NCBI RefSeq assembly: GCF_020497125.1
Contig: NC_059094.1
Span: forward strand, 4,505,733-4,569,732
Source of the DNA: Mauremys mutica
Taxonomy: Eukaryota > Chordata > Testudines > Geoemydidae
Length of the DNA stretch: 64,000 nucleotides
Direction of reading: 5' to 3'
The notes beneath the pieces were generated by a model. It had not been told where the DNA came from. It saw nothing but the letters and a program-made list of their open reading frames with translations, and made no database searches. Made by a program: the position numbers and the translations under genes. Below, one piece after another: positions 1-64,000 of the stretch. How positions within the stretch are numbered: position 1 is the stretch's first letter; each line of letters begins with the position of its first letter.

Positions 1-85
1 CGGAGAGAGTGAAGGACCCGCCGCTGAAGTGCTGCCGAAGACCCGGTAGGGAACCGGTTGTTAAGATTTTGGAAGCTCATCACTG
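1..85. mobile_element. hAT-like element end, cut by the window
   Basis: The block ends in CATCACTG, the kind of CA-CTG terminus seen in hAT elements, and its GC-rich sequence resembles other repeats in this window. The other end is outside the window, so neither a terminal inverted repeat nor a target duplication can be checked. Confidence 0.3.
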
Positions 86-535
86 CTCCTCTCTGTCACA
101 GGCTGGTCTCTGAGCAGGTCCATCTGCGAGTCCCTCTCACAAACACTCTCCCTCTTTGGGGTCTTCAGTATTAATTGCATTGCTGCTCATTCATTTACTC
201 CAAAACTGGGCCCCACCCAGCCAGGGCTGAGTCCCTCTGCAGCTTCATGATGTGCACACAACACACCCACAGTAGGGAAAGAGAAACCCCCTCGGTTCTC
301 TTCCCTGCCTGCTCTTGGCTGCTGTGTGCCACTCTGCATGCTGCCTGGCTGACCGGCAGGGTGCTGCATGTGGCAGGTATTACCAATGGGTAGTGAGATC
401 TGACCCCACATGACCAGACGGCTCTTCTCTGAGCACTTTCACTTTCTCTCCCTCAGTTTCCCTCACCCTCTGCTCATGCCACTGTCCTCTTCTATTTTTT
501 CTCTGTCTTCTCTGCTCCTTCTATCAGCTTGTCAC
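86..535. other. Unassigned spacer
   Basis: Short overlapping open frames occur on both strands, but none looks like a known protein. The 440-540 part is pyrimidine-rich on the + strand. I see no gene or recognisable repeat. Confidence 0.4.
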
Positions 536-1685
536 TGTGACGTTGCACTCTATACGATTTTATGAAAATAAGCTAATGACTGGAATATGCTTCATGCAAA
601 AGGTCTCTTGTAAGGGATCATTACAAAACGTATAATCTACTGAGTGTATTCACCCTATTTGTATGAATGTATCATTCTTGTATCTGAAACTAGAAATATG
701 AAATATAACTCTGAGGGCCTATTGTAATTGTGCAAAGTGTGGGCCATTAATGGTGGTTTGGAATCTTGATGGCTCCCATTAACCAGGACAATTGTCTGCA
801 GTTAGCTCTGTTTTACTTGTAAGTCTTCCTGTATACGTGTGTGCTGGCAAGTGGGCAATGAAGCCCTGCAGTGACATGTGATCATGTCACCTGAACTGGA
901 ATCCATCTTTAACCTGGTGTCTTTCCATTGAGAAAGGGGGAGGGGACCCAGAGAGAAAAAAGATTCCCGCCTTGTGCCAGAGCTATATAAGGGGGTGGAA
1001 CAGAACAAAGGGGGCTGCAGTCATGAGAAATCCCCGAGCTACCACCTGAGCTGGAACAAGGGCTGGACCAGGGGAGAGGATTGTGCCCAGACTAGGAAGG
1101 CGTCCAGTCTGTGATAGAAGCTTATTGAAACATCTCTGAGGGTGAGATTTTATCTGTATTCAGTTTTATTACTGTATTAGCCTTAGACTTGCATGTTTTA
1201 TTTTATTTTACTTGGTAATTCACTTTGTTCAGTCTGTTACCTCTTGGAACCACTTAAATCCTACTTTCTGTATGTAATAAAATCACTTTTTACTTATTAA
1301 TTAACCCAGAGTCTGTATTAATACCTGGGGGGAGCAAACAGCTGTGCATCTCTCTCTATCAGTGTTATAGAGGGCGAACAGTTTATGAGTTTACCCTGCA
1401 TGAGCTTTATACAGGGTAAAACGGATTTATTTGGGGTTTGGACCCCATTGGGAGTTGGGCATATGAGTGTTAAAGACAGGAACACTTGTTAAGCTGCTTT
1501 CAGTTAAGTCTGCAGCTTTGGGGCTCGTGGTTCAGGTCCTGGGTCTTTGTTGGAGCAGATGGGCGTGTCTGGCTCAGCAAGACAGGGTGCAGGGGTTGCA
1601 AGTTGGCAGGGAAAGCAGGGGCAGAAGTAGTCTTGGCACATCAGTTGGCAGCCCCAAGGGGGTTTCTGTGATTCAACCCGTCACA
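536..1685 (+). mobile_element. Solo LTR of an LTR retroelement
   Basis: The block begins TGTGACG and ends CGTCACA, the TG...CA inverted termini of an LTR. It is flanked by GTCAC on the left and CTCAC on the right, a 5-bp target duplication with one mismatch. A TATA box (CTATATAAG, about 983-991) and a polyadenylation signal (AATAAA, 1276-1281) lie in the right order on the + strand. No internal retroviral genes adjoin it, so it is a solo LTR left by recombination. At 1150 bp it is long, and the family is not identified. Confidence 0.75.
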
Positions 1686-1984
1686 CTCACCCACTCTGCA
1701 CTGTCAGTGAGATCTGTATATGTCTGTGCCAAGCTCCTCTTACCAGTGCCATGCTATGCCCTTCATTCCTTAGCCAATTGCACCTGCTGTCCAGGGTTCT
1801 CACTGCTGTGCATGCTGCTGGCTGATTGAGGCACATGCTTAGTTTCTGCAGTGCAGAAAGGAATGTTACATTTTTTAAAAATCAGAAGACACCTGGGGAC
1901 AGGGGCCTCTGGGGAGCCTGATACATGGAGGCACCTGTTCTTGGCAGAGCAATGATGCTCTTGTGTGTGGTTTATGCCACTCAC
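1686..1984. other. Unassigned spacer
   Basis: No coding frame with recognisable similarity and no repeat boundary seen. Confidence 0.4.
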
Positions 1985-2190
1985 AAGGACTCAGGAGATC
2001 TGAATTCACTTTCTGCCTCTGCCACAGTTCTTGTGCAACAACCTTTGGCAAATTACTTGTATCTCTGTGACTCAGTCCCCATCCGTTAAATGGGGTAAGA
2101 AGTCTCTGTTTCTCCCAGCCTTTGTCTGTCTTGTCTGTTTAGAACATAAGCTGGTTGGGGCAGGGACTGTCCTTACTCCTGTGGCCAAAG
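1985..2190 (+). repeat. MIR-like (CORE-SINE) fragment
   Basis: The run through 'ctctgccacag', 'caaattacttgtatctctgtg' and 'gttaaatggggtaa' follows the order of the MIR consensus. The following 'ggggcagggactgtcc' is a frequent companion tail. This is an old, diverged SINE copy. Confidence 0.55.
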
Positions 2191-2243
2191 GGTGGTGAAC
2201 TTTCTAATGTCTGTAAAATGGACCCCTCCTGCCCTGCCTCTTC

Positions 2244-2348
2244 CATAGAATCATAGAATCATAGAATCTCAGGGTTGGAAGGGACCTCAGGAGGCATCTA
2301 GTCCAACCCCCTGCTCAAAGCAGGACCAAACCCAACTAAATCCCTCAA
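2244..2348 (-). mobile_element. CR1 LINE, 3'-end fragment
   Basis: Reverse complement of the CR1 3' end: the terminal TCTATGATTC-type repeats, the 'TTCCAACCCTGAGATTC' stretch and the upstream 'GGTTGGACTAGATG'. The copy is 5'-truncated, as CR1 copies usually are. Confidence 0.87.
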
Positions 2349-3531
2349 GGCCCTGCCCCTAACTCACTCCTCTCCCCTTCACCCTCTGTCGTTCGCTGCT
2401 CTCCCCACTCAACTCCAGCCCGAGCAGCCCTAAGGGACTTGCAAACCCCAGCTCCAGCAGGCTGCCTGGCAGTGCAGGTCAGAAGAGCGCTGCGGCTGCA
2501 CGGGAGCAGTGAGGCAGCCCTGCTGGTGAGCTAGGATGCAGCCCTCCTGCACAGCAGCCTCCCATCTCCCTCTGAGCTGTCTGCCGGCAGCCCCCTTCTC
2601 TGTCCACTTGAGAACTCCCTGCCCCAGAAGTGGCACTGCCTGAGAGCGCAGCAGGGCGAAGTGCTGGCTGGCAGGGCAGCGTGCGTTCCTTCCCCAGGGA
2701 ACATCCCATGCCCGCTGGGAGCCCCTTACCCCACTCGCCATGGTCCCTCACACGCTGTCCTCCACTGCAGCCTTGCAAACCGTGCTTCTCAAAGGGGTGG
2801 CCCACAGCGGTGCATGCATGCTTCCATGGGAGCCGCCGCATCAGGGCTGGGCAATAGGCTGCCACTTCCCCCTCTGCCCACAGTAACCAGACTTTTAGTG
2901 TCCAGTCAGTAGATCTGACCGGATGCTGCCAGATTCCCTTTTGAACAGGATTTTCTGGTCAAAAACCAGACACCTGGCAACTAGCTCAATGGGCCTTGAT
3001 CTGGATTGGGTCTCCGGGTGCTACTGCAATACAAATACATAGTAACACCAACCAACACATTACAGACAGATAATGACAGATGGTTGGTGTTTGCTGGCAG
3101 AACCTGCTAATATGCCCAGGGTGAAATCCTCATGCTATGTCACCTGCACAGCTATTCACCTTGCCCTTTGTCCTCTGTGAACCAAGCCTCATTCAAAAAT
3201 CAGTGGTGGCATCCATAGTATCTGCTAAGCTGTTCTATGAGATATTTTTACAATGATTGCCTTTCATTACAATAAAGAGGACAGGGAGCAATTATTCTCA
3301 TTGGTCAATGAGAAGAGAAGAAGTTAATGGACTTTGCCCAACAGTAGGGAAAATTTAAGTTAAACATAAAAACACAAAAACGTATGCTAGTTTAACGGTG
3401 CTTAGACACTTGACTGCAAGGCACCAGAGAAATGCCTATGATCAATAGACAGCATTAAAGAGACCAATATAAATGTTCCAAATGATGGCATTCCTAAATA
3501 GGATAGGATAAAATATAAGGGACCTTACAAT
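2349..3531. other. GC-rich block and degraded repeats, no gene
   Basis: About 2360-2900 is GC-rich with overlapping short frames on both strands (up to 128 codons on the minus strand) that resemble nothing I know. About 2885-2990 resembles a decayed copy of the MITE at 3532 (CCAGAC...CTGGTC). About 3000-3060 ends with 'gtgctactgcaatacaaat', a common SINE-tail motif. The rest is unassigned. Confidence 0.4.
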
Positions 3532-3652
3532 TAGGGTGATGAGACAGCAAGTGTGAAAAATCAGGACGGGGTGGGTGGTAATAGGAGCCTATATAAGAAA
3601 AAGACCCAAAAATTGGGACTGTCCCTATAAAATCGGACATCTGGTCACCCTA
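3532..3652. mobile_element. hAT-type MITE, 121 bp
   Basis: Terminal inverted repeats TAGGGTGA...TCACCCTA bound a 121-bp non-coding element. The flanks CTTACAAT (3524-3531) and CTTACAAT (3653-3660) are a perfect 8-bp target duplication, which fits hAT insertion. Confidence 0.9.
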
Positions 3653-3660
3653 CTTACAAT

Positions 3661-4390
3661 TCAGGGCAAAAGCCAGCCACTTATTACCTGAGCTTAGGAA
3701 GGTGCTTACCCCACAGGTTGGTTGTTTCAGAATTGCTCACTACAGCATTCTTGCACCTTCCCATGGAGCAGATGGTACTGGCTATTGTCTGTCAGAGTCA
3801 GCTTCCTGGGGTGGAGGGACGCTGGGCTTATCCACTCTGGAACTCTATGTTCATAGGAAATGAAATCTCATACAAACACTAATTGGACCATGCTACCCTG
3901 GTTGGGTCAGACTGTGGTGGATCTCACACAGTCATCCAGATAGGGAGGGGCACACAAAGCCTTCTTCCTCCCCTTGCACAACTGTGCTAGAGCCTCCCGA
4001 GAGCAGTCGCTTCACCTTTGGGGTGCAGAGCCAGCTCACTCCCCGCTTCCCATGAGAAACACATTGCCTGAAAGGGAACAGGGAGGGGTGGGCTGTAGCC
4101 TCCCCTAAAACATCCAACCTTCTTTCCAGTGTCTCAAATAACACGTCCCTTGCAAAGCCCCTCAGCAGTGACCCACCAATGAAGGAAATGATATTTTGTT
4201 AAAAGAGGGAAGAGACCAGCATGTTGTCTGCCCTTGGCACGTCTCGTGGTTGTTAGATGTGCCTGAGCTGTGTTGCACAGACCGTAAGCACTTTGGGGAA
4301 AGGACCAGATCCTCCTCAATGACCTGCACCATGCCGCACAGTCAGTGGTCAGGAAATCACACTCAATAGCAATGGCCGACTCTTACAGAG
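3661..4390. other. Unassigned spacer
   Basis: No recognisable gene or repeat. Short frames at 3932-4144 and 4134-4319 (minus strand) carry no known motif. Confidence 0.4.
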
Positions 4391-4525
4391 CGCATTCTAG
4401 CTGTAGATCTCGAAGTGGTTCACTGAAAGGTAAGTGTTATTATCCTCACTGTACTGCTGAGGAAACAAGAGCACAAAGAGATGAGGTTACTTGCTGGAGG
4501 TTACACACGAGATGGTGGCAGAGCC
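4391..4525 (-). repeat. MIR-like SINE fragment
   Basis: Contains 'attatcctcactgtactgc', 'gaggaaacaagagcacaaag' and 'gatggtggcagagcc', the reverse-strand landmarks of MIR (ctcaTTT...GAAACTGAGGCACA...GCAGAGCC). Confidence 0.55.
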
Positions 4526-5092
4526 ACTAATCATAACAACAATATCTAGCTCTTCTATAACACTTTTTGTCTGTACGTCATAGAAATGTGGGGCTGGAAG
4601 GGACCTCGAGAGGTCACCTAGTCCAACCCCCTGCACTGAGGCAGGCTCTAGTAAACCTAGACCATCCCTGGCAGGCGTTTGTCCAACCTGTTCTTAAAAA
4701 TGTCCAGTGATGGGGATTCCACAACCCCCCTTGGAAGCCTGTTCCAGATTTTGACTACCCTTACATCAGAAAGTCTTTTCTAATCTCTAACCTAAATCTC
4801 CCTCGCTTCAGATTAAGCCCATTACTTCTTGTGCTCCCTTTAGTGGAAATGGAGAACAATTGATCACCATTCTCTTTATAACAGCCCTTAACATATCTGG
4901 AGACATCTTATCTGTCCATCCCAGGCAAATTTTCTCAAGACTAAACCTGCCCAGTTTTTTAAAACTTTCCTCAGAAGTCAGCTTTTCTAAACCCTTTCTA
5001 ATTTTTGTAGATTATCTATGGACTTTTTCCAATTTGTTCGCATCTTCCTTAGAGTCTGTCACCCTGACTGGGCACAATACTACAACTGAGAT

Positions 5093-5477
5093 TGTTTAGC
5101 CTGAAGAAGAGAAGAGAAGAATGAGGGGGGATTTGATAGCTGCTTTCAACTACCTGAAAGGCTAGTTGAAAGCAGAGGATGGATCTAGACTGTTCTCAGT
5201 GGTAGAAGATGACAGAAATAGGAGTAATGGTCTCAAGTTGCAGAGGGGGAAGTTTAGTTTGGACATTAGGAAAAACTTTTTCACTAGTAGGGTGGTGAAG
5301 CACTGGAATGGGTTACCTAGGGAGGTGGTGAAATCTCCATCCTTAGAGGTTTTTAAGGTCAGGCTTGACAACGCCCTGGCTGGGATGATTTAGTTGGGTT
5401 TGGTCCTGCTTTGAGCAGGGGGTTGGACTAGATGACCTCCTGAGGTCCCTTCCAACCCTGAGATTCTATTATTCTAT
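5093..5477 (+). mobile_element. CR1 3' fragment nested in the minus-strand CR1
   Basis: Encodes the end of CR1 ORF2 (frame 5166-5393, with [20 protein letters not shown]) followed by the CR1 3' end TTCCAACCCTGAGATTCTAT. It sits within the opposite-strand CR1, with TGAG on both sides as a possible short target duplication. Confidence 0.85.
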
Positions 5478-6544
5478 GAGGCCTTGGCGTTGTCAAGTAG
5501 AGTGGGACAATTGCCTCCGGTGTCTTTCATAGGGCACTCCTGTTAACACACCCCTGAATATCAGCCTTTTTGAAACTCCTCACTTTTTGGACTCATATTT
5601 GTGATCCACTGTAACCCCTGGATCCTTTTCAGCACTACTAACACCTAGACAGTTATTTCCCATTTTGTAATTGTGCATTTGATTTTGCCTTCATAAGTGT
5701 AGTACTTTGTGCTTGTCTTTATTGAATTTCATCTTGTTGAGTTCAGACCATTTCTCCAATTTGTGAAGGGCATTTTCAATTGTAATCCTGTCCTGCAAAG
5801 TGCCTGCAACCCCTCCCAGCTTGGTGTCACCCACACATTTTATAAGCATATGTGGGGAAAGAAAGCTAATAATGGACGACATCAAGAAGACTGATGTGCT
5901 TTTATAAGCACTCCATTATCCAAGTCATTAATGAAAATATTGAATGGTACTAGACCCAGGCCATATGCTTGTGGGAAACCATTAGATGTGCCCTCCCAGT
6001 CTGACAGTGAACCATTGATAACTACTCTATCAGTACGGTCTTTCAACCAATTTTGTACCCACTTTATTGTAATTTCATTTAGATCACATTTCCCTAGTTT
6101 GCTTATAAGAATGTCATGTAGGACAGTGTCAAAAGCCTTACTAAAATCAACATCTATCACATCTATTGCTTCCCTCCTATCCATTAGGCCAGTAACCCTG
6201 TCAAAAAAGGAAATTAGGTTGATTTGGCATGATTTGTTCTTGAAAAATCCATGTCAGCTATTCCTAATAAGCCTGTTATCCTCTAGGTGCTTACAAATTG
6301 ATTGTTTAATAATTTGTTCCAGTATCTTTCCAGAAAGCAAAGTTAGGCTAACTGGTCTATAGTTCCTGGGTCCTCTTTGTTCCCCCTTTTAATGATAGGT
6401 ACTATGTTTGCCCTTCTCCAGTTCTTTGGGACCTCACCGTCCTCCATGAATTCTCAAAGATAATCACTAATGGTTCTGAGATTGCTTCAGCTAGTTCCTT
6501 AAATACGCTAGCCTTATTGACTTGAATATGTCCAAGTTATCCAT

Positions 6545-6795
6545 GCAGTGCAGTTGTAGCCGTGTTGGTCCTAGGATATTAGAGAGACAAGGTGGGTGAG
6601 GTAATATCTTTTATTGGACCAATTTCTGTTGGTGAGAGATTGCTAAACAATCTGTCCCACATTGCATTTTGCTCTGAAGCTGGGAGTTCCTTTCCCAGAC
6701 CTGATGAAGAGATGTGTGTGGCTGAAAGCTTGCCTCTCTCACCAACAGAAATTGGTCCAATAAAAGATATTCCTTCCCCCACCTCATCTCTCTAA
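6545..6795. repeat. Fold-back interspersed repeat
   Basis: Two arms, about 6580-6640 and 6733-6795, are near reverse complements: GGTGAGGTAATATCTTTTAT on the left, its complement on the right. They surround a loop of about 90 bases. A related copy is at 57799-57996. The family is common in turtles but I cannot name its class with certainty. It was inserted into the CR1 around it. Confidence 0.6.
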
Positions 6796-7204
6796 TTTAT
6801 CTAAATATTCTTTAACCCTATTTTGGCTGGTGCTCCTTCCCCCCTTTTTGTTAAAATTAATTGTGTTAGATGTCTGCTCACCATTTACCATTTGAGTGAA
6901 GTTGTACACAAAATAGACATTAAACACCTCAGCCTTCTAGATGTGGTCCATTATTAGCTCTCCTTGACCACTAAGCAGTGGACCTACACTTGCCTTTGTC
7001 TTTCTCTTGCTCCTTATGCATTTATAAAGCCTCTTCATATTGCCTTTTCTATCCCTTGCTAGGTGTAACTCATTTTATCCCTCAGCCTTTCTGATTTTGT
7101 CCCTGCCTGCTTGTGCTATTCATCTTTAACAATCTATCCTTTTTCTCCACTTTTTGTAGGGTTCCATTTTTTATTTGCAGATCATTAAAGCGCTCTTGAT
7201 GGAG

Positions 7205-7545
7205 CCATATTGGCCTTTACTATTGTTCCTATCTTTCCTTTGCATCACATCCCTCGATCTGCTGGCAATGCTCTAATGTAGCCCAGTATGCTGTTAGCCT
7301 TCTTGGCAACAAAGGCACACTGCTGACTCATATCCAGGTTCTCATCCACTGTAATCCCCAGGTCCTTTTCTGCAGAACTGCTGCTTAGCCAGTCAGTCCC
7401 CAGCCTGTAGTGGTGCATGGGATTCTTCCGTCCTAAGTGCAAGACTTTGCATTTGTCCTTTTTGAACTTCATCAGATTTCTTTTGGCCCAGTCCTCTAAT
7501 TTGCCTACGTCTAGAACCCAACCCTCCTGAGGACTAGTCACTGGC
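7205..7545 (-). mobile_element. CR1 ORF2 fragment, minus strand
   Basis: The minus-strand frame 7245-7541 has the CR1 region just after the RT palm: DWAKRNLMKFKKDKCKVLHL, then SSAEKDLGITVDENLDMSQQ. It is a separate segment or a rearranged continuation of the CR1 to its left. Confidence 0.75.
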
Positions 7546-9593
7546 CCATGCTGCCTTCAGAACTATAACAGCAATTTTTCCTCCTATCCCTCCCTTTGTA
7601 TTGTACTACTCTGCTCTATTCCCAGCCCCCTCATCTTACCCTCCCATCGGGTTATAGATGTTCTCCTACCTCCTATCTGCTACCACTTTTGGTCTCTCTG
7701 GCACTCTCCGGCAGCCTCATTCCCTGCCTCCTTCTTGACTGCACCAGCAACGGGAGAGAGCAGATTCTTTCTCTCCATGGAGAATGAAAAAAAAACATAG
7801 GGAGGAGGAGCCTTGCAGATGAAGAGACCCCACTGAAAGGAACAGGACCTGCAAGGAAGGGTCACAGCTTCACAGCCTCTACAATACAGAGGGAAACCTC
7901 TGATCGTCTCTACTGTGCAATATCAGATCCACATTTAGAAGGGCACTATCTGCAAATCCCATCTAACATTTGTAGGGGGGGTGTCACGGCACTTCTCCTT
8001 GCTGGAAATTGATCAGAAAGATCTGCCTAGATGGCACTATCACATGGTGACCTGCTTGTTGCCTTAGCTTTTTCCACTCCCCGTTGCTCTTTTACTGATC
8101 AACGCTACCATCTAGTGGACAGTTCTGGTAAAAGAGACACAGGATTTTTGCCTTAGTCACGTATGGCTTGATTAGGACCAGAGTTATTACTGAACTGGAT
8201 AATCTGACACTGGGTTAACAGCATCAAATTGCTCTTGAGTTCTATTGCAGCTTCAAGGCTTGCCTACACCCTTCTCCAGAGACTTGCCAAACCTCTGTCC
8301 CACTGGTGGAAAACAGATAGGTGTAGATAGCAAACACACACCCAGACTCAGAATGGTGTAAGAATGCACAAAGCCACGGACATCAACAGAGTTGCACCAG
8401 CTTACTCCAGGCCTGTATTTGGCCCATAGATAAAAACTGGCTCTTGTTTAAAGAAGTGGTGGAGAAGGCTCCAAGGGAGTATCCTGCTAGCAAAATTAGA
8501 GGCAACACCACAAAGCCAAAGTACATAACTGATAGTTGTTTAAAGGTGGATCTGCAAACATGGCATTGTGGAGTCCCATGACTATCATTTGGCAATTACT
8601 CCAGATCAGCTGTGCTGAGTTCAGAGCTAAAATGATGTTGGATGAGATTCAGTGTGGAGGCCACACTACGGCCCATGGCTAGGGAGACTTTAAACCACTT
8701 CTGCACCCTAAGTTATGGTAGCCCACCTAGATTGTCCAGTTCCAGCACAATCCCAAATCTCAGCACTGCTACATGCTGCAGCCCCATATCAACTGTCCCT
8801 GACACAACCCCTAGACTAGGACTTGCAGTGGGGGCCACCTCTGTCTATCTCTGCAGTTCCTGTAGCAAGGGAATCCTCTCGCAACTGGAATAGGTCTTTT
8901 AAGGATCCTTTATGCATCTCTGGCCTATAACGTGGTGTAAAATGGCTGGAAATGGGGTGAGGATATCACTCATTTTCTCTAACTGCCTGGTCTGCCAACT
9001 GCCCTTCAGATCTGAGAGTCAAGTTTGGTCCCTTTCTCTCCATGCATCATAGCCAAGAATAAGAGTTCAGTTGGTCAAATCAGGCTCTTAGTGACACCTG
9101 TGCAACCCCAGCGTTTAGATTATGCCCTCAGTGACACCTGTGTAACCCCAGCGTGTGACTAGAATTTAGGAAACAACTGTACTGATGATGCACAAGAAGC
9201 AATAGAACCCAGATCCTTCCTTCTTACCTGAGGTGGCTCTGCAGGGCTAATAGCTGTACAAATTCATGTTGTCATAAAAGTCAGCAGATTTCACGCGTGT
9301 ACAAATAGCACATCTGTTGAGTGGAAAGCACTGAACTGGCACCATCACGGATGTGCCAGACTTGCTGTGTAGTGCTCTCTCCTGAGAGGTCGGAGATAGT
9401 TCTGTTTGAGAAGAAATGTAGCAAAAGCACACGGCTGGTCAAAGATGAGCCTCTCAACCATAAAACTGTGAAGTGACTGAGTGTCCTGAGAATAGTGGGT
9501 CACTAGCTTAGCTCTGAAGCCATGAAACTGCTGGGACTCCAGTTCTCTCTACTACTGGACACATAAACAGAGATTGCAGAGTATCCCACAGAG
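7546..9593. other. Unassigned 2-kb spacer
   Basis: No protein similarity or repeat structure recognised on either strand. Open frames are all under 100 codons and overlap each other. A short A-run at 7788 is the only low-complexity stretch. Confidence 0.4.
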
Positions 9594-9708
9594 CAGTGGT
9601 TCTCAACCTGCGCTTGCGGCCCAATCAGCACACAGCTGTGGCCCATGTGACATTCTCGGGGCCATACAGGTATGCTGCCCACAATGGTAAATAGGTTGAG
9701 AACCATTG
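9594..9708. mobile_element. hAT (Charlie-like) MITE, 115 bp
   Basis: Terminal inverted repeats CAGTGGTTCTCAACCT and AGGTTGAGAACCATTG. The flanks CCACAGAG and CCATAGAG are an 8-bp target duplication with one mismatch. The CAGTGGTTCTCA start is typical of Charlie-type hAT elements. Confidence 0.9.
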
Positions 9709-10605
9709 CCATAGAGCATGAAAGCACCCCCACAGACACACACACATATACATAGATGTGAGCACATGTGTTCTGACACAAGATGAACCTGTAGCCTACT
9801 TATGAAGTGCTGCAGGAACTTGTCAAAGAAAAGCCGCATGGAGTTTGTGGCCTGCAAAGCCAATGTAATGCACCAAAAGTGCTCTGCTCAAATGTGCTAA
9901 TGTACTGACATGTTTTAAAGTATCATGGAACATCATTAGCTGCTCCATAATTAAATGTGCAACTGGCTTCCCATAATACAAGTGATTTACAGACTCCTGT
10001 GGTAGCCAGCCAGTCAGGCAGCGGCACAGACAGCTGCAGCGGCACAGGAGCCAGCAAACAGAGCTGTAAACAGGGAGTTTGCAAGGGGAGTTTGGGGGGA
10101 AGACTAAGAGGCAGGCAGAGGAACAGACAGGCTACTGAAGGGAGTGTGTGGTGTTCTGTCAGTGTTTTGGTGCTTGTTGGGGGTTTCTTTTGCTGTGGGT
10201 GGTGGTGGTGTGGTTTGCTTTGTGTTTCCCAGATTTACAGGATTTAGGTGGGAAGCCTATGACAGATACAGAGGCAGCAGTGGTAGTGACCCAAGCAGTG
10301 GAAGACACAATGAGGATGACTGAATGTGGAAGCTGCGGCATGTACATGATCCTGGAGGGGGTACCTGAAAAGAGTTTCATCTGCATGAAGTGCTGCCTGA
10401 TAGAGCTGATGGAAGAAAAGATCCGAGGATTGGAGATGCAGGTGGAAACTCTGGTCGAGTTTAGAAGGGGGTTTGAGTGGATGATGGAGCAAAGACATGA
10501 GGAGTCTGAAGGGAAAAGCTCAGACTTGCAGATGGAAGCAGGACCAAAGAATTCTGAGGGGAAAATGCTGGGTGAGGAAAGTGGACAGTGGGAGCATGTG
10601 ACTAA

Positions 10606-10901
10606 GGGCAGGTCTACACTAAGAGCGGGGGTCGAACTAGGGTACGCAAGTTCAGCTACGTGAATAGCATAGCTGAATTCAAAGTACCCTAGTTCGAACT
10701 ACTCACCTGTCCAGACGCCGTGGAATCGAAGTCCGCGGCTCCAAGGTCGACTCCGCCACCGCCTTTTGCAGTGGTGGAGTACCGGAGTCGACCCCGGCGC
10801 TTCCGGAGTTCGAACTATCGCGTCCTGATTAGACGCGATAGTTCGAACTCCGAGAAGTCGAACTCACCGCGTCGACCCGGCTGGTAAGTGTAGACTAGCC
10901 C
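10606..10901. mobile_element. PIF/Harbinger MITE, 296 bp
   Basis: Termini GGGCAGGTCTACACT and AGTGTAGACTAGCCC with TAA directly on both sides (10603-10605, 10902-10904), the 3-bp TWA duplication of PIF/Harbinger. The interior is rich in 'TTCGAACTA'/'TAGTTCGAAC' palindromes and non-coding. It sits inside CR1 ORF1. Confidence 0.9.
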
Positions 10902-12025
10902 TAAGAGAACAAGGCAGAGGAAAAGACAGGCCAGTGAAGGAGAAATAGAGCTCAGGAACAGGTTTGCAGAGTTGGAAAATGAAGAAGGGGCACGGCAGGT
11001 GGTCGCTAAGGTGAGAGGGCAAGGAAGAAGAGAAGATCAGCTTGTCCTATAGGAAGAGAGGAAGAGTCAATGGAGATAACACCAAATATGAGCCCCAGGA
11101 GGATACAGGATGGGTTGTGGAGGATTGCAAGGGAGAATAGGAATCGAGAGGACTTGCAGCCAGAGGGAACAGAGGATAGACCAGAGAATCGCACCATCAC
11201 CAGGAAAAGGCAGGTCTACATGATTGGGGACTCCTTACTGAGAAGAATAGACAGGCCTGTAACCAGAGCTGATCCAGAGAACAGAAGGGTGTGCTGTCTG
11301 CCAGGTGCTAAGATACAGGATGTGGACCTGAGACTGAAGAAGATCCTAACAAGAGAGGGAAGGAATCTGCTGATTGTTCTTCATGTGGGAACAAATGATA
11401 CGGCTAGACTCTCGCTGGAACCTATCAAGGGAGACTATGCCAGGCTGGGGAAGATGCTTAAGGAAATCGAGGCTCAGGTGATCTTTAGTGGGATTCTGCC
11501 TCTTCCTAGAGAAGGGCAACAAAGGTGTGACAAGATTATGACAATCAACAGATGGCTCAGGCAGTGGTGCTATAAGGAGGGCTTTGGTATGTATGGCCAC
11601 TGGGAGGCATTCATGGACAGAGGACTGTTCTCTTAGGGCTGGTCCACACTAGCACTTTAAATCGAATTTAGCAGCGTTAAATCGAATTAAGCGTGCACCC
11701 GTCCACACCAGGAAGCCATTTAATTCGACATAGAGGGCTCTTTAGTTCGACTTCGGTACTCCACCTCGACAAGGGGAGTAGCGCTAAATTCGACATGGCT
11801 ATGTCGAATTAGGCTAGGTGTGGATGCGAATCGATCTTAGTAGCTCCGGGAGCTATCCCAGAGTGCAACACTCTGCTGACGCTCTGGACTCCAGTCCGAG
11901 CTTGGATGCTCTGACCAGCCACACAGTCAATGCCCCTGGAAAATTTGAATTCCTTTTCCTGTCTGGACAGTTTGAATCCCATGTCCTGGTTGCTCATCGG
12001 GGCGAGCTCAGCAGCACCGGCAACG

Positions 12026-12394
12026 ATGCAGAGTTCTCCACCAGAGGAGTCCAGGCAATCTCAGACTACAAAGAGGTCCCCAGCATGGACTGACCGGGAA
12101 GTCTCGGATCTGATTGCTGTGTGGGGCGATGAGTCTGTGCTTTCGGAGCTGCGCTCCAGCAAACGGAATGCAAAGACCTTCGAGAAGGTCTCCAAAGCCA
12201 TGACAGACAGAGGATACAGCCGGGATACAACGCAGTGCTACGTGAAAGTCAAGGAGCTGAGAGAAGGCTACCAGAAACTCAGAGCGGCAAACGGACGCTC
12301 CGGAGCCCAGCCCCAGACATGCCGCTTCTACGAGGCACTGCATACCATTCTTGGTGGGTCTGCCACCACTGCCCCACCAGTGACCGTGGACTGA
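12026..12394 (+). CDS. Harbinger Myb/SANT-like DNA-binding protein
   Basis: In vertebrate Harbinger elements this partner protein binds the transposase and transposon ends and helps bring the transposase into the nucleus. The frame is open from 11930. I prefer the Met at 12026 (MQSSPPEESRQ), giving about 122 residues, because the extra upstream residues look unstructured. The Myb-like trihelix starts at SPAWTDREVSDLIAVWGDE and continues through FEKVSKAMTDRGYSRDTTQC and VKVKELREGYQKLR, ending near FYEALHTIL. The spacing of Trp, hydrophobic and Tyr/Phe residues fits the Myb/SANT-like 4 class. No zinc finger is visible. A polyadenylation signal (AATAAA) follows at about 12626. The upstream Met at 11930 cannot be excluded. 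Confidence 0.82.
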   Translation: MQSSPPEESRQSQTTKRSPAWTDREVSDLIAVWGDESVLSELRSSKRNAKTFEKVSKAMTDRGYSRDTTQCYVKVKELREGYQKLRAANGRSGAQPQTCRFYEALHTILGGSATTAPPVTVD

Positions 12395-12643
12395 GAGGAT
12401 GGGATACTGTCGACGGACTGTTCCTCGGAGATGTTCGCGTACGGGAAAGTTTAAGAGGACGAGGCAGTCGACAGCGCTTACAACACAGATTTCCCCGACA
12501 TCCAGGATCTCTTCGTCACCGCCAATGAGATCCCCTACCAACACTCCCCACCCGTTACCACGGACCCTGATTCAGGAGAAGGATCAATCGGTAACTGCTT
12601 CAAACATGTTAACATTTATTTTTTAAATAAACTGGGAAAACAA

Positions 12644-13560
12644 CTAGGCGAACACAAGGTCTATGTACAGGTGGATGGAACTGTCATCTTCCTCTGACAT
12701 CTCCAGGAAGCTCTCCAGGAGGTAATCGCCAAGCCTCTGCATGAGGTTCCTGGGCAGGGCTTGCTTATTGGGTGCCCCGAGGAAGCACACTTTTCCACGC
12801 AACGCTCTCAGCTGGAACTCGGGGACCAGCGCCTTCACGAACATGGCAGCATAGGCCCCAGGGTTCTGTTGGCTTTCCTCCAGCATGCGCGCTCTCTCTC
12901 TCCGTGACACTCTCCTCAGTGTGATGTCGTGCGCAGACTCCTGCATGTAATTAGAGTAATTTGTGTACCATTATTAATGGTTGTGCTTAACTGTTCCTTT
13001 GCATAACAAGAAGCGTCACTGTACAGCCACGTGTAGGAGGCTGCAGAGTGGGAGAATACAGGGATCTCTAACAGGGAACGGCCGCGAGGGGCTGCAACAG
13101 GGGCACCGATTCTGCTTTCATGTTTGCCTGCAGCAGGAGGACAGTGCTGTAGATGCAACTTAAAGCTGCAAAAAAAACTAGGCTTACCATGCCTGGCCGC
13201 TCCATGGATTCTTCTTTCCTGCCCCGCTTCTCTGGTCTGCAGTGCAATACCACAGGCAATGAAAGCGAACCCAGAGAAATCGAACTTTCCCCGAGTGAGT
13301 GCTCATGAGAGAGGTGCTGTGCTTGCTCTTGTTCACACACACTGAGTAGACTTGACTTTGTTTCTTTTTTGACCAAAAATATCTCTCTATGGAATTCACT
13401 CACTTTTTCCCATCACACAGGTGCAACTGTATCCCTACCTGATCCAGGCGCCTTGTCGATGTTCTGCAGCACCGCAGGAAGGAGGACGGAGCTCCCCTTC
13501 ACTGCATCTGCGACCGCCGCCCCCCGCCGCAAAGTCCAATCCCACCATCACCCAAAATGA
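12644..13560 (-). CDS. Candidate third, spliced gene of the Harbinger element
   Basis: The minus strand at 12644-12940 is open and ends in a stop shortly before AATAAA, so it looks like a 3' terminal exon. It encodes an acidic-ended protein with SRRERARMLEESQQNPGAYA, LRALRGKVCFL and LGDYLLESFLEMSEEDDSS. The first bases are preceded by an acceptor-like ATTACATGCAG. Upstream at 13440-13560 another open stretch ends at a donor-like CAG|GTAGGG (13439), and the two would join in phase. No function is recognised; the Arg-rich helical part could be a DNA- or protein-binding region. The intron and any further exons to the right are inference. Confidence 0.4.
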
Positions 13561-14680
13561 CTAGAGGAAGGGGCACCAGGGGCCGTGAAAAATGTTAATG
13601 CACCACAGCAGAGTGCTAAACTTACAAAACGCTCTCAGTACCTTACTTTTGAGAAGTCCTTCCCTTAATGTGCTGTTCATTATTAAAAGTTTTTATTTTT
13701 TGGTAATTTCTTTTCCCATCAGGTTTCTTTGCAGAATACTTTCCGTGAAGGGGGGAGAATGGTTTGGGAATTGCATAGGACTTTCACCGTTAATAGTGGT
13801 ACAGATATGGGGGCAAGATCAACAGCTGGTCACTCACAGAGTGCAGCCTCTAGTCACCCTGGTCAGTCTGTGGGGTGATTTTCATGTTCTGCTCATAGGC
13901 GGAAGGTGCCCTGCGCCAGGTATATTTGCAGGTGGGTCTCTCCACCGGCCATGCCTGGATCGTGCCCTGTCCCACGCGGGTCTCCCCCAGCCCCGTCAAT
14001 TCCCTGCCTGGAGCAAGTACCAGCCCCCACCTGCCACCCCTCCCCCGGCGTGTCATCTCACACACACCCCGCCGCACTGCGTCCCTGTCTCACAGTAGAG
14101 AGGCTACCCGCAGAAATGCTGTCTGCTGCCCCAGGGTCATTGAGCATGCCATCCACAAGTGGCAAGGCAGGTTGCCCTCACCCTGCCCTTCTATCGTAGC
14201 CCTGAGCCTCTACAATGCATCAAACCATCAGCCCCCAGCCCGCAACCCCCTACACCTCCTCCCCATTATCACACACCACTCACACCTTCCTACGCCCCCA
14301 ACCCTCAGCCCAGAGCCTGCACCCAAACTCCGTCGCAAAGCCTGCACCCCTCACCCATTCCTGCACATGCACCTGTACCAGTCCTCACCACAGAGACCGC
14401 TGTACGAGCAGGAGCCTATCAGTCCTATAGTCTAGAAGCGGTCTCTACATCACTGCACACCCAACCCAGCACAGTCACCGTCCCTGTGTCAACCCTTTCA
14501 CGCGAAGTCAGTAGTCCAGAGAAGGTTGTTGCTGAACAATGCTCTATTAACTTTATTTGTACACGTGTGTTGGAAGGGGGTAAACGGGGTGAACGGGATA
14601 TGAAACTGTAGAGGAGAGTCAACAGAAACTGGGTAAAGAAACAGGGGCAGGTTCCGCTTCTCTATACACAAATTTAATAG

Positions 14681-16000
14681 TCACAGGTTACCCTGCTTGC
14701 TGAGGAACCTGGCTTTCAAAGCCTCCCGGATGCACAGCGCTTCCCGCTGTGCTCTTCTAATCGCACGGGTGTCTGGCTGAGCGTAATCAGCAGCCAGACG
14801 ATGTGCCTCAAGCTCCCATCCCGCCATAAAGGTCTCCCCCTTGCTCTCACACAGATTGTGGAGCACACAGCAAGCTGCAATGACAACGGGGATATTGTTT
14901 TCGCTGAGATCCGAGCGAGTCAGTAAGCTCCTCCATCTCCCCTTGAGACGTCCGAAAGCACACTCCACCACCATTCTGCACTTGCTCAGCCGGTAGTTGA
15001 AGAGTTCCTTGTCAGTGTCCAAGGCGCCTGTATAGGGCTTCATGAGCCAGGGCATTAGCGGGTAGGCTGGGTCCCCGAGGATCACTGTAGGCATCTGCAC
15101 ATCCACAACAGTTATTTTGTAGTCTGGGAAGAAACTACCTTCCTGCAGGTGTCTAAACAGACCAGAGTTCTTGAACACACGCGCGTCATGAACCTTGCCC
15201 GGCCACCCGACGTTGATGTTGGTAAACCGTCCCCTATGGTCCACGAGTGCTTGCAGCACCATGGAAAAGTAGCCCTTGCGGTTTATATACTGGCTGGCCT
15301 GGTGGGCCGGTCCCAGGATAGGAATGTGAGTCCCATCTATAGCCCCACCGCAGTTTGGGAATCCCATTGCGGCGAAGCCATCTATGACAACCTGTACGTT
15401 TCCCAGGGTCACCACCTTCGAGAGCAGGAGATCAACGATTGCATTGGCTACTTGCATCACTGCAAGCCCCACGGTAGATTTGCCCACACCAAAGTGGTTC
15501 GCTACTGAGCGGTAGCTGTCTGGCGTTGCAAGTTTCCAGAGGGCTATGGCCACTCGCTTCTGCACAGTCAGGGCTGCTCGCATCCGGGTGTCCTTGCGCG
15601 TCAGAGCAGGGGACAGCAAGTCACACAGTTCAAGGAAAGTGCCCTTACGCATCCTGAAGTTTCGCAGCCACTGTGATTCATCCCAGACCTGCAGCACTAT
15701 GCGGTCCCACCAGTCCGTGCTTGTTTCCCGGGCCCAGAATCGACGTCCCATAGCATGAACATGACCCATTGCCACCATGATCTCCACGGCGCGGCGTACC
15801 GTGCTTTCTGAGAGGTCTGTGCCACTCTGAGACTTCATGTCCTCACCACGCTGCCGTTGCCTTCTCGACCGAGTTCTCAACATCTCACTGTGGAAGAGGT
15901 GTTCGATAAGGTGCGAGGAGTTGACAACGACCATAAGTGCAGCGATGATCGCAGCGGGCTCCATGGTCGCAGTGGAGTGCTGTGGCATCCGTGCTGTCAC
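14681..16000 (-). CDS. PIF/Harbinger DDE transposase (HARBI1-related), intact
   Basis: The protein is 439 residues long and uninterrupted, the usual size or slightly longer for Harbinger transposases. A helix-turn-helix-like part lies at about 145-185 (LTVQKRVAIALWKLA...SYRSVANHFGVGKSTV). The DDE nuclease core follows, with likely catalytic residues D222 (GGAIDGTHIP), D310 (GDPAYPLMPW) and E346 (VECAFGRLKGRW); D272 (GKVHDARVF) is the conserved extra Asp of the family. The Arg-rich segment near 43-52 could be a nuclear signal. The enzyme should cut and rejoin the element ends at TWA targets. The start at 16000 is the first Met; the nearby Mets at residues 5 and 13 are alternatives. Its C-terminal 90 residues are closely matched by the remnant at 30190-30465. 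Confidence 0.95.
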   Translation of the reverse strand: MTARMPQHSTATMEPAAIIAALMVVVNSSHLIEHLFHSEMLRTRSRRQRQRGEDMKSQSGTDLSESTVRRAVEIMVAMGHVHAMGRRFWARETSTDWWDRIVLQVWDESQWLRNFRMRKGTFLELCDLLSPALTRKDTRMRAALTVQKRVAIALWKLATPDSYRSVANHFGVGKSTVGLAVMQVANAIVDLLLSKVVTLGNVQVVIDGFAAMGFPNCGGAIDGTHIPILGPAHQASQYINRKGYFSMVLQALVDHRGRFTNINVGWPGKVHDARVFKNSGLFRHLQEGSFFPDYKITVVDVQMPTVILGDPAYPLMPWLMKPYTGALDTDKELFNYRLSKCRMVVECAFGRLKGRWRSLLTRSDLSENNIPVVIAACCVLHNLCESKGETFMAGWELEAHRLAADYAQPDTRAIRRAQREALCIREALKARFLSKQGNL

Positions 16001-16368
16001 TTATAACAGGAAAAGTGCGCAAACTGATTTCTCGCCGGCGGGAGTGACGGTTGAATGATGACAGTTACCCAAAACCACCCTCGACACAGTTTCCTCCCCC
16101 CCAGCATGCATTGGTGGGAAATCCCAGCATTCCGATGGGCGGCGGGGAGTGCGGGAACTGTGGGATAGCTTCCCACAGTGCACCGCTTCCAAAGTCGACG
16201 CTTCGCCCGTTACTGTGGACTCACACAGTCGAATTACTGTATTTATTGTGGATACACAACTTCGACTACATTAGGTCGATTCCAGAAATTCGAATTAAGA
16301 TGAATCGAAATAGTCTTGTAGTGTAGACGTACCCTTAGGATGGACTTCGCCTGAGTAGGGAGGGAAAT

Positions 16369-16460
16369 TGAGGGATTGGTCCTGCTTTGAGCAGGGGATT
16401 GGACTAGATGACCTCCTGAGGGCCCTTCCAACCCTGATAATCTATGATTCTATGATCTAT
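16369..16460 (+). mobile_element. Very short CR1 3' end inside CR1 ORF1
   Basis: Ninety-two bases of CR1 3' end (GGTCCTGCTTTGAGCAGG ... ATTCTATGATCTAT) are flanked by GAAAT on both sides (16364-16368, 16461-16465). Removing the insert rejoins the ORF1 C-terminus in frame. CR1 insertions with a clear target duplication are not common. Confidence 0.8.
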
Positions 16461-17589
16461 GAAATAGACTTCTAGGATGGAGGCTGGCACAACTGGTTAA
16501 GAGAGCTTTAAACTAGGAATTGGGGGGAGATGGTTGGGAGATGTCCAGGTAATCTCCACACCGGATTTTAACATTGAGAGGGAAGAATACGAAGTAAGAA
16601 AGGATACAGCCGTGGGTAGGAGAATGGACATAAGGAGGAAGGGTAGTGTAGATACCAGTCTCATAGGTGATACTGGCGGTAGAATGTCTGGGCCTAATCG
16701 AGTAAAGAATGTGAGCAAAGCCAAACAGCAAAAATTAAGATGTTTGTATACCAATGCAAGGAGCCTAGGTAACAAAATGGAGGAACTAGAGTTACTGGTG
16801 CAGGAAGTGAAACCAGGTATTATAGGGATAACCAGGGCCAGCTCTAGGCACCAGCACTCCAAGCATGTGCTTGGGGCGGCACTTTCCAAGGGGCAGCACT
16901 CTGGCCTCCTTTTTTTTTTTTGCTTGGGGCTGGAGAAAGCCAGGAACCGGCCCTGGCCAGAGCCCTGCCGCTGGAGAGCCAGAGCATCGTCCCCTGGAGC
17001 CGAGCCCGGGCTGCGGCGGCAAGAGGGGCTCCCAGAGTGTGTGAGGAGCCGGAGAGGGAGGGAAGCAGGACCTGGGATGCAGGGACGGAGGAGGGGTCCT
17101 GCTGCCGCCACTGCTGTCTCCCCAGGGCGGCACGGCGTTTCCCCACCCGAGTGGGCTGTGCAGGGCGCTGCCGGGCTGTGCAGGGCGCTGCCGGGCTGTG
17201 CAGGGGGCACGGATCCCGGCTTGCGCACTGACAGGGCAAGTGGCTGGGCAGCCCGAGCTGCCAGGGAGCTGCCCCCTCCTGCCTCCGGGCCCAGCCTGCT
17301 GCGCACCTCCCCCACCTCAGCCCCACGCTGCTTGCCCCAGGCCCCCACAGTGCCAGGGGTGGGGAGAGGCAGAGCCCGGCTCTGAGCAGGGCAGCTGGGG
17401 ATACTGCCCCGCCGGGGAACCCCCGCGGCTCGGGCACCTGGGGGTCAGTGTCCGTCCTCCCGGCTCTGCCTGCACGGGGCTGGGGAAGCAGCTGTCAGCA
17501 CCTGCCCCTCTCAGACACTGCACCCCCCATCCCGCTCGCAGCCCCTCCACTTGTACCTCCCCCCATCGCTCCTTCACCGCACCCCTTCC

Positions 17590-18200
17590 CCTTGTACCCT
17601 CCCTTCCCCCGCACCTCTCCCCTCGTACCCTCCCCCCGCCCTCTGCTCCCGCACCTCCCCCTTCCCCTGCACCTCTCCCATCGTACCCTCCCCCCGCCCT
17701 CTCCCCTCGTACCCTCCCCCTCCCCCCGCACCTCTCCCCTCGTACCCTCCCCCCGCCCTCTGCTCCCGCACCTCCCCCTTCCCCTGCACCTCTCCCCTCG
17801 TACCCTCCCCCAGCCCTCTGCTCCCGCACCTCCCCCTTCCCCTGCACCTCTCCCCTCGTACCCTCCCCCAGCCCTCTCCCCCCGCACCTCCCCCTTCCCC
17901 CGCACCTCTCCCCTCGTACCCTCCCCCAGCCCTATCCCCCGGCCCCTCCCCCTTCCCCCGCACCTCTCCCCTCGTACCCTCCCCCAGCCCTCTCCCCCCA
18001 CACCTCCCCCTTCCCCTGCACCTCTCCCCTTGTACCCTCCCCCAGCCCTCTCCTCCCGCACCTCCCCCTTCCCCTGCACCTCTCCCCTTGTACCCTCCCC
18101 CCGCCCTCTGCTCCCGCACCTCCCCCTTCCCCTGCACCTCTCCCCTTGTACCCTCCCCCCGCCCTCTGCTCCCGCACCTCCCCCTTCCCCCGCACCTCTT
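17590..18200. repeat. Pyrimidine-rich minisatellite, about 58-bp unit
   Basis: About ten head-to-tail copies of a unit built from CACCTCTCCCCTCGTACCCT, then CCGCCCTCTGCTCCCG and a CACCTCCCCCTTCCCCTG block. Copies differ by single substitutions (CTCGTA/CTTGTA) and by loss of the middle block. The + strand is nearly pure pyrimidine apart from the G of CG and GT steps. Long Pro/Ser/Leu frames across it are translation artefacts. Confidence 0.92.
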
Positions 18201-18524
18201 CTCCTGCAACCCTCCTGATACCCCCTCTCCTCCTCCACCCTCCCCCGCGAGCACATCACACCCTGCTTCTCTGCCAGGGTAGAGCCCCCAAGCACCCCCA
18301 CAGCTGCTCCTCTGCCCGAACCCTCTTTACTAGATCCCCATCCCTTTCAAGGTTTGAGGGTTAGTCCCTAGGCCTTCCATGTGCATTTGGAGCACTAAAG
18401 ACGGGGTTGCAGGGGATGGGGGGGCAAGATTTATACTAAAGTGAAATAAAAATAGGAGAGACAGTTTGATCCACACTGTAAGTGTAAACGGGGATTGCTG
18501 TGGTGAACAAGGAGGTCACTTGGG

Positions 18525-18870
18525 GGGGCGGAGCCCAGGGCTGGGGCAGCAGGGGGTGCGGGTAGGGGAGGGCACTGGTGGGGGTGGGAGAGCCCAGGGC
18601 TGGGGCAGCAGGGGGTGCAGGGGAGAAGGGCACTGGTTGGGGGGGGGAGAGCCCAGGGCTGGGGTGGCAGGGAGTGCGGGTGGGGGGGGAAGAGAGAGCC
18701 AAGGGCTGAGGCAGCAGGGGGTACGGGTCGAGGAGGGCACTGGTGTGGGGGGAGAGCCCAGGGCTGGGGCGGCAGGGGGTGCAGGGGTGGCGAAAAGAGA
18801 GCCCAGGGCTGGGGCAGCAGGGGGTGCGGGTGGGTGGGGGAGAGCCCAGGGCTGGGGTTGGGGGCAGCCA
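18525..18870. repeat. G-rich minisatellite, about 60-bp unit
   Basis: About six imperfect copies of GAGCCCAGGGCTGGGGCAGC followed by AGGGGGTGCGGGT and GGCACTGGTG-like filler. The strand asymmetry is opposite to that of the preceding array (G-rich here, C-rich there). Confidence 0.82.
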
Positions 18871-20867
18871 ACAAAATTTTTGCTTGGGGCGGCAAAAAAC
18901 CTAGAGCCAGCCCTGGGGATAACAGAAACATGGTGGAATAGTAGTCATGACTGGAGTACAGGTGTTGAAGGCTATGTGCTGTTTAGGAAAGACAGAAATA
19001 AAGGCAAAGGTGGTGGAGTAGCATTGTATATCAATGATGAGGTAAACTGTAAAGAAATAAGAAGGGATGAAATGGATAAGACAGAGTCTGTCTGGGCAAA
19101 AATCACGTTGGGGAAGAAAGCTGCTAGAGCCTCCCCTGAGACAGTACTTGGGGTGTGCTACAGAGCGCTGGGATCTGATCTGGATATGGATAGAGACCTC
19201 TTTAATGTTTTTAACAAAGTAAATACTAATGGGAATTGTGTGATCATGGGCGTAATAATAATAGGGCTCAGATTTTCCTGGATGTGATAGCTGATGGATT
19301 CCTTCACCAAGTAGTTGAAGAACCAACAAGAGGAGATGCCATTTTAGATTTGGTTTTGGTGAGTAGTGAGGACCTCATAGAAGAAATGGTTGTAGGGGAC
19401 AACCTTGGTTCGAGCGATCATGAGCTAATTCAGTTTAAACTAGATGGAAGGATAAACAAAAATAGATCTGTGACTAGGCTTTTTTATTTCAAAAGGGCTA
19501 ACTTTAAAGAATTAAGGAAATTAGTTAGGGAAGCGGATTGGACTGGAGAACTTGTGGATCTAAAGGTGGAGGAGGCCTGGAATTACTTCAAGTCAAAGTT
19601 GCAGAAACTATCAGAAGCCTGCATCCCAAGAAAGGAGAAAAAATTCATAGGAATTGTAGACCAAGCTGGATGAGCAAGCATCTCAGAGAGGTGATTAAGA
19701 AAAAGCAGAAAGCCTACAAGGAGTGGAAGATGGGAGAGATCAGAAAGGAAAGCTGCCTCATTGAGGTCAGAACACGTAGGGATAAAGTGAGAAAGGCCAA
19801 AAGCCATGTAGAGTTGGACCTTGCAAAGGGAATTAAAACCAATAGTAAAAGGTTCTATAGCCATATAAATAAGAAGAAAACAAAGAAAGAAGAAGTGGGA
19901 CCGCTAAACACTGAGGCTGGAGTGGAGGTTAAGGATAATCTAGGCATGGCCCAATATCTAAACAAATACTTTGCCTCAATCTTTAATTAGGCTAATGAGG
20001 AGCTAGGGATAATGGTAGGATGACAAATGGGAATGAGGATATGGCGGTAGATATTACCACATCCGAGGTAGAAGCCAAACTCAAACAACTTAATGGGACA
20101 AAATCGGGGGGCCCAGATAATCTTCATCCAAGAATATTAAAGGAACTGGCACATGAAATTGCAGGCCCATTAGCAAGATTTTTTAATGAATCAGTAAACT
20201 CGGGGGTTGTACCGTATGACTGGAGAATTGCTAACATAGTTCCTATTTTTAAGAAAGGGAAAAAGGTGATCCGAGTAACTATAGGCCTGTTAGTTTGACA
20301 TCTGTAGTATGCAAGGTCTTGGAAAAAAATTTTGAAGGAGAAAGTAGTTAAGGACATTGAGGTCAATGGTAATTGGGACAAAATACAACATGGTTTTACA
20401 AAAGGTAGATCGTGCCAAACCAACCTGATCTCCTTCTTTGAGAAGGTAACAGATTTTTTATACAAAGGAAACACAGTGGATCTAATTTACCTCGATTTCA
20501 GTAAGGCATTTGATACGGTTCCACATGGGGAATTATTAGTTAAATTGGAAAAGATGGGGATCAATATGAAAATTGAAAGATGGATAAGGAACTGGTTAAA
20601 GGGGAGACTACAACGGGTCATACTGAAAGGTGAACTGTCAGGCTGGAAGGAGGTTACTAGTGGAGTTCCTGAGGGATCGGTTTTGGGACCAATCTTATTT
20701 AATCTTTTTATTACTGACCTTGGCACAAAAAGTGGGAATGTGCTAATAAAGTTTGCAGATGACACAAAGCTGGGAGGTATTGCTAACACAGAGAAGGACC
20801 AGGATATCATACAGGAAGATCTGGATGACCTTGTAAACTGGAGTAATAGTAATAGGATGAAAATTAA

Positions 20868-21732
20868 GGGCTTGGCTACACTGGAGAGTTGCAGTGCTGG
20901 TGGAGGCTTTACAGCGCTGCAACTTAGTAACTGTCCACACCTGCAAGGCACATCCAGCGCTGCAACTCCCTGGCTGCAGCGCTGGCTGTACACCTGGTCT
21001 GCTTGGGGTATAACGAGTGCAGCGCTGGTGATGCAGCGCTGCTCGTCAAGTGTGGCCACACACCAGCACTGTTATTGGCCTCCAGGGTATTAGGAGATAT
21101 CCCAGAATGCTTTTAACTAAATTACTCTTTTTGTTTTGTTATGATGCCTCTCTTTGTTTTGTTGTGAACTCGGGGCTCCGGGAGCTGCTTATCTAAAAAA
21201 CAAACACAGCTCCTGTTTGCTGTGATCAATCTGTAACTGACTGTGAACAATCAATTGAGATAACCCACTACCTTGCTGTGAATGAGGCAGGCAGGGGGAT
21301 GAATGCTGTTTGCTTGAGGAGAGAAACAGGGGGGGGAAGGGGGAGAAAGGGAGTCCGTTGGAGCAGCTGCTTATCTGGTCTGCAGGCTATTTGCAGTTAA
21401 GAGTGAATGAGGGGTCGAGGAAATGTTCAGATTTTGCAAGGCAGGGAGCTGACACACAGTGTCGGCTCCAAAAATCCACTCTCTCTCTCTCCCCCGCTCT
21501 CTGTCACATTCCACCCCACCCCCCTCTTTTGAAAAGCACGTTGCTGCCACTTGAACGCTGGGATAGCTGCCCATAATGCACCACTCACAACAGCGCTGCA
21601 AATGCTGCAAATGTGGCCACACACCAGCGCTGGTAGCTGTGAGTGTGGCCACACACCAGCGCTTTCCCTACACAGCTGTACAAAGACAGCTTTAACTCCC
21701 AGCACTGCACATCTGTAAGTGTAGCCATGCCC
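20868..21732. mobile_element. Non-autonomous PIF/Harbinger element, 865 bp
   Basis: Termini GGGCTTGGCTACACT and AGTGTAGCCATGCCC with TAA on both sides (20865-20867, 21733-21735). Multiple CAGCGCTG palindromes lie near both ends, forming longer sub-terminal inverted repeats. No transposase. It interrupts CR1 ORF2 right after the RT palm. Confidence 0.9.
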
Positions 21733-22861
21733 TAATAGTGAAAAGTGCAAGGTCATTAATAACAATAATTTTGGTTATAAATTGGGGATGCATCAGTTGG
21801 AAGTAACAGAGGAGGAGAAGGACCTTGGAATATTGATTGATCACAGGATGACTATGAGCCGCCAATGTGTTATGGCTGTTAAAAAAGTGAATGCGGTTTT
21901 AGGATGCATCAGGTGAGGTATTTCCGGTAAAGATAAGGAGGTGTTAGTACCATTATACAAGGAACTGTGAGACCTCATCTGGAATATTGTGTGCAGTTCT
22001 GGACTCCCATGTTTAAGAAGGATGAATTCAAACTGGAACAGATACAGAGAAGGGCTACTAGGATGATCCGAGGAACGGAAAACCTGTCATATGAAAGGAG
22101 ACTGAAAGAGCTTGGCTTGTTTGGCCTAACCAAAAGAAGGCTGAGGGGAGATATGATTGCTCTCTATAAATATATCAGAGGGATAAATATCGGGGAGGGA
22201 GATGAATTATTTAAGCTTAGTACCAATGTGGACACAAGAACAAATGGATATAAACTGGATGCTAGGAAGTTTAGACTTGAAATTAGACGAAGGTTTCTAA
22301 CCATTAGAGGAGTGAAGTTCTGGACCAGCCTTCCAAGGGGAGTAGTGGGGAAAAAAAATATCTGGCTTCAAGACTAAGCTTGATAAGTTTATGGAGGGGA
22401 TGGTATGATGGGATAGCCTAACTTTGGCAATTAATTTGGCAATTGATCTTTGATTATTAGCAGGTAAGTGTACCCAATGGTCTATGATGGGATGTTAGAT
22501 GGGGTGGGATCTGAGTTACTACAGAGAATTCTTTCCTGGGTGCTGGCTGGTGAGTCTTGCCCACATGCTCAGGGTTTAACTGATCGCCATATGTGGGGTC
22601 TGGAAGGAATTTTCCTCCAGGGCAGATTGGCAGAGGCCCTGGAGGATTTTCGCCTTCCTCTGCAGCGTGGGGCACGGGTCACTTGCTGGAAGATTCTCTG
22701 CACCATGAAGTCTTTAAACCACGATTTGACGACTTCAATGGCTCAGACACAGGTTTGATACAGGAGTGGGTGGGTGAGATTCTGTGGCCTGCATTGTGCA
22801 GGAGGTCAGACTAGATGATCATAATGGTCCCTTCTGACCTTAAAGTCTATGAGTCTTTGAG

Positions 22862-23011
22862 TCCCTGCAGCCCCTGGGGGGGTCAGGGAGCTCCGCGCAC
22901 TGCTCCTGTCTGCAGGCACCGCCCCCATAGCTCCCATTGGCTGCAGTTCCCAGCCAATGGGAGCTGTGGAATCAGCGCTTGGGGCATGGGCAGCACACAG
23001 AGACCCCTGCC
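22862..23011. repeat. GC-rich interspersed repeat with CCAAT dyad
   Basis: Contains AGCTCCCATTGGC...GCCAATGGGAGCT, an inverted repeat with two CCAAT boxes. A similar dyad lies at about 45105-45152 in another element. The repeat continues at 27546-27600 on the other side of the provirus, which split it. Confidence 0.5.
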
Positions 23012-23344
23012 TGTTGCGTCTCGGTGCCTCTCAGGCGGGCACGGACAGAGCCCAACAATCAATGTGATTGGTAGCAAAATCATTTATTTCTCTCCAGCAT
23101 GCTCTTATATACAATTATGGCAGGCAATCAAGCAATTGCTAATTGGTTAATAAGATACACACAGGCACAGCTGTAACTTCATAGGGTAATTGTCATCCTG
23201 TACAACTTTCTGATTTATTATCCTGTTTACTGCCTACTGGCAGATGACAACCAGCCCAAGGCCAGCATCTCAGGCACAGCTCACAGCCTAATTAGCACGT
23301 CCTAGAAGCCTGAACACAAAGGCTTCTCACATACCGTTCCCACA
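23012..23344 (-). repeat. Provirus 3' LTR
   Basis: On its sense strand it begins TGTGGGAACGG and ends CGCAACA (TG...CA). TATATAAG lies on the minus strand at about 23099-23106 and AATAAA at about 23085. It matches the other LTR except near 23079 and 23247 (one substitution each). Confidence 0.95.
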
Positions 23345-23356
23345 TCTCCCCCCTCT
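23345..23356 (-). promoter_or_regulatory. Polypurine tract
   Basis: Sense-strand AGAGGGGGGAGA stands immediately before the 3' LTR, where plus-strand DNA synthesis is primed in retroviruses. Confidence 0.78.
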
Positions 23357-23473
23357 ATTCAAAATCAAAAGGAGGAAAAAAGGTAAAGGCATTAGCAAAA
23401 CTTCCCAACTCATAATATCAATACTACAATCTACACAAACCAAAGCTAAAAGGCAAATAAAAACACCAGCTGC

Positions 23474-24073
23474 CTAACTAAACCGTAACAATATCTTCCG
23501 CAGTGCCCTACTCTCATCTATACATCCCTCCTCCGATAACGCAAGTGGCCCAAGGGGCCAGGAGGGTCCCGCCAAGGTGCGTGCCACACAACAGCAACGG
23601 CGGCCACACAAATAACAAAAATACAAAAGGCAAGCAGCAAAAATACACAGCATCCCTAGCATTAAACCTTGCAATAAGTGTGCAGCCCAGCCACGTAGCG
23701 ACGACATCCATGACCACAGCCAGAAATCTCCCTGTTGCTGGCGGATGCCCTCCGCTAGGTGGCGCAAACGATCCAAATCAGCTTCAATAGCCACACTCGC
23801 ATCTGTAATATTAAAGCAGCACATACCCACAAAATCAGAACAAGGATGACCATCTCGCAGCAATAAATAATCAATGGTTAAGCAATTCTGCAAAACTCCT
23901 CGGCGAACTTCTCCCATCTCTTGAGTTAACAAGGCAAGAACAGTAGAGGTTAAATTCAAAGCCTTCGCCACAGTACAGACAAGGTGTGCTACGGCATGGT
24001 AATTATGCACCACCAGACCAGGGAGGCCCACCAGGGTAAAAGTAAGGGCTGCTGCCTCCTGTTCTAAAAACAA
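23474..24073 (-). pseudogene. Retroviral env transmembrane-subunit remnant
   Basis: The frame of 199 codons resembles the C-terminal (TM) part of a retroviral envelope protein. Visible in order: a hydrophobic, Leu/Val-rich N-terminal stretch; a heptad-like segment ending in QNCLTIDYLLL; a CX6CC-type motif (C-SDFVGM-CC), the usual disulphide-bonding site in TM; and a membrane span of about 23 residues (GLMLGMLCIFAACLLYFCYL) with a short Cys/Arg-rich tail. The segment around QNCLTIDYLLL is the position called the immunosuppressive region in this family. No surface subunit is recognisable upstream, where stops appear, so the gene is truncated at its 5' side. It lies at the correct place, just before the polypurine tract and 3' LTR. 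Confidence 0.82.
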
Positions 24074-26440
24074 GGTAACATCTGCCTACTGTCGCGCCCG
24101 AGGACGCAGCCAAGGCCGGACCCACTTCTCCGGAATCCACCTTGCTTACTGATTTCCCATTTCCCATGTAACTTATCTGATCCCAGTTAGGCCACCTGGC
24201 ATTTGCCTCGCTCTGGCTGTTCCCTACTTTCTCATAACTTTATCTCATCCCTCTGTTCTTGTGACCACGCTACTGTAACTTTCCACCAAAGCAGCATAGG
24301 GAAAATGCAACCCCACATCCACATCTTCCCCTCTATTCCAAAACACACAAAAAAGGCAAAAAAAAATAATAACAGTAACCAATTAAACAAAACAAAGCAT
24401 AACATACATCAAAACAAAACAAACATAAATTAACATCTATCAGTAAATGCATGGTACATAAATGCTATGCAGCTAACATCAATTTTCTTTAATATCTAAA
24501 AAACAAAACAAATCTACCCCTACTAGGCAATCAATCATTACTTAAAATATACAAATACCCTATTAATTTCAGACAAAACAGGGGAATCACTTCATCAATT
24601 AAATCATTTACATCAATACAGTTGCTTCTGGCTTGCTTGTGAATTCAAAGCTATTCACAGCTTAAAATTTCTTACATTAACTTCTACTTTTAAACACTAA
24701 AGAAAAACATCAACACTATATGCCCTTAGGACCTAATACAATCTCAATTACATAGCACTATACACATTCTTCAGCTAATACAACAAAATTATTCATAGCC
24801 AAACAATTACAAACTAATTTCTTTGCCTAAATGTATTTTCAAACATTTTAAAAACACCAAAAACATTTCTCTTAACATCTTTACAAAATTCAACTGCTGT
24901 TCCCTCTAGCAACCACAGAATTAACTTTTCACTTTGCCTTAAATTACTCGCTTGTACTCCAACAGCCACCTTTCTCAACTTAAATCACCATTCCAAGTAT
25001 CCCCCTGAATATTTAAAATTCCCAAGCTTGTGCTCAATTACCTGTTCGTTCCACTACACCCTCACAAATTTCCAACCAGTTTTGTAATCTCTTTATTTAT
25101 TGCCTACCCGTCTGGGCCCGATCCTTTTTTCCTTTCCAAGTTCTCTGTCTATTGCCTGCCCGCCTGAGCCCGATCCTTTTTTCCTCGCAGAAACGTTCCG
25201 TCCATGGACACTAGCTTATCCTACCATCAATTTAGCTAGGAGGGTGTACTTTTTAACTAGCCCCCACCCATCTGATATTCTTCTGTGAACAGTTATCTGT
25301 ACTTTCCCACCGTGGGGGCCACATTCTCAAGGATAACTTTAATTACAACATCTGCTTTCAACCTATCTATTTTAATATAGGCTACATCTAGTATCAAGCA
25401 ATCTACAACTGCCAATAATCAGCACATAACACAAAATTTACAAAAATCAGGTAAGGCTAACAAAAGCACTTTACATAAAGGTACTTTGGGTCACACAAAT
25501 TCAAAGCCATTCTTCCAAATTACCTAAATTTATGCCTAGTAACCTACAACTCCCCCCTTTGAGAATACTCAACAAACCTTTTGGCTGAGTTTTCTCAAAC
25601 TTTAAGAACAAAAAACAATTAAACTCTAGGAAGCTGGGGTTAGTAATGGGGGGGGGGGTAATATCAATTACAATCCAATTAGGGAGGGCAATACATGCTA
25701 AAAAAAAATTTCTCCAGAACACAGGGCGCAGCCTGTAAAATAAACCCCAAAATCCAATTAATACCACATTTCTTAGCAGGAGTCCCAAATTTCTTCCTGC
25801 CAGTGTACAATTCTTTGTTTCTTCACCAGGGTCAGTTCTCAATGTCCTTTTAGTCAGGAATTTCTGGGCTTTGGCAACGTCAATGATGTGAGTGTTTTTT
25901 CTTCTTTTCCACCACCGTCGTGGTTCAGCTTCTACGGGGGAAATTACCAGGACATTATTTTGTAGTGGTCTTGCTTCTTTCAAAAAAAAAATCCAATAAC
26001 ACAATGGGGGCTGCAGCGGACAAGGGAGAGGTTAGCCAGCACGTCACCTTGTCCTTTTTTCCTGCTGTTTAGAAGCACAATGGAGCTAAAAAAAAATAGG
26101 CCAATCATCAGTAGCAGAATTCTCCTGATGTGAAGGGATCTTTTTGCAGTAAAAATCATGGGTCCAGGCAGTCAGTCTCCTGGTTGCAAGAAGTGGTAGG
26201 GCTGCTAGGATCTTTGGGCAGCTCTTCCATACCTGTGAGAAGAGACAGCTAACACATTCCATTAGTGCCTGGCAGGGTTTTTCAGCTCTCATTAGCTTTT
26301 TTGGGCGGTTTTTCAGCTCTCATTAGTCTTAGCTGTGAGCAATGTGTCCTTGACCGGGGCCAGAAAAGAATGAGCTGTCTTCGGTTAACTCATTCTGTTC
26401 CTTTTCTTTCCCTGCTTGGCTTCTTTTAAACTGTAAATCC
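24074..26440 (-). other. Provirus interior without recognisable gag-pol
   Basis: A/T-rich, with strong strand bias: A and C on the + strand, hence T and G in the provirus sense. A second CCCCTCTATTCC motif near 24328 repeats the polypurine-tract region on the + strand. One minus frame of 167 codons (25501-26004) and several shorter ones show no retroviral protease, RT or integrase motif. 'TTTTTCAGCTCTCATTAG' occurs twice near 26278-26328. This is deletion plus foreign or decayed filler; its origin is unknown. Confidence 0.5.
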
Positions 26441-26444
26441 TGTG

Positions 26445-26834
26445 TCAGAACACCCAGCTGTTGCTGTTCATACCGGAGAAGCATAACGATTTTCTCGGCA
26501 TTGTCCCAGGCTTAGACCAGCCAGCGTAGGACGCCTTCTCCAGGCTCCTGCCAAAACAACTTACTTGCTTGTAGGTCCGAACGACCTCCGGGGCCACGGC
26601 ACGAGCCTCTGCCTGCGCCGTGCACTCCAACGTCTTCCCGTCCAGGGCTCGCTTCCAGCGGAGCACCTCCTTGTCCTGTGCCCGAAGGGCGGTCAGGAGG
26701 AGCCTCTCCAGCTCCCCCTCTTTCCTTAATAAGTGAGGTAGTGCAGCAGGGGAACTCTTTTCCGCCTGTTGGTTCATAATGTGCAATAAAGGCTTCTGTG
26801 TTATCTTTTCTTCAGCTGATACAGCGGTACTCAT
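26445..26834 (-). other. 129-codon frame at the gag position
   Basis: It starts about 350 bases inside the primer site, where gag normally begins. It is Glu/Lys/Leu-rich and probably helical (LRKEGELERLLLTALRAQDK). I see no late-domain, major-homology or zinc-knuckle motif, so it is at most a gag fragment or an unrelated frame. Confidence 0.35.
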
Positions 26835-26849
26835 AACTTAGCTGCTCTG

Positions 26850-27064
26850 CCCTTCTCCGCCGCGACTTATAGTCGCCCTTCTTCTCCGCGGCTTATAGCC
26901 GCCGCTTTTCTCCGCGACTTATAGCCGCCCTTCTTCTCCGCGGCTTATAGCCGCCGCTTTTCTCCACAACTTATAGCCGCCCTTCTTCTCCGCGGCTTAT
27001 AGCCGCCGCTTTCCTCCGCGACTTATAGCCGCCCTTCTCCTCCGCGGCTTATAGCCGCTCTCCT
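26850..27064 (-). repeat. Tandem repeat in the proviral leader, eight units of about 26 bp
   Basis: Units alternate between two variants: CTTCTCCGCGGCTTATAGCC and TTCTCCGCGACTTATAGCCG, each followed by GCC/GCT filler. Each unit holds a GGCTTATAGCC or GACTTATAGCC near-palindrome. It lies between primer site and the first frame, where retroviruses hold packaging and dimerisation signals. Confidence 0.88.
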
Positions 27065-27186
27065 CAGGGCTCAGGTGCACCTCTCTTTTCGGACGCCCGG
27101 GGGCTTTTCCAGCTCCCAACCGCAGCTCCTCCGCCTGGAACAGGCCACCGACACTAGGCCACCGACACTATCATCATTCGATTCGA

Positions 27187-27204
27187 ATCACGTCGGGGTC
27201 ACCA
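27187..27204 (-). promoter_or_regulatory. Primer-binding site, tRNA-Trp type
   Basis: The sense strand reads TGGTGACCCCGACGTGAT, complementary to the 3' end of vertebrate tRNA-Trp, two bases inside the 5' LTR. This is the primer used by the avian alpharetroviruses. Confidence 0.9.
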
Positions 27205-27206
27205 TT

Positions 27207-27539
27207 TGTTGCGTCTCGGTGCCTCTCAGGCGGGCACGGACAGAGCCCAACAATCAATGTGATTGGTAGCAAAGTCATTTATTTCTCTCCAGCATGCTCT
27301 TATATACAATTATGGCAGGCAATCAAGCAATTGCTAATTGGTTAATAAGATACACACAGGCACAGCTGTAACTTCATAGGGTAATTGTCATCCTGTACAA
27401 CTTTCTGATTTATTATCCTGTTTACTGCCTACTGGCAGATGAGAACCAGCCCAAGGCCAGCATCTCAGGCACAGCTCACAGCCTAATTAGCACGTCCTAG
27501 AAGCCTGAACACAAAGGCTTCTCACATACCGTTCCCACA
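27207..27539 (-). repeat. Provirus 5' LTR
   Basis: Same length and termini as the 3' LTR. TATATAAG on the minus strand at about 27294-27301 would drive transcription leftward through the leader repeats and env frame. AATAAA at about 27280. Confidence 0.95.
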
Positions 27540-27600
27540 CCTGCCACCCCCCCACCCCCCCTCACAGAGGCTGCAGGGACGTGCCAGCCACTTCCGAGAA

Positions 27601-28240
27601 TGGTGCGGGGCCAGGATCTCCTTTCAAAACTCCAGTATCATCAAATCCTCTGTCAAGTTCTTCCACCTTTCTCACTGGACCCATCCCGGCTGCCATGTTG
27701 TTGGGCTTTGATCACATGCACTCTGAATGCAAAGCTCTTGTCTTTGTAAGTTGTTTCTGTGCTGAACTGGCCCCTGCAGTTCAGAATACCTCCAGGGCTA
27801 GTCAAAGTTCTGTCAAGTGACTTCAGCTCTGGGCGGGGTTAAAGGTGATTGGAAGTCCCTTCTGAGATGACTGTGACATCTGCTCCTGAGTCAATTTTAA
27901 AGTCCATAGTCATTCCATAAATATTAAGTTTCACTCTCCAGGCAGGCTCTGTCATCACATGTGATAGATCCCAGAAACAATGGCTCTTGATTGTCTGCAA
28001 TTTATGAGTCAATTATCTGACTGCTTTGATGAGGCAAACAGCTTCAAAATGTCCATATGTTGTGCATTTATTACATTGTGCATCTCTGGCTGGACATGCA
28101 TCATCTCTGGGGATAGGACTTTTTCCATACCTTGTGCACCAATACCTATGCTTCATCAACAATAAACCTGACCAAGTTCCTTCGCTACGAACCGAGTCTG
28201 TGGTTATTGGGCAGTTCAATCAAAGTCTGCTATCACTGCT
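27601..28240 (-). pseudogene. Gypsy-type gag/protease remnant
   Basis: At 28013-28219 the minus strand encodes a zinc-knuckle region (ARDAQCNKCTTYGHFEAVC, CCHC spacing) with an upstream CTRYGKSPIPRD-like stretch, as in the nucleocapsid end of Gypsy Gag. Further left, at about 27850-27930, the minus strand reads IDSGADVTVIS, the active-site motif of an aspartic protease. The order gag then protease is correct for a minus-strand Gypsy element. Stops and frame changes separate the pieces, and no RT or LTR was found. Confidence 0.72.
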
Positions 28241-29314
28241 CTCTGCATAGAGCTGAGATGAGCACGCTGAAAGAACACACGTGAAGCCAAACATCTGACC
28301 ACAATGTGTAGTAAAGCTTTTGAAAGAATTGTGTTCCCAGGGTGCACTAAGTTATGTTAGAGCAGTAGCAGAAGAAGTTTTCTCAGAGGGAATGGCATGG
28401 CAGAGTGGAAGAATATTTTTATGAATAAAATGGGAATGACCAATCCAGCTGCTGTCACGACATGTGCAGAACATATGGTATGTATTATGAAACAGTTTTT
28501 AATTTTGTGATCACATACTATTTTTTCCACAGGATCCCTGCCTCATTCAATACACAGAGTGGAAAGTGCTCACTTAATAGGTAGTTATTAAATATTTCTC
28601 TTAATCTTCATTCAGTGTGTGGCCCCAGATATTTAAACAAGAGCCAGGCCTGATGCCCTTCCTCTCAGGAAGAAAATCCTTTAATCTGATTTTCTCCTTC
28701 TGTCTTGGGGTCAGGGAAAATGAGATGAGTTGACATGAGCTGGGATTCATTGGGCTGAGATTTTTTTTTCAGTCTCTTTTTAAGAATTCCAAAAAAGGGG
28801 GAAAGTGGGCAGCATAGTTCACACCCTTATTATTTTGTCCACCAGTTAGGCCTAATATCCACAACACTGATTCTGGCCCATTAATTTCCGGACCCGTATC
28901 TTCTTGTTTAATAAGTCCAACCTCAGCACAGTACTTGAATCATATCCATAGGCCCTTTTTTGTTTGAATTCGGTCTCTCTGTCTTGTTTTCTTGCACTTT
29001 TTCATAATATTCATTATTGAAAACAAATTGACCTATTTTCCTTGGTTAATTCCCAAGCAAGTAAAAACTTATAGGTTATTGTTACATCTTACGAATGTTT
29101 AGATACTTTTACATTTAAGACTACAATTAGGGTAAATGTATAGGCCTAATAATCATAATTCTGCATCAATTCTGTTCTCTCGGGTCAAAAAGGGGCAACA
29201 GTATGTTTCAAACCTAGCTCCCATTGCTCAACCCTTTCACAAATCTGGCTCCCGGTGCCTCAAGTTAGGTATCCAGAGAACGAGGAGCACACTGTTCATG
29301 GCAACAGTGAACAT
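28241..29314. other. Unassigned spacer
   Basis: AT-rich, no frame over 65 codons with recognisable content, no repeat termini recognised. Confidence 0.4.
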
Positions 29315-29445
29315 TTTAATTTAAGTGACCTCTCCAGCATTACACAGGAACTCCATGGCAGAGGCAGCGACAGAATCCAATTCTCCAGGATGTCATGCAA
29401 CTGCCTAACCACAAGGCCATCCCTTCTCTTCCTGCCTTGCCTCCT
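29315..29445 (-). repeat. MIR-like SINE fragment
   Basis: 'gtgacctctccagcattacacaggaactcc', 'ggcagaggcagcgacagaatcc' and 'ctaaccacaaggccatcc' follow the reverse strand of MIR (read in pieces, each with mismatches). Confidence 0.6.
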
Positions 29446-29875
29446 TAAGTGAACACCTTCCAAATGCTGCAACAAATGAGGCAGGGGCCCTACAGACTAC
29501 AGCCGCCTTCACTACATAATCTGTCTGATTCTTCTCCCGAGCACTGACAATCATGTGCATTAAATGAGGCAGCTATCCTGTGGAAAAAGTAGTATGTGCC
29601 AATGAGCACTCCAGTATTGTAAAGAACTGAGGAACTAGCTGGATTCCTTTCACTGTTCATTTCCTGGTTTTCTATCATTTGTGGTTGGTATTTTTAGGTG
29701 TAGAAGTTTTGTAGGGAAAGTATACAAGTTTTGGATGCTACTGGACTTAGTTGTAATGCAGTTTCAATCTTAACCCTTTTGTTTGAGAATATGTAAGTGC
29801 TTCGGCTTTGGAGTGAATAACACACAGCACAAAGTCAGGAAACTCTCTCTAGAAAAAACTACACTCAAGGCTTGT
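29446..29875. other. Unassigned spacer
   Basis: No recognisable gene or repeat before the Harbinger element that starts at about 29876. Confidence 0.4.
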
Positions 29876-29902
29876 CTACACTACCGTGCGGGGTCGATCT
29901 AA

Positions 29903-31746
29903 GGGTATGTCTACACTACCAGATTAGTTCGATTTAACTTAATTCGAATTTGTGGAATCGACCTTACAAAGTCGAATTTGTGTGTCCACACTAAGGACAC
30001 TAATTCGACTTTGTGAGTCCACACTAACGGGGCAAGCGTCGACATTGGAAGCGGTGCACTGTGGGAAGCTATCCCACAGTTCCCGCAGTCCCCGCTGCCC
30101 ATTTGAATTCTGGGATTTCCCCACAATGCATGCTGGGGGGAAAAATGTGTCGAGGGTGGTCTTGGGTAACTGTCATCATTCAACGTGCTTTCGGACGTCT
30201 CAAGGGGAGATGGAGGAGCTTACTGACTCGCTCGGATCTCAGCAAAACCAATATCCCCATTGTTATTGCAGCTTGCTGTGTGCTCCACAATCTCTGTGAG
30301 AGCAAGGGAGAGACCTTTATGGCGGGATGGGAGGTTGAGGCAAATCGCCTGGCTGCTGATTACACTCAGCCAGACAGCCGTGCAAATAGAAGAGCCCAGC
30401 GGGAAGCGCTGTGCATCCGGGAGGCTTTGAAAGCTAGGTTCCTCAGGGAGCAGGGTAACCTGTGACTGTTCAGTTTCTTTACAGAGAAGCTGGACCTGCC
30501 CCTGCTTCAGTTACTGTTGACTTTCTTCTGCGGTTACATACCCCGTTCACCACGTTTCCCCCCTTCCAACACACATTTAAAAATAAAGTTAATGGAACAT
30601 TGTTAATTAACAACGTTTTCTTTATTAATGAATTCGCGTTAAAGGGTTGAAACAGGGACGCAGACTGTGGTGGGTAGGGTGTGCAGTGATGTTAACACCG
30701 CTTCTACACTCGAGGAATGATAGGCTCCTGCTCCTAGAGAGGTCTGCAGTGCCGGACTGGTTGTTTCAACGGAGCCTGCCATCCCTCCTTTTCGGGACTC
30801 TGTGTGCGGGGGCTACATGACCTTGTGGCGAGGGAGGACGGTTACAGATTCCCCTGCTGCGTGGCTCTGTGGTCCGGGACAAGGACCGCTGCATAAGTTC
30901 TGTAACCGCCCTCCCATGCCACAAAGTCATGTACCCCCCACCCACACAGAACATGGAAAACACCTCCCAGACCGACCAGGGTGCCTACTGACTGCACTGT
31001 GTGTGTGACCTGCTGCTGATCCTGCCCCCGTGTCTGTACCCTGGTAAAGGTGACTGTCCTATGCAACCCCCTTCCCCCCCACCCCCTTCACAGACAGTCT
31101 TCTGTAGAAAAACTTGACGGAAATAGTAATTAACAGCAAACTACTTTTAATAATCAACTACACAGTTAGGGGATGAAACTGGGATTGGGGCTTCGGTGAG
31201 CCAGGAAGGGAAGGACTTCTCAACATTTAGGGAATGAGAGCCTTCTTGTATTTGTGCACTCTGCAGGGGTGCAGTGACAGTTTTCACGGCCCCTGTCGCC
31301 CCTCCTTCTTGTTACTTTGGGTGAGGGGGGTTTGGGACTTTGTGGCGGGGGAGGGCGGTTGCAGATACAGTGCAGGGGGGCTCTGTCCTCCTGCCTGCGG
31401 TCCTGCAAAACATCCACAAGGCACCAGAGCGTGTCAAATTTTCCCTGGGCATTTCCTGTGTGGCTGGTCAGAACATCCAAGCTCGGACTGCTGTCCAGAG
31501 CATCAACAGAGTGGTGCACTGTGGGATAGCTCCCGGAGCTACTAAGGTCGATTTCCATCCACACCTAGCCTAATTCGACATAGCCATGTCGAATTTAGCG
31601 CTACTCCCCTCGTCAGGGAGGAGTACAGAATTCGAACTAAAGAGCCCTCTAGGTCAAACTAATTAGCTTCCTGGTGTGGACGGGTGCACGGTTAAGTCGA
31701 ATTAATGCTGCTAAATTCGACATAAACTCCTAGTGTAGACCAGGCC
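29903..31746. mobile_element. Deletion derivative of the 4.7-kb Harbinger, 1.84 kb
   Basis: Flanked by TAA on both sides (29900-29902, 31747-31749). Its left 280 bases match the right end of the element at 11636-16334 in reverse orientation, including 'GGAAGCGGTGCACTGTGGGA'. The match breaks after CATTCAAC and resumes inside the transposase C-terminus. The right end matches the left end of the autonomous element. The Myb-like gene, most of the transposase and the third-gene exon are gone. Confidence 0.9.
30190..30465 (+). pseudogene. Harbinger transposase C-terminal remnant
   Basis: Reads AFGRLKGRWRSLLTRSDLSK, then VIAACCVLHNLCESKGETFM and ends EALKARFLREQGNL. It is about 90% identical by eye to the last 90 residues of the intact transposase at 14681-16000. 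All three catalytic Asp positions are deleted; only the region from just after the Glu remains. The open frame continues 5' into terminal-repeat sequence by chance (from 30061). Confidence 0.87.
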
Positions 31747-31989
31747 TAAGATATGCAACTTCAGCTACGTGAATAGCATAGCTGAAGTCGACGTACTTAG
31801 ATCTACTTACCGCGGTGTCTTCACTGCAGTAAGTCAACAGCTGATGCTCTCCTGTTGACTCCGCTTGCGCTTCTCATTCTGGTGGAGTACTGGAGTCGAC
31901 AGGAGAGCGCTCAGTGGTCAATTTGTCGTGTCTATACTAGACTAAATAAATCGACCCCCACTGGATCGATCGCTGCTCAAAGCCCTCAG

Positions 31990-32761
31990 TTATCAGGGAC
32001 TAAAAAATTTAACTTCTGAAACCATCATAACATTTCCTCATACAATTAGAAAACTCCTGTTGAGGACACTAACGTTTGATACATAATTCAAGTGAAGTAT
32101 AAGTGATAATCCATAAAACAAAACAAAAATGTAAAGGACTTGAAGCTATGATAGAAAAACTAAAACTGGAGAAACAGAGAACACATCTGAGGACTGCACA
32201 GCACTGAAGAGATGGGACAGACAGTGGCAAATGGAGTTTAGCATTCAAAAATAAAAAGTTATGTTCTTCACTTGCAGAAATCCAATTAGGAGAAGGAGAT
32301 GTGTGCCTGAAAAAAGAGAAAAGGAAAAACAAATAATACAAAAAAGCAACCTGGGGTAATAATATGTAGCAATATGAAATCGAGGGTTCAAATTATTTAT
32401 TTCCCAATATTACTTTTTAATGTCAACAATTGTAGTTGCTACAGGGAAGTTCTGTGACTGAAGTGTACATAAAGCATCTCTCTATTAAGATGTAATCCTC
32501 ACCTCTATGAAAATGTCTGAGAACTCCTGATTTAGGATCATTCAAGAACAAGAAATAATGGGGTGAAATTTAAAAAGGGAAAATTTGTGATGACTATCAA
32601 GAAAAAACTTCTGGATAACAAAATGGATCAGACTGTGGAATTGTCAGCAAAGGAAGTGGAAGAAATCCCATCAACCTGGGACGTATTAAAATGAAACTAG
32701 ACATAAATACTAGGTGTGAAATGGCAAAGCTGCCACTGACTTCAGTGGGGCCAGGATTTCA
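31990..32761. other. Unassigned spacer
   Basis: AT-rich with no recognisable gene. Phrases such as 'gacagtggcaaatggagttt' resemble LINE text (CR1/L3 ORF2 nucleotide level) but are too short to assign. Confidence 0.4.
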
Positions 32762-32991
32762 CACTAGATCAACAGTTCTCAGACTTTGAGTCGGGACCCT
32801 AATGTGGGTCACGACCCCATTTTAGTGGAGTCACCAGAGCTGGCTTAGACTTTTCGAGGGTGGGGGTCTGAAGCCAAAGCCTGAGCCGCAATGCCTGGGG
32901 CCAAAGCCCGAGAGCTTCAGCCCTTGGCAGCAGAACTCAGGTAAGGCCCCCTGCCTGGGGCTGAAGCCCTTGGGCTTCAGCTTTGTCCCCC

Positions 32992-34079
32992 TGTGACGGG
33001 GCTGCCCATGGGAGCCAGCTGAGGTCACTCAATTAGGGTGAACTGCAAACAAAACGGGGCAGACAAACCCAATTCTTATTAACTAAACTAAAATTTATTT
33101 AAAAAGAAAAGAGAGAGAGTGTTGGTTAAAAGATCAATATGCAGACAGACTTGAATTCAACTCTTGAGGTTCAGATACGTAGCAGAGATTAGCTTGTAGT
33201 TGCCAAAAGTCCTTTTAGAAATAGTGCATAGGTTATAGTCCGATGTCCATGCCCAGGGTGACTCCAGTCAGTGACTGGGGAGCTCAATCCTTATGGCTTA
33301 AGGTTTCCCCCTCTTGAAACCCAAAGCAGATCTGAGATGAAGCAGGATTGTGTCCCAGGGTTCTTATATATTTCCAGCAGCCTTTTGGCCTGAGAAAGCA
33401 ATAGGCTTAACTCTCCCTCTCCCAAACATCCTGGCAATTAGCACAGGGTAATTTATCCATTAAACAGTTCAGATACAGGTTACCACAACCTTCAAAGAGA
33501 CACAGAGACAATAATACGATTTCACTTAAGTATCTTCCTAAATGTTAATATTCCTTTTTCGATCTTTGAATCAAAGCTATAGCAATAGACAAGACTTGAT
33601 TGCTTACGTCACAAGACCTAAGCAAACACCTACCCTTCTACCTCTAACAATGAAGATTTGCATTTCAAAGCTCTATTCATTTACATATCTTCCTAACCAG
33701 TTTCTAAAGTTCGGCCATGGGTCAGGTCAGGCTGTGAGCAGGGGCGGCTCTAGACATTTCGCCGCCCCAAGCACGGCAGCATGCCACGGGGGGTGCTCTG
33801 CCAGTCCCACGGCTCCGGTGGACCTCCCGCAGGCATGCCTGCGGAGGGTCTGCGGCTCCACCGAAGCCGTGGGACCAGCGGACCCTCCGCAGGCATGCCG
33901 CTGAAGGCTGCCTGCCTGCCACCCTCCCGGCGACCGGCAGAGCGTCCCCCCGTGGCATGCCGCCCCGAGCACGCACTTGGCGTGCTGGGGCCTGGAGACG
34001 CCCCTGTCTGTGAGTTAATTAACTCTTTCTGGCCCTGTCACCTTCTAATGAAATATTATATTACACTTATAATGCCACA
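32992..34079 (-). mobile_element. Solo LTR nested in the hAT element
   Basis: Starts TGTGACGGGG and ends AATGCCACA; CCCCC stands on both sides (a 5-bp duplication, weakened by low complexity). On the minus strand a TATATAAG box (about 33363-33371) and AATAAA (about 33097) are in the right order. Without the MITE at 33739 it is about 810 bp. No internal genes. Confidence 0.75.
33739..34006. mobile_element. hAT MITE, 268 bp, nested in the LTR
   Basis: Termini CAGGGGCGGCTCTAGAC and GCCTGGAGACGCCCCTG; flanks GCTGTGAG and TCTGTGAG (7 of 8 match). GC-rich interior with repeated GGCATGCC/CCGCAGGCATGCC motifs. Same length and family as 36568-36835. Confidence 0.92.
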
Positions 34080-34204
34080 CCCCCACCAGGGTTGGTCGGG
34101 TTCGGGCTTGGGCTTCGCCCCCCCGCCCCCCCGGGTCATGTAGTAATTTTTGTTGTCAGAAGGGGGATGCAGCACAATGAAGTTTGAGAACCCCTGCACT
34201 AGAT

Positions 34205-34860
34205 CATTCCGGTACATTTAAAGGGCCCAATCCTGCTTCTATAGAAGTCAATTGCAAAACACTCACTGACTTCCATAGGAGCTGGCTCCACTGTGAACTT
34301 CAGCTACAGTATGGCCAACTGACAGCCCTTGCTCTGTTTGCTACTTTTCTTATCTTTAGCTGATACAATTGTTCCTAACTAGTTTTTAGTTCTGTTCTGC
34401 TTCTTTTGCAAACCAGGAACAGCAGTTAACCTCCAAGAGGAGCCAGAAGATTCCCTTCTCTCTGTGAAAGCAGTAGAATACCCCAATTTTCTGCACTCCC
34501 TTTGTATTATTCTCAATGGATGTCACAGAACACTGCCAGCCTGGTTATCATGATACTCCTCAGCCTGTGTATTTAGCAGAAGATTATAAATAGCATATTC
34601 AACTTTCAACAATTATCTACCAATGGGAGCAGAATGAGAAGATGAGGAAGTCTGTACTGCTTCCATACTGACCTCTTCAGTCTACTCACCTATCCTACAT
34701 TGGTCTGAACAGTACTATCCACCCATCCTGTGGATGAGGCACTAGAGAACACTACATTGTCACTAGGACTATTTCTAAATTGACTGTGCTGATTTCTTAA
34801 AGTCATGATCTAGCTGGTCTGGGGTAAGGATAATGTCAAAGTTTAACCTTTCCTAAGCAG
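34205..34860. other. Unassigned spacer
   Basis: No recognisable coding or repeat sequence. Confidence 0.4.
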
Positions 34861-34945
34861 GATTCATAGATTCCAAGGCCAGAAGGAACCACTGGGATGA
34901 TCTAGTCTGACCTCCTGTATAACACAGGCCATGGATCTTCCCCAA
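34861..34945 (-). mobile_element. CR1/L3-like 3' end fragment
   Basis: 'CATAGATTCCAAGGCCAGAA' followed by 'GATCTAGTCTGACCTCCTG' is the reverse strand of a CR1-group 3' end. Confidence 0.6.
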
Positions 34946-35892
34946 AATAGGAGAGCACCCATCAATCCCTTAGGGATGTCTCATTCCTGGATATATGTAA
35001 TGCAGCCACATAATATTTACTTCATATGTTTTCAAGCACTGTTGTTCAGACATGACCTCAATGGAGCCATTTCAGACTCTCTCCTTAGAGGACCGGGATC
35101 CCAAACTCCATTTTGGGATATTCATTCTTAACTATGGGCCAGATTGAGGAGCTTGTTTTCCTAGTCACAAACTGATCACTTATTGGATTTGGTCCTATTC
35201 ACTGTCTGTTACAGTGGGTTTTTTTTTATTTCACCATGTTGGGATATATCCCAAGCTACTTACTGTCCAAAGAGCAAGCATTTATCTAAGTGTTTTCCAT
35301 GTAAAATCAATAATAATAGCCAAGTCCCCAGTGGACTTCATGGAGTCTCTGACACTTCTTCCTTTACAGGGTCAAAACTCTACTTGGGGTAGGCTTTTTT
35401 TGTTTTTGTATTTTTGGGTGCAATTGTGAAGGATTTGGGAATACAAGCGATGTTTGAATTGTGCCTCTCACTTATGGTGGAAAGGCTTTCTCAGGGGAAG
35501 TCTTTACAACATTTCCTAAAGATGGCCAGACTCTGGATTTGCCTTGATCTTCTCTAGAAGATTGTTCCATAGCTGGATTGTAAAAAAGAATGATTCCAGA
35601 CCAGACCCCAGATTTGGCCTGTTTACTAGAAAGAAATATGTCTCTCAGCTCTCTCTAATCCTGCTGAGCATGTGCTAATTGAAACAGGCCTGCCAGTTTG
35701 CACGGTCTGTGCTAATTGTAGAAAAACATTCAGAGACAATGAGTTTGTCCTAAAAGTGATAAGATAACAACATGTTACAAATGTTTTTTCTAAACTCAGG
35801 AACAAGATTAGTTGTTCCTCCACTTTTACATTCCTATCTTGCTTGTTTTCTTTTCATGTGTGACAAGTGGCATGAATAGATTCATTGGAGTC
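34946..35892. other. Unassigned spacer
   Basis: No recognisable gene. A T-run at 35218-35230 and AT-rich context; frames under 75 codons on both strands. Confidence 0.4.
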
Positions 35893-36563
35893 TGTCATGC
35901 CCTAATGATTAGAGAATAGTTATGTTAAGTGAAATAGGGTGTGATTGTAAATATATGTTTGAATTAGTAATAAAAGGTTGAAGTGCCAGCCTAATAAATA
36001 ATAACTACCCAGGAACATTTGGCCGAAGAATGCGCAGGATGGAGATAACCGGATGACCCCGTAGGGCAAACTGGAATCCACCCCCAACTGCCCCAAGGAC
36101 GAAGGGGCCGAAGAACTGAAGAACAAGATAACAACAAGCCGTCACTGTTGGGCCATCTGCATGATGAACTATCACTTCAAATGTGAGAGCAGCATGACAA
36201 AGCAAACCCTATAGATTTGAATGAGGATGAATCCCTATAAAGACAGACTCTGAAGACTGAGAACTTCGAGTCTGGTTCTCCAACCATCCTCCAGGACCAT
36301 CGGATGTGCATCTGACAAGACTCGGCTCCATCCTCGTGTCCAGGCCACCTGGCCAGTGGCTTAGCACAAGCAACTCTAAGGCTGGTAACTATGATAACAA
36401 CCTTGCAGAACCTGTGTATGTATGAATGGATGTGTGAATGAATGGAATGTTATAGCTATAAGTGACTGCTTACTATGATTCTTTCTGTATTCACAATAAA
36501 CATGGCATTTTGCCTTATCCCCTTTAATAAGATACTGCTGGTTTTTATTTTATTGGTATAACA
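35893..36563 (+). mobile_element. Solo LTR
   Basis: Starts TGTCATGCCC and ends GGTATAACA. CCTATAAAG at about 36232 and AATAAA at about 36494 are in LTR order. Flanks GAGTC and GGATC match at only 3 of 5 bases, so the duplication is doubtful. Family unknown. Confidence 0.65.
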
Positions 36564-36567
36564 GGAT

Positions 36568-36835
36568 CAGGGGCGGCTCTAGGTATTTTGCCACCCCATG
36601 CATGGCAGGCAGGCTGCCTTCAGCGGCTTGCCTGTGGGAGGTCCCCGGTCCCGCAGATTTGGCGGCGTGCCTGCGGGAGGGCAGACACTGCCGAAGCCGC
36701 GGGACCAGCAGACACTCCGCAGGCATGCCGCCGAAGGCAACCTGCCTGCCGCCCTCGCGGTGACCGGCAGAGCGCCCCACGTGGCTTGTCGCCCCAGGCA
36801 CGTGCTTGGCATGCTGGTGCCTGGAGCCGCCTCTG
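36568..36835. mobile_element. hAT MITE, 268 bp
   Basis: Termini CAGGGGCGGCTCTAGG and CCTGGAGCCGCCTCTG; perfect 8-bp target duplication AACAGGAT at 36560-36567 and 36836-36843. It inserted across the last bases of the LTR at 35893-36563. Confidence 0.95.
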
Positions 36836-36843
36836 AACAGGAT

Positions 36844-37235
36844 CACCTCAACAAATAATGCCTTGTCTCCAGTTTTCATATGTTTCATTCTGACCTGTGT
36901 GAACTACATTGTCCCAGAGGAGGGCAGCTGTTGCAGTGGATCATACATCAAAATTTGGGTTTTGACATAGCTAGGGCTTGATCCATAAATGTCTTTGAAA
37001 ATTAGGACCTAGCCCTTAAACTGGCTTCAGAAGCTGACTGGGAGCCAGTGGAGGGATTTGAGCACTGGGAGCATAGTGGAGGGATTTTCTGTACTCACGG
37101 CAGCCTGAGCCATATTCTGTGGCAGCTGGAGCCTCTGCATCATCTTCACATTCAGCTTCTAATAAAATCTAATTTCAGTCATATAGCCTCATGGATCACT
37201 GTGCCAGGACCTTGTCCAGGAGGAAGGAATGAAAT
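36844..37235. other. Unassigned spacer
   Basis: No recognisable gene; 'agccagtggagggatttgag' resembles common SINE-tail text but cannot be assigned. Confidence 0.4.
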
Positions 37236-37333
37236 TTCCTAGGAAGTTGGAGGTGAAAGAAGGCACTTTTGAAAACTGTTGCTAACTAGGTTCACTCGGG
37301 GAAGGAGACCAAAGCCCTGAGGTAAGTGGGGAA

Positions 37334-39409
37334 ATGGGATACCAGGAGGAAGCACAAGCAGGAGAGCACAAGAGGGGAGGACTCCTGTCTCAGACTGAGA
37401 AAGCGGGACAATCAGCGAGTTATCTTAAGTGCCTATACACAAATACAAGAAGCCTGGGAAATAAGCAGGGAGAACCAGAATTCCTAGCACAGTCAAGGAA
37501 CTATGATGTGATTGGAATAACAGAGACTTGGTGGGATAACTCACATAACTGGAGTACTGTCATGGATGGATATAAACTGTTCAGGAAGGACAGGCAGGGC
37601 ACAAAAGGTGGGGGAGACACATTATATGTAAGAGAGCAGTATGGGGGGTGGGCTAGCTCAGTGGTTTGAGTATTTGCCTGCTAAACCCAGAGTTGTGAGT
37701 TCAATCCTTGAGAGGGCCATTTAGGGAACTGGGGTAAAAATCTGTCTGGGGATTGGCCCTGCTTTGAGTAGGGGGTTAGACTAGATGATTTCCTGAGGTC
37801 CCTTCCAACCCTGATATTCTATGACTGCTCAGAGCTCCAGTATGAAACTGCAGAAAAACCTGAGAGTCTCTGGATTAAGTTTAGAAATGTGAGCAACAAG
37901 GATGATGTCATGGTGGGAGTCTGCTGTAGACCAGGTGGATGAGGCTTTCTTCCGGCAACTAGCAGAAATTACTAGATCGCAGGCCTTGTTCTCATGGGAG
38001 ACTTCAATTATCCTCATATCTGCTGGGAGAGCAATATAGTGGTGTACAGACAATCCAGGAAGTTTTTGGAAAGTGTAGGGGACAATTTCCTGGTGCAAGT
38101 GCTGGAGGAACCAACTAGGGGCAAAGCTCTTCTTGACCTGCTGCTCACAAACCAGGAAGAATTAGTAGAGGAAGCAAAAGTGGATGGGAAACTGGCAGGC
38201 AGTGACCATGAGATGGTTGAGTTCAGGATCCTGACACAAAGAAGAAAGGAGAGCAGCAGAATATGGATCCTGGACTTCAGAAAAGCAGATTTTGACTCCC
38301 TCAGGGAACTGATGGGCAGGATCCCCTGGGAGAATAACATGAGGGGCAAAGGAATCCAGGAGAGCTGGCTGTATTTTAAAGAATCTTTATTGAGGTTGCA
38401 GGAACAAACCATCCCGATGTGTAGAAAAATTAGTAAATATGGCAGGCGAACAGCTTTGCTTAACAGTGAAATCCTTGCTGATCTTAAACTCAAAAAAGAA
38501 GCTTACAAGAAGCGGAAGATTGGACAAATGACCAGGGAGGAGTATAAAAATATTGCTCAGCCATGCCAGAGTGAAATCAGGAAGGCCAAATCACACTTGG
38601 AGTTGCAGCTGGCAAGATATGTTAAGAATAACAAGAAGGGTTTCTTTGGGTATGTTAGCAACAAGAAGAAAGTCAAGGAAAGTGTGGGCCCCTTGCTGAA
38701 AGAGCGAGGCAACCTAGTGACAGAGGATGTGGAAAAAGCTAATGTACTCAATGCTTTTTTTGCCTCTATCTTCACAAACAAGGTCAGCTCCCAGACTGCT
38801 GCACTGGGCAGCACAGCATGGGGAGGAGGTGACCAGCCCTCTGTGGAGAAAGAAGTGGTTCAGGACTATTTAGAAAAGCTGGATGAGCACAAGTCCATGG
38901 GGCCAGATGCACTGCATCTGAGGGTGCTAAAAGACTTGGCGGATGTGATTGCAGAGCCATTGGCCATTATTTTTGAAAACTCATGGCGATTGGGGGAGGT
39001 CCTGGATGACTGGAAAAAGGCTAATATAGTGCCCATCTTTAAAAAAGGGAAGGAGGAGGATCCGAGGAACTACAGGCCAGTCAGCCTCACCTCAGTGCCT
39101 GGAAAAATCATGGAGCAGGTCCTCAAGGAATCAATTCTGAAGTATTTAGAGGAGAGGAAAGTGATCAGGAACAATCAGCATGGATTTATCAAGGGTAAGT
39201 CATGTCTGACTAACCTAATTGCCTTCTATGAGGAGATAACTGGCTCTGTGGATGAGGGGAAAGCAGTGGATGTGCTATTTCTGGACTTTAGCAAAGCTTT
39301 TGATACAGTCTCCCACAGTATTCTTGCTGGCAAGTTAAAGAAATATGGGCTGGATGAATGGACTCTAAGGTGGACAGAAAGCCAGCTAGATCATAGAATA
39401 GAATCATAG
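37334..39409 (+). pseudogene. CR1 ORF2 remnant with a 471-codon open stretch
   Basis: Endonuclease start: LKCLYTNTRSLGNKQGEPEF and IGITETWWDNSHNWS. After the SINE and a frame break, 37994-39409 is open for 471 codons: MGDFNYPHICWESN (endonuclease), SDHEMVEF (endonuclease His/Asp), KANIVPIFKKGKEEDPRNYR and LFLDFSKAFDTVSHSIL (RT motif A). The catalytic FADDTKLGG follows only at about 45812, beyond the hAT insertion. The frame looks clean for its age but is only part of ORF2. Confidence 0.87.
37643..37824 (+). mobile_element. tRNA-derived SINE with CR1-like tail (turtle Cry I type)
   Basis: The head reads GGGCTAGCTCAGTGGTTTGA (A box region) and GAGTTCAATCCTTGAGAGGG (B box, GTTCAATCC). The tail TTGGCCCTGCTTTGAGTAG ... 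CCAACCCTGATATTCTATGA copies the CR1 3' end. This is how a SINE uses CR1 machinery. It interrupts CR1 ORF2. Confidence 0.87.
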
Positions 39410-39810
39410 AATCTCAGGGTTGGAAGGGACCTCAGGAGGTCATCTAGTCCAACCCCCTGCTCAAAGCAGGACCAAACCCAACTAAATCATCCCAGCCAGG
39501 GCTTTGTCAAGCCTGACCTTAAAAACCTCAAAGGAAGGAGATTCAACCCCCTTCCTAGGTAACCCATTCCAGTTCTTCACCACCCTACTAGTGAAAAAGT
39601 TTTTCCTAATGTCCAACCTAAACCTCCCCCTCTGCAACTTGAGACCATTACTCCTTGTTCTGTCATCTGGTACCACTGAGAACAGTCTAGATGCATCCTC
39701 TTTGGAACCCCCTTTCAGGTAGTTGAAAGCAGCTATCAAATCCCCCCTCATTCTTCTCTTCTGCAGACTAAACAATCCCAGTTCCCTCAGCCTCTCCTCA
39801 TAAGTCATGT
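39393..39810 (-). mobile_element. CR1 3' fragment, opposite strand
   Basis: The minus strand 39482-39808 encodes the ORF2 C-terminus ([20 protein letters not shown] ... [18 protein letters not shown]), followed by the CR1 3' end at 39393. It splits the plus-strand CR1 between RT motifs A and B. Confidence 0.88.
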
Positions 39811-40510
39811 GCTCAACAGGTAGTGATCAATGGCTTCATGTCTAGCTGGCAGCCAGTATCAAGCAGAGTGCCCCAAGGGTCGGTCCTGCGGCCGGTTTTG
39901 TTCAATATCTTCATTAGTGATCTGGAGGATGGCGTGGACTGCACCAGTGATTTCCCCAGGAATTGAAATTAGGGGGGGAAGGGTGTTCGAATTTACTGGG
40001 GGGGTGTCTGGGCCCATGAAGGGTGAGACTGTGAGGGTGAAGGTGGGCTGTATGGCACCATAGTAAAAACTGAAAAATGTTTCATGACCATTTTATTAGA
40101 TTTAACTCATGTTTTAAAATCATCACATAAATTAACGTTGGCTACTCAAGCCTTCTATGAAGCACTACATCTACATCCTTCTTGGTTTCTTGCTATTATT
40201 TTGCACAACTCTGTTAATGAACTTCTTGAATGCAATGTGTTCATCTTCGGTGGCTTCTCATGTCTCCAGTACTTCCATTCCTTCAATTGATATGCTCATT
40301 AGTTCATCCACATGAACAGCAGAAGGTGACTTCTTTCAGAACACAAAAGTCTATTCAATGATGAAAAAGAACGCTCAACTGTGGCTGTTGTGACTGGAGT
40401 AGCAAGAGATGAATTCCTACTTCTTTCATCCCAGGAAACAGAACACAAAGATCGGGTCGAGCCACTAGTGATGCTAAAAAAGAAGTTGAAGTCAAATCTT
40501 CATTCATTCG

Positions 40511-42367
40511 TCATATGATATTCCACTCTGTGTTCAAATTCTCTATTCTGTCCTGATCACATGGCGGCCCCATTGCTGGTAGTGCCTCACTCCACTCAAC
40601 TGTTGGTGTTTTATAGGACAGGGATTTGTAAAAGCTACGTAGAGGTTGAGTAGAATCTAGAAGTCGCTGTTGTAGATTTTTAAGAATCAAGTCTATGTAC
40701 TTTTTCAGTTGTCTTAACAAACACTTCTTGTCTTCTTCACTTAAAGATTCAATATAAATGCCTTCATTAGTCAACTTCTTGACTGAAGTCTTTGCTTCTT
40801 CCAGTACTTTTTCAATGGATAGCTCTCTGATTGATCCAAATGTAGCTTCTATTGCTGGACAAAGACCTACTACTGTGGTAGCAGATGCCTGGATGGCATT
40901 GATTAATGACCCAAGCAGTTTCAACAGTAGACTTACGAGAGAGTGAACGGCAATAGTCTTCTCTGAACATAGTAGCAAAAGTAATCCACCAGCCTCGCTA
41001 CTTAGATCCATCCCATCTTGGTAGATACCTTCCAAAGCCAGTAATAACAGCTGGAGTAATTTTAAGACAACAGTCAAGGATGGTTCATGAGAAAGCCAGT
41101 GGGTTTTCCCAGGTTGGACTAATTTGAACTTCAGTCCCAGTGTATCTTCTATATTTTCCAAGATATTCAGTCTTTTTGGACTCTTGGTGAAAAAAGAATA
41201 TAATGAAGACATTAAATGTATAGCTTTTTAAATATCTTTTGAAGATTCTGCAGCTCGTACTAGTGCTAGTTGGAGTAGATGGCTTCTGTAGTGTGTATAG
41301 GAGAGAATAGGATTACACTTTTCTCTGAGCAAAGCTTGTACTCCACCATGTCTTCCAGAGAAGTTTGCAGCTCCATCAAATGCACAAGCAGCCATCTGTT
41401 TGGGGTCCAATTGACAAGAATTTAATTATTTTAAGATGTGAGTTGTCACAGATGCAGCCGATGTGTCTTCTATAACTTGAACATCTAGAAATGCATCTAC
41501 TGGCCTACCCCTGACATCAAGATAATGTACACAATGACTTAATACTTGATGCCCATTTGCATCAGTGAATTCATCAGCCATGTATGCAAATTTTTGAACG
41601 TGGTAAGAGTTCTTCACTTTTTCAACTGTTGACTCTTTCGCTGTTGCACCGCATGCTTCTAGCCAGTCAGTTGAGTTTCTTGCAGAAAGACAGTGAGCAT
41701 TTGCTGGTCTTGTTCAGAACCAGTGTTCAACTTCAGGATGAACAAGTGACAATGCATTTAACATTGGCCTCCAGTTTGTAGTGTGTGGTATCTCTTGCTT
41801 AAATAGAAAGTAGGATGCCACAGCCATGTTTGTTCGCATGATCTGTGTTGTGTCTCCAGCATTCTTATTAAGCCTCATTAAGTACTTCTAAAATTGGCTT
41901 TGAAAGTGGGCCTATAAGGCTTTCTGCATGTTGAGGCACTCCAGAGGCCTGGTGTTTTGCAGCTTTTTCACGTAGTTTGTCAGCATTGGCTTTGCTGATT
42001 GCTTTGACAAACCAAGCTCCTCCACTTTTACCAATTATAGCATTGGGAAGCTTTCCTTCTTTGTCAGCTTTTTTTGCAAGAGGTGCACCAGTAGCCATCT
42101 TTTGTAACTTCAATAAATGGAAACACTTTGACCAACAAACATCGGGAACTGCCTTTAGGTTTTGGAGGCACTGTTTCTTCAGTAGGTAGCTGTATTTGTG
42201 CTTTCAGGCTGGTTGAATGTAAATATACCACTTGAGCCTTCAGATGACGTGTTAATATATTCTTGGTTCTTGATGTGTTCTTCACCTTGGTTAGTTTTTG
42301 AGGCCTTTGAGTGGAAAAATTGTTGTATTGTTTTTTGTCTTTTCATTTTTACTTTGACCTGCAACAT
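40511..42367 (-). pseudogene. hAT transposase remnant (KIAA1586/ZMYM-like)
   Basis: Pieces in order on the minus strand: N-terminal KRQKTIQQFFHSKASK (42179-42367), a Lys-rich part with KSGGAWFVKAISKANADKLR (41868-42113), FAYMADEFTDANGHQVLSHC (41426-41617), ACAFDGAANFSGRHGGVQA with RSHLLQLALV (41228-41410; DGAxNxxG is a hAT catalytic-core hallmark) and a 233-codon C-terminal stretch starting FFTKSPKRLNILENIED (40511-41212). Frames change between pieces and no single frame spans the gene. The resemblance is to hAT proteins with a TTF-type N-terminus such as KIAA1586; family assignment is by eye. Confidence 0.72.
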
Positions 42368-42524
42368 ATAAAAGAGATATGAATAAAGTAAATGTTTTGT
42401 TAGGATAATGCAAATTTAACATAAGGATAATGCAAGTTACACCAAAACACATAACAGGTCTAGATTTCTCTAAAAATATACATTTTTTTAAAAAATGTAT
42501 TTAATTTAAATTGACTTTTGAAAA

Positions 42525-43735
42525 GTAAGCCATCATGGGATAAGAGGGAAGTCCTCTCATGGATCAGTAACTGGTTAAAAGATGGGAAACAAAGGGCAGG
42601 AATAAATTATCAGTTTTCAGAATGGAGAGAGATAAACAGTGGTATCCCTGAGGGGTCGGTAATGGGACCATTACTGTTCAACATATTCATAAATGATCTG
42701 GAAAAATGGGTAAGTAGTGAGGTGGCAAAATTTGCAGATGATACAAAACTATTCAAGATAGTTAAGTCCCAGGCAGACTGCAAAGAGTTACAAAGGGATC
42801 TCACAAAACTGGGTGACTGGGCAACAAAATGGCAGATGAAATTCAATGTTGATAAATGCAAAGTAATGTACATTGGAAAACAATCTCAACTATACACACA
42901 AGATGATGGAGTCTGAATTAGCTGTTAACACTCAAGAAAGAGATCTTGGAGTCATTGTGGATAGTTCTCTGAAAACATCCACTCAATATGCAGCAGCAGT
43001 CAAAAAAGCAAACAGAATGTTGGGAATCATTAAGAAAGGGATAGATAATAAGACAGAAAATATCATATTGCCTCTATATAAATCCATGGTACGTGCACAC
43101 CTTGAATACTATGTGCAGATCTGGTCAGCGCATCCCAAAAAAGATATATTGGAATGGGAAAAGGTACAGAGATGGGCAACTAAAATGATTAGGGGTATGA
43201 AACAGGAGGAGAGATTAAAATGACTGGGAATTTTCAGCTTAGAAAAAAGACGTCTAAGGGGGGATATGATAGAGGTCTATAAAATCTTGACTGATGTGAA
43301 GAAAGTGAATAAGGAAATGTTATTTAATCCTACCCATAACACAAGAACGCGCAGTCACCCAATGAAATTAATAGGCAGCAGATTTAAAAAAAACAAACAG
43401 AAGTACTTCTTCACACAACATAAAGTCAACCTGTGGAACTCTTTGCCAGGGGATGCTGTGAAGACCAAAACTATAACAGGATTAAAAAAAAGAACTAGAT
43501 AAATTCCTGGAGAACAGGTCCATCAGTGGCTATTAGCCAGGATGGGGAGGGATGCAACATCATGCTCTGAGTGTCCCGAGCCTGTTTGCCAGAAGCTGGG
43601 AATGGGCAACAGGAGATGGATCACTTGATGATTACCTGTTCTGTTCATTCCCTCTGAAGCACCTGGCCTTGACCACTGTCGGAAGATGGGATACTGGGCC
43701 ATTGGTCTGACTCAGTATCACCATTCTTATGTAAA
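42525..43735 (+). mobile_element. L3-like (CR1-clade) LINE fragment
   Basis: ORF2 pieces: SGIPEGSVMGPLLFNIFIND and [16 protein letters not shown] (RT motifs B and C), KWQMKFNVDKCKVM, then ERDLGVIVDSSLKTS and YFFTQHKVNLWNSLPGDAV. The 3' end 'TTGGTCTGACTCAGTATCAC' then 'CTTATGT' is L3-type, unlike the CR1 copies around it. It is inserted in the 5' region of the hAT. Confidence 0.82.
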
Positions 43736-44547
43736 AATTAAATATAATAATAAAAATGTTTAGTACAGAAACTCCCCAACATAATGACCTCTGAAGATAG
43801 CAACGATGTGAGATAACAACCTTGACAAATGATGCATTTTAAAAATCTTGGCCTACTGGGAAAGATATTTATATAAGTTTCCATTTCCAGTCACAAATCT
43901 AGCATTCTGGAGCAAAGTCACTAAAATATAGTACAACAAACAAATGTTTATTTAACATGCCCCTCACTTTTCCCTCCACCGCACCCCACTCACCGGTGTT
44001 GTCCTTGGTCAGTGGAGACTCAGAGCTCAGAGGTGCTTTCACGTGAGTTCACCTCCCCGGTGGGGGGCAAGAAGACACCTTGCTCATTCCTCCAGCTGCT
44101 CACTGTTCGCTCTGCCACGGCTGTTCGTTGTGCCACCGTTCACTCCACTCACCTTCTGCTGCCACCCGCCACTGTGACTTCTGCAAATTGGTCTCTTGAG
44201 GTTCCACCCAGCTCTCAGAGATTTCAACTCAGCTCTCAGTGGGGGAACCTGATTGCTAGTGCAGTCTGGGCCATCTCTTCCACAGAAACACTGTCCTCAC
44301 AGCAGGACTAAGCACTTAGACCTGATTATCAGTGATTTCAGCTACAGTGGTCACTTAACAGAACAAAAGACTCTCTATGAAGCCTAATCAGCTCTGTCTT
44401 TAAACAGTGGAGAGGGACAGGTCCCCACCCTCTCTCTTGATGCCCTCAATCAGCACAGGTTAAGTACAGTTCTACTGCCCTTTACTCATACAATAAGAAC
44501 AACATTTCATTCCCCCCCCCACACACACATTCAAGTGATTTGTAACC

Positions 44548-45343
44548 CATAGGTGTGTGCAGCACATTTCATTAGGGTGTTCACCCAGGGAATTTTTTTT
44601 TTAAAGGCAAACATCATAAAGGTTGGGGTGCGAGAGGGAGTGCAGGGTGTGGGAGGGGGTGTGAAGTGCAGGAGGGGGCTCAGGGCAGGGAGTTGGGGTG
44701 CAGGAGGGATGCGGAGTGCAGGAGGCAGCTCAGGGCAGGGAGTTGGAGTGCATGGGGGTGCAGGGTGCAGCATGGGGCTCAGGGCAGGGGTTGGGGTGCG
44801 AGGTGCAGGCAGGGGGCTTAGGGCAGGGGATTTGGGGTACAGGAGGGGTGCGGGCTGCAGGCAGGGGGCAGGGAGTTGGGGGCAGGAGAGGTACAGGGTG
44901 CAGGCAGGGGCCTCAGGGCAGGGAGTTGGGGGGGTGCAGGAGGGGTTCGGGCTCTGGCCTGGCGTCGCTTACCTGCAGCGGCGCTCTCCCTGCCTGCCTG
45001 CCCTGGCCCCACGCCGCACCGCTCACCATGTCCCTGCGTGGCCCCTGTGGGGGGACACAGGGCTCTGCATGCTGCCCTTGCCACGCCTCCAGGTAACTCC
45101 CCCAAAGCTCCCATTGGCCACGGTTCCCCATTCCCAGCCAATGGGAGCTGCAGGGGACGGTGCCTGGAGCAACACACGGCGCCCTCTGTTCCCCCCTCCC
45201 GGGACCCCAGGGACGTGGTGCCGTACCGGCCGCTTCTGAGAGCGGCGCGGGGCCTGCGGCACCACGGGGGGGAAATCCCGCAGGCCAGATCTGACCCACA
45301 GGCATTAGGGTGTGCCTGGGCAGACCCAGTGCACACTCCTATG
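44548..45343. mobile_element. hAT-like element with G-rich minisatellite
   Basis: Termini CATAGGTGTGTGCA and TGCACACTCCTATG; TTTGTAACC repeated directly on both sides (44539-44547, 45344-45352; 8 bp plus one shared base). At about 44640-44960 lie six or so imperfect copies of CTCAGGGCAGGGAGTTGGGG plus GTGCAGGAGGGG-type filler. A CCAAT dyad lies at 45105-45152. No transposase. Confidence 0.8.
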
Positions 45344-45944
45344 TTTGTAACCCAACCCCAGCCAAAATCACTTTGGCAACACAGTTTTGTTTGCTGGATA
45401 CCTAGGTAGATTAGGTGTGAATGTAAATACAACCTGGTCCTGAAGCCTTTCCCCCCAGCCTCAGCTCATCACTAGCTGTCAGGGAGAGCTCATTTAAACT
45501 TTGCTTACAAATCATCATTTGAAATTATTAGGTTGGCCAACATTACCGAAATGAATGCACTGACATTGTCATAAACAGCTGTATAAGGAAGCTAGGCTAT
45601 GTTCATACTTCTCAAATCTATTATACTTTTTCAGATACACGTATTTTATCATACACTGTATATGCTTTTAAAGTGTGTATTAATGTTTCAATTTCAATTC
45701 AAATTTCCAAACAGTCACTAAATTGGCATGTAAGTAGTTCACAAAACTGGGGAGGGTGTTGGGGAAATTCAGGGGGGGAGGTGTAGGGAAATCACTGGAC
45801 TGCACCCTCAGCAAGTTTGCAGATGACACTAAACTGGGAGGAGTGGTAGATACGCTGGAGGGTAGGGAGAGCATACAGAGGGACCTAGACAAATTAGAGG
45901 ATTGGGTCAAAAGAAACCTGATGAGGTTCAACAAGGACAAGTGC

Positions 45945-46046
45945 TGGAAATTTCCACTACGTGCATCCGATGAAGTGGGTATTCACCCACGAAAGCTCAT
46001 GCTCCAATACGTTTGTTAGTCTATAAGGTGTCACAGAACTCTTTGC
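45945..46046 (-). repeat. Partial copy of the repeat at 54455
   Basis: Its minus strand matches the first hundred bases of 54455-54604 (AGACTAACA..., CATGAGCTTTCGTGGGTGAA). It joins the broken end of the CR1 to the broken end of the next hAT, so it may mark a rearrangement. Confidence 0.6.
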
Positions 46047-47610
46047 CAGAGTAATATCTTGCTGACTTCAGATCTGCCACAATCTTCTGTTTGACTTTTG
46101 TTCCCAGTAACTATATGATTTCATTTTGAATTGTTTTTCCAAGGTAGTGGTGTGTGTACATTTCTTGGGTGGTAAGTCTTCTTAGATCCTCCTGGAGAAC
46201 ATCATCAAACTCAGCCATCAGCTCCACAATTTTAAGGACGTTTCCATTGTTTGGCACATACAGCTGATCTGAAGTGCCACGCAGTGCTAGGTTTTGGGTA
46301 GCAAGCATTCTCACAATGGCAATGAGCCTTTTCAGAACATTTTGCCAGTAAAGAGACTCTGATGCAATCTTCTCTTGATGCTGATCGCCTATGGCGGCCT
46401 TTAACCTTAGTCTCATCTCAAGCTCTTTCCACCTATGGAATGCTCTCTGGTGATTTGCTGCCTTCTCATAGCATGCCAGATTTCTAGCCAGATTTTTCCA
46501 GCCCTTTGTTCCTGTAGAACCCAATGTGGCTGGAACATTAGACTGGTTTGTAACAAAAACAGTATGCAGTATTCTGGGTTTTTGAGTACATAAACCATGG
46601 CCTCTCCACTTTCTTACCATTGGGGATTTCATGCCAGTAATGTGTTGGATGGAAACTTCTATTTTCATTGTCTTTGGGGAATATGAAGTTTTTCACTTGC
46701 TGTGGCCCATGCGGTACAAAGAAGTCCCTCAGGCTACTGCTCAAGTGGGTCCACAGTCCTGGATCATCTAGACTTAAGGAACTAAACTCAGCAGCAGCTG
46801 TTTCTTGCACCTCCACCACACTCTTCTCTGATCTAGACTTTTCTTCAGAAATGTGTATGGTTAAATCCATTTGAGATGGAGATATGGATGCTGCAGTAGC
46901 TGCCAGGTAACCTGCACTCTGACTGACTGGAAGATCAGGCATCTCCTCACCACTCCCATCCTCACTGGGGCTGGAAGGATCACTGTGAACATTTGTGTCT
47001 ATGTATCTCAGCAGAGCTCCTTCCTGCTTACATAGAAAAGCTTCCTTTGCTTTCTTTCTTTTTCTGAATGTTGCCCCAGGGGGGCGCTTTCTTCTTTCAC
47101 TCATGACTGCTGTTCTGTGCCAGCTAGAGTGGCTCTCAACACTCAGTTGAAGGGGAAAAATAAGCAGGTTGGTAGCCGGGCCTGAGTGAGAGAATATATC
47201 AGTGTCTTAAGGACCTAACCAGCTCCTACTACTTCAGTTGACTGTCTGTTCTCCTCAAGTGGGTTCAGGGAAGCAGCAGGAAACAGGAAGCTCCCTGAGA
47301 AGCTGGTGTTAATCAGTCCAGGCTTCTGGGGTTCTAGAGAGGTACATAAGAGGCTCCTCCTCCTCTCTCTCCCTGTAGCTCCTGCTGCTTTCTGTTATTC
47401 CCTCTCACCAATTCTCCTGCCTGCCTGTTATGTGTCTTGTGCCTTCCTTCCTCCAGCACAGCACTCCACCATCTCTGTGCATCTAGAGCAGAGAGAATAC
47501 ATATGCACCAGCAGCAGACACAATTTTCTACACTCTGTGTCCTAGTGGCACCCCCCAGTCTGCAACCTGAGGCGGCCGCCTCAGTTCACCTCATGGCAAG
47601 GCCAGCCCTG
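46047..47610 (-). mobile_element. hAT element, 5' half, minus strand
   Basis: Read leftward it starts at 47610 with CAGGGCTGGCCTTGCC, a hAT-like terminus, and encodes the N-terminal part of a transposase (46111-47104). The C-terminal half and the other terminus are missing at the 46046 junction. Confidence 0.65.
46111..47104 (-). pseudogene. hAT (ZMYM1/5-like) transposase N-terminal half
   Basis: Two overlapping frames, 46538-47104 (188 codons) and 46111-46668 (185 codons), belong to one protein broken by a frameshift at about 46540-46560. The first has a Lys/Arg-rich start (MSERRKRPPGATFRKRKKAK), an acidic Ser-rich linker and a TTF-type zinc-finger region (HYWHEIPNGKKVERPWFMYS, CFC). The second continues with KGWKNLARNLACYEKAANHQ and HHYLGKTIQNEII, the part before the catalytic core. 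This order is that of hAT proteins annotated as zinc-finger MYM-type-like. The catalytic domain is absent. Confidence 0.75.
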
Positions 47611-47665
47611 CGAGCCCCGCCGCCCCGGGTGGGGGTGAAGCTTGGGCTTCAGCTTTTGCCCCGGG

Positions 47666-47938
47666 CACGGACGGCTTTAGGCCAATTCCCCCGATTCCTG
47701 TGAATCGGGCCCCGCAGCGCCCGGAAGAGGAGCCCTGCAAGGTAAGGCCCCGGAAGACAACTGCTGCCGAGGAAGGACCCTCCATCGAAGTGCTGCCGGA
47801 AACAGCAGCAACTGATTGAGCTGCTGCCAAATTGCCGCCACTATCTTCAGCGGCAGCTCAATCACTGCCGCTGTCTTTGGCGGCATTTCGGCGGCTGCTC
47901 TTTCAAATCGGGCCCCGCACGTCCTAAAGCCGGCCCTG
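47666..47938. mobile_element. hAT MITE, 273 bp
   Basis: Termini CACGGACGGCTTTAGG and CCTAAAGCCGGCCCTG; perfect 8-bp duplication GCCCCGGG at 47658-47665 and 47939-47946. Confidence 0.92.
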
Positions 47939-48011
47939 GCCCCGGGTCCCAGCAAGTCTAATGCTGGCTCTGGCAACCCCATTAAAATGAGGTCATGACC
48001 CACTTTGGGGT

Positions 48012-48089
48012 CCCTTTGAGCAGGGTGTTGGACTAGATAGCTCCTGAGGTCCCTTCCAACCCTGAGATTCTATGATTCTATAATTCTAC
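48012..48089 (+). mobile_element. CR1 3' end, very short
   Basis: TTTGAGCAGGGTGTTGGACT ... TTCCAACCCTGAGATTCTAT followed by ATTCTATAATTCTA. Confidence 0.83.
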
Positions 48090-48208
48090 CCACAATATGA
48101 GAACCGCTGAGCTAGAGGAGAATCCTGCATGATGGTTGCCTGCTAGAGGCACAGGCTCCAGGAGGAGGCAATCCTGCCTGCAGGATCACTGGAGAAAAGT
48201 ATAGCTCA

Positions 48209-51200
48209 CAGGAGCGTAGCTAGGGGGGAGCAGGGGGAGCAGCCGCTCCCCCTGAGCACATTTTACAAAAGTGGCACCTTACAGCCAGGGCCGGTGCAAG
48301 GAAGTTTCATGCCCTAGGCAAAACTTCCACCTTGCGCCCCCCACCAGCCCTGCGGCAGCTCCCCGCCCCCCCTCCTGCCCTGAGGCACCCTCCCCCGCAG
48401 CAGCTCCCTCCCCCCGAGAAGCTGTGTGGCAGCTCCCCACCCCAGCTCACCTCTGCTCCGCCTCCTCCCTGAGCATGCCGCCCCCGCTCTAATTCTCCTC
48501 CCCTCCCAGGCTTGCGGTGCCAAACAGCTGATTCGCACTGCAAGCCTGGGAGGCGGGAGAATGGAGCGGCAACCCCGCGCCCGAGGAGAGGGAGTCTGAG
48601 CCGCACCCGTCAGAGTGCCGCCGGCAGCCCAGCAACGCTGTAAACAAAAATTGGGGGCACCGTTTTTTGGCGCCCCCAAATCTTGGCGCCCTAGGCAACC
48701 GCTTAGTTTGCCTTAATGGTAGCACCAGCCCTGCTTTCAGCGCAGTCAGCACCGGGCTCCGGACTCGGAGTCCGGAGCCAGGCTTTGCGTGCGGCTGCCA
48801 GCTGACTCTCGGCTCTGCACTGCCTTCCCGCATCCCCAGCCCATCTCGCTTGCTTCCAGGCTGCAGGCGGCGGCTGGCTGCCTGGCTCCCCAGCGATAAG
48901 GAGGAGGAGGCTCCCGCCCACCCGCAGCTGCCTGGCTCACTAAGCCAAGCCCCGCTTGGCACACACCACCCAGGCAGAGGTGGGCTCTGCCGGGAGGGGA
49001 AGGGGCGGCAGCGCAGCCCCCCAGCGTGGCGGGGGAGGGAGGCTGAGGAGCAGCAGCCCCGTTGGCCCCCGGCAAGCCCATGCAGAGTGAGGCAGCTGTG
49101 TGGCGGGGAAGGCAAACACCGCTTGAGCAGCCAGTCTCGCTAATATATCATCCCCATCTAGCGCTTATTCAGCCTAATCTAGTTGGAAGAACCTCCTGCA
49201 AACTCCCCATAGATGTGAGCTGTCTCTAAGGCGCCCTGGAATACTCGCTGCACGTTTCTTAAAGCTACAGCACTCTCCCTCTGCCCCGGGATCCCGGCGG
49301 AGTGTCTCTCCACTGTTAGGACCCTCGCTGGTCTCTTGCCCTCTCTGCTCGTCTTGCTGGAGGAAGAAACAGCTTTTTGTCCCAGCACTTGCTCTTACCA
49401 TCGCAAGCCCTAAACCGATCAGCCCCCCCAAAAACTTTCCCCCAAACCCAGTGATTTATTCCGTGCGCAGTATTAGCTGTTTGACCATCTACGCGATCTG
49501 TTAAGCCCCAAATATTTAAATAAACATATTTCAGAGACCAATCTAAATAGATCAAATTCTTTCCAGTCTTCTGCAAAGTAGATCTAGGCATCTGTTCCCT
49601 CCTCTCCCCACAGCAAGGCAGGGGCAGAATAGCATTATGCACAGGAATGCATACTTCTGCTGGGTACACTCGCTGTACTATAAGAACAAGGAAGAAGCTG
49701 TGCCTTTCAACTTGCTTATCTATTGGGAGAAATAAATGTGCGTTCCCATTTCGCCGAGATACTACACTTTTAAACCTGTGGACAAGCAGTTTTAGTGTTG
49801 ACGTTTCTGAAGCACGTTTTAAGGGGGGAAATCTGCTTCGGTTGGTAGTTCCTAGGAAGTCAAAGAATATTTGGTAACAAAAATGAAACCTTCCTTGTAT
49901 GCTCCCCTGTCATGGTGCAAGAGGCAGCCCATCTCCCTGGCTCTTTGTGGCCTGTGTTATCACAAGGGTTTGTACAGAGATTGAGAGATGTGGCCTTCAT
50001 TTGAGTTCATCAGGCAGCAGAGCTCGGGAACAGCAGATAAATATTGGGCGCCCAATTACTTTTTTTGTTGTTGTTTTTTCCTCCACACTTCTAAGCGGAA
50101 ATAATCAAGGGCCGATTTCTCTTCTGATTTACACGCCTGGACTTGGGGCTCGTCAGGTAGAGCAAGCTGCGGCCCAAACGTGTTCCCTACTTGTTGGCGT
50201 GCAACAACCACAGCACAAGGTTTCCACACAAAGGTCATCCCCAGCCTCCCGGGTCGGGCTGGGGTGCTGGGAAAGGAGGTGAGGAGTGAATTCAGGAATC
50301 TGGGGTGGTGGGGAATTTCCTACAGCCCTGTGGTTTGAAAACTACAAATATGAAGTGAGTCCCTTTGCTTTGGGGTTTATAACATGGACTCGTAGTAGCC
50401 TGGCACCCATTTTCGAGCAGCCCTCATTAAAGCGCTGCACGATGCGTGTGGCTGGAGTCAGGCAAGTCTCAGATTCTCTGGCTCTGCCTGTTGGTCTTAA
50501 CATCTCTGGCAGGAGGGTGTGGTGTCACTTTAGTGACTAAATAATGAGTTGTTTACAGATCTAGTAAACAATCTAATCCCCCTGAACTTCCCCTCCACAG
50601 AGGCCTTCTTGTTAGGAGCCCCTGCTAAAGCTAGTAAAACAGCCCCACTCTCTCTGGGTTGGCACAAACCCATCCCATTGGGGTCTCTCTCTGTCCTTTT
50701 CTTGCTGTTTCTTAAAAGGGGAACAACTGTCCCCGCGCCCCCCCCCCCCCAATGCTTGGTGTATGAGCCTTCCGTCTAAGGCATCTAGAGGGACTCAGTA
50801 CTCAGTGTTTCAAAAATGTTAGACTGCCAACCTGTGTCGTAGAGATGTCTTTTGTTTAAAAAAAAAAAGACCCCATGAATAAAGCTACTTTAAGGGAAAT
50901 TACTGCTTTGTCCAACCCTGGAGAGCTATGAGATCTTTGCTCACCAATTCTCATAAAACTTGTATTTGTCATGCCTTTTTGATGACTTTAGTATTACGAT
51001 CTATTATAAATAAAGTGCATTTCATTGACTGATTTTAAAATGAAATTAGTATCTGGAAAAAATGGCCAGTATTTTTTTTAAACCTGTGACAATTATAAAC
51101 TACTGTATTCTGTCATTTACTTTCTAGAATCTAAAGTATATCTAAGTATAATCTAAAGTTCTCCTGTGAAATGCCAGCTGTGCAAACCCTTCCGTGGCTG

Positions 51201-51342
51201 GATCATTCTTGTGTTTTCATTTTAAGCACAAATAAATATGTATAACGAATTTAAAAGTATGTAATTAGTAATTTGATAGGTCGGGTGGCGCCTTTTTTTA
51301 TGTGTTTGCTCCCCCTGATGTTAGAGCCTGGCTAGGCCACTG
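48209..51342. mobile_element. Possible 3.1-kb hAT-like element beside CTPS1
   Basis: Left end CAGGAGCGTAGCTAGGGG and, inward from the right, CAGTGGCCTAGCCAGGC are similar inverted termini, followed at both ends by GGGGGAGC and by GTGGCACC/GGCGCCACC motifs. The flanks (ATAGCTCA, AGCTCGGG) do not form a clean duplication. The interior is a GC-rich block (48742-49140), a MITE, and about 2 kb of AT-rich DNA (49140-51250) without recognisable coding sequence. It could also be two unrelated ends. Confidence 0.45.
48286..48733. mobile_element. hAT MITE, 448 bp
   Basis: Termini CAGGGCCGGTGCAAGG and GGTAGCACCAGCCCTG; flanks CTTACAGC and CTTTCAGC match at 7 of 8 bases. GC-rich non-coding interior with 'gcgccctaggc' near both ends. 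Confidence 0.87.
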
Positions 51343-52250
51343 AGCTCGGGCACTGCACGGCTCACAGCCGTGCCCTGAACACAGGGGCGCTGGGCTCCGG
51401 GGACAACGCTGACTGAAGCCCATGGCAAGCGGCCCAGAGCCCGGGCTCTGAGGGAACCGAAGGGGCCGTTTTCCCGGCCTGGTGGCTGAGGTGGGGGCAC
51501 CACAGGCAGAGCAGGGCTCAGGGGCAGAGGGCAGGCACGGGCTCTGCAGCAGGGCAGGCAGCTTGGCACGGCCCGAGCTGGCAGCCAGACCCAGCTCTCA
51601 CTGCCCACCCCAGGGCCCAGCCCGGGCTCCCCGCCCGTGACTGGCCCCGCCCCCTCGCCGAGAGCTTCCCCTACAGGGAGGAGCGCGGCTGACTCTGAAT
51701 CCGTGGAGCTCACCGCGCAGGCGCGTCTGCTCTGCGACGCGCGTGCGCTCGCGGCACGCCGGCCTCATGCGCTCACTTCACTGCCAAGCCGGCTCGAGCC
51801 CGCGCGCACACCTGCCTCGCGCCGCCGCCGCTGGGCCCAGCGGGCACGGTGAGAGCGAGGGGCAGGACGGGACCATGGCGGCAGCTGGCTGGGAAAACGG
51901 GCGGGCGGAACCATGCGGCTAGGCGGGGGGGGGCAGCCGCGGGGCTGAGGAGGGGGTCGGGCCGGGCGGGGTGCGGCCATGGGGTGTCTCTTGCAGGGCC
52001 CGCCCGCCCGCGGCAGGGGGACCCCGCAGGCACTGACAGCTCCGGGCCGGGGAAGGGCGGGCTGCGGCCCAGCTGGGGGCGGGGCTAAGAGAGGGCCCGC
52101 CCTAAGGTGTGTTGGCGGCGTGGCGCGGGCTGGGGTCGCTGGGGGAGGGGAGGGGTGTCTCGTTGCCCCAAAGCCCCGTGGCCGTGACCGCCCCCCCTCA
52201 GCCCGCTGGGTGCTAGCCCCGGCCCCCTCAGCAGAGTGCCTGGGTCTCTG
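51343..52250 (+). promoter_or_regulatory. CTPS1: CTPS1 CpG-island promoter and 5' UTR exon
   Basis: GC-rich with many CG dinucleotides, sharply unlike the DNA on either side, and no TATA box in a clear position: a typical housekeeping promoter. A donor-like GCACG|GTGAGA at 51848/51849 is the best end for a non-coding first exon, since the first coding exon starts with an acceptor and 12 bases of 5' UTR. Start site and exon 1 start are not visible. A short SINE-tail-like motif (GTACAGCGCCTAGCACAATG) lies near 52285. Confidence 0.7.
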
Positions 52251-52886
52251 GATTGCCAGCTCCCGGGGGCAGGGGGTCACTGTACAGCGCCTAGCACAAT
52301 GGGCTCTGCCCGTGGTAATGCAGCAGGGCATGTGCCAGAGGGCTAGACATTGCAGTGCCCCAGGAGCTGCAGTTCCCTTACTCCTCCCAGGCATAAGAGC
52401 CTCTGTTCCAGCCCCAGCTGCAGTGTCTACACAGCAAGATTAGGTGCGCTAGCCTGAGCCCTGCAACCCCCGGCTGGCAAGCTCCTTCCCAGATGCAGTG
52501 TAGATATCAGGCTCTGCCTAATTTCCTCAGCCATTTAAATATGGACTCTGTTGCTCTTTTACTCTGCTCCTGTAGCATGGGGGGGACTTCACTTAACTGG
52601 AGCAGCAAGACTTCCATGACACACAGCATCTGGTAGTGAAGCATACAGTTTGAAAAGGACTAGACATAGTTTATTGATAGTCCAGTAGACATCAGTGCAC
52701 CTCTTCTGTTTGTGAATACTTGTTTTGAACATATTCACAGAGCAGAGATTTTAATCTTCCTATACTTTTCTTATTGTTCCACAAATATTTTCAGAGAACA
52801 TTCTTCTTTCGGTTTGGCCATATGTTTTTGTCCACTTAAATTGACAGAGGATCTTGCTGTCTAACAAAGAATATTTTCTTTTCTAG
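51849..52886 (+). other. CTPS1: CTPS1 intron 1 (inferred)
   Basis: Inferred from the donor at 51849 and the acceptor TTTTCTTTTCTAG at 52886. Rest of the CpG island at the left, otherwise nothing recognised. Confidence 0.5.
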
Positions 52887-52898
52887 GTCCTTAGACAA

Positions 52899-53064
52899 AT
52901 GAAGTACATTCTAGTCACAGGCGGTGTCATCTCAGGGATTGGGAAAGGGATCATTGCAAGCAGCATTGGGACAATCCTGAAATCATGTGGGTTACATGTC
53001 ACTTCCATTAAAATTGACCCATATATTAACATTGATGCAGGGACCTTCTCTCCTTATGAGCATG
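52899..53064 (+). CDS. CTPS1: CTP synthase 1, first coding exon (residues 1-55)
   Basis: CTP synthase makes CTP from UTP, ATP and glutamine, the rate-limiting step of cytidine nucleotide supply, in the cytosol (also in filaments). The exon starts after the acceptor at 52886 (12 bases of 5' UTR) with the ATG at 52899. It gives [20 protein letters not shown], the N-terminal nucleotide-binding loop ([10 protein letters not shown]), and [19 protein letters not shown]. It ends CAT G|GTAAGC, splitting a Gly codon (phase 1). Assignment to CTPS1 rather than CTPS2 rests on [10 protein letters not shown] (CTPS2 has RVTAIKID) and on later exons. Confidence 0.97.
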
Positions 53065-53982
53065 GTAAGCTGAACTCTGCATTCATAAAAATCCTCTAAT
53101 TTAATTTTTTATGGTCCTAAGGCTTTTGTGGGGAGTGGGGAAATATTTTGATATAAACAACTTATTCTGTACACTCTTACACCTTCTCCAGGATGAAGGT
53201 TTGAAATTAGCAAAGGCTCATTCTCATGCATCAGTGACAAGCCCATCAGTGATTTCAGGTGAAAGTTGTGTATTGTCAGTTAGCTCCTTTTTGTTGCAGA
53301 TGTAGGACCTGACTACTTGCCTAGTGGGGGCCCAAACCTTTTTATCTGCATTAGAAGGAAATAAAAAACTGTTTTTGAGTGAGAGGGAAAAGAGAGAGAG
53401 GAATAGCTAGAGAAAGTGGATAAGACAATGTTGGTGAGGATTTGTGATCTTTAAACAAACATCTCTTAGAAAGGTGTACTGAGGACTGTTTGCCTCTAAA
53501 GGGAGTCCTCTTCTATATTTTCTTTAAAGCCTTTGTAATGTGCAGATTCACCTTGAGAGTATATAGAACAAATATTGATACTAGTAATTTCCATTAAAAA
53601 ATGACTATGCTGAACTTGTAAATATTTCCTTACAGATTTGTTGGATTGATGTTAAGGGTTAGAATACATTTCAGGGAAAGTCTGATCTCAGGGGCTTTAC
53701 TTCAGTTTTATGTCCTCATAAATAAGCTCAGAATCTTGTCTGTTATACACAGGCTGTGCAGTGATTTATTCTTTAACATGTTAATCCTATTCCACTTTCT
53801 AATCTATGAGGTATTTATTTTTATTAGCTGTTCTTTTTAAAATGTTTAATTGTATAAAATAAACTATTTCATCGAGAAGCTGTCTTGTTACACTGGACTC
53901 TTTCAGTTGTCTCAGAAAAACAACTTGCTTGCGTGTACTTTGTCTAGCTGACTCTGTTTTTGCATCTTACCATTTGCTGCAG
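53065..53982 (+). other. CTPS1: CTPS1 intron 2
   Basis: GTAAGC donor, TTTGCTGCAG acceptor. AT-rich; no repeat or gene recognised inside. Short frames here (53111-53305, 53646-53840) are chance. Confidence 0.85.
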
Positions 53983-54153
53983 GAGAGGTGTTTGTGCTGG
54001 ATGATGGAGGGGAGGTAGACCTGGATTTGGGCAATTATGAACGCTTCCTTGATATCCGTCTCACCAAGGACAATAATCTGACCACTGGGAAAATCTATCA
54101 ATACGTCATCAACAAGGAGAGGAAGGGAGATTACCTGGGCAAAACTGTCCAAG
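53983..54153 (+). CDS. CTPS1: CTP synthase 1, residues 56-112
   Basis: Reads [20 protein letters not shown] after the split Gly, then [20 protein letters not shown] and [16 protein letters not shown]. This is the part of the amidoligase domain that contacts UTP and Mg-[20 protein letters not shown] is CTPS1-like (CTPS2 has NLYKDNN and QHV). The exon of 171 bases is phase 1 at both ends; acceptor CTGCAG at 53982, donor CAAG|GTGATG. Confidence 0.97.
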
Positions 54154-54272
54154 GTGATGCAATGCTTCGCTTTATCTTCTGTAGATATAAACCTAAATGT
54201 GCCCCTTTCTTGAGTATTTCTACATCTCTCTCGTCTCATTTGAGTTACAGAAAGGACACTGAATAGTTCTTT

Positions 54273-54706
54273 GGACTGGTCTACACTTGAAAGTTGTACT
54301 GCAATACCTATATCAGTCAGTGGTGTGACATTTTAACCAATATAGTTATACTGGTACAAGTCCTAGTGTGGGTGCAGTTACACTGGTATAGCGGTGCCTT
54401 ATACTAGCATAGTATTGGTCTGTGCCAATATGGAAATAGCTATACCAAAATGAAGCAGCAAAGAATCCTGTGGCACCTTATAGACTAACAGACGTTTTGC
54501 AGCATGAGCTTTCGTGGGTGAATACCCACTTCTTCGGATGCAAGCAGTGGAAATTTCCAGGGGCAGGTGTGTATATATAAGCAAGCAAGAAGCAAGCTAG
54601 AGATAATGAAACACCGTTATGCTGATATAACTGCCCACATTAGTGGTGTTGCTTTAACTGTATCACTTTAGTTAAAGCAGGACAACTTTCTAGTGTAAAC
54701 AAACCC
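54273..54706. mobile_element. Harbinger-like MITE in CTPS1 intron 3
   Basis: Ends GGACTGGTCTACACTTG and CTAGTGTAAACAAACCC resemble the Harbinger termini elsewhere here (GGYCTACACT). AT-rich interior. A clear 3-bp duplication is not visible, so the ends are approximate. Split by 54455-54604. Confidence 0.6.
54455..54604 (+). repeat. Interspersed repeat nested in the MITE
   Basis: Flanked by AATGAA on both sides (54449-54454, 54605-54610). Contains AGCTTTCGTGGGTGAATACC and a weak AAGCAAGCAAGAAGCAAGC repeat near the end. A partial reverse copy is at 45945-46046. Class unknown; the target duplication and lack of terminal inverted repeats favour a retroposed sequence. Confidence 0.65.
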
Positions 54707-55300
54707 AAAGTGTCAATCTAATATTCTAGGACCATCGTGGCTACAACTGCACAGCATACAAATAATCTCATTTTCAGGCCAGTATCTTGTGGATCATGTA
54801 CATCTTGTGGCTGATTTAAGGTGGGCCACTGCTTTTTTATAACTCATTAAATAATACGGTAGGACACAGTCTAGTAACATTTAAAGCTGCCTTCCTGCTC
54901 TTGTGATTCAGAATGGAAGCTGCATTCTCTGTGGACTGAGTTGCACTTTTTTTTTTAAACACGTCATCTTTGTCTGCTTGCATAAAACTCCTTTCACAGA
55001 CAGTTAAAATAACGAAACTCTCCAGGCTCTGCATATAATATAGTTTGTATTAGAGGCTTTCAACTGAAAAACATCAGTCTCAGTTGTCTGAGATGTGGAG
55101 TGGGACTACATCTCCTCATTTGAAAGGTCATGGCTAGGAATTACCACTTATTAAAAGGAATGCTTTGATTAAAAAGACATAACAACATTAGATGTGAATG
55201 AGAAGCAATGGCCAGTTAATCTCAATTTGCTACACAATGAGTTTTAGACTGCAGTTTATGTAGACTGTGGTTTTAACCTTTGTCTCTATTTCTCTTCTAG

Positions 55301-55401
55301 TTGTCCCCCACATCACAGATGCTATCCAGGAGTGGGTAATGAGGCAGGCACAAATTCCTGTGGATGAAGATGGCATGGAACCCCAAGTGTGTGTGATTGA
55401 G
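55301..55401 (+). CDS. CTPS1: CTP synthase 1, residues 113-146
   Basis: Reads (V)[21 protein letters not shown], then [12 protein letters not shown]. The first Val codon is completed from the previous exon (phase 1 in), and the end is on a codon boundary (phase 0), [21 protein letters not shown] resembles CTPS1 ([12 protein letters not shown]) more than CTPS2. Confidence 0.97.
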
Positions 55402-56444
55402 GTTTGTAGGATTTCCCTCCTTAGTCTTGATTCTCATGCAGAGTAAATTGAACTGTGCACTGGCAGTTAAACCTTGTAGAGAATGGGGGGTTTTTTTGTT
55501 AAAATTTTTTTCATCTTATTAATTGGGACAATTCAAAAAGAACAAACCCCCATTTTGTGTGCATGTCAATGTGGCGTTCTAGCAGGGTGGTACTTTGGAT
55601 TTCTTGTTGCCTAGGGCTTTGGAGCTCAATTTCAGCACAGAGTTAATATGCCTGGACTCCAGGGTAATAAGGCATGTGAACCAAATGTCCTTGCATATCA
55701 ATCCCTAGAGCAGGGGTCAGCAACCTTTCAGAAGTGGTGTGCCTAGTCTTTGTTTAATCACTCTAATTTAAGGTTTTGCGTGCCAGTAATACATTAATGT
55801 TTTTAGAAGGTCTCTTTCTATAAGTGTATATTATATAACTAAACTATTGTATATAAAGTAAATAAGGTTTTTAATTTTAAATGAAGCTTCTTAAATATTT
55901 TAAATTAAAATGCAGAGCCCCTCGGACTGGTGGCCAGGACCTGGGCAGCGTGAGTGCCACTGAAAATCAGCTCACGTGCCGCCTTCGGCACGCGTGCTAT
56001 AGGTTGTCGACCCCTGCCCTAGAGCAACATTGGCCTTGTGGGAAGCTGCTTTTCTTCTGCAATCCAAACTGTCATAAGAAGAGGGTGTTAAGGGGTTAAA
56101 ATAATGGTTGGATAGAAGGAAGAGTGTGGAGTCCCAAGGATCCTCTCTTGGCCAGCTTTGCTTACACTGCATGTGGCCACGTACAGTTGTCTGAGAGGAA
56201 CAGAAAAATGCCATGGAACACATCATCCAATACCCATCATCTCATTGAAGGAAACCATATGCCCAGCAAAAATCCTGCTGCTGTTTCTTCAGAGAGTCCA
56301 CACAATGACAATAATATTGGCTGTGCAGTAGGCTGTTTTCCTTTTTTTTTTTTTTCTTAAATCAAGTGACGAGACCAGAAATATACTGGTCAGTATCAGT
56401 TATGAGAAGTTTGGTGCTATTCTAAATGGTCTTCTTTTGTTTAG
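55402..56444 (+). other. CTPS1: CTPS1 intron 4
   Basis: Donor GTTTGT is weaker than the consensus. Contains the hAT MITE at 55711-56016. A poly-T tract at 56339-56355 lies about 90 bases before the acceptor TTTGTTTAG. Confidence 0.85.
55711..56016. mobile_element. hAT MITE, 306 bp, in CTPS1 intron 4
   Basis: Termini CAGGGGTCAGCAACCT and AGGTTGTCGACCCCTG; perfect 8-bp duplication CCCTAGAG at 55703-55710 and 56017-56024. AT-rich core with GC-rich right end. Confidence 0.96.
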
Positions 56445-56561
56445 CTTGGTGGAACAGTGGGAGATATAGAAAGTATGCCCTTCATCGAGGCTTTCCGCCA
56501 GTTCCAGTTCAAAGCTAAAAGAGAGAACTTCTGTAATATTCATGTCAGTCTAGTTCCCCAG
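56445..56561 (+). CDS. CTPS1: CTP synthase 1, residues 147-185
   Basis: Reads [20 protein letters not shown] and [29 protein letters not shown] is the conserved loop that takes part in the CTP feedback site and metal binding in the family. GDIESMPF and TVGD are CTPS1-like (CTPS2 has TIGDIEGMPF). Phase 0 at both ends; acceptor TTTAG at 56444, donor CAG|GTAAGT. Confidence 0.97.
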
Positions 56562-58454
56562 GTAAGTCCATGGAAAGCTGTGATGGCCAGGGATTTTTTT
56601 ATAATTAGGGTTTATTTTATAAATGTGTTTAGAGATGTTGTATAGATACACACATACTGAAAGATATCTGTGTAGCGTGTGTTTGTCGTGCAAACCATAA
56701 GTGTGTACATAAGGAAAGAATTCAGAACATGTAGAGACATAGCTCTTCACAACTAGCCTACAATACCTATATCCTCCCAAAGGTACTGTTGTGTGCCTAG
56801 CAAATAGTTGGGAATTTCAGCAAATGTAAAGTTCTGTATTTCTTTTATATTGCACAATTTTGGAATATTTATTTCTGTTGTCTTTCATAACTGAGTGCAC
56901 TCTGGGAGCCTAGTGTCCCATTTCCTGCATGTTGAGCAGCCATTTACACTTCTGTAAAGTGATTGTAAAATGCTATCAATCAGAGTAGATACCATTTTCA
57001 CCCAATTTGTGCTGGTATAGACTACATAAGGTACAACAGAACAGAGAATTGAGTTCTATGTTTGTTAGTACCCTTTTAACAGCCTCTCTTTACATGTCTT
57101 CTTATAGATTCTGTGTTATCTCAGACTTACAAAATAAATCAGATAACTTCTCAAACTTTAAAACAGTAATTTCCAGGATATTCTCTCAGGCAGTCCCTGA
57201 AGTGTGTGGGGTTTTTTTTGTTTGTTTGTTTGTTTTTTGTTTTTTGAGTGGTTTTAGTTACAAAGTTGAATAGTTCTGCTGTAATGTACATTTTAAATTT
57301 GATTAAACTGTCTCCCTCAGTAAGAGGGTTTTAATTAACACTGTAACCTTGCGTAGACTCTCAGATTTGAGTGTCCTTTAATTCATGATGATCTGACAGA
57401 GAAGTTTCCTGGGGACCATAGCAGCTTTAAAAAGGAATCTAAAGTTAGCTAAGAAACGCTATTCTGAGACTGTGCAGAAACTGAAATCATTGATGCAAAT
57501 GAGAATCAAATATACAAGGCAAAATGTTGTTGATAGACTCCGTACAAAAGAAACGCTAAATCAATGTATGCCAAATGGATAAGGAAAGAAATTGTGGGTG
57601 CTAAAATGAAGATTAAAAGCTAAATTAAAACCTAGTCGTAGTCACTAGTAATTTATTTTATAATCTCCACAGCATAATCCCAAAGCAAGTTGGTGGTGCA
57701 AATATCTGCACAAATTCCCCTGTTTTGAAGTTGCTGTACAATCCTCTTAACTCTGAAGCTCAACAGTGACAGTTAATGTTGACGCTAACTATTTCACTGG
57801 TGAGACAAGGTAGGTGAGATCTTTTACTGGACCAACTTCTATTGGTGAGAGAAACAAGCTTTCGAGCTTACGCAGAAGAAGCTCTGTGTAACCTCAAAAG
57901 CTTGTCTCTCTCTCACCAACAGAAGTTGGTCCAGTAAAAGAGATTACCTCACCCACCTTGTCTCTCTCATATCCTGGGATCAACACTGCTACAATACCAC
58001 TGGTGATCATTTTAGCAGAAACATCTACCTGATGTGATTATCCAGCACTATTGGATGTAGATGAGGTACAGCAGGCCAACTAATCTGCTAAATGTTCCTG
58101 GGGGTGGGGAACAACTAACTCAGGCCCCCTTCTCTCACTTTTCCCCACTCCAGGCACTCAAAGAGTAAAATGTTATTCCGTACAGGGAGCATGCACAGGT
58201 ACCTTGAGCTTCTATCCAGCTAAAGTCTTCATGTTTTCCCTCTCCCTTCCCCAATACCCTGCAGTCCCTCTGGGTCTGTGTGTGATTAAATTGGCAGTGA
58301 AATGAGGGAAAGACTATCATAAATTCAGGGTTCCTGACCCATAATTAAAACAATATGATGCATAGAGCCTGAAGGCTTGAATGACTATTGAACTCCTCAT
58401 ATGCACATCTAGACATTAGTTCAATAATATATTTTGGTCTTCTTTGACTACTAG
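56562..58454 (+). other. CTPS1: CTPS1 intron 5
   Basis: Contains the fold-back repeat 57799-57996; GT/TG-rich run near 57210-57245. Otherwise AT-rich and unassigned. Acceptor TTTGACTACTAG. Confidence 0.85.
57799..57996. repeat. Fold-back repeat, second copy
   Basis: Left arm GACAAGGTAGGTGAGATC and following AACTTCTATTGGTGAGAGA; right arm is the near reverse complement (CTCACCAACAGAAGTTGGTC ... CACCCACCTTGTC). Same family as 6545-6795, with shorter loop. Confidence 0.65.
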
Positions 58455-58538
58455 CCAAGTTCTACAGGAGAGCAGAAAACAAAACCTACCCAGAATAGTG
58501 TTCGTGAACTCAGAGGACTTGGTCTCTCACCAGACTTG
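58455..58538 (+). CDS. CTPS1: CTP synthase 1, residues 186-213
   Basis: Reads [20 protein letters not shown] and [24 protein letters not shown] is the conserved stretch following the active-site lid; PSSTGEQKT and SVREL are CTPS1 forms (CTPS2: LSATGEQKT, SVRAL). Exon of 84 bases, phase 0 at both ends, donor TTG|GTAAGT. Confidence 0.97.
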
Positions 58539-58792
58539 GTAAGTTTTGCTGTATTGCATTCATTTGGAAAGTGTGGGGCTAGCATCCTTCAGCAACCTTT
58601 CCTGATCTAAATTGGACTTGGGATGATATGATGCTGCTGTATACCAGTGGTGGTACAGAAGTAATAAACTATAGTAACAAATAATCCATTATAGGAACTT
58701 GGTATAGAAACTGTTTTTAGTGACCAGTCAGATTAATGCCTGAGTGCTGCTGTTCTGCTTCACAACCTTGATATCGCTGCTTTCTCTGCTAG

Positions 58793-58873
58793 ATTGTGTG
58801 CAGATGCTCCACTCCGCTGGACACCTCCGTAAAGGAGAAGATCTCTATGTTCTGTCATGTAGAACCAGAACAG
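58793..58873 (+). CDS. CTPS1: CTP synthase 1, residues 214-240
   Basis: Reads [20 protein letters not shown] and [21 protein letters not shown] matches CTPS1 closely; CTPS2 has VCRSSTPIEMAVKEK. Exon of 81 bases, phase 0 at both ends, donor CAG|GTAAAA. Intron 6 before it (58539-58792) is only 254 bases. Confidence 0.97.
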
Positions 58874-60913
58874 GTAAAAAAATGCTGTACTTTCTCCCTT
58901 TCCCTATAACCAGTATTTCTGCCATTTGTCAGATGCTGAGGGCAACATTTTGTTTGATGCCTAGAGCTCCTCTGTGTTAGCTGTGCATTTTTTATAGCCT
59001 AAAAATCTACATGTTTGTCTTCTCTCCAGTTCTTAAATACATGTGTCTCTCATTTGTCAATTCCTCTCTGTGTAAGCCTGATACCTGGCTGAACAGGCAG
59101 AAGTACACTAGGTACAATAAACCTCTTACAATTGTTAAATCGGATTGCACAGATTTCTCTTATTTCCCAATGGCTATTCTTAAGACCTGTTAACCTTCCA
59201 AATTCCTTCTGCATTTAGGAAAGACTATGCAGTACCTTGAGTAATGGGATTTGTGAGTGTGTTTTGCACACTGCTCCTTGTACAAATATGCTGTCTAATG
59301 GTCATACTTGGGCATGGCTCCTATCTGCCTGTTCACATTAGTGACAGATTGCACAAGAAGAGATTATCCAGGGAAATGTAATGCTATCTGCAACACATTT
59401 ATTTTTCACTCCAGAGTGTGATGTCTTTCATATACAAGAAAATCCTTGTTAAATGATAGGCAATCATTATTTGTCAATAGATAAATCATTGAGTATGAAC
59501 AAAAGATGAAGCTAGACCAGTAAGTGTTTTGTAGACTAAAGGGGATAGCACTTTAAAGTATCACTTTATGAAATCCTCATGGGGAACCATATTTGTCTCT
59601 CAATTGTTCCAGATTAAGATAGCTCACTTTTAAAAATAGTTTTCTAAATTCTAGCACTGCAAAGTCAAGCAGAGTCTTACTGGTTCATGCATTGTCCCCA
59701 GTTCTGCATTTGGATCTTGGCTAAAAATTCTGTTGCTGTGTAAACTAGAATAAAATCTAGCTGCAGGGCAGATAGAAGTAAAATGTATTGAATTTTCAGT
59801 AAAGTGACTAGGTGCCATTTTTTTATACTCTCCTTTTGAACCATAATCACACTTTAATGCTAAATGCTATTTACTATATAAGGAGAAATAATTGCTGCTT
59901 AATTCTTTCTGTGGAGAACTGAATTCAGCTTCCATTTGAATCCAGGAGGAAGCAGGACTTTTAAAATTGGAATGGCATGTTTTGTGAGTTTTTAAGTGCA
60001 GTCTTATTCCCAGTGGACAGGTGTCACAGGTCAAATCACTTCACTGGAAACACAAAGAGTTGAATGGACTAGAGATATTGAAATAACCCTCCTTCTCAGC
60101 TCTACAGAATGGTTTGGCTAATCTTAAATTAACTATTTTTTTAAAACATTTTTTGTAAATTTAGTGGTGGTGAAAGTTGTCAAATTCTCTTGACAACAGT
60201 ACAAGTTTCTCTGAGCCCTGCATACATGCCTCAGTCTTGGTCTGGAGAGATCAGTTATTACTGGTTTATATTACAGTAGTACCTAGAGGCAACAGTCAGA
60301 AAATGGCTCAATTGTACTGGGCACTGCACAATCCTAAAATAAGTCCCTACCCCAAAGAGCTTGTGATATCAGTTCAAGACCAGATGCAATTGTGCAAAAC
60401 AAACAGGGAGCATGGGAGGGAGTTCAACCTCTATGGCCCATTCAGTCAGTGGTCTCTCTACTGAAACAGCCAAGGATGAGGACAGCCAAGTTGTGTTGGG
60501 TGTTCTGTAAAGTGCACACTTAGTCACTGGGAACTGGCTTACAATGTCATGTATTATTTTAAAGAGTGGATCTTACCTTACGATAGTCTTGAGATTTGTT
60601 TCCCTGTGCATTCAAGTGGGAGCAGGATTTGCTCATTCCTACTTCATACCATTAGTTGCACATTTCATGAGGCGCCATCAGCAAACAGTAGCTGCCGTGG
60701 CTAGACCATTCATTTAGGAAGAATGTTCTTATAAGCTGTTTGAATTCAAAATCAGTTTTTGTTCATTTTGAGTAACTGTGTGTTAAATGATCACGCAGTT
60801 GTCTTCTGGAGGCAGAAGGAAGTAGTAGTGTCCAGTTGTCATCTGATGTTCTGCTAGGATCATTTGTAGATACATATGGATATGTTTTAATGACCCTCAC
60901 TTTTTATGAACAG
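58874..60913 (+). other. CTPS1: CTPS1 intron 7
   Basis: Mostly unassigned AT-rich sequence; one SINE-like piece at about 60260-60370. Acceptor TTATGAACAG is weakly pyrimidine-rich. Confidence 0.85.
60260..60370 (-). repeat. SINE-tail-like fragment
   Basis: 'GTAGTACCTAGAGGCAACAG', 'TGTACTGGGCACTGCACAAT' and 'CCCCAAAGAGCTTGT' resemble the widespread reptile SINE/LINE tail 'gtgcctagaggcccc...gtgctaggcgctgtacaa...ccccaaagagcttac'. Confidence 0.45.
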
Positions 60914-61065
60914 GTCATTTGTGTTCATGATGTCTCCTCCATCTACCGGGTTCCTCTACTACTAGAGGAGCAGGGAGTTGTTGATTACTTCCGCCATAGG
61001 CTTGACCTTCCCATCGAGAAGCAGCCCAGGAGGATGCTCATGAAGTGGAAGGAGATGGCTGACAG
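60914..61065 (+). CDS. CTPS1: CTP synthase 1, residues 241-291 (last exon in window)
   Basis: Reads [40 protein letters not shown] and [11 protein letters not shown]. It covers the end of the amidoligase domain and the start of the linker. GVVDYF.RRLDLPIE is CTPS1-like. It ends AC AG|GTGGGC, splitting the Arg codon (phase 2). The next exon, expected to begin with the linker and the amidotransferase domain, with its catalytic Cys-His-Glu triad, is not found in the remaining 2.9 kb. The product here is half of the 591-residue enzyme. Confidence 0.97.
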
Positions 61066-61669
61066 GTGGGCTCCTCCATCGAGAATAGTTTGGAATTGGA
61101 TCGTGCCCTGGCTTTCACTGGTCAGCTGGGGAATGGTTCCCCAGAAGGCCTGTGTTGTTTCAAATTCCCCCAAAACTCCATGTCTGTTTTCACAACAATA
61201 CATTTTATTTTTAGATAGTTAACTATTAAAAACAACAACAACACAGAGAACTAAGATACTGTTGGGCAGTTTATTTACTGAGTTCCTTAGAGCTGTATCC
61301 TCTGCCTGTAATCTGGTACTACTTCAAAACATGTCTAAAATAATGTAAAGGGGAACAGGAATGTGTGCTTTAGGATTTTTCCTTTTTATTCTGAACAGGC
61401 CAGCCTTACTAGAACTTACTGATGCATGTTTAGGAGTCATCGGAGGCATTTCAACAACATCATCATCATTTCTTTATTTCACTTCTAATCCAGCAAAGCA
61501 GCTGTCTCTTGATGTGTCTTCTGCCTTGGACTCCCTGGCACATATTGGTACCCCTGTGGAGAGCAGGGTAACACACATCCCGCCATTAGGGAAACGATGA
61601 AATCAGGGTTTAGTCAACATTCAGGCATGTACTGAAGCTTTCAACATTGTATGTTCCATGGGGTATAAG

Positions 61670-62330
61670 TAGGGCCCTACCAAATTCACGGTCCATTTTG
61701 GTCAATTTCATGGTCATAGGATTTTAAAAATCATAAATTTCATGATTTCAACTATTTAAATCTGAAATTTCACGGTGTTGTAATTTTAGGGGTCCTGACC
61801 CATAAAGGAGTTACGGGGGGGGGGGGTCGCAAGGTCATTGTAGGGGAAGTTGGGGTACTTCTGTCCTTACTTGTGTGCTGCTGCTGGTGGTGGCACTGCC
61901 TTCATAGCTGGGCACCTGGAGAGCAGCGGCTGCTGGCCAGGAGCCCAGCTCTGAAGGCAGAGCTGCCGCCAGCAGCAGCGCAGAAGTAAGGATGGCAAGG
62001 TATGGTATTCCCACCTTTACTTCTGCGCTGCTGCTGGCGGGACGCTGCCTTCAGAGCTGGGTGCCTGGCCAACAGTCGCCGCTCTCCAGACGCCGAGCTC
62101 TGAAGGCAACACAGAAGTAAGGGTGGCAATACTGCGACCCCCCCAAAATAACTTTGACCCCCTGCAACTCCCTTTTGGGTCAGGACCCACAATTTGAAAA
62201 ACGCTGGTCTCCCCTGTGAAATCTATATAGTATAGGGTAAAAGCACATAAAAGACCAGACTTCACAGGGGGAGACCAGATTTTTACGGTGTGTGACGCAT
62301 TTTTCATGGCCATGAATTTGGTAGGGCCTA
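61670..62330. mobile_element. hAT-type element, 661 bp, with internal hairpins
   Basis: Termini TAGGGCCCTACCAAATTC and GAATTTGGTAGGGCCTA; perfect 8-bp duplication GGTATAAG at 61662-61669 and 62331-62338. Inside, 'TACTTCTGCGCTGCTGCTGG' and its complement-like repeats (61855-62120) and CTGACCC/GGGTCAG arms form nested palindromes. A run of G at 61816-61826 is partnered by CCCCCCC at about 62139. Non-coding. Confidence 0.95.
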
Positions 62331-62589
62331 GGTATAAGAAAATGGTATGTTTCAGAAACTTTTAAATGAACAAACCTTGATTTACCTTTACCATACAGAC
62401 TCATCCCTGCTTCACTGCAGCTAATAGAGGCCACTGATGCAATCCGTTTTGCATGTGTCTGGCTGAGAAATGAGTGACCTTGCAGAACTACTTTGTAAAG
62501 CTAGTGGAGAAAAACAGCTAAACGAACTCAAATTTTCACGGGTGTATTTAAGATTCAGCAGCTTCTAGTACGGTGGTTGAGGGTAATCA

Positions 62590-64000
62590 TAAAAATGTAG
62601 GACTGGAAGGAACCTCGAGAGGTCATCTAGTCCAGTCCCCAGCACTGAGGCAGGGCTAAGTATCATCTAAACCAACCTGACAGGTGTTTCTCTTACTTTG
62701 TTCTTTAAAACCTCGAGTGACAGAGACTCCACAACCTCCCTAGGTAATCTATTCTAGTGCTTAACTACCCTGACAGTTAGGAAGCTTTTTCCTAACTTAA
62801 ATCTCTTGCTGCAATTTAAGCTCGTTACTTGTTGTCCTGTCCTCACCGGATAAGGAGAACAATTTTTCACCCTCCTCCTTATAGCAACCTTTGAAGTACT
62901 TGAAGACTGTTAGCATGTCCTCCCCCAGTCTTCTCTTCTCCAGACTAAACAAACCCAGTTTTTTTCAGTATTTCTTCATAGGTCATGTTTTCTAGACCTT
63001 TAGTCATTTTGTTGCTCTCCTCTGAACTTTTTCCAATTTGTTCATATCATTCCCAAAGTGTGGTGCCCAGAACTGGACACAGTGCTCCACTTGAGATCAT
63101 ATCAATGCTGAGTAGAGTGGAAAAATTACTATTTGTGTGTTGCTTACAACACTCCTGCTAATACATCCCAGAATGATGTTTTCTTTTTTTGCAACAGTAT
63201 TACATTGTTGACTCATTTAGTTTGGGATCCACTATAACCGCCAGATCCTTTTCTGCATTACTCCTTCCTATATAGTCATTTCCCATTTCGTAGTTGTGCA
63301 ATTGATTATTCCTTCCTTCATTTGTCCATACTGAATTTCATCTGATTTATTTCAGACCATTTCTGCAGTTTGTCAATATCGTATTGAATTCTAATCCTGT
63401 CTTCCAAAGCGCTTGCAGTCCCCTCCCAGCTTGGTATCATCTGCAGACTTTATAAGTACACTCTCTATGCCATTATCTAAATCACTGATGAAGATATTGA
63501 ATAGAACTGGACCCAGGACAGACCCCTGTGGGACTTCACTCCATGTGCCCTTCTAGTTTGATGTGAACCACTGATAACTACTCTCTCAATATGGTTTGCC
63601 AACAGTGGTGCACACACCTTATAGTAGGTTCATCTAGGCTATATTCCCCTAGTTTGCTTATGAAAAAGCCATGTGAAAGAATATCAAAAGCCGTAAAGTC
63701 AAGGTATGTCACATCTACTGCTGCTTCCTGTCCAAATGGCTTGCTACCCTGTCAAAGAATTGCATATCAAATCAACCTAATGTTTTATTCTTGACAAATC
63801 CATGTTGACAGTTATTTATCACCTTAATGTCTTCTAGGTGGTTTCAAATTGATCATTTGATTATTTGCTCCATTATCTTTCTGGGTACCGAATTTAAGCG
63901 GACCGTGTCTAATTCCTTGGGTTGTCAAGGTTCCCATTTTCATAGATCAGTACTATATTTGCCCTTTTCCAGTCCTCTGGGATCTTTCCTGTCCTCATTG
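62590..64000 (-). mobile_element. CR1 LINE, minus strand, cut by the window
   Basis: 3' end at about 62595 (TGTAGGACTGGAAGGAACCT), continuing with the same order as the CR1 at 4578-7200: 'GTGACAGAGACTCCACAACC', 'CTTTTTCCAATTTGTTCATA', 'GATCCTTTTCTGCA'. Diverged and frameshifted. It lies antisense in CTPS1 intron 8. Confidence 0.85.

What the first reader, a model, noticed from the sequence alone, without database searches (positions are those of the whole stretch)
23012..27539. Very young provirus with a 6-bp duplication and tRNA-Trp primer site
The two 333-bp LTRs differ at two positions. A 6-bp duplication and tRNA-Trp primer are alpharetrovirus-like traits, unexpected in a turtle. A defective genome with such fresh LTRs must have been moved by the proteins of another, intact virus or ERV.
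Basis: partly seen in the sequence, partly recalled or inferred. Interest (0 to 1): 0.75.

Follow-up and report, generated by a model that had tools for sequence, protein, structure and literature searches.

The report
Hitchhiking defective retrovirus family in turtle
A pond-turtle genome carries many recent copies of a retrovirus relic that has lost its own replication genes and was probably copied by longer sister elements sharing the same ends, and its leftover envelope gene is of a kind a 2013 review described only from birds.

Summary
In detail: a minus-strand provirus at 23012-27539 with 333-bp LTRs (2 differences), exact 6-bp duplication, tRNA-Trp-type primer site and purine tract. The host is almost certainly Mauremys mutica. 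It belongs to a recently active family. The 40 scored LTR matches (of 1482 candidates) include 12 more two-LTR copies, each with 0-2 LTR differences; 11 of 12 have an exact 6-bp duplication. Of 19 proviruses examined, 14 (window included) share a gag-pol-less interior, 1 has such an interior plus a full env frame, 3 have gag, dUTPase-protease, RT and integrase without env, 1 is unclear. The gag scrap shows no purifying selection. An ETn/MusD-like passenger, copied by envless gag-pol sisters with the same leader, fits best; trans movement is inferred. It is not simply alpha: Env is 'avian gamma-type', but the sisters' gag-pro-pol looks class II with a dUTPase-protease frame. PMC3758190 (2013; passages, one section) called that Env bird-specific; Mauremys and sea turtles carry it. 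LTR age is about 4 My (0.5-15.5) under an assumed rate. Polymorphism and trees are untested.

The parts
23006..23011 (.). left copy of the 6-bp target-site duplication CCTGCC
23012..23344 (-). 3' LTR, 333 bp
23345..23356 (-). polypurine tract AGAGGGGGGAGA next to the 3' LTR
23474..24085 (-). env remnant: open frame of 203 aa covering most of TM (second flanking Cys, N-glycan site, CX6CC, anchor and tail region); no SU, and the first flanking Cys is not in frame
   Evidence: Pfam TLV_coat 3.6e-05; ASLV TM 49.8 bits; 90% identical in alignment to Mauremys reevesii P0005; motifs; frames upstream
24086..24449 (-). stretch next to the TM remnant; most of it matches the C1 copy, in which about 0.9 kb holding env SU lies between it and TM
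24450..26444 (-). filler in place of gag-pol, shared with the other short copies; no Pfam family above cut-off in the frames scanned
26445..26837 (-). ORF1, 130 aa: decayed N-terminal gag fragment
   Evidence: 34.6% over 81 aa to residues 8-84 of a sister copy's gag frame, E 3.6e-06; 73% over 49 aa to P0011; 83% to P0004; no purifying selection
26849..27058 (-). leader array of eight 26-nt units, each with a GCGGC-UAUAA-GYYGY-type hairpin (one unit GCGAC/GUCGC)
27187..27204 (-). primer-binding site, tRNA-Trp type (tRNA identity recalled)
   Evidence: identical in 11 of 12 other two-LTR copies, one change in the twelfth
27207..27539 (-). 5' LTR, 333 bp; TATATA at LTR position 234 and AATAAA at 257
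27540..27545 (.). right copy of the 6-bp target-site duplication CCTGCC

Best explanation
This is one copy of a non-autonomous, recently amplified class II-type ERV family of Mauremys mutica. It keeps the cis parts (LTRs, primer site, leader hairpins, purine tract), a decayed scrap of gag and a piece of env. Its RNA was most likely packaged, reverse transcribed and integrated by proteins from sister elements with the same LTR type and leader that encode gag-pro-pol but lack env, as MusD serves ETn in mice. Shown: shared defective interior, fresh LTR pairs, separate duplications, existence of gag-pol sisters. Inferred: transcription, packaging through the leader, and trans supply.
For: Of 9 other short copies, 8 share leader, ORF1 and filler pieces at about 80-99% identity, and the ninth is a further deletion form; 4 more short copies have similar content. 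None of these 9, nor the window, nor C1 has a match (E up to 1e-3) to sister capsid, dUTPase-protease, RT or RNase H; only gag N-terminal pieces and, in window and C1, a 17-residue scrap of the end of integrase. Twelve other LTR pairs differ at 0-2 sites each, 9 of 3889 in all, and 11 of 12 have exact 6-bp duplications of their own. ORF1 shows no synonymous excess in 8 comparisons and 2 of 10 copies have an in-frame stop, so the loss of function predates these insertions. A sister copy with the same leader and primer site has Gag_p24, dUTPase+RVP, RVT_1, RNase_H and rve domains; two more have matching gag, dUTPase-protease, RT and integrase. LTR pairs are 0/325 in the two tested.
Against: No expression, particle or transposition data exist here. 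Sister LTRs are only about 94-95% identical to the window's, while a solo LTR (98.5%) and the C1 copy (97-98%) are closer, so the helper of this very copy may not be among those seen. Only 40 of 1482 LTR candidates were scored, so a complete gag-pol-env provirus may exist. In one sister RT is spread over several frames. TM in window against C1 shows a mild synonymous excess (9 of 18 single changes, P 0.014, one multi-change codon left out), which a pure passenger would not need.
Confidence: 0.82

Rival explanations
1. An ordinary full provirus inserted here and lost gag-pol and SU afterwards by internal deletion.
For: Possible for any single copy. The window copy lacks about 0.9 kb of env that the C1 copy has.
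Against: The same filler interior recurs at other loci that have their own duplications and fresh LTRs; independent deletions would not bring in the same filler.
Confidence: 0.05
2. The helper was an infectious complete retrovirus (gag-pol-env), absent from or unseen in this genome, that packaged the defective RNA and reinfected the germ line.
For: Predicted Env proteins of 423 and 438 aa exist in Mauremys reevesii and one of 375 aa in Lepidochelys; TM shows a mild synonymous excess.
Against: Among 18 proviruses whose content could be read, none had both gag-pol and env; envless sisters would suffice for movement inside a cell.
Confidence: 0.25
3. LTR similarity was caused by gene conversion and the insertion is old.
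For: Cannot be excluded for one locus.
Against: Thirteen LTR pairs at different loci differ at 0-2 sites within the pair, while LTRs of other loci differ from the window's by 2-6%.
Confidence: 0.04
4. The family is a true alpharetrovirus of turtles.
For: TM best match is ASLV (49.8 bits; next group 30); alpha-type primer site (recalled); gag best match 5a9e, 86 bits (RSV, recalled), then RSV CA 69, ERV-K CA 61.
Against: Sister copies have dUTPase and protease in one frame apart from the gag capsid frame; integrase scores 208 with 7usf and 205 with 3jca (MMTV, recalled) against 151 with 7jn3 (RSV, recalled); RT best match 7sr6, 338 bits (HERV-K, recalled), with no alpharetrovirus RT recognised among the 60 rows shown.
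Confidence: 0.12

Closest known systems
ETn / MusD of the mouse (class II)
   Same: Non-coding LTR element plus coding partner that lost env; recent insertions and solo LTRs; MusD shown to supply the machinery (PMC6466679, passages)
   Different: Different lineage and host; tRNA-Trp-type primer site; pieces or a whole frame of avian gamma-type env in the non-autonomous branch; helper action not shown here
EAV-HP and ART-CH of chicken
   Same: Alpha-related defective elements; EAV-HP is believed to spread with a helper virus; [quoted passage not shown]
   Different: Chicken; detailed ART-CH structure recalled only; here helper candidates were found in the same genome
Avian gamma-type Env (ALV/RSV)
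   Same: Cys-flanked internal fusion peptide with first Cys at TM residue 9, N-glycan site at start of HR1, CX6CC, no CXXC in SU
   Different: In turtles; similarity to the ASLV structure extends over 63 aligned residues; joined to a dUTPase-bearing backbone in the same family
Recombinant avian class II gag-pol with gamma-type env (described in PMC3758190, section 10)
   Same: Class II gag-pol with alpha and beta features and a gamma-type Env
   Different: That Env is plain gamma-type; here it is the avian gamma-type variant

Membership tests
Non-autonomous LTR retroelement with autonomous partner (ETn/MusD type) | LTR pair, primer site and purine tract present | tested here: met
Non-autonomous LTR retroelement with autonomous partner (ETn/MusD type) | no pol coding capacity | tested here: met
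   no Pfam hit in 9 of 10 interior frames, two sub-threshold hits in the tenth; no match to sister capsid, dUTPase-protease, RT or RNase H, only a 17-residue integrase-end scrap
Non-autonomous LTR retroelement with autonomous partner (ETn/MusD type) | many copies share the same defective interior | tested here: met
Non-autonomous LTR retroelement with autonomous partner (ETn/MusD type) | coding partner with same LTR type and leader | tested here: met
   3 copies; whether any is functional was not judged
Non-autonomous LTR retroelement with autonomous partner (ETn/MusD type) | partner proteins move it | not testable with these tools
   needs wet-lab work
Alpharetrovirus | tRNA-Trp primer site | tested here: inconclusive
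   same 18 letters in 12 of 13 two-LTR copies, one change in the other; match to tRNA-Trp recalled
Alpharetrovirus | avian gamma-type TM | tested here: met
   in P0001, P0003, P0005, P0006, P0007 and the C1 copy; the window copy lacks the first Cys in frame
Alpharetrovirus | no dUTPase, protease at end of gag | tested here: not met
   in two sister copies dUTPase+RVP share one frame; definition recalled
Alpharetrovirus | RT groups with alpharetroviruses | not tested
   no reference set for a tree; only structure-database scores
Class II (beta-like) ERV | 6-bp duplication | tested here: met
   12 of 13 two-LTR copies including window; 7 of 14 single hits are solo LTRs with it
Class II (beta-like) ERV | dUTPase-protease frame and class II pol | tested here: inconclusive
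   frame met; pol class rests on match scores only; in sisters, not in the window copy
Betaretrovirus | beta-type Env | tested here: not met
   CX6CC avian gamma-type TM; D-type betaretroviruses with gamma-type Env exist (PMC3758190, passages)

The most novel reading that the evidence does not exclude
A split retroelement: in this turtle lineage one set of elements carries gag-pro-pol without env and another carries env without gag-pol, with shared LTR type, hairpin leader and primer site, and they depend on each other for spread between cells or germ lines, env being kept by selection. In 18 readable proviruses the two gene sets never occur together (3 gag-pol; 15 filler type, of which 1 has a full env frame), and TM differs between two filler-type copies with a synonymous excess (9 of 18 single changes, P 0.014). 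The sample is small and drawn from the LTRs closest to the window's, and only 1 of 15 filler copies keeps the full frame.
Probability: 0.1. Interest if true: 0.75.

Novelty: new variant of a known kind. Interest (0 to 1): 0.55.

Why it matters
It gives reptiles a likely counterpart of the mouse ETn/MusD pair, with candidate partner and passenger copies in one genome and near-identical LTRs, so recent retroelement activity in a slowly evolving lineage can be tested by genotyping. The Env result bears on an older claim: a 2013 review (PMC3758190, passages and section 10) held the cysteine-flanked fusion peptide to be unseen in retroviral TM outside birds and used this to suggest that filoviruses, whose GP2 resembles it, arose in birds. 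Mauremys and sea turtles (Natator, Lepidochelys) carry it, so that premise no longer holds as stated.

Tried and rejected
IMG/VR scans with TM and ORF1 alignments gave no relative. Pfam and structure searches with ORF1 and the 176-aa frame gave nothing above chance. A predicted structure of ORF1 was of low confidence (mean pLDDT 46.1) and was not searched; the second fold job and the fold libraries were not used. Rfam and tRNA scans of the window: no match. A covariation control on the leader hairpins was negative: 58 of 59 units keep all five pairs, but 796 of 1000 arm shuffles reach the observed total because one arm hardly varies. I considered ORF1 as a maintained or captured host gene and rejected it: it is gag-like and shows no purifying selection. 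A profile that included the UFM1-fused protein P0002 drew in UFM1 structures; those rows were ignored, and P0001 was searched alone as a check, with ASLV again first and filovirus GP2 second. No tree of TM or RT was built because no named reference set could be had without typing viral letters. The rate for dating and several virus names behind structure codes are recalled.
Full report
What is there. The provirus reads on the minus strand. Its 5' LTR is 27207-27539, its 3' LTR 23012-23344, both 333 bp, with 2 differences. CCTGCC flanks it on both sides. Two bases beyond the inner end of the 5' LTR lies the 18-nt primer site; a purine tract precedes the 3' LTR. The LTR has TATATA at position 234 and AATAAA at 257. 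The leader holds eight 26-nt units. At E 0.01 no other match to the LTR or interior exists in the window apart from the tandem units.

The interior. On the coding strand there are three notable frames: ORF1 (130 aa), a 176-aa frame and a 203-aa env TM frame. Five proteins were scanned against Pfam first, then ten minus-strand frames at a lax cut-off: only the TM frame gave a family above its cut-off (TLV_coat), and one small frame gave two sub-threshold hits. Searched with a sister copy's frames, the window interior shows the ORF1 match to gag and a 17-residue scrap of the end of integrase beside env, nothing of capsid, dUTPase-protease, RT or RNase H. The region 24300-25050 is about 28-33% GC, below its neighbours.

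Host. The protein search with the TM frame gave 3 proteins at E 0.001, all turtle: Natator depressus, Carettochelys insculpta, Mauremys mutica. The M. mutica protein lies on a contig of 112,858,392 bases, the length of contig C8 in the window's genome. The genome is 2.48 Gb in 595 contigs. I conclude M. mutica (Geoemydidae).

A family. Of 1482 LTR candidates, 40 were scored; all 40 (two are the window's own) matched at 94% or more. They resolve into 13 two-LTR copies (26 hits, window included) and 14 single hits. LTR-LTR differences in the 12 other pairs are 1, 0, 2, 2, 0, 1, 1, 0, 1, 1 and 0, 0. Exact 6-bp duplications occur in 11 of these 12; the exception shares 5 bp. Of the 14 single hits, 7 are solo LTRs with exact 6-bp duplications, 3 are followed by a primer site, 3 are preceded by a purine tract, 1 is unresolved.

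Shared defect. Segments of the window interior were compared with 9 short copies: 8 share leader, ORF1, filler and the last 182-195 bp of TM, though leader and ORF1 are only partly matched in some; the ninth (C7b) is a further deletion of the same. Four short copies next to single hits are alike. ORF1: in 8 full-length comparisons (two with partial matches left out) single changes are 0-5 synonymous against 7-11 non-synonymous; over 10 comparisons dN is 0.034-0.048 and dS 0.022-0.089, 2 of 10 have an in-frame stop and 1 a one-base gap. ORF1 is 34.6% identical over 81 aa to the start of a sister's gag frame. In two copies (C3, C1) a longer gag N-terminal piece, about residues 4-268, is 81-86% identical to that sister. 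A defect shared across loci with fresh LTR pairs must predate those insertions; hence copying in trans.

Helper candidates. Two copies of 6.7-7.0 kb have LTR pairs without any difference (0/325 each), the same primer site and leader. In one, Pfam finds Gag_p24, dUTPase plus RVP, RVT_1 and thumb, RNase_H and integrase; in the other dUTPase plus RVP, RVT_1 and thumb were scanned, with RT over several frames, and gag and integrase match at 97%. A third was found beside a single LTR hit. None of the three matches Env SU or TM at E 1e-10. I make no statement on whether any is functional. Tally of 19 proviruses: 14 filler type without full env (window, C11a, C11b, C11c, C7a, C3, C8, C2, C7b, C4, C10, C1b, C11d, C8b), 1 filler type with a full env frame of 448 aa (C1), 3 gag-pol type (C14, C7c, C3b), 1 unclear (C3c). 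C11d also holds integrase sequence, which I assign to a nested different provirus. One single hit (L061) was not resolved. The sample favours LTRs near the window's own.

Env. The TM frame scores 49.8 bits with an ASLV TM, 30 with the best filovirus GP2 (RAVV), 26 with an Env chain whose virus the listing does not name (9bsu), 23 with syncytin-2, 12.7 with an MLV-related Env. Natator's protein gives 55.8 (ASLV), 33.8 (RAVV GP2), 24.7 (9x3j, unnamed), 22.4 (syncytin-2) and 20 (MLV-related). In six turtle proteins with a readable SU-TM junction the first cysteine is TM residue 9; in the five of them with both cysteines the second is 45 or 47 and an N-glycan site follows seven residues later; CX6CC is present in all that reach that far; the five with SU have no CXXC in SU. 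The C1 copy shows cysteines 9 and 47, CX6CC and no CXXC in SU. Carettochelys shows only the later part of TM, so the fusion-peptide trait is untested there. Pfam Avian_gp85 is hit below its cut-off by several (best turtle E 0.00035, bat protein 6.3e-06). These are the features that PMC3758190 (passages, section 10) lists for the avian gamma-type, which it calls specific to birds. [quoted passage not shown] PMC5006616 (passages) says that endogenous alpharetroviruses are only found in avian genomes. I saw no report of this Env in turtles in the listings of searches or in the passages read of PMC6001957, PMC4299795, PMC9967133; most subscription papers are not in the library and Repbase was not available.

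Backbone. The sister integrase scores best with 7usf and 3jca (208, 205 bits) and lower with 7jn3 (151); RT with 7sr6 (338) before HIV RTs (166 and less); gag with 5a9e (86), RSV CA (69) and ERV-K CA (61) (capped lists). Virus names for 7usf, 3jca, 7jn3, 7sr6, 5a9e are recalled. With the dUTPase-protease frame this points to a class II backbone between alpha and beta; only a tree can place it. Betaretrovirus-related ERVs in Testudines were already reported (PMC6001957, passages).

Age. 2/333 gives 4.3 My at 0.7e-9 per site per year (95% 0.5-15.5), 2.5 (0.3-9.0) at 1.2e-9 and 8.6 (1.0-31.0) at 0.35e-9. The 0.7e-9 is one third (PMC4054807, passages) of a recalled mammalian rate of 2.2e-9. All 13 pairs together: 11 of 4222 sites, about 1.9 My on the same rate.

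Leader. Units carry a GCGGC/GYYGY-type stem with loop UAUAA; 59 units in 13 leaders, 1-12 per copy, in both classes; 58 of 59 keep all five pairs. The window leader folds more stably than shuffles (z -2.37, 1 of 100 as good). A packaging role is a guess; the arm-shuffle control was negative.

Noticed in passing
protein P0009: A predicted protein of the bat Phyllostomus discolor has an Avian_gp85-like SU piece (below cut-off) and a CX6CC TM resembling the turtle Env (34% to the window TM in alignment), on a 174.6-Mb contig; its fusion-peptide region does not align and shows no first flanking Cys.
   Followed up: partly
protein P0002: Carettochelys insculpta ubiquitin-fold modifier 1 isoform X2 is annotated as UFM1 residues (Pfam match 3-64) followed by an env TM: exonised ERV or annotation error.
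   Followed up: no
window 26849-27058 and leaders of 12 other copies: Hairpin units with UAUAA loop, varying from 1 to 12 per copy.
   Followed up: partly
window 22861-22882 and 27559-27580: A 22-nt inverted repeat (86%) flanks the insertion, so the provirus may sit inside an older inverted repeat.
   Followed up: no
window 11631-16338 and 29899-31751: Several stretches of 72-89% identity in opposite orientation, likely two copies of another repeat.
   Followed up: no
L078-L079: The C11d copy seems interrupted by a related but different provirus (LTR pieces about 74% similar, integrase 89%).
   Followed up: no
literature: PMC9967133 section 5: Chelonid herpesvirus 5 protein HP35 is said to resemble gamma-type Env; whether it derives from this turtle Env group was not tested.
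   Followed up: no
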